Below the pieces are notes generated by a model, which had not been told where the DNA came from, ran no database searches, and saw only the letters and a list, made by a program, of their open reading frames with translations. 38,650 nucleotides of DNA. It comes from a virus. A program made the translations under genes and the position numbers. This document shows, piece by piece, positions 1 through 38,650 of this stretch (its first letter is position 1; every line of letters starts with the position of its first letter). The DNA lies in the IMG/VR virus record IMGVR_UViG_3300044911_002571, positions 1 through 38,650 of that record; one strand, given 5' to 3'.

Positions 1-669
1 CACCGTCGCATCGCGACGACGAGTGCCGAAGTCCACGGTCTCGCGCCCGCGAATGGGCGGGTTGGTCCATGCGATGTCGTAGTCAGTGCCACTCGCCTTG
101 ACCGGCAGCTGACCAGTAGTACCGCCAACAGGCACGCCGGGCCCTGCCGGGCCGGTTGCGCCAGTGGGACCTGCCGGTCCTGTTGCGCCGGTCGGACCAG
201 CGGGCCCTGTCGCGCCCGTCGCGCCCGTGGCGCCTGTCGGTCCAGGGTCGCCCTGCGGCCCTTGCGGACCAGTCGCGCCTGCCGGTCCGGTGTCGCCTTG
301 TGGACCCTGCGGGCCAGCGGCTCCGGTGGGACCGGCGGGGCCGGTGGCTCCGGCAGGGCCAGTGTCGCCCGCGGGGCCCTGCGACCCGGTCGCGCCAGTC
401 GGGCCCGCGGGACCAGTGGCACCCGTCGCTCCGGTCGCGCCTGTGGGCCCCTGAGAGCCGACGAGCGAGGCGAGCCATGCGGCCTCGTCGCCAACGAAGC
501 CCTCGGCAACAGCCAGCTCGTACGCGCTTTGTCCCGCGGGGCCCTGCGGGCCAGTGCCGCCGAGCGAGAGCGCGAGCTCGACGTCGGCGCGCGTGACGTC
601 GATCTCACCTCCGTTGACGGTGGTGAGCGTGACGCGCGGCGCGCTGTCCTGCGTGAGTGTGACCCTCAC
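1..669 (-). CDS. Collagen-like tail fibre protein (3' end beyond window)
   Basis: Reads leftward off the window edge, so the C-terminus is missing. I start it at GTG (667-669), whose bases overlap the upstream TGA by 4 nt, the usual arrangement in this operon. The first ~75 residues end with [11 protein letters not shown] and [12 protein letters not shown], a short module that precedes collagen-like stretches in many phage tail proteins. About 100 residues of Gly-X-Y triplets ([11 protein letters not shown] type) follow, then [17 protein letters not shown], a junction typical of phage fibres. Such triplet repeats form trimeric stalks that hold a receptor-binding tip. It is the last visible gene of the tail block. 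The complementary strand also gives Gly/Pro-rich repeats but without these flanking modules. Confidence 0.85.
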
Positions 670-992
670 GACGTCGTGATCCTCGGCACCACCTCGACGA
701 GCACCGTCTCGGTGTGGATCACGGTGGATCCAATGCTGAATCGGAGATCGAAGACGACGTTTCCCGTCCAGTCGACGGTGGTCGACGCGGGGACCGAGAG
801 AGTGAACTCGCCCGGATCGGTGCCCTGGTCAGCCAGCGTGACGGTCGCGGTGCCAGCGAGCGTGAGCGCGTTTCCGGCGCGAAACTGACTCGTGACCGTG
901 TAGCCCGTGAGATTGATCGGAGTGCCGGCGCTGGTCCTCGAGACACCCGAGAAGCTCAGCGTCGCCCCCGCCTTGTGCCTGAAGGACAGCAT
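666..992 (-). CDS. Small beta-sandwich-like phage structural protein
   Basis: 108 residues. The sequence alternates short hydrophobic and polar strands with motifs such as [25 protein letters not shown] and [11 protein letters not shown]. This pattern is common in short phage proteins encoded beside tail fibre genes and suggests an all-beta, Ig-like fold. It sits immediately upstream of the collagen-like fibre gene and overlaps it by 4 nt, so an accessory role in the fibre or baseplate is likely. The function is not known, and I infer only that it is structural. ATG start. Confidence 0.7.
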
Positions 993-995
993 ACT

Positions 996-1220
996 TCACT
1001 CCTCTCCGGCGAACGGGCTCGGAGGCGGCGCAGCGCCGAAGATTCGGTCCATCTCCGCACTGGCCGCACCGGCCGCGGGGAGGTGCGCGTTGCCGCGTGC
1101 GATGAGGCTCTCGATGGTGTCGCGCTCACTCGGCGTGAGGAGCGCGAGCATCTCGGGCGCGGCACGCACAAGAGCCGCGAGGATGTTGCCGGCGAGCTGC
1201 ACAGCGGATTCGGGACTCAC
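996..1220 (-). CDS. Small hypothetical protein (74 aa)
   Basis: Starts at GTG 1218-1220, overlapping the TGA of the upstream membrane protein by 4 nt; an upstream ATG in frame lies inside that gene and gives an arginine-rich shadow, so I reject it. The N-terminal half has alanine/leucine-rich helix pattern (SAVQLAGNILAALVRAAPE), then LLTPSERDTIESLI and a proline-rich tail. No family recognised. The position, between lysis-like membrane proteins and the fibre genes, gives no firm clue. Confidence 0.6.
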   Translation of the reverse strand: MSPESAVQLAGNILAALVRAAPEMLALLTPSERDTIESLIARGNAHLPAAGAASAEMDRIFGAAPPPSPFAGEE

Positions 1221-1939
1221 TGCGCACCTCCGATCGCGCCGCTCACCCATGCGGGCAGTGCGGGCAGCGAGAGGCCGACGTCGGCGAGACGCGCTCCGAG
1301 CGACGCCCATGCGGACGCCGCGAGAGACAACGCGACCATGAGCGAGCCCATCACGTCGCCACTGTCAGCGAGAGCGGCCGCGCGGATCACGCCCTCGTAC
1401 GTCGCCACCGCGTCGCGCGTTGCGTCCTGCGCGAGCGCAGCTGCGCGACACTCGCTCTCAGCGTCGGCGAGACACGAGGCCTCGCCAGCGCACGCGTCAC
1501 GCGCCGAGGTGCACGCGGCCACGAGGGACGCCTGCGACGCCTCGAGCGTGACCGCGGCGAAAGCGTACACGCGCGCGTGAGTCGCGAGCGCGGACGGTCC
1601 GCAGCCAGCCAGTGCACCAGCCAGCACGACGGCCACGACGGGCGCGATCGTGCGCTGTAGGTGCGACTCGTCGAGCTCCTCGAGCGGGTCAGGGTCGCTC
1701 CCGTTCGCGTGCGGCGGAGGCGGAGGCGCGGGCGGTCGCTGCTGCTGCGCCGAGAGAAGCGCGCGCATGAGCGAGAGCACCACGCCGCCGACAGCGGCCA
1801 CGCCGGTCAGCAGGTCGGCGCGCTGCTCAGGCGACGACAGCGCCCACACGCCGAAGAGTGCGGCGAAGAGGGCACACAACACGATGGCGGTCGGCCACTC
1901 GATGCGCGGTGCGCGGATGGGCGGTAGAGGCGGCATCAT
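1217..1939 (-). CDS. Membrane protein with internal lipobox-like motif; holin/spanin candidate
   Basis: 240 residues, ATG start overlapping the upstream gene by 4 nt. Two hydrophobic segments are visible near residues 16-36 (AIVLCALFAALFGVWAL) and 42-62 (LLTGVAAVGGVVLSLM), a hairpin typical of small phage holins. After a proline-rich stretch (near residue 68) comes a third hydrophobic segment ending VVLAGALAGCGPSA, a perfect lipobox (LAGC) near residue 110, and then a Cys-containing, alanine-rich helical region. A lipobox in the middle of a protein is odd. Either this is one fused lysis protein, or a lipoprotein start codon has been lost. No in-frame ATG/GTG/TTG was seen between the two parts. 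The lysis assignment is inferred from topology only. Confidence 0.6.
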   Translation of the reverse strand: MMPPLPPIRAPRIEWPTAIVLCALFAALFGVWALSSPEQRADLLTGVAAVGGVVLSLMRALLSAQQQRPPAPPPPPHANGSDPDPLEELDESHLQRTIAPVVAVVLAGALAGCGPSALATHARVYAFAAVTLEASQASLVAACTSARDACAGEASCLADAESECRAAALAQDATRDAVATYEGVIRAAALADSGDVMGSLMVALSLAASAWASLGARLADVGLSLPALPAWVSGAIGGAQ

Positions 1940-2283
1940 GACTGTTCCTTCTCATCGATGAGCTGCTGAGTGAGCGACCGATGTCGCCCGGTGTCGTCGC
2001 GCCTCGCGATGCGGATCGGCGCGGGGATGACTCGTCCCGTGGAGATTGCGTCTCGGAGCGATTCGTTTTCCTCGACGAGCGCGTCCGCCCGGCGCTCGGC
2101 CACACGAAGGCTCGCTTCGAGCTCAACGACGCGGGCCTCGAGCCTGTCGACGCGATCGAGCAGCGCGCGCACGAGCGCGGCACTCGCATCGGCGCGCTTG
2201 CGCAACACGTACGCGACCGCGTTGATGAGCGCGGCGACCGCGAGCGCGATCGTCGACCAGTTCTCCGCAGACAGCGCGTCCAT
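1936..2283 (-). CDS. Single-pass membrane protein with coiled coil (spanin-like or DUF2730-like)
   Basis: 115 residues from ATG 2281-2283 (1-nt TGATG overlap with the upstream stop). One N-terminal transmembrane segment (residues ~10-28, STIALAVAALINAVAYVL) is followed by a basic turn and a long charged helix with heptad spacing (LLDRVDRLEARVVELEASL), then a basic tail. An N-terminal anchor plus coiled coil is the topology of inner-membrane spanins and of the Mu gp25/DUF2730 family. Its neighbour downstream has holin-like and lipoprotein-like features, so a lysis cassette is plausible. Confidence 0.65.
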   Translation of the reverse strand: MDALSAENWSTIALAVAALINAVAYVLRKRADASAALVRALLDRVDRLEARVVELEASLRVAERRADALVEENESLRDAISTGRVIPAPIRIARRDDTGRHRSLTQQLIDEKEQS

Positions 2284-3020
2284 CACAGCCCCCCGAGGTA
2301 CGCCTCGAGCGCGGTGCGCTGAGTCGTCGTTGCGACCGCGTGCGCCATCACAGCGCCCTTGATCTTGCCGTCCCAATACTGGCCGTCGGGGCCTGAGAAG
2401 CAGCCGAGCGAGAGCGTGTTGCTCGACGCCGGTACGGTGGTCGGGATCGTGCCGGTGAAGGTCACCGACTGAGACACGCCATCGATCCACAGCCGCAGCT
2501 TGTCGGCATTCGTCGCGCCGCCGCCATCGAACACCCACACATACGTGCGCTCGGTGGACGCAGCGATGGCCGAGGCGACCTCACCGAAGTTGGTGCCCGG
2601 CGTGCCGAGGTGCATCCGAAGCGCGGTGCCGTTGGTCTGCACTGACCACGATCCGCTCGTGCTCTGAGAGCGCGCGAACGGAACGCGGTTGCCCGTGGCA
2701 ACGTCTGGCGTCACGCGCAGCGCGATGGTCAGCGCCGCGCCACTCGCGAGCGACCCGTTGCTCGCGCACGCGAGGTTGTCGTCGCTGCCGTCGAAGTCGA
2801 TTCCGGTCGCGCCCTGAATCGGCTGCTGAAGGGACGTGCCGTTGATGACGTCGTTGCCATTGCGCGAGTGATCGCGCGCGAGCACGACCTGCGCCCCGGT
2901 GCCCAGCACCACCCTGCGGCGATGATCGAACGCGGCAACGAGCGAGCTGCCGAAGATCGTCACGGGCGGAATCGGCGGCAACGTGCCGTTTGCACGACGA
3001 CCGCGCAGACCGCGACGCAT
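2283..3020 (-). CDS. LamG/concanavalin-like tail protein, copy 1
   Basis: 245 residues from ATG 3018-3020, overlapping the upstream TGA by 1 nt. A positively charged N-terminus leads into TIFGSSLVAAFDH, then a jelly-roll lectin-like pattern: GIDFDGSDDNLACASN, ALTIALRVTPD, GTPGTNFGEVASAI, KLRLWIDGVSQSV and a C-terminal YWDGKIKGAVMAHA. These are hallmarks of laminin-G/concanavalin A-like domains, which bind sugars in phage tail tips. It is clearly paralogous to the gene at 4488-5216. A receptor-binding role is inferred. Confidence 0.75.
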   Translation of the reverse strand: MRRGLRGRRANGTLPPIPPVTIFGSSLVAAFDHRRRVVLGTGAQVVLARDHSRNGNDVINGTSLQQPIQGATGIDFDGSDDNLACASNGSLASGAALTIALRVTPDVATGNRVPFARSQSTSGSWSVQTNGTALRMHLGTPGTNFGEVASAIAASTERTYVWVFDGGGATNADKLRLWIDGVSQSVTFTGTIPTTVPASSNTLSLGCFSGPDGQYWDGKIKGAVMAHAVATTTQRTALEAYLGGL

Positions 3021-3403
3021 CACCCGAGCCCCGTCGCGTGCATGATGCGCACGACGCCCGACGCGGCCTCGCACTGGAGCGCGAGGTGCGTGGAGTCTGC
3101 GGGAATGCGGACGTGCACGTATCCCTCGCCGTCGGCGACGCTGATGTGCGGTGCGTTTGCCGCCGCCGTCGAGGCCGGAGGCGTGCCGGTGTTGCGCGTG
3201 GTGCGGTCGACGGTCATGAGTGCCGACGTGCCGAATCGGACGTGCGCGCGCGTGCCGCCGCCGTCGAGACGGATGGTCATGTACGAGCCCGCCGAGAGGC
3301 CGAGTCCCGACAGCGTGTACGCCACGCTCGACGTGCCGCCATCGATCGCGTTTGGCGTGCCAGGCGTGAAGTCGCTGGCCTGCCGCTCAGTCTTGCTGCT
3401 CAT
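3020..3403 (-). CDS. Phage structural protein of unknown function (127 aa)
   Basis: ATG start, TGA overlapped by the downstream ATG. The sequence is low in charge and predicted all-beta (SSVAYTLSGLGLSAG, SYMTIRLDGGGTRAHVRF, GEGYVHVRIPADSTHL). It lies between two lectin-like genes in the tail-tip block, so it probably forms part of the adsorption apparatus. No family recognised. Confidence 0.6.
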   Translation of the reverse strand: MSSKTERQASDFTPGTPNAIDGGTSSVAYTLSGLGLSAGSYMTIRLDGGGTRAHVRFGTSALMTVDRTTRNTGTPPASTAAANAPHISVADGEGYVHVRIPADSTHLALQCEAASGVVRIMHATGLG

Positions 3404-3413
3404 GTGTCCCCCG

Positions 3414-4478
3414 TCAGGTCGCGACTCGCGACTCGTAGATCACCAGGCCCTCGAGAGAGCCCGTCTTGATGCCAGGCCCCGTGACGCGCGTCTCCACGGT
3501 CACGATCTCGTCGGTGCTCGACCGTCGGCCGTCGCTCGTCGAGAGGTCTTCGGCGTACACGTCGAGCGCGACGTGCGTGCTCCACGTGCCCGACGTCGTG
3601 GCCGTAACTGTGGCCGTCGCGGTGTCGCCGGATGTTGCCGTGAAGCGCACCTCGAGCGTGTCGCCGCTCGCCGTGACTCTGCCAGTGGCCGCGACGTACA
3701 CGCGCCGCAGCGTCTCGCCGATGTACCGGTGCGACGCCTGGATGGTCGGGCCCTCGTCGAAGACTGCGGCCCACGCGCTCGTTGCAGCGACGCCCTGCCC
3801 CTGTGGTCGCGCCCACGCGAAGAGGTGGCGGTCCGTGTAGCTGTGCAGCGTGGTGTCGTTCTGATCGCGCATGAGCGCGACGACGCCGCCGAGTGACGTG
3901 TAGTCGATGCTGCTCGCGATCGGCCAGTCGGGCGCGAGCGTCGCGATGTCAACGGGCGCGTCGTTCGCGTCGAACTCCAGCGCGGCGCGTCCGAGTGCGG
4001 TGCACTGGATGCCATCGACGTAGACGCTGCCGCCGTTCGAGTCCGTGCGCTGAAACGTGAACGTCCGCGCCGCGGCGAGGTCGCTCGTGTCAGTCGTCCC
4101 CGTCAGCGTCTCGGTGTGCTGACGCCACGTCACGCGCGGGAGCTCAGCCGCATCGAACGGCATCACGGTGTGCGTCGAGGTGCCGCCCGTTGGGTCGGTG
4201 AAGACCACGGTCGCGACGGCCGTCGTCGAGCGCAGTGCGAACCGCCACTCGAAATGGCGCATCCACGACGTGCGCTGCACGGGGATCGTGTACGTGTGCG
4301 TGGTGCTCGCCGGAAGCGCGTAGTCGAGCGCCGCGCACGGGATGAGCACGCGCGAGTGGCCGCGCAGGTAGACGAGCCCCTCGCCGATGGAGCGGATCTG
4401 GTGCGCTCGCACGGGCTTGCCAGACGCGATCCCGGTGCGCGCCGGGAAGGAAAAGCGCACCGGTACAGTCGTGGGCAT
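3414..4478 (-). CDS. Tail/baseplate protein of unknown function (354 aa)
   Basis: 354 residues, ATG start. Beta-rich throughout; the N-terminal part (PVRFSFPARTG, RSIGEGLVYLRGHSRVLIP) and the C-terminal part (DTLEVRFTATSGDTATATV) have alternating strand patterns typical of phage adhesin-like proteins. It is flanked by the unknown 127-residue protein and the second lectin-like gene. A role in the tail tip is inferred from position only. Confidence 0.6.
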   Translation of the reverse strand: MPTTVPVRFSFPARTGIASGKPVRAHQIRSIGEGLVYLRGHSRVLIPCAALDYALPASTTHTYTIPVQRTSWMRHFEWRFALRSTTAVATVVFTDPTGGTSTHTVMPFDAAELPRVTWRQHTETLTGTTDTSDLAAARTFTFQRTDSNGGSVYVDGIQCTALGRAALEFDANDAPVDIATLAPDWPIASSIDYTSLGGVVALMRDQNDTTLHSYTDRHLFAWARPQGQGVAATSAWAAVFDEGPTIQASHRYIGETLRRVYVAATGRVTASGDTLEVRFTATSGDTATATVTATTSGTWSTHVALDVYAEDLSTSDGRRSSTDEIVTVETRVTGPGIKTGSLEGLVIYESRVAT

Positions 4479-4487
4479 CGCGCCTCC

Positions 4488-5216
4488 TCAGAGCGTCGAG
4501 AGGTACGTGTCGAGGTCGGCGATGTCTTGGTCGGCCGTCGAGTGACCGATCGCGATGACAGCGCCCTTGATCACGCCGTCCCAGAACTGCGCCGCGTTGC
4601 CGTACATGCCGAGCCAGACGCTGTTCGTGTCAGCGGTCAGCGTCGATGGGATGGTGCCCGTGTAGCTCGGCGACTGGAGCGAGCCGTTGAGGTACATGCG
4701 GAGACGGTTGCTGTTGCCGCTCAGTGAGCCGTCGTAGCGCACGATGATGCGCGACGTGACGCCCGCACTGAGCGCGCTCGAGATCTCACCGAAGTTGCTG
4801 CCGGGCGTGCCCGCGTGCCAGCGCATGCCGGTCGTGTTGCTCTGCATGCTCCACGTGCCGCTGCCCGCCTGCGACTTGCAGATTGGCACTCGGTTGCTCG
4901 TGGTAACGTCGGGGTTGACCGAGATGCCAACGATCAGTGTCGTGGTCGCGTCGAGCGTGGCATCGTCCGGAACCTCAAGACGGTCGTTCGTGCCATCGAA
5001 GATCACGCCCGTGCCGCTCGTGTAGGTCGGCTGGTTCGTGGCCTCGGTCGCGTCGTTGCCCTTGCCGGACTGGTCCCCCCACGTGCTGACGGGCGAGCCG
5101 CTCACGCCGGTCACGTGAGTGAGCCACATGCCGAGCGTGCTGCCGAAGATCGACAGCGGGTCAGGTGCCGCAGCGGCGCGCTTGCGCGCGCACGACATGA
5201 GACTCGCGCTCATCAT
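4488..5216 (-). CDS. LamG/concanavalin-like tail protein, copy 2
   Basis: 242 residues if started at ATG 5214-5216, which overlaps the upstream TGA by 4 nt; a second ATG follows directly. Features match copy 1: SIFGSTLGMWLTHV, a GNDATEATNQPTY stretch, GVIFDGTNDRLEVPDD, TLIVGISVNPDV, GTPGSNFGEISSAL, NRLRMYLNGSLQSP and FWDGVIKGAVIAIGHS. This is the laminin-G-like jelly-roll pattern seen in phage receptor-binding proteins. The two copies have diverged outside these motifs. Confidence 0.75.
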   Translation of the reverse strand: MMSASLMSCARKRAAAAPDPLSIFGSTLGMWLTHVTGVSGSPVSTWGDQSGKGNDATEATNQPTYTSGTGVIFDGTNDRLEVPDDATLDATTTLIVGISVNPDVTTSNRVPICKSQAGSGTWSMQSNTTGMRWHAGTPGSNFGEISSALSAGVTSRIIVRYDGSLSGNSNRLRMYLNGSLQSPSYTGTIPSTLTADTNSVWLGMYGNAAQFWDGVIKGAVIAIGHSTADQDIADLDTYLSTL

Positions 5217-6154
5217 GTCAGCGCCGAGCCTCCGGTCACCCACCAGTTCGTCCCGTCGCTCACGACGTGCCAGCGGCCGTAATCCGCGTCACTTGAGCCG
5301 GGAAGGTCGAGGTTGGCCGCACTGCCGTTGATGCTCTCCGAGGCGTGCCGCGCCAGCGTGATCTTGTTCGTCCCGGTGTTGGTCTTAGTGATGCAGAACT
5401 GGCGGCCCTCGCCGTCGTCTGTCGGCGAAGGAAGGGTCAGTGTCACCACGCCGGAGCCGGTGTTGACAAAGCACGTAGTGTCCTTGCCAGGAAGCGTGGT
5501 GTTGCTCGAGATCGACTGCACCCGAACCGCATCGGCGCGAATCCACCACGCGTCACCCGCATCGTTGCCGGATTGCAGGTACAGCCGTCCCTTGTCGCCA
5601 GACGTCTGGTGCCAGAAGGAGCCGGGTAGCCAGCCGTACGTTGACACCGAGTCTGTGGCATCAACTGGCGCCCCAGACCGCTGCCACACGGCGCGCGTCT
5701 GCGGAGCAAGCGGGAACGTCCACCAGTCTGTCCCGTCACACGTCACCAGGAACGCGGCGTAAGCGTGAGCGTACCCCGTGACGTCTACCACGTTGTCCGT
5801 GCCATAGAGCACGCGACTCGCGGCCACGTTGTCGATCTTCTCAGAGCCCGCGCGCGCGAGCGTGATCGTCTCACTCGCCGTGCCGTCGATCTTCTGGATG
5901 ATGTACATCCGGCCGGCGCTCGGCGTCGGAAGTGTGAGCGTGGTTGCGCCGGATGCGTGGCTGCACTGCACAACGCGATTGCTGTCTGCGAGCGTGGCGG
6001 TCGTGCCGGTGACGAGCGTGTAGCTCCAGCCACCGAGAGCCGCGATCGCCGCCGCAGTCGTGCGGACGCTCGAGCCGCTCTGCACGATGCGCACGAGCTC
6101 GCTGCCGGTCAGCGCGCTTGCCGCTGACTCGTCGGATGTCTTGGTGTTCGCCAC
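5213..6154 (-). CDS. Tail fibre-like protein with two internal repeat modules
   Basis: 313 residues, GTG start (6152-6154). Two copies of a module are visible: residues ~60-145 (TTLTLPTPSAGRMYIIQK, TITLARAGSEKIDN, VTCDGTDWW) and ~230-310 (VTLTLPSPTDDGEGRQFCI, KITLARHASESING, VVSDGTNWW). Modules of this kind, a strand, an LPxP turn, an ITLAR strand and a GTxWW end, are common in phage tail fibres. An N-terminal segment (SALTGSELVRIVQSGSSVRT) is also typical of fibre proteins, where it connects to the tail. Confidence 0.75.
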   Translation of the reverse strand: MANTKTSDESAASALTGSELVRIVQSGSSVRTTAAAIAALGGWSYTLVTGTTATLADSNRVVQCSHASGATTLTLPTPSAGRMYIIQKIDGTASETITLARAGSEKIDNVAASRVLYGTDNVVDVTGYAHAYAAFLVTCDGTDWWTFPLAPQTRAVWQRSGAPVDATDSVSTYGWLPGSFWHQTSGDKGRLYLQSGNDAGDAWWIRADAVRVQSISSNTTLPGKDTTCFVNTGSGVVTLTLPSPTDDGEGRQFCITKTNTGTNKITLARHASESINGSAANLDLPGSSDADYGRWHVVSDGTNWWVTGGSALT

Positions 6155-6157
6155 TTG

Positions 6158-6838
6158 CTACTCCCGCAGCTCGATGCCGCCGTCTTCGCGAAGCTCGTAA
6201 GAGCCGTCCTCGCGAAGCTCGTAGTTGGTCGTGCCGTCGATCCGCACGTACTGACGCGCCATGACCGAGAGCAGCTCGACAGTGGGCTTGCTGCCCGAGT
6301 GCGAGCACCACACCTCGAAATGCGCGGTGCGGCGCAGTGCGCCCGAGCCGCTGCCGTCGGGGCGCAGCGCGAAGTCAGACGCGAAGCGCGCGCCGGGCAC
6401 GTACAACTCGCCGCGCACCGTCTCCGCGGTGGTGCTCGACATCGTGTGTTCGTTCTGCGTCTCGCTTGTCAGCGCGAAGAACGGGCCGATGCGAATGGGC
6501 GCAATGCGCACGCCGATCGTGATGCTGCCGGAGCCGCCGCTGCGCCGGTACCGGATGCGATAGACGACCTTGCTCGAGCCGCCGTCGCGCGCCTCGATTG
6601 GCTCGTACGCCCAGCGTCCGACGAGGACGTGATAGACGCTGTTGGGGTCGGTCTGACGCAGCGTCGGAGTGCCGCCCGTGGGCGTTACGATGTTGACGAT
6701 GTGGCTGTGATGCGCGTCGTAGAGGTGCTGTGTGTTCGCGACGAGCAGGTCACTCACGAAGCCCGCGTCTACACCGTCGTCCTCAGAGAGCAGGCCCTCG
6801 ATGCCGCGGACGTAGCCGCTGCGAAACGAGGTGCTCAT
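6158..6838 (-). CDS. Phage tail protein with C-terminal ELRED repeats
   Basis: 226 residues, ATG start overlapping the stop of the large baseplate gene by 4 nt. The body is beta-rich with a histidine-rich segment early on (LYDAHHSHIVNIV). The last ~24 residues consist of three near-identical units (YELREDGS, YELREDGG, IELRE), a short tandem peptide seen at the C-termini of some phage tail proteins. It lies directly after the Tal-like gene and before the fibre, so an adaptor or baseplate role is likely. Function unknown. Confidence 0.65.
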   Translation of the reverse strand: MSTSFRSGYVRGIEGLLSEDDGVDAGFVSDLLVANTQHLYDAHHSHIVNIVTPTGGTPTLRQTDPNSVYHVLVGRWAYEPIEARDGGSSKVVYRIRYRRSGGSGSITIGVRIAPIRIGPFFALTSETQNEHTMSSTTAETVRGELYVPGARFASDFALRPDGSGSGALRRTAHFEVWCSHSGSKPTVELLSVMARQYVRIDGTTNYELREDGSYELREDGGIELRE

Positions 6839-9609
6839 GGTGTGAACCTGTACGGTGCGCGGGTGGTGCTCGACGTGTGCACGCGCATGTCGTCGCGCGC
6901 GAGGAAGGCATACGACTGGAGCTGCCCGGTCGCGATGCCGCTCGTGTCAGACGGCGAGAAGCACAGATTCCACGTGCTCGATCCAGGTGTCCAGCTCGCG
7001 TCGAGCTCAAGGCCGACGTTGTTGCCGCTCACGCTCGTCACAGTGCCAGTGCGCACCGTCGGCGACTCGACGTCGTACTGGTACAGGCGCACCTTGTAGC
7101 CGACCGCGAAGAAGCTCGCGTCAGCGACGCTGCCGCCAGGCCCGTATTCGTCAGCGTCGAGCGTGACTGTCCACGTCGTGCCCGAGCCACTCTGCGAGGT
7201 GACGCGACCCGTGGGCGCGTAGCCGGCGAGCGTCAGGCCATCAAAGAGCAGCGTGAGCTCCACGCACGGCTCGGCGAAGCGCCACGACCGCCCGATGACG
7301 GTAGAGCGCAGCGACACGATGCCGCCGCCCGCGCCGTCGATCTGGCGCTGCCGGTCGTATGGCAGTTGCGGGATGGTCGCGAAGACGCAGTCGCCGATCA
7401 GCGCGTCGTAGAAGGGGAGCGTCACGGGCACGCGCGCGGAGAACCGAATACGCGACCACAGCGACACCTTGCCGTAGCAGTGTCCGATCAGCTCCTCGGG
7501 GGACGGCTCTGCGCCCGCAGGGCGGCTCTTCGGCGCGATGGACAGCGCGAGGTACTGCCGTTGTGCCGCGAGGGCACCGAGGGCCACCACGCGCACTGGC
7601 TCACCCTTGTGCTCGTCTTCGATCGAGTCGTAGTTCTGCGAGACCTCGAGCCCCGAGAGCATGCCGTCGGGCTCGACGACGAGATCGCCGAAGCCATCGG
7701 ACGTGATGATGTCTTCGGTGCCGAGCGCGTGGTCAGCGGTGAGGCGCGGCACAAGCGGACGGATCGTGATCGCGCCCGTGACGGTCGTGGCGAGGTACGC
7801 GCCGAGGAGCCGCAGCTCGTGCTTCACGACGTCGGCGAAGCTGACGTTCGTCGCCCACGCATACCGCCTGTAGAGCAGCCATGAGCGCCCGCCCGCGGCC
7901 TCCTCGACGGCGGCGTTGATCGTCGCCTCGCCGTCGAGGTCAGTGGTCAGCAGGAAAGGCACGGTGCCCGCATTCGCGAGGCTCGGCGCGAGTCCGGCGA
8001 GCGTGCGGAGCATCTGGCCGACGTGGCCGGTGCCGAGGTCGCGAACGAGCGTGACGGTTGGAAGCGATGCCGGCGTGACGATGGTGAGACCGAAGATGCT
8101 CGCGCCCGTCAGCGACAGCGTGAGCGCCTCGCCGCTGAGCGCGCGCATCGAGTCGGGGTCCCACGTGACAGCGCCAGTGCCGGCGTCTACCGCTGTGACC
8201 GTGGCCTCCCACGCGTAACCAAAGCCGTCCTCAGTGATGACGTCCTGCGTGACGCGGATCGTGTCTCCAGCGGCGACGCCAGCCGATCGGCCGATGTACA
8301 GCCGATGCCACGGGTAGGTCGCGATGTCGGCGGCCGTGCCGGGCACGGTGCCGACTGGAGCATGGAGGCCACGCGGCACGCCGCGCAGACCTGCCGCAGC
8401 GGGTCGCCATCCAGCGTCAGTGAACGGGTATCCGGACCACGTGACGCGCATCTCCTCGCTCGCGCTCACGGAGTCTGCGTAAAGCGATCCGGGCGGCGTG
8501 CTTGGCGACTGCAACTGTCCGGAGAACCACCCGTCGATCACGCTCCCGCCCATGCAGGACACGTAGCGAGGGTCAGTCGATGCGATGCGAACGAAGAGCT
8601 CCCAGCCGTAACCGACCGGCCGCGCCTCGAACACGAGATCGCCCCATGACGCGACGGTGGCGTTGTCGTTAAGGGCAGTTGTGACCGCGTTGCAGAACGC
8701 GTCCTGCGTCTCCCATCGGCCAGAGAGCACGATGGTCGTGCCCGCGTCGACCTCCGAGCGCGTGGTGTTGTCCGCGCGTCGGAAGACAGAGAACCGGAAC
8801 GGGCTGTGTCCGGGGTAGTAGATCCCCGTGATGACACCGGCGCCCTCTTTCGGGCCGATGTCCGTGTCGAGCAGCGAGGTCAGCGGCGCGAGCGAGAGGC
8901 TCCACGTCGCGCCGTCGCTGAGCGTCGGAGCGGTCCCGACGATGCCGCGCGCGATGAGCGAGCCGCTGTCGTGCGCGTCGGTGCTCGGCGAGATGGCGTG
9001 GCCGTAGATCCACACGCGACGACGCCGGTAGGTGGGCGGCGCGTCGAACATCGCGCAGAGAAGCGTGGAGTCGCCGGTCAGCGTCGAGGTTGCGACGTAG
9101 TGGCTCTGAGCGGTCGTGCGCCACACGCCGCGCGTCACCGTGATCGCGGTCGCGCTGTCGATGGAGTCGACGCGCACGGCCTCGGTGTCGACGTGATAGA
9201 CCTCTCCGGCCGTCAGACCAGCGGTGCTGCGCAGCGTCCACGACGTCGCGCTCGCGTCGACAGTGGCCGCGAGGTACGCGACGTCTTGCGGGACACGCGA
9301 GAACACAGACGAGGCTGCGCGGAGGTTCCACGCGATGCTGTCGTCCGTGTCCTCGATCGTGATGCTGCCGAGGCTCGCGCGGTAGTCCGCGCCAGGCAGG
9401 TACACGCTCTCCTGAAAGCTCAGCCCGTCACGTCGCAGGCCGCCCACGCGGCGCACGCCCTCGACGTCATAGCCGTCCTCGGTCGCACCGCTGCCGAGCA
9501 GCTCAGCCATCTCGTGCGACGAGCAGAACTCGAGCGGGCACCCCTCGACGGCCACGCGCAGATCGAACGCGCCGCCGCCGAGGTCGAGCACCTGCGTGAC
9601 GAACGACAT
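6835..9609 (-). CDS. Large baseplate hub / tail-associated protein
   Basis: 924 residues, ATG start placed directly after the stop of the upstream gene. It is the largest product in the window and occupies the third position after the tape measure gene, where siphophages encode the tail hub (Tal, lambda gpJ-like). The sequence is multi-domain and beta-rich: repeated VDSIDSATAITVTRG / VTAVDAGTGAVTWDP patterns, a helical segment NVSFADVVKHELRLL, and a C-terminal carbohydrate-module-like end (GTVTSVSGNNVGLELD). I do not see peptidase or lysozyme motifs. The hub assignment rests on size and gene order. Confidence 0.7.
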   Translation of the reverse strand: MSFVTQVLDLGGGAFDLRVAVEGCPLEFCSSHEMAELLGSGATEDGYDVEGVRRVGGLRRDGLSFQESVYLPGADYRASLGSITIEDTDDSIAWNLRAASSVFSRVPQDVAYLAATVDASATSWTLRSTAGLTAGEVYHVDTEAVRVDSIDSATAITVTRGVWRTTAQSHYVATSTLTGDSTLLCAMFDAPPTYRRRRVWIYGHAISPSTDAHDSGSLIARGIVGTAPTLSDGATWSLSLAPLTSLLDTDIGPKEGAGVITGIYYPGHSPFRFSVFRRADNTTRSEVDAGTTIVLSGRWETQDAFCNAVTTALNDNATVASWGDLVFEARPVGYGWELFVRIASTDPRYVSCMGGSVIDGWFSGQLQSPSTPPGSLYADSVSASEEMRVTWSGYPFTDAGWRPAAAGLRGVPRGLHAPVGTVPGTAADIATYPWHRLYIGRSAGVAAGDTIRVTQDVITEDGFGYAWEATVTAVDAGTGAVTWDPDSMRALSGEALTLSLTGASIFGLTIVTPASLPTVTLVRDLGTGHVGQMLRTLAGLAPSLANAGTVPFLLTTDLDGEATINAAVEEAAGGRSWLLYRRYAWATNVSFADVVKHELRLLGAYLATTVTGAITIRPLVPRLTADHALGTEDIITSDGFGDLVVEPDGMLSGLEVSQNYDSIEDEHKGEPVRVVALGALAAQRQYLALSIAPKSRPAGAEPSPEELIGHCYGKVSLWSRIRFSARVPVTLPFYDALIGDCVFATIPQLPYDRQRQIDGAGGGIVSLRSTVIGRSWRFAEPCVELTLLFDGLTLAGYAPTGRVTSQSGSGTTWTVTLDADEYGPGGSVADASFFAVGYKVRLYQYDVESPTVRTGTVTSVSGNNVGLELDASWTPGSSTWNLCFSPSDTSGIATGQLQSYAFLARDDMRVHTSSTTRAPYRFTP

Positions 9610-10362
9610 TCAGAGGCTCCCGAGGCGCACCGCATCGACACGCACGCGCCACGCGAAGTCGGCGTCACGGTACTGACGCTCGTGCGTCGAGTCGTCCCAG
9701 TCGGGCGTGCGCAGTTGCCAGACGCCAGCGGGCTCAGGGTCGCCGGCCTCGGGCGTGAGGCTCACGAGCTCCTGTGTCGGGCCTGCGTGCTCCCACAGAT
9801 GCTGCCACGTCCACGGCACGGCCGACGTGGCTGCGTAGGAGTGCACGGCTGCAACGGGCTCGTGCTGGTGCTCCCACTGCGCCGTGACGACTGCGCGCGT
9901 CGGGCGCGCAACGTATCCGCGGCCGTCGTCAGCCTCCTTGCGCATCGAGCGCTGAGCGTGACGAAGACCCGTGTACGCGCTGCGCGCATCGAGGCGCGGC
10001 ACGATCACGTAGTAGGGCCGCACGTCGCTCGCGTGCGAGGTTGCGGTCGCGCCCGTCGAGCGCCCGAGGATGCGCCTCATGAGCGTCCCCGCGCTCGAGC
10101 CGGGAAACGCGATGGTGAAGCTGCCGCCGCCGTTGCTGAGCGTGTACGCGTGCGTGGTCGTCGAGTAGCTGACGGTGGCGCTCGCGAAGCCAGCGGTGAC
10201 GAGCGCGGCCTGGAGCGCCGCCGCGAACGCCGTGCACGTCGAGTCGACAGACGCGAACGAGACGTGTGCGTAGTGGCCGCTCGCGATGCTCACGGGCGTG
10301 CCGCCCCACGTGATCGTCGCGGTGCCGACGCGCTCGTGACGCCAGGCCGAGAGGAGGTACAT
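9610..10362 (-). CDS. Distal tail (Dit-like) protein by position
   Basis: 250 residues, ATG start, abutting the next gene with no gap. It follows the tape measure gene immediately and precedes the large hub-like gene, the place of the distal tail protein in siphophages. The sequence has an N-terminal beta region (ATITWGGTPVSIASGHYAHV) and a middle part with SYSTTTHAYTLSNGGGSF; the C-terminal half is rich in Trp and His (WTWQHLWEHAG). No direct family signature was recognised, so the role is positional inference. Confidence 0.6.
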   Translation of the reverse strand: MYLLSAWRHERVGTATITWGGTPVSIASGHYAHVSFASVDSTCTAFAAALQAALVTAGFASATVSYSTTTHAYTLSNGGGSFTIAFPGSSAGTLMRRILGRSTGATATSHASDVRPYYVIVPRLDARSAYTGLRHAQRSMRKEADDGRGYVARPTRAVVTAQWEHQHEPVAAVHSYAATSAVPWTWQHLWEHAGPTQELVSLTPEAGDPEPAGVWQLRTPDWDDSTHERQYRDADFAWRVRVDAVRLGSL

Positions 10363-10363
10363 G

Positions 10364-12052
10364 TCAGCCTCCGATCAGCGAGGGATCGACGCGGAAGCCC
10401 TCGCGGGCCGACTCGTTGAGCGCGTCGACCACGCCTGCGTACATGTCGCGGCGCGTGACGAAGCCACCGGGGTAGACGTTGATTGTGACGGGCTGCGACG
10501 GTGCCGCGGTCGTGCTCGCGTCAGTGGGCGTGACGCTCTGAGACGCGCCCGCGCCGCTCGCGTCCTTGCCGCCGCCACCGAACGCACCGATCGCGCCGCC
10601 GACAGCGCCAGCGGCGACGCCGACAGCGCCCCACGCAGCGGCCGCAGCGAAGTGCAACGCGGCCGTGTCGTACTTGTAGCTAGCGAGGTCGGCGATGCCG
10701 CGCGCGGTCTCCGTGACAGCTTGCACGATCGACTCGATGACGAGCGCCTTGAGGACGCCCTTCACCATGTCCTCGGCGGCCTCAACAAAGCTCTTCGATC
10801 CGTCGAGCCACGCGCCGAGCGCGGACTCGAAAGCGCCAACCATCGTGCCGCCGACGACGTCCGCGATCTCGTTGCCGACCGACGTCATGCCGACGCGCAT
10901 CAGCTCGGACTGCGAGAGCATCGCCTGGCCCGCGCGCTGCTGCGCCTCGCGTGCGTCGCGCCACGCCTCGATCACGTCGTCGATGGAGCCGCGCCACGAG
11001 TCGTTGAAGGTGGCGGATGCCTCGCGCGCTGCGTCTGCGAGCTCGCGCTGCTGCTCGATGGCCTGCCGCTGCATCTCGGCCATCTCACGAGCGCGTTCCT
11101 TCTCGGCTTCGAAACGCTCCTCCGCCTTCTCGGCGTAGGCGTCCGTGCCGAGGCCTGCCGCGAAGGTCAACGCGTCCGCGCCGCCCGCGTCTGCGTCGGC
11201 GATCATCTGTCGCAGTGCCGCGCCGTTGTCGGAGCGGAACGTGTCGCGCTCGGGGCGAGCGCCACCGCGACTCCGCCCACCCTCGTCGCCCGTGTCTCCG
11301 GGCATGCGACCGGTGGCGATGAAGTCCGCCGCGTCGGCCTCCATGTCCTGCTGCGCCTGCGAAAGCGCGTCGCGCGCAGACGACAGACGCTGCTCGGTGA
11401 GAGCGCGTGCCTGGCCAACCGCCGTCAGCGCGCGGAGGTTCTGCTCGCTCGCCGCCATCGAAGAGAGGGCGCGCGCCGTCTCGTTGAGGTTCTGTAGCGT
11501 GCGCTCCTGGAGCGCGACCGCAGCCTGCTGCTCCTCGAGCGAACCGAGGCCCATCGCGAGCGTGTCTCGCTGCGATCGCTCGCGGTTCACGTTGCGGATC
11601 GACTCGAGCAGGCTGTCGTACGACGCTGCCTGCGTGTCGATCGTGACAGTCAACTCGGACGTGACGTCGGCCGCAGCAGCGGCGATCAGGCGGTACGCGG
11701 TGAGCCCGAGCGTGGCCGCGCCGAGCGCCACACCAAGCGGTCCCATCGCGCCCGACAGCGCGCCGACAGCGCCGCCGAGCTGAGAAATCGCCGCACTCGC
11801 GGTGCGGCCAAGTGGCGAGAACTCTCCGAGCGAAGCTGCGAACGCGCCGAGTGCGGCCACGCTCTGACCGGTGCGCTGGCCGACCTGCTGCACGCTCGTG
11901 CCAAGCTGCGCGACCGCGCGCGCCGAGGTCTGCGCCGCTCGCGCGGTGGTCTGCGCAGCCGTGCGATTGGCCTCGGCAACGCGCCCAACGTCGCGGATCG
12001 AGCCCTCGACGTTGTTGACGCGCACGCCGAACTCGAGATCGAAGTCGCTCAT
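10364..12052 (-). CDS. Tail tape measure protein
   Basis: 562 residues, ATG start overlapping the chaperone frame by 4 nt. Signs of a tape measure: long alanine/glutamine-rich amphipathic helices (AAQTTARAAQTSARAVAQL, EKAEERFEAEKERAREMAE), an early hydrophobic region (LGGAVGALSGAMGPLGVAL), and a C-terminal hydrophobic glycine-rich segment (AAWGAVGVAAGAVGGAIGA). It lies downstream of tube and chaperone genes and upstream of Dit- and hub-like genes. The protein sets tail length; at the usual ~0.15 nm per residue it would specify a tail of roughly 80-90 nm, short for a siphovirus. Confidence 0.9.
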   Translation of the reverse strand: MSDFDLEFGVRVNNVEGSIRDVGRVAEANRTAAQTTARAAQTSARAVAQLGTSVQQVGQRTGQSVAALGAFAASLGEFSPLGRTASAAISQLGGAVGALSGAMGPLGVALGAATLGLTAYRLIAAAAADVTSELTVTIDTQAASYDSLLESIRNVNRERSQRDTLAMGLGSLEEQQAAVALQERTLQNLNETARALSSMAASEQNLRALTAVGQARALTEQRLSSARDALSQAQQDMEADAADFIATGRMPGDTGDEGGRSRGGARPERDTFRSDNGAALRQMIADADAGGADALTFAAGLGTDAYAEKAEERFEAEKERAREMAEMQRQAIEQQRELADAAREASATFNDSWRGSIDDVIEAWRDAREAQQRAGQAMLSQSELMRVGMTSVGNEIADVVGGTMVGAFESALGAWLDGSKSFVEAAEDMVKGVLKALVIESIVQAVTETARGIADLASYKYDTAALHFAAAAAWGAVGVAAGAVGGAIGAFGGGGKDASGAGASQSVTPTDASTTAAPSQPVTINVYPGGFVTRRDMYAGVVDALNESAREGFRVDPSLIGG

Positions 12053-12488
12053 GGTCGGCCTCGTCCCTTCTTCGCTGCACGCTCGCTGAGTTGCTTCTGG
12101 CGCTCTTGCTCGCGCTTCTTGCGGTCCTCGCCCATGTCGTGAGCGCGGATCGCGTTGAGCGCGGCGTCGTAGACCTCGAGCCCGCGGATCAGCGCGACGG
12201 GCGGGTCATTGCCCCACACGAGATGGAGCGATCGTTCTTTCCAGTGGCGGTAGGCGCGCAGCACCTCGCCGATGAACGGATCCTCGTACGCGCGCCACGG
12301 GCACCCGTCGTACCGCTGGCCGGTGATGGTCTCGACGTTCCGCGCGACCTGCTCTGCCGCGTCCTCGCGCGAGAGCACGCGCAGCCTGCGCACCTTGCCG
12401 TCGCAGTCGCACTGATGGCTGTCGCGCAGCGCGCGCGCCGCTTCGTGCACGCCACGCGCGGCGGGGAGGGCCTTCAGGTGGAGGAGGT
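12049..12488 (-). CDS. Second tail assembly chaperone frame (GT-like extension)
   Basis: This frame is open well upstream of the preceding gene's stop and ends 4 nt inside the tape measure gene. Its protein-like part begins around 12488 (KDLLHLKALPAARGVHEA) and continues with a Cys pair (CDCDG), CPWRAYEDPFIGEVLRAY and a very basic tail. If translated alone, the first good start is GTG 12448-12450; a CTG at 12475-12477 overlaps the upstream stop. It lies in the -1 frame relative to the upstream chaperone, immediately before the tape measure gene, exactly as lambda T relates to G. I therefore think it is mainly made as a frameshifted extension. Confidence 0.65.
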
Positions 12489-13025
12489 CTTTGCCTGCGC
12501 GCTCAACGCCTGCTCCGCACGGAGGCGGGCCTCCATCGACGTGAGCTCGTCCAGCGATGACTGCGGCACCGTGTAGGGCACGGAGCCGCCCGCGGCTTTT
12601 CCCCGCAGCGTCCGCTCGTAGATGACCGTCCCGATCTCGTAGATGGCGGCGCGGCCGAACGTCTCTTGGATGGCCTCGAGCTCCGAGTCGCTCCACGCGC
12701 ACTGGTCGCGGCCGTTCATGCGCATCGTCGGACGCAGGCACGCGCCCACACGCGGGCCCATCTCGTCAGCGTCGCGGATCTCGATGCAGCCGAGCCAGAA
12801 CGAGCGCACGACCATCTCACTCGCGTTCGCGCTGCGCTCGACCGCGCCGCAGTCGACGTTGCCCAGCGGGCGCACGACGAACCGCACCGCGCGCTGTCCG
12901 GGCAGCTCACGGATCTTGAGCGGATCGCGGGTCTGCGCGTAGTCGCGCCGCTCGCTCGGAGAGAGCGCGAGCGCGGGGTCAGTCGCGCGCACGACCTCGA
13001 TCGTACGCACCAGCGGATCTGCCAT
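12474..13025 (-). CDS. Tail assembly chaperone (lambda gpG-like position)
   Basis: 183 residues. It has a strong ribosome-binding site (AGGAGGT, 5 nt before ATG 13023-13025), fitting an abundant protein. It follows the tail tube gene and precedes the tape measure gene, the fixed place of the chaperone in long-tailed phages. The sequence has SPSERRDYAQTRDPLKIREL, a mid-part with KWRDQ-type acidic/aromatic residues (NGRDQCAWSDSELEAIQE) and a helical C-terminus (SSLDELTSMEARLRAEQ). Five codons before the stop is a GGCAAAG sequence at which a -1 shift would join the next frame. The family assignment is by position. Confidence 0.7.
   Translation of the reverse strand: MADPLVRTIEVVRATDPALALSPSERRDYAQTRDPLKIRELPGQRAVRFVVRPLGNVDCGAVERSANASEMVVRSFWLGCIEIRDADEMGPRVGACLRPTMRMNGRDQCAWSDSELEAIQETFGRAAIYEIGTVIYERTLRGKAAGGSVPYTVPQSSLDELTSMEARLRAEQALSAQAKTSST
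12489..12495 (-). promoter_or_regulatory. Candidate -1 ribosomal frameshift site GGCAAAG
   Basis: In the chaperone frame the heptamer reads G GCA AAG and lies five codons before the TGA, the same spacing logic as lambda's G GGA AAG. The A-site codon AAG can re-pair as AAA after a -1 slip, but the P-site GCA to GGC pairing is poor, so the site is non-canonical. A perfect GGGAAAA heptamer exists further upstream (12597-12603). Confidence 0.4.
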
Positions 13026-13049
13026 GTCCCACCTCCTCGAATCTTTGCG

Positions 13050-14300
13050 TCAGGAGAACGACAGCCGGAACGGAGCGCGGCGGAATGCCGTGCTCTGACT
13101 CGTCTTGTTTTCGTCCTCGAGCACGCGGCACGTGATCGTCATGCCGCGACGGCCACCCGCGTCGGCCTCGGCGACATCCGTGATCTGCACGGTGCCGCAT
13201 TCGATGGCGCGGAAGTCGCCGGCCGCTCCACCGCAGAACGCCGCGAGCTGGTACTTCGTCCGGTTGTCGCGCGCCGTGCGGTACGTCTTCGCAGTCGTCG
13301 ACTCGATCGGCATCGTGAACTGGACCTGGGGCGCGTCGCCGCGCTCGCGCCACATCTGCCGGATGCCCTGCGTCCCGTGCGGGCTCGCGATCGGCGTGTG
13401 GCTGATGTTGGGCGTGAAGGTGAACGACGTGAAATCGATCAACGTGCGGGTCGTGCTCGCGATGGGACCGAACAGCAGGCCGCCCTTGACGAACGCGCTC
13501 GGCTCGCCGCCATCGTACGTCGCCTCAGCGATCGCGCTGCCGCCCTGCGGCGTCGCGATGGTGTCGTCGTGGTAGTCGACCGCGCCCTGTAGCGATGCGG
13601 TCCACTGCGGCAGATCGCCGAGCGCCATCGTCACGCCGAACGACGTCGCCTGCATGCCGCAGAGAAGGAAGATGTGCTCGCGGTTGACCGCGGCCTCCCA
13701 CAGCACCTGGAGCGACGTCTGCGCGACGCTCGGCTCCTCGGGCCACACGTGGAGGCTGTTGAGGACCACCGCGAGCGGCGTGGGCGCGGCGCTGAACTCC
13801 CACGCGAAGGTGAGCGCATCGGTGGACACCGTCTTGACCACGTTCCACTGGTACGTGCCGCCGATGTCGACCCACACGTGGCCACCAGGCGTGAAGCGCG
13901 AGCCGTGACCCGACGCGACCGTGAATCCCGTGGCGCTCGGCGAGGGAGATGCCGCGACCGTCGAGCCAGCGCCGGGCGACGTGTAGCCGCCGAGGATGCT
14001 CTCGAGGACCTTGGCCTGCGCGGTCTTGGTGATGGACGCTGCCGCGTTGATCGTCTGGCCGGAGCCGACGAAGTAGCTCGCGAGCTCGTACGCGGGGCGA
14101 TCGAAGCCGAGCACGCTCAGGCGTCGCTGCCAGTACCGCTGCACCACCGAACTGTCCTCAAGCATCTGCTGCCCGAAGCCCGGCGTCGCCTCCATCGTCC
14201 GAATGTCGAAGAGATCGCCGATCGTGCCGGTCATGTCGGCCGCGTACGTGCTCTCCACGCCGATACGGACGCGAGCGATGCCCGGAGTCATGAAGGTCAT
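13050..14300 (-). CDS. Major tail tube protein
   Basis: 416 residues, ATG start. The N-terminus (TPGIARVRIGVESTYAAD) and the repeated references to a tube-like beta pattern (GGHVWVDIGGTYQWNVV, VQFTMPIESTTAKTYRTA) match phage tube proteins, which usually begin with a short helix-poor segment followed by ESTYG-type motifs. It is encoded directly upstream of the chaperone pair and downstream of tail completion genes. Its length exceeds that of many tube proteins (often 150-350 residues), suggesting an added surface domain around residues 105-200. Confidence 0.75.
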   Translation of the reverse strand: MTFMTPGIARVRIGVESTYAADMTGTIGDLFDIRTMEATPGFGQQMLEDSSVVQRYWQRRLSVLGFDRPAYELASYFVGSGQTINAAASITKTAQAKVLESILGGYTSPGAGSTVAASPSPSATGFTVASGHGSRFTPGGHVWVDIGGTYQWNVVKTVSTDALTFAWEFSAAPTPLAVVLNSLHVWPEEPSVAQTSLQVLWEAAVNREHIFLLCGMQATSFGVTMALGDLPQWTASLQGAVDYHDDTIATPQGGSAIAEATYDGGEPSAFVKGGLLFGPIASTTRTLIDFTSFTFTPNISHTPIASPHGTQGIRQMWRERGDAPQVQFTMPIESTTAKTYRTARDNRTKYQLAAFCGGAAGDFRAIECGTVQITDVAEADAGGRRGMTITCRVLEDENKTSQSTAFRRAPFRLSFS

Positions 14301-14304
14301 GCGG

Positions 14305-14835
14305 TCACTCCATCCGTAGAGTCAGAGAGATCGGGAACTGGTCGACGCAAGCGATGAAGCCGCGCTGCTCTGCGCGCGTCGGTCCGATGACTCGGTGCCC
14401 GATCGACGTGAGCGCGCCACCGTCGATGCCGGTCTCCTCGCCAGCCATCGTGAGCGTCAGAGCTCCAGGCCAGCACAGGGCCGCTCGCACGAGGTGCGAG
14501 TCGTCGGTCGCTGTCACGTACGCGCGCTCCGACTCGGCCGAGAAGAGGTCGTTGCCTGCGCGGTAGCGCCGCACGATCTCGCAGATGCCGGAGTATCGAA
14601 GTCGGTCGCCGGGAGCGACCTCGGGCTGCGGTGCAGCGGAGAGGTCGCGAAGGTAGACGAAGCAGGCGCGTCCGAGCTTGATCGCCTCGGCCTCGTTGCC
14701 CGCCTCGCCGCGCTGTGCAGCGGGGGCGCGCTTGAAGAGCCGGTCCTCGGCAAGCGCGCGCGTGCGTCCGGTGACCAGCGTGAGCGACTCGTAGATCGCC
14801 TCGAGCGCTGGTCGCGTGGACGTCGGGAAGGTCAT
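14305..14835 (-). CDS. Tail terminator / minor tail protein by position
   Basis: 176 residues from ATG 14833-14835, overlapping the upstream TGA by 4 nt. The sequence starts FPTSTRPALEAIYESL and ends with a beta strand (ACVDQFPISLTLRME). The segment RAALCWPGALTLTMAGEE in the middle is typical of a small alpha/beta fold. It lies between the gpG-like tail completion gene and the tail tube gene, where siphophages encode the tail terminator. No catalytic motif. Assigned by context. Confidence 0.6.
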   Translation of the reverse strand: MTFPTSTRPALEAIYESLTLVTGRTRALAEDRLFKRAPAAQRGEAGNEAEAIKLGRACFVYLRDLSAAPQPEVAPGDRLRYSGICEIVRRYRAGNDLFSAESERAYVTATDDSHLVRAALCWPGALTLTMAGEETGIDGGALTSIGHRVIGPTRAEQRGFIACVDQFPISLTLRME

Positions 14836-15326
14836 CGCTGGCCCCTCCGTGCCCTGTAGCGGGCGAGTGCGGCTCGCACGGACTCGGCGATGGTGGCGCG
14901 CACCTCGGCGACGAGCGCCGCGCTTGGCGGGCCGCCAGGCCCGACGGGGAGCATGGGACGCGCAGGGATGTTGCCGCGCCCGAACTGATGCGTTGCCGCG
15001 TACGCCGCGGCCGGACCGCCCGCGTGGATGCTCACGCGTCGCTGGTCGCGCTGGACGCGCGGCGCGAAGCTGTTCTTGAGCATCGCCGTGACGATGAGGA
15101 TCTTCGTGCCCGCGGTCTTGCGCGCGCGCGCGATGAGGGTCTTCTCCGACAGCGGTGTCCACGGCCGACCCTGCGGATCGGTCTGCGTCTCGAAACGCTG
15201 CGAGACTTCTTCGTGCAGCACTTCGCCGATGGGCGAGAGCGCGCCGTCGAGGCCCTCGAGAATCGCGGCCGTCAGGTCGCCGACGTCGCTGCCAGCCTGC
15301 GCGGGAGGGACGAGCTCAATGAGCAT
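14832..15326 (-). CDS. Virion morphogenesis protein (Mu gpG-like, tail completion)
   Basis: 164 residues from ATG 15324-15326. The pattern VSQRFETQTDPQGRPWTPLS, followed by ARARKTAGTKILIVTAMLKN and a late GGPAAAYAATHQFGRGNIPAR, is the signature of the phage virion morphogenesis family (Mu gpG, P2 gpS; Pfam Phage_tail_S). These proteins join head and tail or finish the tail. The neighbours (DUF1320 gene upstream, tail terminator downstream) match the Mu-like gene order. Confidence 0.9.
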   Translation of the reverse strand: MLIELVPPAQAGSDVGDLTAAILEGLDGALSPIGEVLHEEVSQRFETQTDPQGRPWTPLSEKTLIARARKTAGTKILIVTAMLKNSFAPRVQRDQRRVSIHAGGPAAAYAATHQFGRGNIPARPMLPVGPGGPPSAALVAEVRATIAESVRAALARYRARRGQR

Positions 15327-15339
15327 CGCGCACCTCCGC

Positions 15340-15813
15340 TCAGAACAGGCCCTCAGATCGACGCACGCCGCGCGAGTCGACGCCCGCGAACTGCGGTGCT
15401 TCGCCGGCCGCGACCATCGCCGCGATGCCGCTGTCCGCTGCCGCCTCGGTCGCACCAGGCACGGCGGCCTCGCCCGCACGAATGCGGCCGAGGAGACGTG
15501 TGTACTCAGCGAGGAACGCCTCGGCGTCGGCGCTGTTGGGCGCACCGCCGATGCGGAAGAGCCACGCCGCAGCGTAGTAGTCCGTCAGGTCGGAGATGAT
15601 GCCGGGCGTTGCCGGCGAGTCGGTCACCGCGGCGAAGGGAACCGAGTAGAGGCGCGCGAGGTCGGCGTCGACCGCATTCGCGGCGCGCTCGATCGCGTCA
15701 GCAAACACGCTCGTGTCCTCGATGCCGTCCTGGTCGACGTCGAGGAGCGCCACCATGCGCGCGGGCCGGACGAGGGCGTCGAGCCTCGCGCGCGTGGTGT
15801 ACGGGTGTGCCAT
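15340..15813 (-). CDS. DUF1320 (Mu gp36-like) head completion protein
   Basis: 157 residues, ATG start. The N-terminus YTTRARLDALVRPARMVALL, an acidic DVDQDGIED loop and the helix AIERAANAVDADLARLYSVP match the DUF1320/Mu gp36 family, which in Mu-like and related phages lies between the capsid gene and the virion morphogenesis gene. It probably acts at the head-tail connector. The C-terminal ~50 residues are alanine-rich and look variable. Confidence 0.85.
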   Translation of the reverse strand: MAHPYTTRARLDALVRPARMVALLDVDQDGIEDTSVFADAIERAANAVDADLARLYSVPFAAVTDSPATPGIISDLTDYYAAAWLFRIGGAPNSADAEAFLAEYTRLLGRIRAGEAAVPGATEAAADSGIAAMVAAGEAPQFAGVDSRGVRRSEGLF

Positions 15814-15820
15814 GTCGCGC

Positions 15821-16273
15821 TCAGTAGTTGTCGGTGAGGTACACGACGAGCTTGCCGATCGGCACGACGACGCCAGTGCCGCCCTTGGTGATCTCGAAGC
15901 TGAGCTGACTCAGCGCCGTGACCGTGGCGTCGGCAGAGACGACGGTGAGAGGCACGGGAACCCACGCGGTGAAGTTGCCGGTACCCGTGATCGCCGTCGT
16001 CGCGCTGGCCACGGTGGTCTTGCTGCCGCCACCCGCCGCGCGCTTGCTGACGATGATCGTCGCGTTGTTCGTGTTGTCCGCGGTGAGCGATGCAGCCGGG
16101 ACGAAGTACGCGGCGAGCACGCGGCTCGAGCGTCGCGCCATGCCGACGGGGACCTCGGACGTTGCCGTCGAGGCCGCGCCGTCGGCGGCAGTCTTGAGGT
16201 GGTCGAACACGACCACCTGGTCATTGGTGCTCGCGAGGAGCTTGCCGATTGTGTGTGCCTGCTGGGCGCTCAT
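15821..16273 (-). CDS. Phage structural protein of unknown function (150 aa)
   Basis: ATG start overlapping the upstream stop by 4 nt. A beta-rich sequence (DQVVVFDHLKTAADGA, NATIIVSKRAAGGGS, AWVPVPLTVVSADA, SFEITKGGTGVVVPIGKLV) without charge clusters. Located between capsid and neck genes, so probably a head accessory or decoration protein. No family recognised. Confidence 0.6.
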   Translation of the reverse strand: MSAQQAHTIGKLLASTNDQVVVFDHLKTAADGAASTATSEVPVGMARRSSRVLAAYFVPAASLTADNTNNATIIVSKRAAGGGSKTTVASATTAITGTGNFTAWVPVPLTVVSADATVTALSQLSFEITKGGTGVVVPIGKLVVYLTDNY

Positions 16274-16449
16274 GGCTTCCCCTTCTTGCTCGAGGTGGAC
16301 GCGTTGACGCTCCCGCTCGCGCTGTCGGCGTCGCGAACGACTCCGGCGCTCACGAGAGACACTCCGATCTCGGGCGAGACGTTGATCGTCACGCCAGCAT
16401 CGAAGCGCCGCTCAGCGAAGAGCATCGGGCGGAGGAGCGTCACTCGCAT
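16270..16449 (-). CDS. Small phage head-region protein (59 aa)
   Basis: From ATG 16447-16449 (a GTG one codon upstream is also possible); it overlaps the capsid gene's stop by 1 nt. The start RVTLLRPMLFAERRFDAG, followed by VSPEIGVSLVSAGVVRDAD, matches a small protein often found just after phage capsid genes (a short beta protein followed by a Lys-rich tail). Function not known. Confidence 0.7.
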   Translation of the reverse strand: MRVTLLRPMLFAERRFDAGVTINVSPEIGVSLVSAGVVRDADSASGSVNASTSSKKGKP

Positions 16450-17384
16450 CACGCGACGCTCGTGATGAGGGTGGCCATGTCGTTCTGCGGGAGCACCTCG
16501 TCATCCGAGTGCTCGGCCTGGATCATCACCGAGCCGCCGGGGCCGATGTGCGGGGCCGCGTACTCACGCACGCGCACCTGACCGCCGAGGCGGAACGTGC
16601 ACGCGAACGACTCGATGTCCTTGCCGCTCGGGTTGAGCGGAACGCGCGCGATGCCGAACACGGTCGTGCCCCAGACTCGCGAGTAGCTGCCGCTCGCCGC
16701 GCCGGGGTTGGCCGTGTCGCGCTGAGCGTCCGAGACCGCGAGCTCGTCGCAGTCGAAGAACTCGCCGAACTCGGCGCGGCTGATCATGCCGCTCGTCGCG
16801 CCCTTGAGCGCCAGGAGCTGCGGGTGCACGCGGAGCGTGTGCCACACGTCGATGCTGCACCACGCCACGAGTCGCGACTCCTCGGAGCTCGGCGCGATGC
16901 GGCGGATCGCCGTGAGGATGTCGTCGACCGGCGTCGCCGTGGTCTTGTTCGCCCACACCGCCGACGCCGCTGCCGTCGAGGCGTAGTTGCCGGTGGTCGT
17001 GAACTGCGTCGCCACGCGGAACTCGCGCGCGAGGAGCAGGCTGTTCATCAGCTGCTGCGTCTTGCCCTGGCGCGGGTCGAGTGGCCCGTTGTTGGCGTCG
17101 AGGTCCGCGGAGTTGATCGGGAGCTTGAGGCCGTAGTCGACCACCTTGAAGGTGCTCGAGCTGACGTTGTAGATGCCACTCCGCGCCTCGGTCTCCGGCC
17201 CGAACACGGCCTCGAGGATGTTCGTCGCGTCACGGCGCGAGCGCGTGCGGAACGTGTCCGAACGCATGTCGCAGGACACGACGGGGGAGAGGAGATCGGC
17301 GATGTACTTGCCGTTCTTGTACCCGGTCGCGAAGTCGGTCAGACCGGGATTGATGTGGGCTTCCGAGACGTATGCGCCAGCCAT
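16449..17384 (-). CDS. Major capsid protein
   Basis: 311 residues, ATG start with AAAGGA ribosome-binding site. The sequence has the pattern of the E/HK97-fold capsid proteins of Mu-like phages: an N-terminal INPGLTDFATGYKNG, SDTFRTRSRRDATNILE, LKLPINSADLDANN, then a helical spine region around AREFRVATQFTTTGNY, VDDILTAIRRIAPSSEE and a late RVREYAAPHIGPGGS. The cement protein and the protease/scaffold are encoded just upstream and the small head proteins downstream, the normal head order. Confidence 0.88.
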   Translation of the reverse strand: MAGAYVSEAHINPGLTDFATGYKNGKYIADLLSPVVSCDMRSDTFRTRSRRDATNILEAVFGPETEARSGIYNVSSSTFKVVDYGLKLPINSADLDANNGPLDPRQGKTQQLMNSLLLAREFRVATQFTTTGNYASTAAASAVWANKTTATPVDDILTAIRRIAPSSEESRLVAWCSIDVWHTLRVHPQLLALKGATSGMISRAEFGEFFDCDELAVSDAQRDTANPGAASGSYSRVWGTTVFGIARVPLNPSGKDIESFACTFRLGGQVRVREYAAPHIGPGGSVMIQAEHSDDEVLPQNDMATLITSVA

Positions 17385-17418
17385 GATGGTTGGTCCTTTC
17401 TGCTGCTGAGCGCGTCGC

Positions 17419-17802
17419 TCAGATGAACTGAATCTTCAGGTCGACGAGGATGATGTCGCCGTCGGCGGTGCTCGCGGCGCAGGCCATGCCGAGAACCATC
17501 GAGGGCGAGCCCGTGGTCTTGCGCGCGAACCCGTCCGTGCCCTCGGCGATCAACTCGTCACCGATGACGATGGCGGCGGCGTTGCCGTCCACGCGCACCG
17601 GGTATTCACCGCACTTGGCGATCTGCACCGGATCGCCAGCGGACGCCGAGTGCATCGTCACGCCGTAGATGAGGCCGCCCGCGCCAGACGGATAGACCAC
17701 CTGCGCTGCGTCGGTGTGGAGCGCAACGAGGCGGTTCGCCTCGACTGCGACGTTGGCGATCTTGGTCACTGCGCCGTTGACGGCGCCGCCCGTGTAGCTC
17801 AT
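17419..17802 (-). CDS. DUF2190 capsid cement (decoration) protein
   Basis: 127 residues, ATG start with a strong AGAAGGAG ribosome-binding site. The small glycine-rich beta-barrel pattern (KIANVAVEANRLVALHT, GDPVQIAKCGEYPVRVDG, IVIGDELIAEGTDGFARK, MVLGMACAAST) matches the DUF2190/RecA-like cement family, which binds the capsid surface. It is encoded directly before the capsid gene, as usual. Confidence 0.85.
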   Translation of the reverse strand: MSYTGGAVNGAVTKIANVAVEANRLVALHTDAAQVVYPSGAGGLIYGVTMHSASAGDPVQIAKCGEYPVRVDGNAAAIVIGDELIAEGTDGFARKTTGSPSMVLGMACAASTADGDIILVDLKIQFI

Positions 17803-17829
17803 GTGCTGTCTCCTTCTCTGCTCGCGCCG

Positions 17830-19350
17830 TCAGCGCGTGGTCTCGAAGAGGTGCGGGTGCTTTGCCTGCGCTCGACGCAGTGCGGTGGCCCTGACCTCGT
17901 TGGGGCCGTACTTCGGGAACTCCCGACGCACGCCCTCCTCCTCGGCGGCGCGAGCCTCCGAGACGGTCTGCGGAACGCTCGCGTCCGCGCGCGCGTGACG
18001 CGAGAACACATCGCCAGTCGGCACGGTGGACGAGCGGAGCGCGTTGACGATCATCCGCTCACGGACGGCCGTGTCCTGGATTGCCAGCGTGTCGGCGACG
18101 AGCTGCTCGAGCTGCTCGCCGCTCAACGTGGCCTTGGCCTCGACGGCGCGGCGCTGGATGGCCTCGCGCGTGTCGCGCTTGGCGACCTCGGCGCGCAGAC
18201 TGGCCACCTCGGCGCGCAGCGCGGGGAGAGCCGTGAGCGCGGCGCGGGCCGCAGTCGCGTCCTGCTGCGACATCGCCGCAGCGTCCGCGCCAGCATCGGC
18301 CGCGGGAGCGCCCTGGCCGAGCGCGCCCTTGAACGCCGCGAGCGACGCCGTGAAGAGGTCGAGCAGCTCACTCGGCGACGCCTCGGGCTTGCCGAAGAGA
18401 TCCTGCATGCCGCCGACGACGCTCGACGCGAACGCCTCGAGCGCGGCCTGGTCCTCGAGACCGGGCACCGCCCGCCTGACGGGCGCGTCGGCTGGAGTCT
18501 TCTGCTCGGGCGGAGTCGTGGCGGACATGGCTTCCGCGGGCGGCGGCGCAGCCGGATTGCCGGCCTGCTCCAGAGCCTTCTCGGTCTTCGCCGCGCTCTT
18601 GATCGCCGCGAGCGCGTCCATCACGGGAGACGCGTAGGACTCGGCGCTCATCTCGTCCTCGACGCTCACGCCGAGCGTGGCTGCGATCTTGGCGAGCAGG
18701 TCGAGAGCAGGGCCGCGAGCGTGCTTCTTGTCGGACATCGTGAGCCTCATCGATCGGAAGTGGATGCCCGCAGTCGCGCGGACGGAGTTGTTGGGTGCCA
18801 GTCCCTCGACAGCCGGAACGTTGGTCAGCGCGTGCTGGAGGAGTCGGCCGTCAGACGAGAAGCCGATCGACCCGTAGGCGAGGCGACCAGAGTCGATGTC
18901 GCGCGCCACGTCGGGCGAGGTCTCGGCGTAGACGTAGAGATGCCAGCGGCCGGCGCGGTCCTGCACCTCGACGCCCGTGTGCACGTAGCCGTCAGAGCGC
19001 GTCTCGGTCGCGCTCAGCTGCGAGTGCGCGGGTGACGTGCCGCCATCCATCGGCGCAGGGCTGCCCGCGTTGAGGCGCGCAGCCATCGTCGCGATGAGGT
19101 CGCGAGTGACCTGCGAGCCATCGGGCGCGGGCGCGCTCTCCTCGGCCGTCGCATCAAGCCAGCGCCACTGACCGTTCTCGCGGCCCGACTCGTCGCGCAG
19201 GATGCCGCGCTTCGGGCGGTAGTCGTTGTCGCTCAGCAGCGAGTCGAGCGCGGCGCGAAGCGTGGGATACGCCTCGCCAGCGTCGGCGTCGCGAAGGCGC
19301 ACCTCTGCTCCGCCCTTGGTCTCGACGACGACGAGCGGGAGAGTGGGCAT
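17830..19350 (-). CDS. Mu gpI-like prohead protease / scaffold protein
   Basis: 506 residues from ATG 19348-19350, preceded by GAGGTG; an in-frame GTG 36 nt upstream would run into the tRNA gene. The N-terminal third (GYVHTGVEVQDRAGRW, YGSIGFSSDGRLLQHALTNVPAVEGL-type region at about residues 120-180) matches the Mu gpI prohead protease family, with a Ser and a His in the expected places. The C-terminal two thirds are Ala/Glu-rich and helical (ALPALRAEVASLRAEVAKR), the scaffold part that is removed during maturation. Encoded between minor head and cement genes, as in Mu and relatives. Confidence 0.85.
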   Translation of the reverse strand: MPTLPLVVVETKGGAEVRLRDADAGEAYPTLRAALDSLLSDNDYRPKRGILRDESGRENGQWRWLDATAEESAPAPDGSQVTRDLIATMAARLNAGSPAPMDGGTSPAHSQLSATETRSDGYVHTGVEVQDRAGRWHLYVYAETSPDVARDIDSGRLAYGSIGFSSDGRLLQHALTNVPAVEGLAPNNSVRATAGIHFRSMRLTMSDKKHARGPALDLLAKIAATLGVSVEDEMSAESYASPVMDALAAIKSAAKTEKALEQAGNPAAPPPAEAMSATTPPEQKTPADAPVRRAVPGLEDQAALEAFASSVVGGMQDLFGKPEASPSELLDLFTASLAAFKGALGQGAPAADAGADAAAMSQQDATAARAALTALPALRAEVASLRAEVAKRDTREAIQRRAVEAKATLSGEQLEQLVADTLAIQDTAVRERMIVNALRSSTVPTGDVFSRHARADASVPQTVSEARAAEEEGVRREFPKYGPNEVRATALRRAQAKHPHLFETTR

Positions 19351-19365
19351 GTGCACCTCAAGCGA

Positions 19366-19438
19366 TTGCGGAGACGGGAATTGCACCCGTGCGTGGCCGG
19401 CTTATGAGGCCGGTGCGTTGCTACTTCGCCACTCCGCG
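19366..19438 (-). tRNA. tRNA-Met (CAT), initiator-like acceptor end
   Basis: 73 nt fold as a cloverleaf. Acceptor CGCGGAG / CTCCGCA gives six pairs and a C1:A72 mismatch, the hallmark of bacterial initiator tRNA. The anticodon stem is CCGGC/GCCGG with loop CTCATAA (anticodon CAT); the T stem is ACGGG/CCCGT with loop TGCAATT; the D stem has three pairs and the D loop lacks the usual GG. The discriminator is A and CCA is not encoded. The anticodon stem lacks the three G:C pairs of true initiators, so it may be an elongator or an Ile2 tRNA (lysidine-modified CAT). It lies 15 nt before the protease gene. Confidence 0.65.
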
Positions 19439-19489
19439 ATAGGCCGCCGAGATTACGGATGCGCGAGCGCAGAGCCGTCGGCGGGCTTG

Positions 19490-21163
19490 TCAGTCAGCGA
19501 GCGGGCCGGGAGCGGACTCCCAGCCAGCATCCGGCGTCACGCCAGCGATGCGGCCCTCGGTGAGCATGTAGCCGCGCGCCTCGAACTGCCTCGCGCTGAT
19601 CGTGGTCAGCGAGCAACGACAGTTGCTCGTGATGATTCCGTTCGCCCCTATCCAGCTGAAAGGCGACTGGAGGTCGAACACATGTCCAGAGAACGAATGG
19701 CGCTTGACGCTGACTACCTTGTCCGTGCCTACGAGGCCGGAGCCTCTGAGAAGAAGCTCGCTGACGAACTTGGCGTCTCGCGCAGTGCCATCAGGCGCAG
19801 ACTGGTCGCGCGCAACGTGAAGCCGCGAGGCCGCTCCGAAGCGGAGCTGCTGAAGTGGTCCGCCATCAAGCGAGACAGAGCCCTCGTCGAGCGCCAGTGC
19901 GGCAGAGCGTGGAATGCCGCGAGGGGTCGAGTCCACACGCTTGAGGAGCGCGTCGCCAGAGCTGCCAGCGGCGGACGCCTCATCGGCAAGCACGAGGACA
20001 CAATCGCCGGTCTGCTCGACGCCGCTGGCTGTGCCGTGGAGCGCCAGTTTGCCTGGGGCCCCTACAACATCGATCTGGCCGCGCATGAAGCGCGCGTCGC
20101 CATCGAAGTCGTTGGGACTCCACCCGTCCACGCTGGCCGAGATAGAGTCCGCGAACGCACCGAATACCTGCTCAATGGCGGCTGGTGCGTGCTCTTTGTC
20201 TACGTTGGTCCACTGTGGGGTCGCCGCACCGTTGAGATCGACGGTGCGTTCGTAACAAACGAGATCGTCTCCCTCGTGGAGAGAGCCCGCCGCAACGAAC
20301 CCGTTCACGGTTGCTATCGGGTGATTCGGGGTGACGGGGAGCCGACGGCCATGCTCCGTAAGTACCTCAACAATCTCCCCGTCGTACCAAGCGCGGTAGG
20401 CGCCGTCGAAGGTGCCCTCAACGACAACGCCTGACGGGAAGCATCGGAAGCCGAGCGGGGGCGCGTAGTACGCGGCCTCGTCGGTGCCCTGCCGGAACAC
20501 GCGGCCGTGAAGCGCGCGGTGCATCGGCCGGACGGCCTCGTCGCCAGCGGTCACGTAGCGAAGGAAGGGGCGCAGCGCGGCGACGTCGGGATCGTTGACG
20601 GCCTGCCATCGGCCAGCGCCGTACGACGTCGCGACGTTCGTTCGCACGACGGTCTCGAGGTAGTGCGGACTCGCGGGCGCGATGCCCATCGCTCGCACCT
20701 CGTCACGCTCCGCAGCGCGGATCGCCTCGTACACCTCGTCGGTGGTGAGGTCTTGCTCGAGAAGCCGCGCGATGCTTGTGCGTGCCACTTCGCGCAGACG
20801 CTCTGTCGCGAGACGCCGCGCCACGAAGCCACCTTCACGGTAGCGGTCACGCAGCGCGTCGAACTCCTCTTCGGAGATCAGCCGCTTCGCGCGGAAGAAC
20901 GCAACCGCGTCGTCGAACGGCATCGCCAAGAACGGCGACTCACGGCGCGAGGTGACGGCGCGTGCTGCGCTGTCGCTGTCCTCTGCGAGCTCGACCTCAC
21001 GCACCATCAACTGGCCGCCGAGCGCCGCTTGAAACGACGTGCGGTAGAGCAGGCCCGCGAGCCTGTCGTCGGTCTGGAGCTGGTCGGCCCAGCGGGCCAC
21101 CACCTCGTCGATGTCACTCGGACCACGCAGCGAGCGCGCGTGCGCCGCGAGCAGGTCGAGCAT
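19490..21163 (-). CDS. Minor head protein (Mu gpF / SPP1 gp7 family) interrupted by an intein
   Basis: 557 residues from ATG 21161-21163; the same frame is protein-like to ~21325 with no start codon, so the N-terminus is unsettled (see the slippery site). N-extein motifs: EEEFDALRDRYREGGF, VVRTNVATSYGAGRWQ and TAGDEAVRPMHRALHG, the signature of the Phage_Mu_F family, which helps in head assembly and DNA delivery. After PPLGFR a 274-residue intein begins (residues 241-514), and the C-extein resumes with CRCSLTTISARQF. Thus the intein sits in the conserved Cys-rich end of the domain. Downstream of the portal gene and upstream of the protease gene. Confidence 0.88.
   Translation of the reverse strand: MLDLLAAHARSLRGPSDIDEVVARWADQLQTDDRLAGLLYRTSFQAALGGQLMVREVELAEDSDSAARAVTSRRESPFLAMPFDDAVAFFRAKRLISEEEFDALRDRYREGGFVARRLATERLREVARTSIARLLEQDLTTDEVYEAIRAAERDEVRAMGIAPASPHYLETVVRTNVATSYGAGRWQAVNDPDVAALRPFLRYVTAGDEAVRPMHRALHGRVFRQGTDEAAYYAPPLGFRCFPSGVVVEGTFDGAYRAWYDGEIVEVLTEHGRRLPVTPNHPIATVNGFVAAGSLHEGDDLVCYERTVDLNGAATPQWTNVDKEHAPAAIEQVFGAFADSISASVDGWSPNDFDGDARFMRGQIDVVGAPGKLALHGTASGVEQTGDCVLVLADEASAAGSSGDALLKRVDSTPRGIPRSAALALDEGSVSLDGGPLQQLRFGAASRLHVARDQSAPDGTARDAKFVSELLLRGSGLVGTDKVVSVKRHSFSGHVFDLQSPFSWIGANGIITSNCRCSLTTISARQFEARGYMLTEGRIAGVTPDAGWESAPGPLAD
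19622..20443 (-). mobile_element. Intein, 274 residues, inside the minor head gene
   Basis: Residue 1 is Cys in block A (CFPSGVVVEGTFDGA). Block B is RLPVTPNHPIATVNGF with the TxxH motif (T38, H41) and a following LHEGDDL. Near the C-terminus, DKVVSVKRHSFSGHVFDLQS matches block F, and NGIITSN is block G, ending in Asn274 with Cys as the +1 residue. The penultimate residue is Ser, not His, which occurs in active inteins. About 180 residues separate blocks B and F; they contain no LAGLIDADG or HNH motif. Instead the opposite strand carries a homing endonuclease gene. Because reading is continuous, splicing would be in cis. The intein is 822 nt, in frame with both exteins. Confidence 0.92.
19682..20434 (+). 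CDS. HTH + EDxHD (Vsr-like) homing endonuclease, antisense within the intein
   Basis: 250 residues. ATG 19682-19684 follows a perfect GGAGGT (19669-19674) at 7 nt. An N-terminal helix-turn-helix is visible at residues ~20-48 (ASEKKLADELGVSRSAIRRR). The nuclease core has E105, then PYNIDLAAHEARVAIEV (D131, E142), then PPVHAGRDR (H150, D154) and NGGWCVLFVYV, the arrangement of EDxHD/Vsr-like homing endonucleases known from phage introns and from genes between split inteins. The C-terminal PVHGCYRVIRGDGEPTA is also recalled from such proteins. The frame is in exact codon register with intein residues 254 to 4; its stop complements intein Ser4. It opposes the late operon's direction. Confidence 0.85.
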   Translation: MSRERMALDADYLVRAYEAGASEKKLADELGVSRSAIRRRLVARNVKPRGRSEAELLKWSAIKRDRALVERQCGRAWNAARGRVHTLEERVARAASGGRLIGKHEDTIAGLLDAAGCAVERQFAWGPYNIDLAAHEARVAIEVVGTPPVHAGRDRVRERTEYLLNGGWCVLFVYVGPLWGRRTVEIDGAFVTNEIVSLVERARRNEPVHGCYRVIRGDGEPTAMLRKYLNNLPVVPSAVGAVEGALNDNA

Positions 21164-21204
21164 CGAGCGGCCGAGAGACGCGCTCTCGAGGAGCGCCTCA
21201 GCGG

Positions 21205-22638
21205 CTAGTGCGCCCGGTCGTCCGACGACTGCCTGAGCAGTCGCGCGAGCGGATGCGTCGAGGTCTGCGACGTCGCCCCACTCGGCGTCATCGCGGCCCT
21301 CGGAAAAGGGACCTCCGCAGACGCACCCCCCGGCGCGCTTGTGGAGGCTGGGAGGGAAAGAGGCGACCCGCTGTACGCGGGCGGAAGCTGTGGCGCGGCG
21401 AACGCGTCGCCGCCGTCGATCGCGTCGTAGCCGTTCGACGTGCGGAGCTCGTTCTTCGTGCAGAGACCGGCCTGGTACTCCGCGACGCTCCACGGGCGCT
21501 GCGCCTGCACTGCCGTCTCGATGACTGGCACGACGGCGCCGGGGCGATTGAAACGCACGAGCGGCGCGAGCCACTGATCGCAGATCGTCTCGTCGAGCTC
21601 GGTGAGGTCGGCCGCGAGGATGTCGCCGCGCACCTGCGCTTGCGCCTGGCTGCCGTACGTCTGCGCGTCCTTGACCTCGATGCTGAGGTTGCCGCCGAGT
21701 AGCGAGACCGCGTACTCCGTGTTGCAGTAGTCCGCGAACAGCTTGTGCAGTTCGGGGTAGAGCGAGACGGGGATCTCGTTGATCTCGACGCCCGTGCGGA
21801 ACGCCGCGCGCCACGTCGAGGACAACTGCCCAAGCTGGTCAACCACCTCGTCAAGCATCGTCGTGGACGTGCTCGGGTCGTTGACCACGCCGTACAGCTG
21901 CGGCTGGCCGTACCGCTCGATCATCTCGAGCCACCAGCGCAGCCCGAACCGCTTCGCGAGCGCGAGCGCGAGGAGCGGACGCAGCGCGCCGCGCTTCTGG
22001 AGACGTAGATGCACGCCGCCCGTTGGGCTGTGCACGATGAACTTGTGCGGCCACGAGGACAGCGGCTTGCCGTGGCACTCCGCGCCAGGCTCGTACACGC
22101 ACAACTCGCCGTACTCATCGACGGAGAGGCGCGTGGGATCGATGGGGCGCGGACGCGAGACGACCCACCCGCGCGAATCGAGCTGCCAGTCGTGCTCGAG
22201 GACGCCGACGCCGCGGAGGATGCCCTGCGCAAGCTCGGCGCGACGACGCGCGAAGCCAGGCGTCTCGTAGAGGATCGTCGAGACCGACTGCGCCGTTGCG
22301 AGCGCGTCGCGGTCCTGCTCGTAGCCGACCGGTGGGCGCACTGCCCAGCGCCTCGACGTGATCGCGTGAATGCGCGCAGCGGACACGCCACGAAGGCGCG
22401 AGTCACGCACGAGCGCGCCCTCGTAGATGGCCTGTAGCGGCGAGATCGTGCCGACGTCAGCGGAGCGCAGTGCGCTCACGAGCTGCTGGCCAGCGTTGAC
22501 CTCGTACTCCATCGGATCGCTGACCTGCCGCGACGTGCGAGGCACGCCGTACACGCGACCGACGGGAGCGCCGCCGCTGAGCGTCAGCGGGGCGGCTGCC
22601 GCGCGCTTGCTCCACGGGAGCCAGTCGGTCCACGCCAT
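21205..22638 (-). CDS. Portal protein (Mu gp29-like, DUF935)
   Basis: 477 residues, ATG start preceded by GGAGG. Family motifs: RRWAVRPPVGYEQDRDAL, GVLEHDWQLDSRGWVV, LRWWLEMIERYGQPQLYGVV and ADYCNTEYAVSLLGGNLSIE, typical of DUF935 portals, which form the DNA entry ring of the head. The last ~40 residues after the G6 tract (21326-21331) look unlike a family C-terminus, while the -1 frame at that place continues as CVCGGPFSEG and joins the minor head protein. So the annotated end at 21205 may be one of two products. Confidence 0.88.
   Translation of the reverse strand: MAWTDWLPWSKRAAAAPLTLSGGAPVGRVYGVPRTSRQVSDPMEYEVNAGQQLVSALRSADVGTISPLQAIYEGALVRDSRLRGVSAARIHAITSRRWAVRPPVGYEQDRDALATAQSVSTILYETPGFARRRAELAQGILRGVGVLEHDWQLDSRGWVVSRPRPIDPTRLSVDEYGELCVYEPGAECHGKPLSSWPHKFIVHSPTGGVHLRLQKRGALRPLLALALAKRFGLRWWLEMIERYGQPQLYGVVNDPSTSTTMLDEVVDQLGQLSSTWRAAFRTGVEINEIPVSLYPELHKLFADYCNTEYAVSLLGGNLSIEVKDAQTYGSQAQAQVRGDILAADLTELDETICDQWLAPLVRFNRPGAVVPVIETAVQAQRPWSVAEYQAGLCTKNELRTSNGYDAIDGGDAFAAPQLPPAYSGSPLSLPASTSAPGGASAEVPFPRAAMTPSGATSQTSTHPLARLLRQSSDDRAH
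21325..21331 (-). promoter_or_regulatory. Slippery heptamer GGGGGGT at portal 3' end
   Basis: In portal frame the sequence is G GGG GGT, a formally perfect X XXY YYZ heptamer. A -1 slip continues as TGC GTC TGC into the minor head frame, which has no start codon until 21163 although it looks coding from here. It could be a programmed -1 site making a portal-minor head fusion, or a homopolymer length error. Evidence is sequence only. Confidence 0.45.
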
Positions 22639-22793
22639 GACGCCTCCACGCGCCGCAGGCGCACCGTAAGCGGCTCAACGCGTCCTGGGGAGGTGGTGGG
22701 TGGGCCAGGTCGCGCGAGCCTACCCAAGAGAGGCACGAAAACGGACCTATTGCCAACGGACGAGAGCGGCAGAGTGCGGCAATCAGCGGCGAG
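22639..22793. other. Gap of 155 nt upstream of portal gene
   Basis: The longest non-coding stretch inside the leftward operon. It holds the portal ribosome-binding site (GGAGG at 22642-22646) and is a likely place for a late promoter or terminator, but I found no convincing -35/-10 pair or strong hairpin. Confidence 0.4.
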
Positions 22794-22940
22794 TCATCGC
22801 TCGGCTACATCGCGCATCATGTCAGCGAGCGCCGACAGCGCTGACACCCGCGTCAGCCATCGACCACGCACACGCACGCCCTCGACGCTGACACGCCACC
22901 AACCGTCACGGTCGCGCACGAGTCGGATGTCGACGATCAC
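22794..22940 (-). CDS. Small protein of 48 aa
   Basis: GTG 22938-22940 overlaps the upstream TGA by 4 nt, the usual coupling in this operon. Translation reads VIVDIRLVRDRDGWWRVSVE, then GVRVRGRWLTRVSALSALAD and a short helix to the stop. A beta hairpin followed by a helix is likely. No family recognised; the overlap and the plausible composition support it as a real gene. Confidence 0.55.
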   Translation of the reverse strand: MIVDIRLVRDRDGWWRVSVEGVRVRGRWLTRVSALSALADMMRDVAER

Positions 22941-23206
22941 GGGCACTCCGGGTCAGGCCCGTCGCACGAGCTCTCGTTCATCGGCACGCGGTAGAACGTC
23001 ACGCCATCGTCGGACCGCCACCAATGGTCGGGCTCCCCACGATGCGACGCCACGCGTGCGCGCTCCAGCCGATCTACCTCGGCGAGCAACTCGCCGACCG
23101 CGTCGTCTTTCCAGTCGATCGTAGGCTCGGCGCGCTCCTCCGCTTGCTCCTCCGCGTGCAGCTTGCGGAACAGCTCGAGGCGCTCTCTCGTCATCGGCGT
23201 CGTCAT
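22937..23206 (-). CDS. Small acidic hypothetical protein (89 aa)
   Basis: From ATG 23204-23206, overlapping the upstream TGA by 4 nt. An N-terminal charged helix (MTRERLELFRKLHAEEQAEE) is followed by AVGELLAEVDRLERARVASH and a Trp-rich beta end (DHWWRSDDGVTFYRVP). No family recognised. It is coupled to the HTH protein gene. Confidence 0.6.
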   Translation of the reverse strand: MTTPMTRERLELFRKLHAEEQAEERAEPTIDWKDDAVGELLAEVDRLERARVASHRGEPDHWWRSDDGVTFYRVPMNESSCDGPDPECP

Positions 23207-24174
23207 GCGTTCTCCTTCGCTCGCTCCACCTGACGCGTGCTCCACGCGTCGATCTCCGCGCGCTGAGCGTACACGCGGCCCGTGCTCGACGTGCGCACCG
23301 GCAGGCCGCGACTCACGTACGAACGTGCCGCACGCTCGCTCGTCTGCATGTGCGCGGCGATCTCCTTCCACCCTTCCAGGTCGTATCCGGGAATCCGCAT
23401 TTCCGCTGCCTCCGTGCGCCCGCCTCGGCGCAGCTCGCGAGCCTCGAGCACGCCACGCGCCACGAGGTCTTCGGTCATCTCACGAGTGACATGGCGAACG
23501 ACGAGCGTGACGTGCCGCTTCGTCCAGCCGTCGCCCAGCGTCTCCGCGATCGCCTCGTACGTCTGAGGCACGCGACGCCACGTGCCAGCCTTGCGGCCCT
23601 CAGTGCGCGACCACACGCGCTTGCCGCCCATGCGCGCCTCGACGATGAAGCGCACGAGCTCCGCGCTCACCTCCTCCGCGCCCACCGTCATCGGCACGCA
23701 CGCACGCACGAGCGCGCGCTCGAAATCCACGATGTCGTCGCGTCCGCCAGGTGTGCGCACCGTCCCGCCGCCTGCGCCCATGGCCTGCCCGAAGCGTCCG
23801 GGATCGCTCGTGGAGCGCACGGGTGCACCGTCGTCGACCACGCGCGCCCACTGCTGCCACGCGGCAGCGAGCGTGCCCCACCGCGGCCGTTCGTTCTCCT
23901 CGCCTCGACGACTGCGCTCGATGGCGCGACGGTCCTGCGTCGTGAGCAGCGTGCGGCCTCGATGCACCGCTACCTCGACGCCGTACGTCTCCTCGGCGGC
24001 GTCCGCAATCGACGCCGACCACTGCTCACGCATGCGGCGCTGACAGACACGACACGTCACCTCGACGTGCGAGTCCGTGACGTCGACCGCGACCATGCCG
24101 CAGAGCGAGAAGCGCAGATCGAGGCCCTCGCCCTCGCGGCGCTCACGTCGGAGGTGTAGCGCGCGCGTGGTCAC
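23203..24174 (-). CDS. DNA-binding protein with C-terminal excisionase-like HTH and zinc-knuckle-like N-terminus
   Basis: 323 residues from GTG 24172-24174 (4-nt overlap). The N-terminus has three Cys (LCGM, CRVCQRR) after a basic stretch, a possible zinc site. The middle part (VPMTVGAEEVSAELVRFIVE, YEAIAETLGDGWTKRHVTLV) looks like a winged helix, and the C-terminus (GYDLEGWKEIAAHMQTSER, RGLPVRTSSTGRVYAQRAEI, DAWSTRQ) is a MerR/excisionase-type helix-turn-helix. It lies between terminase and portal genes, unusual for such a protein. It may regulate late genes; this is inference. Confidence 0.65.
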   Translation of the reverse strand: MTTRALHLRRERREGEGLDLRFSLCGMVAVDVTDSHVEVTCRVCQRRMREQWSASIADAAEETYGVEVAVHRGRTLLTTQDRRAIERSRRGEENERPRWGTLAAAWQQWARVVDDGAPVRSTSDPGRFGQAMGAGGGTVRTPGGRDDIVDFERALVRACVPMTVGAEEVSAELVRFIVEARMGGKRVWSRTEGRKAGTWRRVPQTYEAIAETLGDGWTKRHVTLVVRHVTREMTEDLVARGVLEARELRRGGRTEAAEMRIPGYDLEGWKEIAAHMQTSERAARSYVSRGLPVRTSSTGRVYAQRAEIDAWSTRQVERAKENA

Positions 24175-24593
24175 GACTGCACCCTCCACCGCTCAGAACC
24201 TCCGACCCACGCAGCGACGGTGCTGCACCTTGGGCATGTCCACATGAACGCGTAGTGCGGCATCGGATACAGGCCCGTTTCCACGCGGCAGTGAGCAAAC
24301 GAAGCCATGTCCGCGGCGCACGCCACGCACTGACGTACCAGTGGTCCACGACGGAACGGCGACAGCGACGCGCCGTCGCGCACATCGTCGAGCGCGGACT
24401 CGTACGCGCGGTGAGCAAGACGCGCCCTGCGTCGCGCCTCAATGCGAGTCGCTCGCTTGCACAGCATCGCGCCGTGCCCGTGTTGGCCGAAGGTGCGCAC
24501 CTCGCGCGACCAGTCGATGCGAGCGTCGCGAGCCATGGCGTCGGCGTTCTGTGCCTCGCGCCGGAGTCGCAGCAGCGTGTCAGCTGTGGTCAC
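24171..24593 (-). CDS. Basic protein with C-terminal zinc ribbon-like Cys pairs (140 aa)
   Basis: GTG 24591-24593 overlaps the upstream stop by 4 nt. A helical basic N-terminal part (ADTLLRLRREAQNADAMARD, RIEARRRARLAHRAYESAL) is followed by CVACAADMASFAHC and WTCPRCSTVAAWVG, suggesting a zinc-binding fold. The N-terminal part resembles the neighbouring 110-residue protein (AAHRAYDAALSRWR), so the two genes may have arisen by duplication. Function unknown. Confidence 0.6.
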   Translation of the reverse strand: MTTADTLLRLRREAQNADAMARDARIDWSREVRTFGQHGHGAMLCKRATRIEARRRARLAHRAYESALDDVRDGASLSPFRRGPLVRQCVACAADMASFAHCRVETGLYPMPHYAFMWTCPRCSTVAAWVGGSERWRVQS

Positions 24594-24922
24594 GACTTGC
24601 CCTCGCCGAACGTGAACACGATGCGGGCGCCGTCCATGCGCCGCCCGCAAGGCAACGCCCTCCGCACCTCATTGCGCCACCGACTCAGCGCAGCGTCATA
24701 CGCGCGGTGAGCGGCGCGCGCTCGCTTGCGTGCGACGCACCGGAATCCTCGCTTGTACCGCTCGGTCGGCCGCCCGTGCTGGCCGTGCGCGATCACTTCC
24801 TCTCGCCACACGCGCGCCCACGTGGCCGCTTGCTCGTTGGCCGCACGCACCTCCGCGCGATGCATCAGCATCACGGGCCGCAGCTCGTCGACCAGCCTGC
24901 GCTCTCCCTCGTCGCCGCTCAT
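24590..24922 (-). CDS. Basic helical protein (110 aa), paralogue of its neighbour
   Basis: ATG 24920-24922 overlaps the upstream TGA by 4 nt. Helical, Arg/Ala-rich: VDELRPVMLMHRAEVRAANE, then ARKRARAAHRAYDAALSRWR, similar in spacing to the next gene's N-terminal half. The C-terminus (RMDGARIVFTFGEGKS) is different. No family recognised. Confidence 0.6.
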   Translation of the reverse strand: MSGDEGERRLVDELRPVMLMHRAEVRAANEQAATWARVWREEVIAHGQHGRPTERYKRGFRCVARKRARAAHRAYDAALSRWRNEVRRALPCGRRMDGARIVFTFGEGKS

Positions 24923-25872
24923 GTGGTGGCCTCGGTGTCGAGCACGATGTCTTCCGCGTAGTACGCCACGCCATTCACCAGAGGATCTCCGTCCTCGTCG
25001 AATCCGGTCACCATGCCGAGCCTCTCGTCGCTTCCCGGATGGCGGACGTGCGCGCCGAAGACAAGTCCCCGCTTGGCCGCTTGCACGCTCGGCTTTCCGC
25101 ATGACGCGGCCACCAAAGCCAGCGCGTCCTCGGCCGCCTTCCGCCGCACCCTCTCGCGCTCGAGCTCGGCGCGCATGCTGGCCAGCTCGTGGCGCATCGC
25201 GTCGCGCTCGGCCTCCATCCCTTGCGCACCTCTTCGCATCGCCTCGACCTTTGCGATTGCGGCATCCCGCTCCGCGCGCGCCTCATCGACACGTGCACGC
25301 ATGTGGTCAGCGGCCGACGTCTCAAGCAGGAGCCACTCGCTCAGCGCCTCGATGCGCGCCTCCGCGTCGCGCCGCAGCCTCTTCGCCTCGTACCCGAGGC
25401 TGGCTCTGCGCACGCTGTCGTACGGGTCGCATGCTGCCGCGACGCGCTCGTGCGCATCCGCCTTGACGAGCATGTCCACCGCCTCGCGAATCCCAGCAGC
25501 TGCGCTGTCCGCCCGCGCAGTGTCGCCGCCCTCGCTCGCCGTCACCTCCGCGTCAGCCGCAGGCGTGCCACGCTCTGCCGCATGCTGATCGTCTGCCGAG
25601 GGTGTCACGAGGTCCACGACGCCGCGCACGCACGGCCCCTGCGCTGCTCGTCCTGCGCTACCCCGCTGCTCGGCTCTGCACGCATCGTGGTCGACGTGGC
25701 AGACGCCGGCGCCGAAGTGGCGCTCCGCGTAGGCGCTCACGCTCTCCGAGAGAGACGCGTCCGTCGTCGCCCCTGCCACGGCTGGCGGTGCGAGTAGACG
25801 CGCCTCAAGTGTGACGATGCGCTCCTCGAGCGCCGCGAATCGCTGGCCGGTCGTGCCGAGGTCCTCGGTCAT
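24919..25872 (-). CDS. Coiled-coil protein with C-terminal SH3-like segment (317 aa)
   Basis: ATG start, 4-nt overlaps at both ends. Residues ~1-30 form a short coiled coil (RFAALEERIVTLEARLLAPP); residues ~150-270 are a long charged coiled coil (EALSEWLLLETSAADHMRARV, MRHELASMRAELERERVRRK). The last ~50 residues (GLVFGAHVRHPGSDERLGMV, TGFDEDGDPLVNGV, YYAEDIVL) look like a small SH3-like barrel. Between them is a low-complexity His/Cys-containing region. Function unknown; it may bind DNA or a protein partner. Confidence 0.6.
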   Translation of the reverse strand: MTEDLGTTGQRFAALEERIVTLEARLLAPPAVAGATTDASLSESVSAYAERHFGAGVCHVDHDACRAEQRGSAGRAAQGPCVRGVVDLVTPSADDQHAAERGTPAADAEVTASEGGDTARADSAAAGIREAVDMLVKADAHERVAAACDPYDSVRRASLGYEAKRLRRDAEARIEALSEWLLLETSAADHMRARVDEARAERDAAIAKVEAMRRGAQGMEAERDAMRHELASMRAELERERVRRKAAEDALALVAASCGKPSVQAAKRGLVFGAHVRHPGSDERLGMVTGFDEDGDPLVNGVAYYAEDIVLDTEATT

Positions 25873-26090
25873 CGCTCACCTCGCTTGACGTCGATGTAAG
25901 AGCGCATGGTGAGCGCGCACAGCTTCGCGATCTCTGACACCGTGTCCGGATGCGGCTCCACCCCGCAGACGTCGCACGCGATCTCCGCTGCGAGCCACAG
26001 AAGCGTTGCCGACTTCGCGCCGGGGTCGCCCGGCAGCGTGTCCACAGCATCGGTCACAGCCTCGTCGAATGCCGTCGTCGGATTCCTCAT
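25869..26090 (-). CDS. Small hypothetical protein (73 aa)
   Basis: ATG start, overlaps its neighbours by 4 nt. Predicted helical: TTAFDEAVTDAVDTLPGD, SATLLWLAAEIACDVCGVEP, TVSEIAKLCALTMRSYIDV. One CDVC pair. No family recognised. Confidence 0.6.
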   Translation of the reverse strand: MRNPTTAFDEAVTDAVDTLPGDPGAKSATLLWLAAEIACDVCGVEPHPDTVSEIAKLCALTMRSYIDVKRGER

Positions 26091-26329
26091 GCGTCCACCC
26101 GTCCTCTCGTGCTCTCCACGAGCACGCTCTCCGCAGCCCTCGCGTACACGCGCACCACCGCCGAGCCTGACGCGTCAGCGAGCGCGTGCAGTCCACTCGC
26201 CGCCTCACCAAGCGCGGCCTCTCGCTCGAGGAGGGCGAACGCGACGTCAGACTCGCGCCCAGCCTGACGCGCGTGACGAGCAGCGCGCCAGAGATGGATG
26301 ATCGCGTCGAGCGTGCGGCGAGCGTTCAT
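26087..26329 (-). CDS. Small helical protein (80 aa)
   Basis: ATG 26327-26329 overlaps the upstream stop by 4 nt; an upstream extension of the frame is an arginine-rich shadow. The sequence (MNARRTLDAIIHLWRAARHA, ALLEREAALGEAASGLHALA) suggests two or three helices. Function unknown. Confidence 0.55.
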   Translation of the reverse strand: MNARRTLDAIIHLWRAARHARQAGRESDVAFALLEREAALGEAASGLHALADASGSAVVRVYARAAESVLVESTRGRVDA

Positions 26330-26598
26330 GCGCGCCTGGTCTGCGTGATAGTCATCGCCATGAAGTGCGCGCGCGGCCTGACGACCTCTCGCAGCCTGTC
26401 GACAATCTCGTGTCGACCGTCGTTGCCCAGCGGAAGCGCCGTGGTGCACAGAAGCACATCGTCTTCCGGCTCGCTGTAGACGAACGTTGCGAACATCGGC
26501 ACGTCATACTCCTTCGCGAGCCTGATAATCTCTGTCATCAGCGGAGCGATGTGCTTGTCGTACGCCATCTCCCGCGGACCTCGGTTGTCACTGTCCAT
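26326..26598 (-). CDS. Small conserved-looking phage protein (90 aa)
   Basis: ATG 26596-26598 overlaps the terminase stop by 1 nt. An amphipathic helix (HIAPLMTEIIRLAKEYDVP) followed by MFATFVYSEPEDDVLLCTT, then a second helix. An alpha/beta pattern of this type is common among small phage proteins following terminase. No assigned function. Confidence 0.6.
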   Translation of the reverse strand: MDSDNRGPREMAYDKHIAPLMTEIIRLAKEYDVPMFATFVYSEPEDDVLLCTTALPLGNDGRHEIVDRLREVVRPRAHFMAMTITQTRRA

Positions 26599-28073
26599 CA
26601 CAGCCACCCTCCTCTCGATGCCGGCGCACGACCGGCAGGTCGTCCCACGTTGCCTGGCGTCAGCACGCCCTCGCTCAGCGCCTTGTGCGCTGTCACCGTC
26701 GCGTCGATCTCGTCGTCCACCTCGGCACTCGACATGCCCGAGAAGTCCAGCGCACGCGACACGTAGCCGCTCACATCCCACGTCGCCGACGCAGGCACGA
26801 GCACGCGCCCGTGATTCCAATCAGCCTCGAGCGCACGAGCGTTCACCAGCTTGTCGCCCTTCGTTGGCTCGTGGCGAACGCTCAGCCCCATCGAGCGCGC
26901 CGTCTCGAGGAGCGCGGCCTCCTGTCCGCCCGTGCGCATGTAGACCTGAGCGCCGAGGTAGCGCATCTGTAGAGCGCGCATCTCCGCGCACCACTCCGAG
27001 AACGAGCAGCGACGGCGCAGCACCTCGAGCACGAAGAAGCGCGGCGGCTGTCCTGGCTCGGCGTCGAGCTCACGCGCGAGAACGACAGCGACCGACCAGT
27101 CCGCCGTGGTGCGCGTGGAGTACGCGAGGTCCATACCAATCGCGCACGCGTAGCGGCCGGGCCGCACGTCGTACGTGTGCACGCCTCGCAGCAGCTTGCC
27201 TTCACGTGGACGCGGCGAGCCCATGTAGAGCGCCCACCAGTCGTGCTCCGTGACGAGCAACCTCTGAGCCTCGTAGAACGCGCGGTCGCGGCCGCCGAAC
27301 GTAATCAGCGGCTCGCCCGTGTTCACGTCCACGCTCGGAATGTTGATCTCGAGCACATCGACGCCAGCGGCGCGCAACGGCTCAAGCTTGACCGCCATCT
27401 GCGCAATCAGGTCTGTTGATGTCCAGCGCGTGTGCTCGATGACCACACTCGTTTCGGGGTGGCGACGAGACATCACCGCGGAACTGACCTGCGACACGAT
27501 GCGTGATGACACGGCATCGCTCTCGGCCTCCACCTGGTTCTTGTACGGGTCGCAGATCCACACCGCCTTGAGCCCGCTCTGGCCCGTGAGGCCGCCGTCT
27601 CGACCACGTGCGAGCATCCCTCCGCCGCGCGTCGTGTACCACGAGTCAACGGCCTTTGAGTCGCCGCGGAGCTCAACGTTCGCGGCCTTCACGATGTCGC
27701 GGATCTCGCGGGACTTCTCGTTCGCCAGATCCTGTCCGTACGTCACCAGACCGATTCGATGGTCCGGCCGGCGAGTGATGTGGCGCGCGCATGCGTACTG
27801 GCCGAGCATCGTCTTTCCGATCTGCGGCGGTGCCGACACGAGCGCGATGACCGGCGCGGCCTCACCGCATGACGCGCGAAACACGCGGTCCCACGCGTCA
27901 GCGATGGGCGACAGATCGTCGCGCCTCTGGCACGCTGGCCCGAACACCATCCGGCCCATGCGCAACTGGTAGTCGAGCACCGAGTCAGCCCGCGCAAGAC
28001 GCAACTCGGCCGCGTGGATGCTCGCTTGAAGCTCCTCGATGGCCCGCGCTGCCTCTGCTGCGGTGAGTGTCAC
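26598..28073 (-). CDS. terL: Terminase large subunit
   Basis: 491 residues, GTG start (28071-28073) abutting the upstream stop. The ATPase half has a Walker A variant APPQIGKT near residue 86, the DPYKNQVEAESD region and SVVIEHTRWTSTDLIAQM as Walker B/C part. The nuclease half has GMDLAYSTRTTADWSV as the acidic metal site. Together these packaging-motor signs are clear. Its length is normal for the family. The small subunit gene lies two genes upstream, separated by a 109-residue unknown gene. Confidence 0.92.
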   Translation of the reverse strand: MTLTAAEAARAIEELQASIHAAELRLARADSVLDYQLRMGRMVFGPACQRRDDLSPIADAWDRVFRASCGEAAPVIALVSAPPQIGKTMLGQYACARHITRRPDHRIGLVTYGQDLANEKSREIRDIVKAANVELRGDSKAVDSWYTTRGGGMLARGRDGGLTGQSGLKAVWICDPYKNQVEAESDAVSSRIVSQVSSAVMSRRHPETSVVIEHTRWTSTDLIAQMAVKLEPLRAAGVDVLEINIPSVDVNTGEPLITFGGRDRAFYEAQRLLVTEHDWWALYMGSPRPREGKLLRGVHTYDVRPGRYACAIGMDLAYSTRTTADWSVAVVLARELDAEPGQPPRFFVLEVLRRRCSFSEWCAEMRALQMRYLGAQVYMRTGGQEAALLETARSMGLSVRHEPTKGDKLVNARALEADWNHGRVLVPASATWDVSGYVSRALDFSGMSSAEVDDEIDATVTAHKALSEGVLTPGNVGRPAGRAPASRGGWL

Positions 28074-28403
28074 TCACGCCCTCCGCGGCACCTTGAGGCG
28101 TCGCGCCTCGGCGACGATCCTTTGAGCGAGTGCCTCGACCGCTTGCCTTGACTCCGGCTGCCGTTCCCAAAGCGGCGTTCTGTTCAGAGGCTCCATGCCG
28201 AACACCACCGGCAGCGAGAACGGGGCCTTCATCACCAGCTGCATGAACGACCGTCCCTCTCGCGCCGCGTGCGTCACGACATACGCAGCATCATTGTCGA
28301 CGTCCGTGTTACTTCCTCCGTCGTATTCCCACTTGAAGCCACGCTCCTTGCACAACGCCTTCACCACATCCGAGATCCGCCACCGCTTCACGCGCTTGCT
28401 CAT
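28074..28403 (-). CDS. Hypothetical protein between terminase genes (109 aa)
   Basis: ATG 28401-28403 (or GTG one codon upstream) overlaps the small terminase stop. Basic N-terminus (SKRVKRWRISDVVKALCKER), then WEYDGGSNTDVDNDAAYVVT and a helical C-terminus. Placed between terminase small and large subunit genes, so a packaging accessory role is possible. No family recognised. Confidence 0.6.
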   Translation of the reverse strand: MSKRVKRWRISDVVKALCKERGFKWEYDGGSNTDVDNDAAYVVTHAAREGRSFMQLVMKAPFSLPVVFGMEPLNRTPLWERQPESRQAVEALAQRIVAEARRLKVPRRA

Positions 28404-28957
28404 CACTCACCTCCACCCTCTCCTGGCGAACGCGGCGTAGCGTCGATCGCGCGCTCGGTCTCGTCGAGCCTGTCGAGAAGTGCCCTCAGTCGCTCGCGCT
28501 GCTCGACTGTCGCGGGGTCGCTGTCGACAGCCTGCACACGCAGCACGTCGAGACCATTCAGCTTCGCCACCAACTCGATCGCGCGAATGCGATCGGAGTG
28601 CCGCGGCTCGCCCACAATCGGCACACCCTCTGACACACCAATCGTCGCGAGCATGCGACCGTCGGCAATCTCCATGAGTCGCGCCGTCAGCATCTCTGCC
28701 GTGATCTTCGATTCCGCTGCGCGTTCCAGCTTGATCGCCCTGATGCGGTCCTGCACCTCCGGCTCGTCGAGCAGCTGGCTTGCGGTCACATGCGCACGGT
28801 CGGGAGAGAAGCCAGCGATGGTCGCCGCGCGCTTCCCGTTCATCTGCGCCTCGCCCATGTACGCCTGCACGAACGCCTCGCGCTTGTCGAGCGCAGGCTG
28901 AACCGCCCCGCGCTTCTTGCCTGGCGGACGCTTCCCGTTTGTGACACGAGCGGTCAT
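28403..28957 (-). CDS. terS: Terminase small subunit (Terminase_2 family)
   Basis: 184 residues, ATG start. The pattern DKREAFVQAYMGEAQMNGKR, ATIAGFSPDRAHVTASQLLD, EPEVQDRIRAIK is the N-terminal helix-turn-helix of the Terminase_2 family, followed by the MLEIADG-like segment (RLMEIADGRM). The protein recognises phage DNA and recruits the large subunit, whose gene follows after one small gene. Confidence 0.88.
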   Translation of the reverse strand: MTARVTNGKRPPGKKRGAVQPALDKREAFVQAYMGEAQMNGKRAATIAGFSPDRAHVTASQLLDEPEVQDRIRAIKLERAAESKITAEMLTARLMEIADGRMLATIGVSEGVPIVGEPRHSDRIRAIELVAKLNGLDVLRVQAVDSDPATVEQRERLRALLDRLDETERAIDATPRSPGEGGGE

Positions 28958-28964
28958 ACCGGAG

Positions 28965-29447
28965 TCATACCGCGTGGCCCGCTCTCACCCTCTCGACCGC
29001 CACATCTCGCGCCTCTGACTCACCATCGAAGCGCACCCGCACCGTCTCGAGCCACGGGTTGACCTGCACCACATCATGACCCTCGTACTGCCGCACATGC
29101 CGCCCGCAGTACTGCGACCGGATGCCGCCAGCGACGACGCCGCGCACCCACCGCTCGCGCCCTCGCGCGTCGTGCACGTACGCCCAGCACGCGCCGCCCT
29201 CGCGCACGTCGAGCAGCCCCGACGCCTCGACCGCAGCGCGCTCGCCGTCCGTCAGCTCGCCGCCCTCGCGACACGTCCGCACGAGCGGCCCGATGGGGTG
29301 CGCCTGGAGCTCTCGCGGCTCGCGCCATGACACGGATGTCATAGCGTTTCCCGCCACGACGTTGCCCTCAGACGCCCGCTCGTCACTCGGACGCGCGGAC
29401 GTAGCTGCCGACCCGTCTCCGGGCCACCTACCCACCGCCGCGCTCAC
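28965..29447 (-). CDS. Hypothetical protein (160 aa)
   Basis: GTG 29445-29447 overlaps the TGA of the upstream 55-aa gene by 4 nt, which decides the start. The N-terminal 40 residues are low-complexity. The C-terminal half is more ordered: ELTDGERAAVEASGLLDV, CWAYVHDARGRERWVRGVVA, and a beta end VVQVNPWLETVRVRFDGES. A Cys-His-type pattern (SQYCGRHVRQYEGH) is present once. No family recognised. Confidence 0.55.
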   Translation of the reverse strand: MSAAVGRWPGDGSAATSARPSDERASEGNVVAGNAMTSVSWREPRELQAHPIGPLVRTCREGGELTDGERAAVEASGLLDVREGGACWAYVHDARGRERWVRGVVAGGIRSQYCGRHVRQYEGHDVVQVNPWLETVRVRFDGESEARDVAVERVRAGHAV

Positions 29448-29611
29448 GCGTCCCACCTCGTGACGTGCACCCACTGCGTGCGCCCATCGCTCCGGCGTCG
29501 CTTGACGTACGCCGCCCGCAGGCCGCGCCGCGCCCTCAGCGCGTGCTCGGCGTCGAGGTCGCGTAGCAGCGTCTCGTCGCGCACCATGGCAGGCTCCTCG
29601 GTCTCGCTCAT
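29444..29611 (-). CDS. Small basic protein (55 aa)
   Basis: ATG 29609-29611 overlaps the upstream stop by 4 nt (ATGA), and the downstream gene's GTG overlaps its TGA likewise, so it fills the otherwise unexplained 165 nt between them. Translation: MSETEEPAMVRDETLLRDLD, then an Arg/Ala-rich helix, then SDGRTQWVHVTRWDA. No family recognised. Confidence 0.6.
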   Translation of the reverse strand: MSETEEPAMVRDETLLRDLDAEHALRARRGLRAAYVKRRRSDGRTQWVHVTRWDA

Positions 29612-30306
29612 CGGGTCACCTCAGCCGTAGCGGGCGAACGCCGACGGCGGCGCATGTCGACGCGGCTGGTCAGCTCCAGCGTGTACCCGACGCTCTGCCA
29701 GCGAGATGCGGCGCGCGGCGTCAGTCGCTGTTCCCACTGAGCCTTCGTGATGTTGCCCAACAGGAGCGTCTTGGTGCGCGAGCCCTGGCGAGCGTTGATG
29801 AGCTCCTCGAGCATCGCGCGCACGTCGTCGAGGCGCTGACGCTCGCCGCCGATCTCGTCGACCACGAGAGCGCGAGCGCGCTTGAGCGACTCCCATCGCT
29901 CGCGGTCCGGCCCGTACTGCGCCGACCACAGCCGCACGAGCTCGCTCGAGAGCACGTAGCGGCCGTCCATGTCAGCGACCCACCACGCTGCCGCGACGGT
30001 CTTGCCGACGCCGCGTTCGCCCACGACGGCCAGCGCGCACGGCCCGTCCTTCGCCGCGCCCCACGAGAGCACGAGATCGGCCGTGAGCGGGTGTGGCCGC
30101 ATCTCGTGGACGACCGTCCGCCGCCCGTCGTCGGTCAACTCGCCCGGCAGCTCGCGATCGAGGATCTCTGCGCGTCGCAGTCGACGAGCTTTGCCCTCCT
30201 CGCGCCATCGCTCGTAGTCGCGGCGCGCTTCCCACGCGGCAACCTCGGCGTCACTCGCCGGCCCTCGCAGCCCGACCGACCGCAGCGTCGCAATCGCGTC
30301 ACCCAT
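29608..30306 (-). CDS. DnaC-like helicase loader ATPase
   Basis: 232 residues from ATG 30304-30306, overlapping the initiator gene by 8 nt. AAA+ signs: Walker A GERGVGKT, Walker B ALVVDEIGG, sensor 1 LLLGNITKAQWEQRL and an Arg near the end of the domain (RAASRW). This matches DnaC/IstB-type loaders that place the host helicase on phage DNA. The N-terminal ~50 residues are charged and helical, probably the partner-binding part. Encoded next to the replication initiator, as in lambda O/P-type modules. Confidence 0.88.
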   Translation of the reverse strand: MGDAIATLRSVGLRGPASDAEVAAWEARRDYERWREEGKARRLRRAEILDRELPGELTDDGRRTVVHEMRPHPLTADLVLSWGAAKDGPCALAVVGERGVGKTVAAAWWVADMDGRYVLSSELVRLWSAQYGPDRERWESLKRARALVVDEIGGERQRLDDVRAMLEELINARQGSRTKTLLLGNITKAQWEQRLTPRAASRWQSVGYTLELTSRVDMRRRRRSPATAEVTR

Positions 30307-31162
30307 GACCCACCTCCGTTCGCGCCCATGGCGGGATCTCCTGCACGGCCGGGCGCTCTCGGCTGTGCCCATCGTCGCGAGCCGCATCGAGCGCGGACCG
30401 CCCCCACTCGTTCGGGTTCGCCAGCAGATAGCCGACCGGGTAGCCCTCGACCCGCATGGCCTCGTCGTCGAAGAAGCCATCGATGATGGCCACGAGATCG
30501 TCGGGCGGCAGCGCGCCGAGGCCGGCCAGCTTGCAGGCGTCGCCGTGGCTTGGCGCGGTGGTCGCGATGCGTCCCGGCACAGCCTTGCGGCGAGTCTGGT
30601 AGCCAGCCTGGATGGCGCGCCTCGCGACCTCGATGCGCCCGGTGTCGACGAGGGTTGTAACCGGGCGCGCGCGCGTCTGAGTGTCACTCACGCTAGTGAG
30701 TGACTGTTCTTGTTCCTGATCCTGATCTTGATCCTGATCAGAGGGTGGCCTGTAACTTACGGGCTTGTTCGACGTCACCGCCGAGCCGGTTACTTCGATG
30801 TTACGCGTAACATCGCGCGCCTTGGCCATCCCGTTACGGGCGCGCTCCTTCTCTTTCTCGTACTTTTCGCGGGTGATGTTGTGGTCGGCCCATTCCCGCA
30901 GACGCCACGCTTTCGCCGCGTCGTCGCGCTCCAGCAATCCGGCCGCGGAGAGTTCGTCGAGTTGCTTCCTCGGCGGCGCACCTCCGGCGATGAGCATCAG
31001 GGCCGCATCCGGGACCACCCCGTCCGACAGCTGGTCGGCGCACCACGACAGCATCGACACCCACAGGCCGCGCGCTTGGAGCGACAGGCCGCACGTCCGA
31101 GGGTGCCGCCAGAACGTCCCCATCACGCGGGCGTAAAAGCCCTTCTTGGTCCTCTCGCTCAT
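30299..31162 (-). CDS. Phage replication initiator with N-terminal winged helix
   Basis: 287 residues from ATG 31160-31162 (4-nt overlap). The N-terminus (KGFYARVMGTFWRHPRTCGL, SLQARGLWVSMLSWCADQLS, LDELSAAGLLERDD) matches phage replisome-organiser winged-helix domains. A low-complexity linker (DQDQDQDQEQEQS) separates it from a helical C-terminal domain (YQTRRKAVPGRIAT, LPPDDLVAIIDGFFDDEAM) that may bind the loader. The linker DNA contains dense repeats, an origin-like feature, as in lambda O. It precedes the DnaC-like gene. Confidence 0.78.
   Translation of the reverse strand: MSERTKKGFYARVMGTFWRHPRTCGLSLQARGLWVSMLSWCADQLSDGVVPDAALMLIAGGAPPRKQLDELSAAGLLERDDAAKAWRLREWADHNITREKYEKEKERARNGMAKARDVTRNIEVTGSAVTSNKPVSYRPPSDQDQDQDQEQEQSLTSVSDTQTRARPVTTLVDTGRIEVARRAIQAGYQTRRKAVPGRIATTAPSHGDACKLAGLGALPPDDLVAIIDGFFDDEAMRVEGYPVGYLLANPNEWGRSALDAARDDGHSRERPAVQEIPPWARTEVGHG
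30683..30704. repeat. Perfect 9-bp inverted repeat, 4-nt loop
   Basis: GTCACTCAC, loop GCTA, GTGAGTGAC. On the coding strand this encodes SLTSVSD. Part of the origin-like cluster in the initiator gene. Confidence 0.6.
30796..30815. repeat. Perfect 20-bp palindrome
   Basis: Arms CGATGTTACG and CGTAACATCG with no spacer, centred at 30805/30806; it contains two of the six GTTAC units. A probable dimer-binding site, perhaps for the initiator itself. Confidence 0.65.
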
Positions 31163-31314
31163 CTCGCCTCCCACGTCACCACAGCCACCCCGCACCTCAC
31201 CACCTCGCAGCCCTGCGCCTCGAGCTGCGCGACCACCTCGCTCGCCGTCGCCCACGGCACGAGCGCGCGACCGCCGCGCATCGAGGCGAGTACCGCTCGC
31301 TCTGCGTCGGTCAT
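31159..31314 (-). CDS. Small hypothetical protein (51 aa)
   Basis: ATG 31312-31314 overlaps the methyltransferase stop by 4 nt, and its own stop overlaps the initiator's start likewise. MTDAERAVLASMRGGRALV, then a helix (ATASEVVAQLEAQG) and a strand (EVVRCGVAVVTWEAR). No family recognised. Confidence 0.55.
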   Translation of the reverse strand: MTDAERAVLASMRGGRALVPWATASEVVAQLEAQGCEVVRCGVAVVTWEAR

Positions 31315-32432
31315 CGCCACCTCGCCGCCGACGCAAGCGCGCGTCCCACGATCTCGGCGCACTGCGCCACCACCGCGTTCCCGCATGCCATCACTCGCCA
31401 GGAGTCCGGCGCTTGACCTTCTTGCGCAGCATGGCCCGCTTCTGCGCCATCTCCTCGGCCGTCATCGGCGCTGGCACCGTCCAGTCGCACGGGAGCCCCA
31501 TCATCCACTCGACGAACCGCGGGTGGAGCGTGCCGCCAACCGCTGTCGCTAGCCCATCCCCCGACCGCGCTGTCAGTCCAGCTTTGTTGTGGTTGCCCTT
31601 GACGGTCGGCGTCGGCAACACCGGCCGTCCCGACGGTTTCGCGGCACCAACCTGAGCGATCAAAGTCGGTCCCCCGCTGCGCTGACGGCGCGTCCCTCCC
31701 GATCCGGTGTTCGCCGTGGGCGTCATCAGCAGTCCCGACGGCTGCCGCGCCCCCACCGCTCCCAGCAATGTCGGCGTCCCGTCTCCGTGTGTGCTCGGGC
31801 CGTTCACCGCCAGCGACGCGACCGGAGTCGGCAGCAGCCCGCGCTTCGCGAGCGTGTCGAGCGAGGCTCGCTCCTTCCCAGCACGCCCGGCCGAGCCACC
31901 CTGGTTGCTGCCGTACCTCTGCGCGGTCGGGGTGGGTAGCAACAAGAAAGAGCCGTCGCCGCTCGTGCGGGGCTCCTGCGTGCGGCCATCCGTGCGTGCG
32001 GCGCGGATCTTCTCCCGCTGCGACACACGTCCACTCCGCATCGAACCCGAGATCGGCAAGGTCGGCCAGCACGTCACGCAGTCCGGCCGTGCGCAGTCCT
32101 GGCACGTTCTCGACGACAACGGCGCGGGGCTCGACGTCTCGGATGATGCGCGCGAACTCTGGCCACAGCCACCGCTCGTCGGCCTGCGCGAGTCGCTGTC
32201 CTGCGACGCTGACCGGTTGGCATGGGAATCCGCCGCAGACCACATCCACCCGAGCTGCTCCACTGGTCACCTCTCTGACGTCTGCGAACCTCGACGCGCT
32301 CGGCCAGTGACGGCGAAGCACGGCGCGGCAGTAGGGGTCCCACTCCGCTTGCCACATCACCGGACCAAGCCCCGCACGCTCGAGACCGAGCTCCAGGCCG
32401 CCAATGCCGCTGAACAGAGAGCCGATCGTCAC
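31311..32432 (-). CDS. C5-cytosine DNA methyltransferase
   Basis: 373 residues from GTG 32430-32432 (overlaps the RusA stop by 4 nt). Motif I is GSLFSGIGGLELGLERAG; motif IV GGFPCQPVSVAGQR holds the catalytic Cys; motif VI is VVVENVPGL; motif VIII is GAPHERRRLFLVA; motif X at the end is ACGNAVVAQCAEIVGRAL. So all key motifs are in one frame. Its variable region (HGEHRIGRDAPSAQ, VADADRQGQPQQSW, HAPPAVRRVDDGAPVRLDG) is of a type seen in phage Dcm-like enzymes. It probably protects phage DNA from host restriction. The +1 frame over its C-terminal half also looks coding (separate entry). Confidence 0.88.
   Translation of the reverse strand: MTIGSLFSGIGGLELGLERAGLGPVMWQAEWDPYCRAVLRRHWPSASRFADVREVTSGAARVDVVCGGFPCQPVSVAGQRLAQADERWLWPEFARIIRDVEPRAVVVENVPGLRTAGLRDVLADLADLGFDAEWTCVAAGEDPRRTHGWPHAGAPHERRRLFLVATHPDRAEVRQQPGWLGRACWEGASLARHAREARAAADSGRVAGGERPEHTRRRDADIAGSGGGAAAVGTADDAHGEHRIGRDAPSAQRGTDFDRSGWCRETVGTAGVADADRQGQPQQSWTDSAVGGWASDSGWRHAPPAVRRVDDGAPVRLDGASADDGRGDGAEAGHAAQEGQAPDSWRVMACGNAVVAQCAEIVGRALASAARWR
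31391..31951 (-). CDS. Alternative-frame methyltransferase C-terminal region (overlaps main frame)
   Basis: In the +1 frame relative to the methyltransferase, ~186 codons after the motif VIII region read as another phage Dcm-type C-terminus: LLPTPTAQRYGSNQGGSAGR, LLPTPVASLAVNGP, LMTPTANTGSGG, VLPTPTVKGNHNKAG, then LHPRFVEWMMGLPCDWT and a basic end. Such PTPT repeats followed by FVEWMMG are, from memory, a common ending of phage cytosine methyltransferases. No obvious own start was seen, so it would need a +1 shift, or it is a relic. I cannot decide whether it is expressed. Confidence 0.4.
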   Translation of the reverse strand, partial: SFLLLPTPTAQRYGSNQGGSAGRAGKERASLDTLAKRGLLPTPVASLAVNGPSTHGDGTPTLLGAVGARQPSGLLMTPTANTGSGGTRRQRSGGPTLIAQVGAAKPSGRPVLPTPTVKGNHNKAGLTARSGDGLATAVGGTLHPRFVEWMMGLPCDWTVPAPMTAEEMAQKRAMLRKKVKRRTPGE

Positions 32433-32818
32433 GCCGCCCTCCGTCGCATCCGCTCGCCCGTGCGCACGACCTCGACGACCGTGCGCGGGCCCGCGTCGCC
32501 GCACATCGCGCGGTCCACCTCGAGCGCGTCGATCTGCGAGTCGTCCTCCCACGCCACGCCGTTGAGCGCGTCGAGGATGAGCTTGCACGCGTTGTCGACG
32601 TCGCTGCGTCGCGCGTCCGGCATGTCGAGCCACACGCGCACCAAGAAGCGCCCATCACGCCGCCAGCCACGCGGCCGAGACGCGAGCGCGAGCAGGCGAT
32701 GCTCGTGCTGTGCCTTGCGCTGGCCTGCCTCGGTGAAGCGCCGCTTCCCGCGCTGCTGCATGGGGCGCTTCCACGTCGTCGGACGGCCCTCGACCACGTA
32801 CGAGAACGACGCGCTCAT
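32429..32818 (-). CDS. rusA: RusA-type Holliday junction resolvase
   Basis: 129 residues, ATG start overlapping the upstream stop by 4 nt. Signature: YVVEGRPTTWKRPMQQRGKR at the N-terminus, then VRVWLDMPDARRSDVDNACK, LILDALNGVAWEDDSQIDAL, the D-rich sites of RusA dimers (D of SDVDN, D of EDDSQID). The enzyme resolves branched DNA during phage replication and packaging. Length is normal. Confidence 0.88.
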   Translation of the reverse strand: MSASFSYVVEGRPTTWKRPMQQRGKRRFTEAGQRKAQHEHRLLALASRPRGWRRDGRFLVRVWLDMPDARRSDVDNACKLILDALNGVAWEDDSQIDALEVDRAMCGDAGPRTVVEVVRTGERMRRRAA

Positions 32819-33270
32819 GCGGCCCTCCGCGCCGTCACCCAGCGCACGCCATCGGCGCGCCCGACGTACTCGCGAAGCCTTCCGCCGCGTGCCGCCGCCC
32901 GAGCTGCGCGCTTTCTCCTCGCGTCATGGTCGCGGTCGCACTCTTCGCAGCGGAGTAGTCGCGGCGATCTGCCGTTGATGATCCGCTTGCAGTCGATGCA
33001 TGTCGGCGCGCGGCGCGGCTGGTGTCCGTAGCGCGCACGCGCGTATTCGCGCATGTACTCGCGGCGCTGGACGCAGAAGATCGCCCATCGCACGGGGTCC
33101 GCGCGCAGTATCGCGTACCGCCTGCGGGATCGTTCCCTGTCCTCCTCAATCTCGCCTTCTGTGCGGAGCGTCGCCTTGATCGAGAAGGCTGCGTGGTGGC
33201 TCACGTGGTAGTCGCGCGAGTATCCGAGCGACTCCACGAGCTCGTCGTCATCGAAGATCGACAAGCTCAT
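32815..33270 (-). CDS. Zinc-ribbon-containing protein (151 aa)
   Basis: ATG 33268-33270 overlaps the upstream stop by 4 nt. The N-terminal part starts SLSIFDDDELVESLGYSRDY and is helical and very charged (EEDRERSRRRYAILRAD). Near residue 100 is a zinc-finger pattern CIDCKRIIN ... CEECDRDHDARR. It may bind nucleic acid. The opening DDDELVESLGY is echoed by the gene at 33485-33757 (DDETLAALGY). Confidence 0.6.
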   Translation of the reverse strand: MSLSIFDDDELVESLGYSRDYHVSHHAAFSIKATLRTEGEIEEDRERSRRRYAILRADPVRWAIFCVQRREYMREYARARYGHQPRRAPTCIDCKRIINGRSPRLLRCEECDRDHDARRKRAARAAARGGRLREYVGRADGVRWVTARRAA

Positions 33271-33485
33271 CGCCACTGCCTCACGCGTCCATCGCCGCCC
33301 TTGCTGCGCACGCCCAGCGCCACGAGACGACGCTCGCCAGCGCGGCACTCGCGACAGCGGGAGAGCCGCTGTCCCTCGATGCTGTGCGGCACCATCTGCA
33401 CCGACCGTGACCGCTGCATCGCACACGAGCGCGCCGACATGCTGATCGCGTACGGCCCGCACCAGATCCGATCGTCCTCGCTCAT
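33267..33485 (-). CDS. Small basic Cys-containing protein (72 aa)
   Basis: ATG 33483-33485, 1-nt overlap upstream, 4-nt overlap downstream. Contains IWCGPYAISMSARSCAM and LSRCRECRAGERR, a possible zinc site, and an Arg/Lys-rich end. No family recognised. Confidence 0.55.
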   Translation of the reverse strand: MSEDDRIWCGPYAISMSARSCAMQRSRSVQMVPHSIEGQRLSRCRECRAGERRLVALGVRSKGGDGRVRQWR

Positions 33486-33757
33486 CACCCCACCTCCGCA
33501 AAGCACAGCACCAACTGCGCGGGCCTCGGTCGCTCACACGGTGTTGCGGTGCACGTCGCCGCCTTGCGGCGATCGCGCGATGCCTGCGCGCGCTCGCGAC
33601 AGCGGCTCATGTACCAAGGATCGAGTCGCCGACTCTGGTAGCGGTCACGGTCCCGCTCCGCCGCCTCGGCGCGCTCCTCGTGCGCACGCTCGCACACGTC
33701 GTCCCACTCGGGACACGCGTAGCCGAGCGCGGCGAGCGTCTCGTCGTCGATGTGCAT
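33485..33757 (-). CDS. Small charged protein (90 aa)
   Basis: ATG 33755-33757, 1-nt overlap with the upstream stop. MHIDDETLAALGYACPEWDD, then a long Arg/Glu helix and a Cys-containing tail. The start resembles that of the 151-residue zinc protein two genes away, suggesting related families. Function unknown. Confidence 0.55.
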   Translation of the reverse strand: MHIDDETLAALGYACPEWDDVCERAHEERAEAAERDRDRYQSRRLDPWYMSRCRERAQASRDRRKAATCTATPCERPRPAQLVLCFAEVG

Positions 33758-33984
33758 CACTCCCCCATCCATCGAGCAAGCTGCTCGACCGCCTTGACCC
33801 AACTGCGTCGCTGGCACTCGTCGCTGCCAGCGGCAGCGAGTTGGGCCTGTTCGATGTGGTGCTCCACCATCAAGCCGCGCGAGTAGCCGCGAGCATCGCG
33901 CACGTAGTTGCGCGCCTGACTCGTCGGCGGTCCCACGTGGACCACGCCAGCCGCCTTGAGAACGCCCTCGTGGTAGATGCTCAC
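33757..33984 (-). CDS. Small hypothetical protein (75 aa)
   Basis: GTG 33982-33984 overlaps the upstream stop by 4 nt. VSIYHEGVLKAAGVVHVGP, then YVRDARGYSRGLMVEHHIEQ and a helix SWVKAVEQLARWMGE. No family recognised. Confidence 0.55.
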   Translation of the reverse strand: MSIYHEGVLKAAGVVHVGPPTSQARNYVRDARGYSRGLMVEHHIEQAQLAAAGSDECQRRSWVKAVEQLARWMGE

Positions 33985-34304
33985 GCGGCCCTCGCTCTTG
34001 CGTCGCGCTCGCGCTTCGCCCGCTGGTGACGACGCCACTCCTCGCGGCGCTGTTCGTCTGTCATCAGAGCGCGCCGCTCGATCACTCGGCGCCTCGCCCG
34101 CTCGGCCATCTCCTCGCGCGCCGCCCACGCCTTCGCGCGGATGCTTGCGAGGTACTCCTCCATCGACACGCCTCCGCGTGCGCGTCGTCTGGACGCCTGA
34201 TACGCGCGCTCCGCTTCCACGTGCCACTGGTGCACGAGCGGGTTGGCGCTGCGCAGCGATGCTGCCGCGACAGCGCGACGCCAGATAGCGCGCGCTTCGT
34301 CCAT
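33981..34304 (-). CDS. Basic helical hypothetical protein (107 aa)
   Basis: ATG 34302-34304. Helical and Arg/Ala-rich: DEARAIWRRAVAAASLRSAN, VEAERAYQASRRRARGGVSM, LTMDEQ-like TDEQRREEWRRHQRAKRERD. A DNA- or RNA-binding helical protein is possible. No family recognised. Confidence 0.55.
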   Translation of the reverse strand: MDEARAIWRRAVAAASLRSANPLVHQWHVEAERAYQASRRRARGGVSMEEYLASIRAKAWAAREEMAERARRRVIERRALMTDEQRREEWRRHQRAKRERDARARAA

Positions 34305-34315
34305 CGTCGGCACTC

Positions 34316-34411
34316 TCACGGCTCCGACTCCTCCGGCGCAGTCAAGACGAGCCACGCGAGCGCCACGAGGCACCCGCAGAGCACGAGGAACATCCCGGCC
34401 TCAAGCGTCAT
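34316..34411 (-). CDS. 31-residue single-pass membrane microprotein
   Basis: ATG 34409-34411 overlaps the TGA of the upstream gene by 4 nt (ATGA), the same coupling as its neighbours. The sequence is one hydrophobic helix (MFLVLCGCLVALAWLVLTA) followed by APEESEP. Shortness makes it tentative, but the overlap and the clean membrane helix support it. Function unknown. Confidence 0.5.
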   Translation of the reverse strand: MTLEAGMFLVLCGCLVALAWLVLTAPEESEP

Positions 34412-34755
34412 CGCTGCCCCCGCTTGGCGAGCCACGCGGCGCGCGCTTCCTCGAGCTTCTCGGCGCACGCATACGCCGCTTGCCCGTAGGCTTGCGAGAG
34501 AGCGGCCGTGTCGATGCGAGCGGCGATCGGCTGCTCCATGAGCACCCGAAACACTTCGCGTGCCGTGGCGTCGATACGGTCGACTCGGGCGCGCTCGTCC
34601 TCGCCACCGCCGCGAGACGCGTCCACCTCGGCCACGATGGCCTGCGCCGCGTGCGACATGCGCTCGTTCAAGGCCGCTCGCAGCGGAACGCTGGACCGCT
34701 CGACCGCCTCCATTGCGAGCCGCACCAACTCCGACTGCCACTCGTACCTCGTCAT
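34408..34755 (-). CDS. Helical hypothetical protein (115 aa)
   Basis: ATG start, 4-nt overlaps at both ends. Acidic/Ala-rich helices (SELVRLAMEAVERSSVPLRA, ATAREVFRVLMEQPIAARID, AAYACAEKLEEARAAWLA). No family recognised; it lies in the early region directly after the regulators. Confidence 0.6.
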   Translation of the reverse strand: MTRYEWQSELVRLAMEAVERSSVPLRAALNERMSHAAQAIVAEVDASRGGGEDERARVDRIDATAREVFRVLMEQPIAARIDTAALSQAYGQAAYACAEKLEEARAAWLAKRGQR

Positions 34756-35255
34756 CGCACACCTCCCACCACACGAAGCCCACGTTCACGCTGCGCACGA
34801 CGCAGCCAGTCGCGGCGCGCGGACATCACGCGCTCGACGTCATCCCACTCGGCCAGCTCGCGCTCGGCCTCCTCGGGCGACACGTAGCCGTCCGCCTCGT
34901 TCGTCGCGGCGACGCTCATCACGTCGCTCAGTTCGCGCACGATCGCGTGCAGGTCGCGCACGTGCTCGACGTCGGCGCGCACGAGTGAGTGGCGCGGGCC
35001 GGCGATGAACGCGGCTAGCGCAAGGCGCAGCGGCTCCGGCGCGAGCGCCGCGCGTGCGATGTCGAGCGTCTTGCCGCCCTTGGGCTTGGCGCACTGCGAG
35101 AGGCCCGTGCGCGACATGCACATTACCGCGGCGACCTGCTCGTGCGTCGCGTCGCAAGCGTTGCGGCCACGACGCACAGCCTCGGCGGCATCGCATCGCA
35201 TCTCGACGAGCGCGCTGTCAGCGCGTGCAGTGACGGTGGTGGTCATCGTCGTCAC
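34752..35255 (-). CDS. Early regulator with possible HTH (167 aa)
   Basis: GTG 35253-35255 (4-nt overlap), or ATG 35244-35246 three codons later. Residues ~36-70 (CDATHEQVAAVMCMSRTGLS, followed by KPKGGKTLDIARAALAPEP) look like a helix-turn-helix. The C-terminal half is acidic and helical (VEHVRDLHAIVRELSDVM, YVSPEEAERELAEWDDVER). As the second gene of the leftward operon, in the place of lambda-type cII, it may activate or modulate early genes. Inference only. Confidence 0.55.
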   Translation of the reverse strand: MTTMTTTVTARADSALVEMRCDAAEAVRRGRNACDATHEQVAAVMCMSRTGLSQCAKPKGGKTLDIARAALAPEPLRLALAAFIAGPRHSLVRADVEHVRDLHAIVRELSDVMSVAATNEADGYVSPEEAERELAEWDDVERVMSARRDWLRRAQRERGLRVVGGVR

Positions 35256-35491
35256 TCCCCCGCCGTCGGAGCGGCGGTCATGGTGGGGGTGTGCAGGCCG
35301 AGCAGCGCATCCGAGGACACGCCGAGCGTCTGGCAGAGACGCCGCAGCGCATCGCCGTCGGGCATGCGGCCGGCCTCGTAGTAAGCGACCGACCGCGGAG
35401 ACATGCCGGCCGCGACGGCGAGCCCCACCTGCGTCAGCCCCTTCGACACGCGAGCGGCACGGAGCCGCTCTCCCAGCGATTCGTTGGTCAT
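35252..35491 (-). CDS. XRE-family HTH regulator (Cro-like)
   Basis: 79 residues from ATG 35489-35491. A classic helix-turn-helix: LGERLRAARVSKGLTQVGLA, then VAAGMSPRSVAYYEAGRMPD and GDALRRLCQTLGVSSDALLG. No further domain, so like Cro. It is the first gene of the leftward operon and is transcribed divergently from the other XRE gene, which is the usual arrangement of a phage genetic switch. Confidence 0.85.
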   Translation of the reverse strand: MTNESLGERLRAARVSKGLTQVGLAVAAGMSPRSVAYYEAGRMPDGDALRRLCQTLGVSSDALLGLHTPTMTAAPTAGE

Positions 35492-35578
35492 GCCCGCTTG
35501 ACTAGCAGAGCTAGCACGGTCGTGCAAGCTCGGCCGTGCACGTACCCGGTTGCTGACGCACCGTGCGAGCCTCCAGCC
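35492..35578. promoter_or_regulatory. Divergent switch region with operator-like repeats
   Basis: Holds inverted repeats CTAGC-AGA-GCTAG (35502-35514), GCACG-GT-CGTGC (35514-35525) and the palindrome CGTGCACG (35535-35542). A leftward promoter is possible on the minus strand: TTGCAC, 17 nt, TAGTCA, ending a few nt before the leftward ATG. GCTAGCACGGTCGTGCA (35510-35526) recurs near 37.78 kb with two changes. Confidence 0.6.
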
Positions 35579-36040
35579 ATGTCCACGGCCGATTGGTCAG
35601 GCGTCTCACGACGCATCCGCGCACGCCGCACCGAGCTTGGTCTCAGCCAGCAGGAGGCAGCGTCGCGCGCTGGGATCAGCGTGCGGGTCGCGGCGAAGTA
35701 CGAGACCGAGATCCCGCCGTCCGGCCCGGAGCTCGCCACGCTCGAGAAGCTGGCGCGCGCGCTGGACGTGTCGCCCGCATGGCTGCTCTACGGCGTCGGC
35801 GAGCACGTCGCGGAGATCGGCGAGGCCATGCTCACGCAGCTCCGCGGACTCGGTGTGCTGCCTACCGAGGACGAAGTCGCTTGGGTCACGAGCGCGCCCA
35901 ACTTCCTGCACATGGACGCGCTTGGCGTCGCGCAGGCGATCCTTGGACAGCGTCGAGGAATCGCGCCGGAGACGGCTGCTATCATCGAGGCGGAGACGAA
36001 GAGGCACGACGATCCAAGCGTGCCGCGGAGGAAGCGATGA
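35579..36040 (+). CDS. XRE-family repressor (CI-like, no peptidase domain)
   Basis: 153 residues, ATG start. HTH: VSRRIRARRTELGLSQQEAA, SRAGISVRVAAKYETE, LATLEKLARALDVSPAWLLY. The C-terminal ~70 residues (IGEAMLTQLRGLGVLPTEDE, LGVAQAILGQRRGIAPETAA) are helical, probably for oligomerisation; no LexA/CI-type Ser-Lys peptidase is seen, so a separate factor such as the nearby metallopeptidase could inactivate it. Divergent from the Cro-like gene. Confidence 0.85.
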   Translation: MSTADWSGVSRRIRARRTELGLSQQEAASRAGISVRVAAKYETEIPPSGPELATLEKLARALDVSPAWLLYGVGEHVAEIGEAMLTQLRGLGVLPTEDEVAWVTSAPNFLHMDALGVAQAILGQRRGIAPETAAIIEAETKRHDDPSVPRRKR

Positions 36041-36639
36041 CGATGCGATGGGGGATGGCGCTGACGGTGGCGCTGCTGTGTGGGTGCGGCGCGGAGATGC
36101 AGGCGGCCGACGCGGGCGATGTCGCGATGCTGCCCGATGTCTGGTGGGGCGATGCTCCGGTTCCGGAGTGCACGCCGGGATGCTCGAGTGTGCAGATGTG
36201 CTGCACGAGCAGCGTCGCCGGCAATCGCTGCGTGGACCACTTCTCAGATCCATCGAACTGCGGCGGCTGCGGCATCGTGTGCCGCGCGACCGAGTTGTGC
36301 ATCAACCAGGCGTGTCGCGTGCCTGGAACGCTCGATGCCGGTCCCGTTGACGCGTACGTGCGACAGCCGGACGCGCCGATCATCGGCAGCTGCTCGCCTG
36401 CGTGTGGCGCCGACTTCCAGTGCTGCGGCTCGACGTGCGTGAACCGTGACGGCGCGGGCGGCACCTCGGATTCGTCGTTCGCGAACTGCGGCGCGTGCGG
36501 CCGTACGTGCGACGCGGACACGGCGAACCGCTGCGGTCGCTTCGGCACGATGACGAGGTGCATGTGCGGCGACGGACCATCCTGCGAGGCCGGCGCGCGC
36601 TGTCAGCTCGACAGCGACGGTACGCTGGTCTGCATGTAG
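36037..36639 (+). CDS. Cys-rich lipoprotein (possible lysogenic conversion gene)
   Basis: 200 residues; ATG 36037-36039 overlaps the repressor's TGA by 4 nt. A short signal peptide MRWGMALTVALLCGCGAE ends in a lipobox (LCGC). Mature parts contain CTPGCSSVQMCCTSS, NCGGCGIVCRATELCINQAC, CSPACGADFQCCGSTC and NCGACGRTCDADTANRCG. Repeated NCGxCGxxC motifs are frequent in secreted proteins of myxobacteria. Located directly after the repressor, in the place of genes expressed from a prophage, so it may alter the host's surface. Its 3' end overlaps the opposing ImmA-like gene by 37 nt. Confidence 0.8.
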   Translation: MTMRWGMALTVALLCGCGAEMQAADAGDVAMLPDVWWGDAPVPECTPGCSSVQMCCTSSVAGNRCVDHFSDPSNCGGCGIVCRATELCINQACRVPGTLDAGPVDAYVRQPDAPIIGSCSPACGADFQCCGSTCVNRDGAGGTSDSSFANCGACGRTCDADTANRCGRFGTMTRCMCGDGPSCEAGARCQLDSDGTLVCM

Positions 36640-37058
36640 CCGACCTCTCGCAGCCTGCGCCTGATGATCTCGCGGCTCGCGAGCGGCCACAGTGCGCGCA
36701 GCGCATCGACGCTGCCGCGAGTGTCCCGCGCATCGCGCACGAATGCTCGGCGTGGCAGGAGGAGCGCGCATCCGATGCGCGAGCACACGCGCTCGAGGAT
36801 GTCGCCGCGCAGACGCGCCCCGCGCACGAGCTCGTGGCCGCACTCGTGCGCCACGTAGTACGCGATCGCGTCGTCAGGCGCGTCGGATGGGTACCAGACG
36901 ATCCCGCCGTCGAGGCGGGGTCGCATGCCTGGTAGCGGCGCTAGCCGCAGTCCGAGATAGCTCACCGCGAACGTGCGCGGATCGCATCGCGGTCGGTCGT
37001 CGAGCCCGCTCTCGACCGTGGCCTGTCGGGCCACCTCCTCGGCCTCGTCCTCGCTCAC
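36603..37058 (-). CDS. ImmA/IrrE-type metallopeptidase
   Basis: 151 residues, GTG start (37056-37058). IAYYVAHECGHELVRGARLR contains the zinc motif HExxH (HECGH) of the ImmA/IrrE family, whose members cleave XRE-type repressors and so release mobile elements. The rest is the usual helical N-terminus and C-terminus. It lies opposite to and next to the repressor cluster. Inactivation of the CI-like protein is a plausible function but is inferred. Confidence 0.8.
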   Translation of the reverse strand: MSEDEAEEVARQATVESGLDDRPRCDPRTFAVSYLGLRLAPLPGMRPRLDGGIVWYPSDAPDDAIAYYVAHECGHELVRGARLRGDILERVCSRIGCALLLPRRAFVRDARDTRGSVDALRALWPLASREIIRRRLREVGYMQTSVPSLSS

Positions 37059-37094
37059 GCCAGAACGGACGTGCCGCGCCGTCGCTGACTGACA

Positions 37095-37751
37095 TCACTG
37101 ACGCGTTGGGCGGACCCAATCCAGTCCGTGCACGGCAAACGGCACATGCACCGGCAGGCGGCCGGCAATCGGCACCTCGACGATGACCTCGCGCGCGTCG
37201 AGCATGGAGCGCACGAACGCGCCGCCGTCGCTGACAAAGACGCCCTCGCGCGATTCCGACTCGCTCGCCTGCCACGAGGAGACGGGCAGGTCGTCAAACC
37301 GCGCTTCGATGCGGCACCCGCGGTACCCGCAGTCCACCACGCCGCCATACATCGTCACGAAGACGTCGGGGTCATCCTCGTAGCGCGCGGCACGCACGCA
37401 CAGCCTTGCTCGAGCCTCGCCCCACGGCTCTCCGACGCGGACGGGACGCGTTGACTCGGTGCACGCGATGTCGCGCACGGTGCCGCGCATCTCGTCAGGC
37501 AACTCGCGATACGTCCACACGGTCACGAACGCGTCGGCGGCAGCGTCGCGACCGCTGTCCGTGCCCGCGTCAACGCTGACCAGGAACTCCGCGATCGTCT
37601 GCGTTTCGGCCTCGCGCGGTGGCTCGCTCATCGAGTGCACGGCCAGTCCGCCCACGAGAGCGCCGACGAGGAATCCCACGGCACCCGCTGTCCCCTGTTG
37701 CATGCGCTGACGGTCGCGCTCCGCACCCTCGGAGTCCGTGAGTGTTCGCAC
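37095..37751 (-). CDS. Membrane-anchored acidic protein of unknown function
   Basis: 218 residues from GTG 37749-37751 (preceded by GGAAGA); ATG 37701-37703 is an alternative. One transmembrane helix (GAVGFLVGALVGGLAVHSM) precedes a soluble domain with EFLVSVDAGTDSGRDAAADA and several Cys (CTES, LCVRAARYEDDP, VVDCGYRGCRI). An N-in/C-out single-pass protein would place the Cys-containing part outside the cytoplasm. Encoded divergently from the zinc-protein operon. No family recognised. Confidence 0.6.
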   Translation of the reverse strand: MRTLTDSEGAERDRQRMQQGTAGAVGFLVGALVGGLAVHSMSEPPREAETQTIAEFLVSVDAGTDSGRDAAADAFVTVWTYRELPDEMRGTVRDIACTESTRPVRVGEPWGEARARLCVRAARYEDDPDVFVTMYGGVVDCGYRGCRIEARFDDLPVSSWQASESESREGVFVSDGGAFVRSMLDAREVIVEVPIAGRLPVHVPFAVHGLDWVRPTRQ

Positions 37752-37816
37752 GTTTCTTCCGTGCTCGCCTTGACGTGCTAGCACCGCCGTGCATACTGGG
37801 ACCCATGGAGGTCGGC
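37752..37816 (+). promoter_or_regulatory. Rightward promoter with operator
   Basis: TTGACG (37770-37775), 16-17 nt spacing, then CATACT/ATACTG (37792-37798), a good sigma70-like pair. The spacer contains the perfect palindrome GTGCTAGCAC and GCTAGCACCGCCGTGCA (37777-37793), which matches the 35.5 kb sequence at 15 of 17 bases. Thus repressor binding would block the promoter. GGAGGT at 37807-37812 serves ATG 37817. Confidence 0.65.
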
Positions 37817-38302
37817 ATGGACGGCGAGATCAGGACGCAGCGCCTCGGCTGCGCGTGCGTCGGGACGGGCGTGGTCGTGGCGGGCGAGTGGCGGCACGTG
37901 AGCGGCGAGATGCGCTGGACGCGCGTGACGCACCCGTGCCCCGACTGCCGGCGAGCGGACGACGTGGCGAGCCGCGAGACGCTGCCCGCGCCCGCGCCGC
38001 TCGACATGGACTGCTGGCACGACGCGCTCGACATGGGCGACGCTGACGAGGCGTGCCCGTGCTGCGGCGGTGACGGCTACCACGCCGACCGCGACCCCGA
38101 CGGCCTCGAGTGCGGCGAGCAGCGCGTGTGCCCGCGCTGCGATGGCCGCGGGCTCGTCGCGAGCGATGCGACGATCGCTGCGTGCCGCGAGGGGTACGCG
38201 TCGATGCCGATCGACGACATCGAGGCAGGCGTGCGCGCGTGGCCGCTCAGCTACGCCGAGGCGCGTCCCGAGCAGCCGTGCAGCGTGCGGGAGGTGGCGT
38301 GA
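37817..38302 (+). CDS. DnaJ-type zinc finger protein
   Basis: 161 residues from ATG 37817-37819 (GGAGGT 5 nt upstream); ATG 37805 would put the ribosome-binding site inside the gene. Four Cys pairs: CACVGTG, HPCPDC, CPCCGGDGYH and CPRCDGRG, the CxxCxGxG arrangement of the DnaJ zinc-binding domain without a J domain. The C-terminus is acidic and helical. First gene of the rightward operon, under the predicted repressed promoter. Might be a chaperone-like or nucleic-acid-binding early protein. Confidence 0.7.
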   Translation: MDGEIRTQRLGCACVGTGVVVAGEWRHVSGEMRWTRVTHPCPDCRRADDVASRETLPAPAPLDMDCWHDALDMGDADEACPCCGGDGYHADRDPDGLECGEQRVCPRCDGRGLVASDATIAACREGYASMPIDDIEAGVRAWPLSYAEARPEQPCSVREVA

Positions 38303-38650
38303 TGGAAGCGTGGCAGATGACGCGCGCGCAATGGAAGGCGCGCGCAGGCGTGCACACGCCGCACATCGGTGAGGTCTCCGCTGTCCAGCTTGGGCGCATG
38401 TCGCGCGCTGCGAGGACGCGATACGACAACGAGCGTCGCGCCGAGTGGCAGGCGTCCGCCGATGCGTCGAGTGAGTACGCGCGCCGCTGCGTCGAGGCGT
38501 ACGACGCCGATCCGACCGTGCTCGAGCGCGCGTCCAGCGATGCGCGGTCGGCCATCCACGCCGCGCTTGCGCAGCGCGAGAAGGAATCGCGCGGCCAGCG
38601 GCTACAGGCGCTCGCAAAGCAGAACGTGGACGTGGCCGCAGCCAAGCCTG
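38302..38650 (+). CDS. Helical hypothetical protein (3' end beyond window)
   Basis: ATG 38302-38304 overlaps the upstream TGA by 1 nt (TGATG). MEAWQMTRAQWKARAGVHTP, then VSAVQLGRMSRAARTRYDNE, a charged Ala-rich helix and AQREKESRGQRLQALAK. No stop before the window end, so at least 116 residues. No family recognised. Confidence 0.65.
   Translation, partial: MEAWQMTRAQWKARAGVHTPHIGEVSAVQLGRMSRAARTRYDNERRAEWQASADASSEYARRCVEAYDADPTVLERASSDARSAIHAALAQREKESRGQRLQALAKQNVDVAAAKP

Follow-up and report, generated by a model that had tools for sequence, protein, structure and literature searches.

To our knowledge, the homing endonucleases of inteins lie either in frame within the intein or beside the halves of a split one. 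Mobile inteins with an in-frame endonuclease, such as PI-PfuI and Mtu RecA, resemble the element described here in their splicing motifs, their insertion in a conserved motif, and the existence of precise empty alleles, and its predicted splicing fold matches the splicing domain of the Mtu RecA intein with Z 13.7 (rmsd 1.4 over 105 residues) and PI-PfuI with Z 10.4. They differ in that the endonuclease is here a separate, Vsr-like gene on the opposite strand, and the linker found in its place is predicted to be largely disordered. In the "fractured genes" that Dassa reportedly described in 2009, a free-standing endonuclease gene stands between the halves of a split intein, so that the endonuclease is again a protein separate from the intein, whereas here the intein is unbroken and is traversed on the other strand by the nuclease gene.

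Endonuclease genes of the I-DsqI type, encoding His-Cys enzymes reported to be expressed and active, lie antisense to nuclear group I introns and hence, as here, to a self-splicing host element; the intron, however, only folds as RNA, whereas the opposite strand of the present element is itself protein-coding, so that both strands would carry protein in the same codons (PMC9548176). The ShiLan domain, a hidden out-of-frame HNH in phage methylases, likewise overlaps another frame of a phage insertion, but it occupies a "third frame" of the same strand, with no splicing domain detected there, and our element is an intein with an unrelated nuclease on the opposite strand (PMC11855218). Antisense endonuclease genes are thus already known for group I introns, and in the open-licence PMC literature, covered by title and start of abstract, no endonuclease antisense to an intein was found described.

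We analyzed a window of 38,650 nucleotides, the whole of positions 1 to 38,650 of the IMG/VR virus record IMGVR_UViG_3300044911_002571, in which the initial annotation had read a mobile intein with an antisense homing endonuclease gene, a reading that is supported by the sequence comparisons below. None of the three outcomes named there as refuting it was found: the nuclease has profile matches, its frame is open in most relatives, and that frame is under purifying selection. We consider it very likely that the element is a mobile intein and that its homing endonuclease has a gene of its own, which lies on the opposite strand in exact codon register; cleavage, homing, splicing, and expression we infer.

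The head gene, its intein, and the family

The host gene, on the minus strand at 19490-21814 (the start codon is uncertain), encodes a Mu gpF / SPP1 gp7-type phage head morphogenesis protein and matched Phage_Mu_F (PF04233, 1.3e-10) and TIGR01641 (8.7e-12) in profile searches. It is interrupted at 19622-20443, on the same strand, by an insert of 274 residues running from Cys1 to Asn274 and followed by Cys+1, the insertion point preceding the first Cys in a CRC motif of the host protein. TPNH was identified at residues 38-41 and GHVFDLQ in block F, with Ser-Asn274 preceding Cys+1. Intein_splicing (PF14890) matched the insert at E 5.1e-5 with 23.6 bits, below the family's curated cut-off of 35.8 bits, and PHROG 15127, "head protein", matched it at 4e-22. 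In the predicted model, the N-terminal splicing part (residues 1-65, 20249-20443, minus strand, with block A and the TPNH of block B) had a mean pLDDT of 93-98 in its blocks within residues 1-60, and the C-terminal part (residues 235-274, 19622-19741, minus strand, with blocks F and G) reached 92-98 from residue 241. The linker between them (residues 131-221, 19781-20053, minus strand) is predicted to be largely disordered, with pLDDT below 50 at residues 131-180, 185-195, and 201-221. By its motifs and predicted splicing fold, the insert is an intein, as had been proposed from the letters alone.

Relatives were collected through similarity to the intein and not to the nuclease, except for the window and 15 phage records, the latter taken from 60 of 127 and 60 of 79 matches listed. 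The 190 loci obtained included repeats of the same contigs or records and were reduced to 160 distinct loci by dropping those that shared half or more of their 5-mers. Scans of viral contigs found relatives in at least 565 of 600 and at least 525 of 600 stretches, with 80 retained from each; more relatives exist than are listed, and the family is therefore larger than the count of at least 160 distinct loci. Inteins that match better, over the linker as well, are favoured in the sample, and short-linker inteins without a nuclease could be under-sampled. Four loci (L129-L132) were left out as non-family, with intein-profile E values of 4e-20 to 7e-10.

Among the matches listed, position 1 was Cys in 153 of the 160 distinct loci, Cys1 not being located by the script in the other 7, and the +1 residue was C in 153, T in 3, S in 2, G in 1, and A in 1. 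The block B residues T38 and H41 and the residue G48 were invariant in 155/155 aligned sequences, a count that for T38 and H41 is to be read with the use of the T-x-x-H block B motif in the collection scans themselves. The penultimate residue is Ser in the window and not the usual His, and both were frequent in the family (SN in 70 and HN in 69 of the 160 distinct loci, among the matches listed); a penultimate His is not universal among inteins, and the Ser was for that reason not counted against intein membership. PF14890 was matched by 84/84 family members at E <= 0.01. A pretoxin Hint identity of the splicing domain was considered and rejected, PT-HINT appearing weakly in 4/84 members against 84/84 for Intein_splicing, and the host protein resuming after Cys+1.

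The antisense gene and its predicted nuclease

On the plus strand, an open reading frame at 19682-20434 starts with ATG, runs for 250 codons, and ends with TGA; codon for codon, it pairs with the intein from codon 254 back to codon 5, and the TGA lies opposite the intein Ser4 codon (TCA), so the exact register claimed for it holds. The ATG (19682-19684) is opposite the His codon, CAT, of the block F GHVF, and a Shine-Dalgarno sequence, GGAGGT (19669-19674, plus strand), 7 nt before the ATG, is the antisense of the block F Asp-Leu. Among 83 distinct loci of the first set, with a recognisable motif in 80 for His and 75 for Leu, the His codon was CAT in 64/80 (expected fraction 0.38; p 5e-14) and the Leu codon was CTC in 61/75 (expected fraction 0.28; p 3e-21). 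Judging by this codon choice, the antisense start codon and Shine-Dalgarno sequence are selected at synonymous intein sites. Counted from block F, 155 of the 160 distinct loci, among the matches listed, had no stop in this frame for 200 codons, and 142 of these 155 had ATG (111) or GTG (31) at the block F start place, with 13 having neither. In the records examined, the antisense gene was usually unannotated.

The antisense protein is predicted to join an HTH DNA-binding domain (residues 10-43, 19709-19810, plus strand), indicated by HTH_23 and other matches under cut-off and by model and fold, to a Vsr-like, PD-(D/E)XK-type nuclease core (residues 103-174, 19988-20203, plus strand), indicated by model, fold, and conserved residues. 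The window protein alone matched the MTES_1575 nuclease (7.5e-5), HTH_23 (3.4e-4), and DUF559 (6.5e-4), all under curated cut-offs; at E <= 0.01, PF18741 was matched by 77/120 members and DUF559 by 23/120. Searched against the PDB, the profile of alignment A4 matched 3hrl (1.4e-7), I-Bth0305I (3r3p, "Mobile intron protein"; 1.3e-5), and Vsr (1cw0; 0.007), and that of the smaller alignment A6 matched 3hrl (5e-7) and Vsr (0.002), with 3r3p absent at E up to 0.01, so whether I-Bth0305I is matched varies with the alignment chosen. When the predicted structure (mean pLDDT 89.9) was compared with solved ones, the core fold scored Z 11.0 with Vsr 1cw0, 10.1 with 3hrl, and 10.1 with I-Bth0305I; the values given for the Vsr-like superfamily test were 11.0, 10.3, and 10.1. 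The predicted core fold, alpha-beta-beta-beta-alpha-beta by the secondary structure of the model, is common to the Vsr-like, DUF559, and MTES_1575 nucleases, from which the present protein differs in being joined to an HTH and encoded antisense inside an intein. Mitoribosomal chains scored Z 7.2 to 9.5 against the core in the same comparison. Foldseek alone found no match for the nuclease model in the PDB at E < 0.001.

The window core retains E105, Q122, Y128, N129, D131, E142, and R159, and across the family D131 was conserved in 153/155 and E142 in 154/155 sequences, with E105 conserved too. E105 aligned with a Glu of 3r3p. D131, the aspartate of a YNxD motif, aligned with an Ala of I-Bth0305I, which differs further in being intron-associated, by its PDB name, and in the His-Asp pair that is not conserved here: of the nuclease alignment columns in which at least 85% of the 155 sequences agree, none is a His. 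The Vsr-like part of the initial annotation was borne out by the 3hrl and 1cw0 matches; the EDxHD assignment was dropped as too specific, because the pair that names that family is not conserved. We describe the antisense protein as a predicted HTH plus Vsr-like nuclease, with a DUF559/MTES_1575 superfamily core.

No sigma-70 promoter was recognisable for the antisense gene of the window, the best candidate agreeing with 6 of 12 consensus positions and a second search finding none either. In the 69 of 83 loci that could be used (in the rest, a codon was ambiguous or the sequence beyond the intein came to fewer than 12 codons), -10-like hexamers were enriched on average (p 3e-11), and individual loci reached p < 0.05 for the -10 box in 13/69 and for the whole promoter in 9/69. 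The lack of a promoter-like site upstream of the gene would suit an element that was once mobile and has since, in the window, become fixed or been left with a silent nuclease, its antisense frame being a recent relic, and nuclease copies decayed while the intein is present do occur at other loci (L045, L065, L113, and L126). We regard this as unlikely, since the window copy keeps the Shine-Dalgarno sequence, the ATG, the full frame, and all seven core residues listed above, and promoters of GC-rich hosts are poorly predicted by a sigma-70 consensus.

Proposed mobility and alternative roles

A mobile intein with its endonuclease on the opposite strand would work as follows. The minus strand would yield a MuF head protein that contains the intein, and the intein, from its splicing motifs and fold, would excise itself and join the head-protein halves. 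On the plus strand, ribosomes would start at the Shine-Dalgarno sequence and ATG antisense within block F and make the 250-residue HTH and Vsr-like protein, which may be active as a nuclease. In a co-infecting phage that lacks the intein, the MuF allele would be the target that this protein recognises and cuts, and the break would be mended by copying the whole element, both genes together, into the cut allele, steps suggested by precise empty alleles and a patchy distribution. Such intein-free alleles were identified in related phages of Pseudomonas, Salmonella, and Gordonia, agreeing at 118/120, 97/120, and 108/120 nt across the junction, respectively, and two different antisense-coding inteins occupy one Gordonia site. 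Of the Gordonia phages, Vivi2 carries the element inside gene 14 and Bibwit has an empty allele. Local divergence at the insertion site, expected of co-conversion, was seen in 2/3 comparisons only.

A real antisense protein need not be, or be only, a mobility enzyme: it might exclude the DNA of rival phages or regulate the head gene through its HTH and be kept for the benefit of the phage. An HTH with a nuclease would also be suited to exclusion or regulation, and a frame intact in 155/160 loci, among the matches listed, may have persisted for longer than homing cycles alone would lead one to expect. That it lies within an intein, which itself occupies a conserved position in a conserved gene, is nonetheless typical of homing elements, as are the precise empty alleles and the few decayed copies, and the nuclease core resembles I-Bth0305I; we judge a role of this other kind to be improbable.

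Conservation, chance, and selection

The GC content of the window is 0.68, and the window holds 171 ORFs of at least 100 aa. Among 200 synonymous recodings of the window intein, a fraction of 0.015 had an antisense run as long, and the single window locus is for this reason weak evidence. Across 96 loci, the antisense run exceeded all 200 recodings in 36 and had p < 0.05 in 63, with p >= 0.05 in the other 33. With the nuclease HMM, for whose training 16 of these 96 loci had been used, the real antisense proteins scored 139.7-339.8 bits and the 1920 recoded controls 8.6-136.4 bits, without overlap; the controls still averaged 63 bits, so a shadow between the frames is real and was measured. In-register antisense stop codons, which the initial annotation had expected to be avoided, numbered 32, where extein codon use predicts 698 (n=156), and in loci under 50% GC the 200-codon antisense run was present in 32/34, against 0/34 for each other alternative frame. 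The nuclease HMM matched antisense to the intein in 97/97 sequences of the first set, including the window and a near-identical copy (L001), and in 94/94 family loci of the second set.

Both genes are, by their substitution patterns, under purifying selection, although not equally, a correction to the claim that selection holds both proteins. Candidate pairs (65) were reduced to 13 that shared no locus, at 72-99% identity; some pairs come from lineages related to each other, and the classification took in only those codons that differ at one position. In these 13 pairs, dN/dS in the linker was 0.11 (0.09-0.15) for the antisense frame and 0.54 (0.44-0.68) for the intein, and in the N-terminal splicing part it was 0.11 and 0.12, respectively. 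The antisense frame of the extein was neutral at 1.05 (0.79-1.35), and that of the last 20 intein residues, outside the nuclease gene, gave 1.31 (0.54-7.65). The substitution pattern favoured the antisense frame in 12/13 pairs. On these values, the intein linker for the most part shadows the nuclease gene, and in the N-terminal splicing part both frames are constrained.

That the antisense frame is instead a mechanical shadow, kept open and seemingly conserved by high GC and conserved intein codons, draws on the abundance of ORFs at this GC, the 1.5% of window recodings, the 33/96 loci, and the 63-bit control mean, but at family level it is ruled out by the recoding, synonymous-site, low-GC, and dN/dS evidence, together with the similarity to nucleases of independent families and of solved structure, the selected start signals, and a free-standing relative beside an uninterrupted MuF gene, and we give it next to no credence.

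For two proteins on opposite strands, the conserved residues form a reciprocal mosaic, with D131 and E142 of the nuclease on one side and T38, H41, and G48 of the intein on the other. The DNA would be shared by complementary tolerance, nuclease active-site residues lying opposite the floppy, fast-changing intein linker and splicing residues opposite variable nuclease parts. If so, conserved linker "motifs" such as VDFHGD and EIEVV would be imprints of the nuclease active site and not of intein function. Conserved intein-linker residues can be shadows of the other strand, which calls for caution in annotation, and in intein tools the linker is probably replaceable once the nuclease is unneeded. 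With the second gene accommodated in this way, the element would hardly grow, if at all, and could not easily shed that gene while leaving the splicing protein intact.

This use of both strands was seen repeatedly, in phages from many groups of bacteria. It is likely, in our estimation, that it represents a large, ancient class of mobile inteins in tailed phages of many bacterial phyla, with splicing protein and homing endonuclease on opposite strands in exact codon register and the nuclease start, Shine-Dalgarno sequence, and in some a promoter-like box hidden antisense in blocks F and G. Few of the fully antisense overlapping gene pairs known would then be as long or as widely conserved, and the distinct loci would offer a natural replicated system in which to measure two unrelated folds sharing one double helix. 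The functionality of antisense proteins in prokaryotes is described as still disputed (PMC7457138).

A scan with the window nuclease alone returned the near-identical record only. The one free-standing nuclease relative was identified in an Acinetobacter phage, adjoining the uninterrupted MuF gene; the complement of this gene matched the linker part of the intein profile weakly, at 12.5 bits, which the shadow between frames could explain. A nuclease-first search of the 29 genomes behind the loci recovered the known copies and, in one genome, a second copy of the same element (L121); its other matches were weaker or partial, some of them being pieces of one gene.

Head gene, intein, and antisense gene

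In this 38,650-nt virus record, we identified the minus-strand head gene as Mu gpF/SPP1 gp7-type (MuF; PF04233, 1.3e-10; TIGR01641, 8.7e-12). Within it lies a 274-residue intein (19622-20443, minus strand) with Cys1, TPNH (block B), block F GHVFDLQ, Asn274, and Cys+1. The same DNA carries on the plus strand a gene of 250 codons (19682-20434), which match intein codons 254 to 5 exactly, with the antisense stop opposite Ser4. The initial annotation had described both a complete intein in a Mu gpF-like gene and a plus-strand gene in exact register with it, and both were recovered here. Searched alone, the window's antisense protein gave weak profile matches, all under cut-off (MTES_1575, 7.5e-5; HTH_23, 3.4e-4; DUF559, 6.5e-4). 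At 68% GC, a fraction of 0.015 of 200 synonymous recodings of the window intein attained an antisense open frame as long, so the open frame of this locus does not decide the matter by itself. Inside the head-gene cluster, 50 nt downstream of MuF, is a tRNA-Met gene (anticodon CAT; 19364-19439, minus strand), which is overlapped by 23 nt by an ORF at 17830-19386, provided that the GTG start of the latter holds.

Conservation and selection across the family

Searches with tblastn matched 127 phage records with the intein and 79 with the antisense protein. Scanning IMG/VR by the intein returned at least 565 relatives among 600 stretches, and a second scan with another lead sequence at least 525 among 600, with 80 retained each time. 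When a single genome was scanned for each species, 34 loci were obtained, of which 30 were retained as family members, with records including Ornatilinea, Mycolicibacterium, Glycomyces, Streptomyces, Micromonospora, Lachnoclostridium, Flavonifractor, Paenibacillus, Rhizobium, and Aggregatibacter, along with MAGs labelled Chloroflexi, Planctomycetes, Rhabdochlamydiaceae, Peregrinibacteria, and Dojkabacteria. The family set collected in this way comprised 190 loci including repeats, 160 of them distinct. Among 8 further N-exteins, 6 matched Phage_Mu_F (two just under the cut-off) and 2 matched Phage_min_cap2, and a Cys-x-Cys motif followed the intein in 129 of the 160 distinct loci. Mycobacterium phage Sejanus (L003, 1992-2807) carried a family intein at another site of its gene (V|CTIDGKTR). 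In seven loci (L038, L091, L104, L108, L115, L117, and L120), intein-profile matches within one ORF spanned far more than one intein length, which could reflect a second insertion or stray matches.

An antisense match to the nuclease HMM was found in all 97 sequences of the first set (among them the window and L001, which is nearly identical to it) and in 94 of 94 family loci of the second. Homologous inteins in other MuF-type genes, whose comparison had been proposed, nearly always kept the antisense frame: it was open for at least 200 codons from the block-F place in 155 of 160 distinct loci, starting there with ATG in 111, GTG in 31 (together 142), and neither in 13. A run of 200 codons anywhere within the intein was present in the in-register antisense frame at 156 of 160 loci and in each of the four remaining alternative frames at 1 to 4 loci; below 50% GC (n=34), the corresponding numbers were 32 and 0. 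The proposed avoidance of antisense stop codons was borne out, with 32 observed in register where extein codon use predicts 698 (n=156). We also considered that the antisense ORF is a mere shadow of the intein. Recoded controls had non-zero nuclease-HMM scores, so a genuine shadow exists and a recoding control is needed; however, the real loci scored 139.7-339.8 and 1920 recoded controls 8.6-136.4 (mean 63), with no overlap (16 of the 96 loci in the recoding test also trained the HMM). By frame length, 36 of 96 real loci exceeded all 200 recodings, and 63 had p <0.05. In Salmonella phage PK2 (L227, 1111-1920), the antisense ORF is already annotated as a hypothetical protein (XRA40007.1).

With the two genes in register, the third position of an intein codon is the first of a nuclease codon, and vice versa. 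In the extein, all 13 pairs had more changes at position 3 than at position 1, and the pattern was reversed in the intein linker, with position 1, the antisense wobble position, favoured in 12 of 13. The dN/dS-type ratios, obtained from 13 pairs without a common locus (an earlier 9-pair version gave the same picture), agreed with the selection on both proteins that had been postulated: sense and antisense values were 0.14 and 1.05 in the extein, 0.12 and 0.11 in intein residues 16-70, 0.54 [0.44-0.68] and 0.11 [0.09-0.15] in the linker, and 0.07 and 1.31 [0.54-7.65] in the last 20 intein residues, which lie outside the antisense gene. Across 155 loci, conserved residues formed a reciprocal mosaic between the two proteins, with nuclease E105 (150/155), D131 (153), E142 (154), R159 (145), and G20 (154) mostly opposite variable intein residues and intein T38, H41, G48 (155/155 each), and N40 (149/155) mostly opposite variable nuclease residues; near A140 and Q122, both sides were conserved. 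The intein "motifs" VDFHGD and EIEVV lie on the strand complementary to nuclease VAxEV and PYNxD, so we read both motifs as imprints of the nuclease.

Start signals and predicted folds

Read on the opposite strand, the block-F His codon supplies the antisense ATG, and the block-F codons for Asp-Leu supply GGAGGT (19669-19674, plus strand). Among distinct loci of the first set with a recognisable motif, the His codon was CAT in 64 of 80 (38% expected) and CAC, giving a GTG start, in 16, and the Leu that follows was CTC in 61 of 75 (28% expected); the control His in block B was CAT in 25 of 83. Of the 13 loci with an ATG two codons further on, 12 lacked the usual block-F His. Deeper in block G, -10-like hexamers had 4.87 of 6 matches vs 4.19 in recoded controls (p 3e-11, n=69); of the 43 loci that scored at least 8 as promoters, 22 had the box at one of two positions. 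Taken singly, no more than 9 to 13 of the 69 loci were significant, and no promoter-like box was found in the window's own copy. The start signals are under selection, and the antisense gene, the window's own included, would be transcribed and translated.

The antisense protein was modelled confidently (pLDDT 89.9, pTM 0.78) as an HTH, helices, and an alpha-beta-beta-beta-alpha-beta core. VIA-align placed this core nearest Vsr (Z 11.0), 3hrl (10.1), and I-Bth0305I (10.1), with mitoribosomal chains lower (7.2-9.5), and Foldseek ranked I-Bth0305I and Vsr on top, with E of only 0.014 and 0.016. Profile searches recovered 3hrl (1.4e-7), I-Bth0305I (1.3e-5), and Vsr (0.007) with the larger nuclease alignment, and 3hrl (5e-7) and Vsr (0.002) with the smaller one, with which I-Bth0305I was not listed at E up to 0.01. 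Of the EDxHD/Vsr-like nuclease with HTH initially proposed, the HTH and Vsr-like core stood and the EDxHD class was not retained, as its H-D pair is not conserved. Such a protein would be expected to cleave DNA at a chosen target. Antisense proteins of 280-299 aa (L009, L010, L011, L013, L014, and L015) had an additional HTH-like segment close to their N-terminus, paralleled by a longer intein linker and possibly serving a longer DNA target. In the intein model, the two splicing ends were predicted with confidence (block means 92-98 for residues 1-60 and 241-274) and most of residues 131-221 as disordered; the model aligned to the Mtu RecA intein with Z 13.7, consistent with an intein that splices.

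Proposed mobility and relation to known elements

Intein-less MuF genes, shorter by the exact intein length, were identified in Pseudomonas (852 vs 1659, intein 807), Salmonella (1037 vs 1853, intein 816), and Gordonia phages (2304 vs 3252, intein 948), with junction identities of 118/120, 97/120, and 108/120 nt, respectively, in the one aligned per group. Divergence between carrier and empty alleles was higher right at the junction than at more distant positions, on either side of it in Salmonella and on a single side in Gordonia, which could be a trace of co-conversion; the one Pseudomonas junction aligned had no such excess. One MuF site held two different antisense-coding inteins, of 275 aa in Gordonia phage Kewpiedoll and 316 aa in Vivi2, in genes with 94.4% identity across the aligned 72%; at this site of related Gordonia phages, L009/L010 had the 316-aa and L012/L017 the 275-aa intein, each with its own antisense nuclease, beside empty alleles. 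Four elements with splicing ends kept look decayed, as in the degenerating stage of a homing cycle: L045 and L065 have stops within the antisense gene, and in L113 (210 aa) and L126 (194 aa) the intein is shortened and the antisense gene broken. The fifth exception to the open frame (L112) reaches a contig end. The element would spread by homing, and the window's own copy may do so as well.

Our searches of the open-licence literature turned up no paper on an endonuclease gene running antisense through an intein. Nuclear group I introns likewise carry antisense endonuclease genes (PMC9548176), the host here being an intein; a phage methylase insertion holds an HNH that is same-strand and out of frame (PMC11855218), whereas the nuclease here is on the opposite strand; and a MuF intein was already noted in Salmonella phages (PMC8425127). 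The Escherichia phage Snoke record likewise notes one. Given the known antisense intron endonucleases and MuF intein, we count the window element among mobile inteins, a known kind, with a coding arrangement for which these searches gave no earlier description. Acinetobacter phage IME285 (L228, 455-1348; AYP68850.1) encodes a free-standing nuclease relative, convergent with an intein-less MuF gene, and this relative is plausibly the antisense gene's ancestor or an escapee from it.
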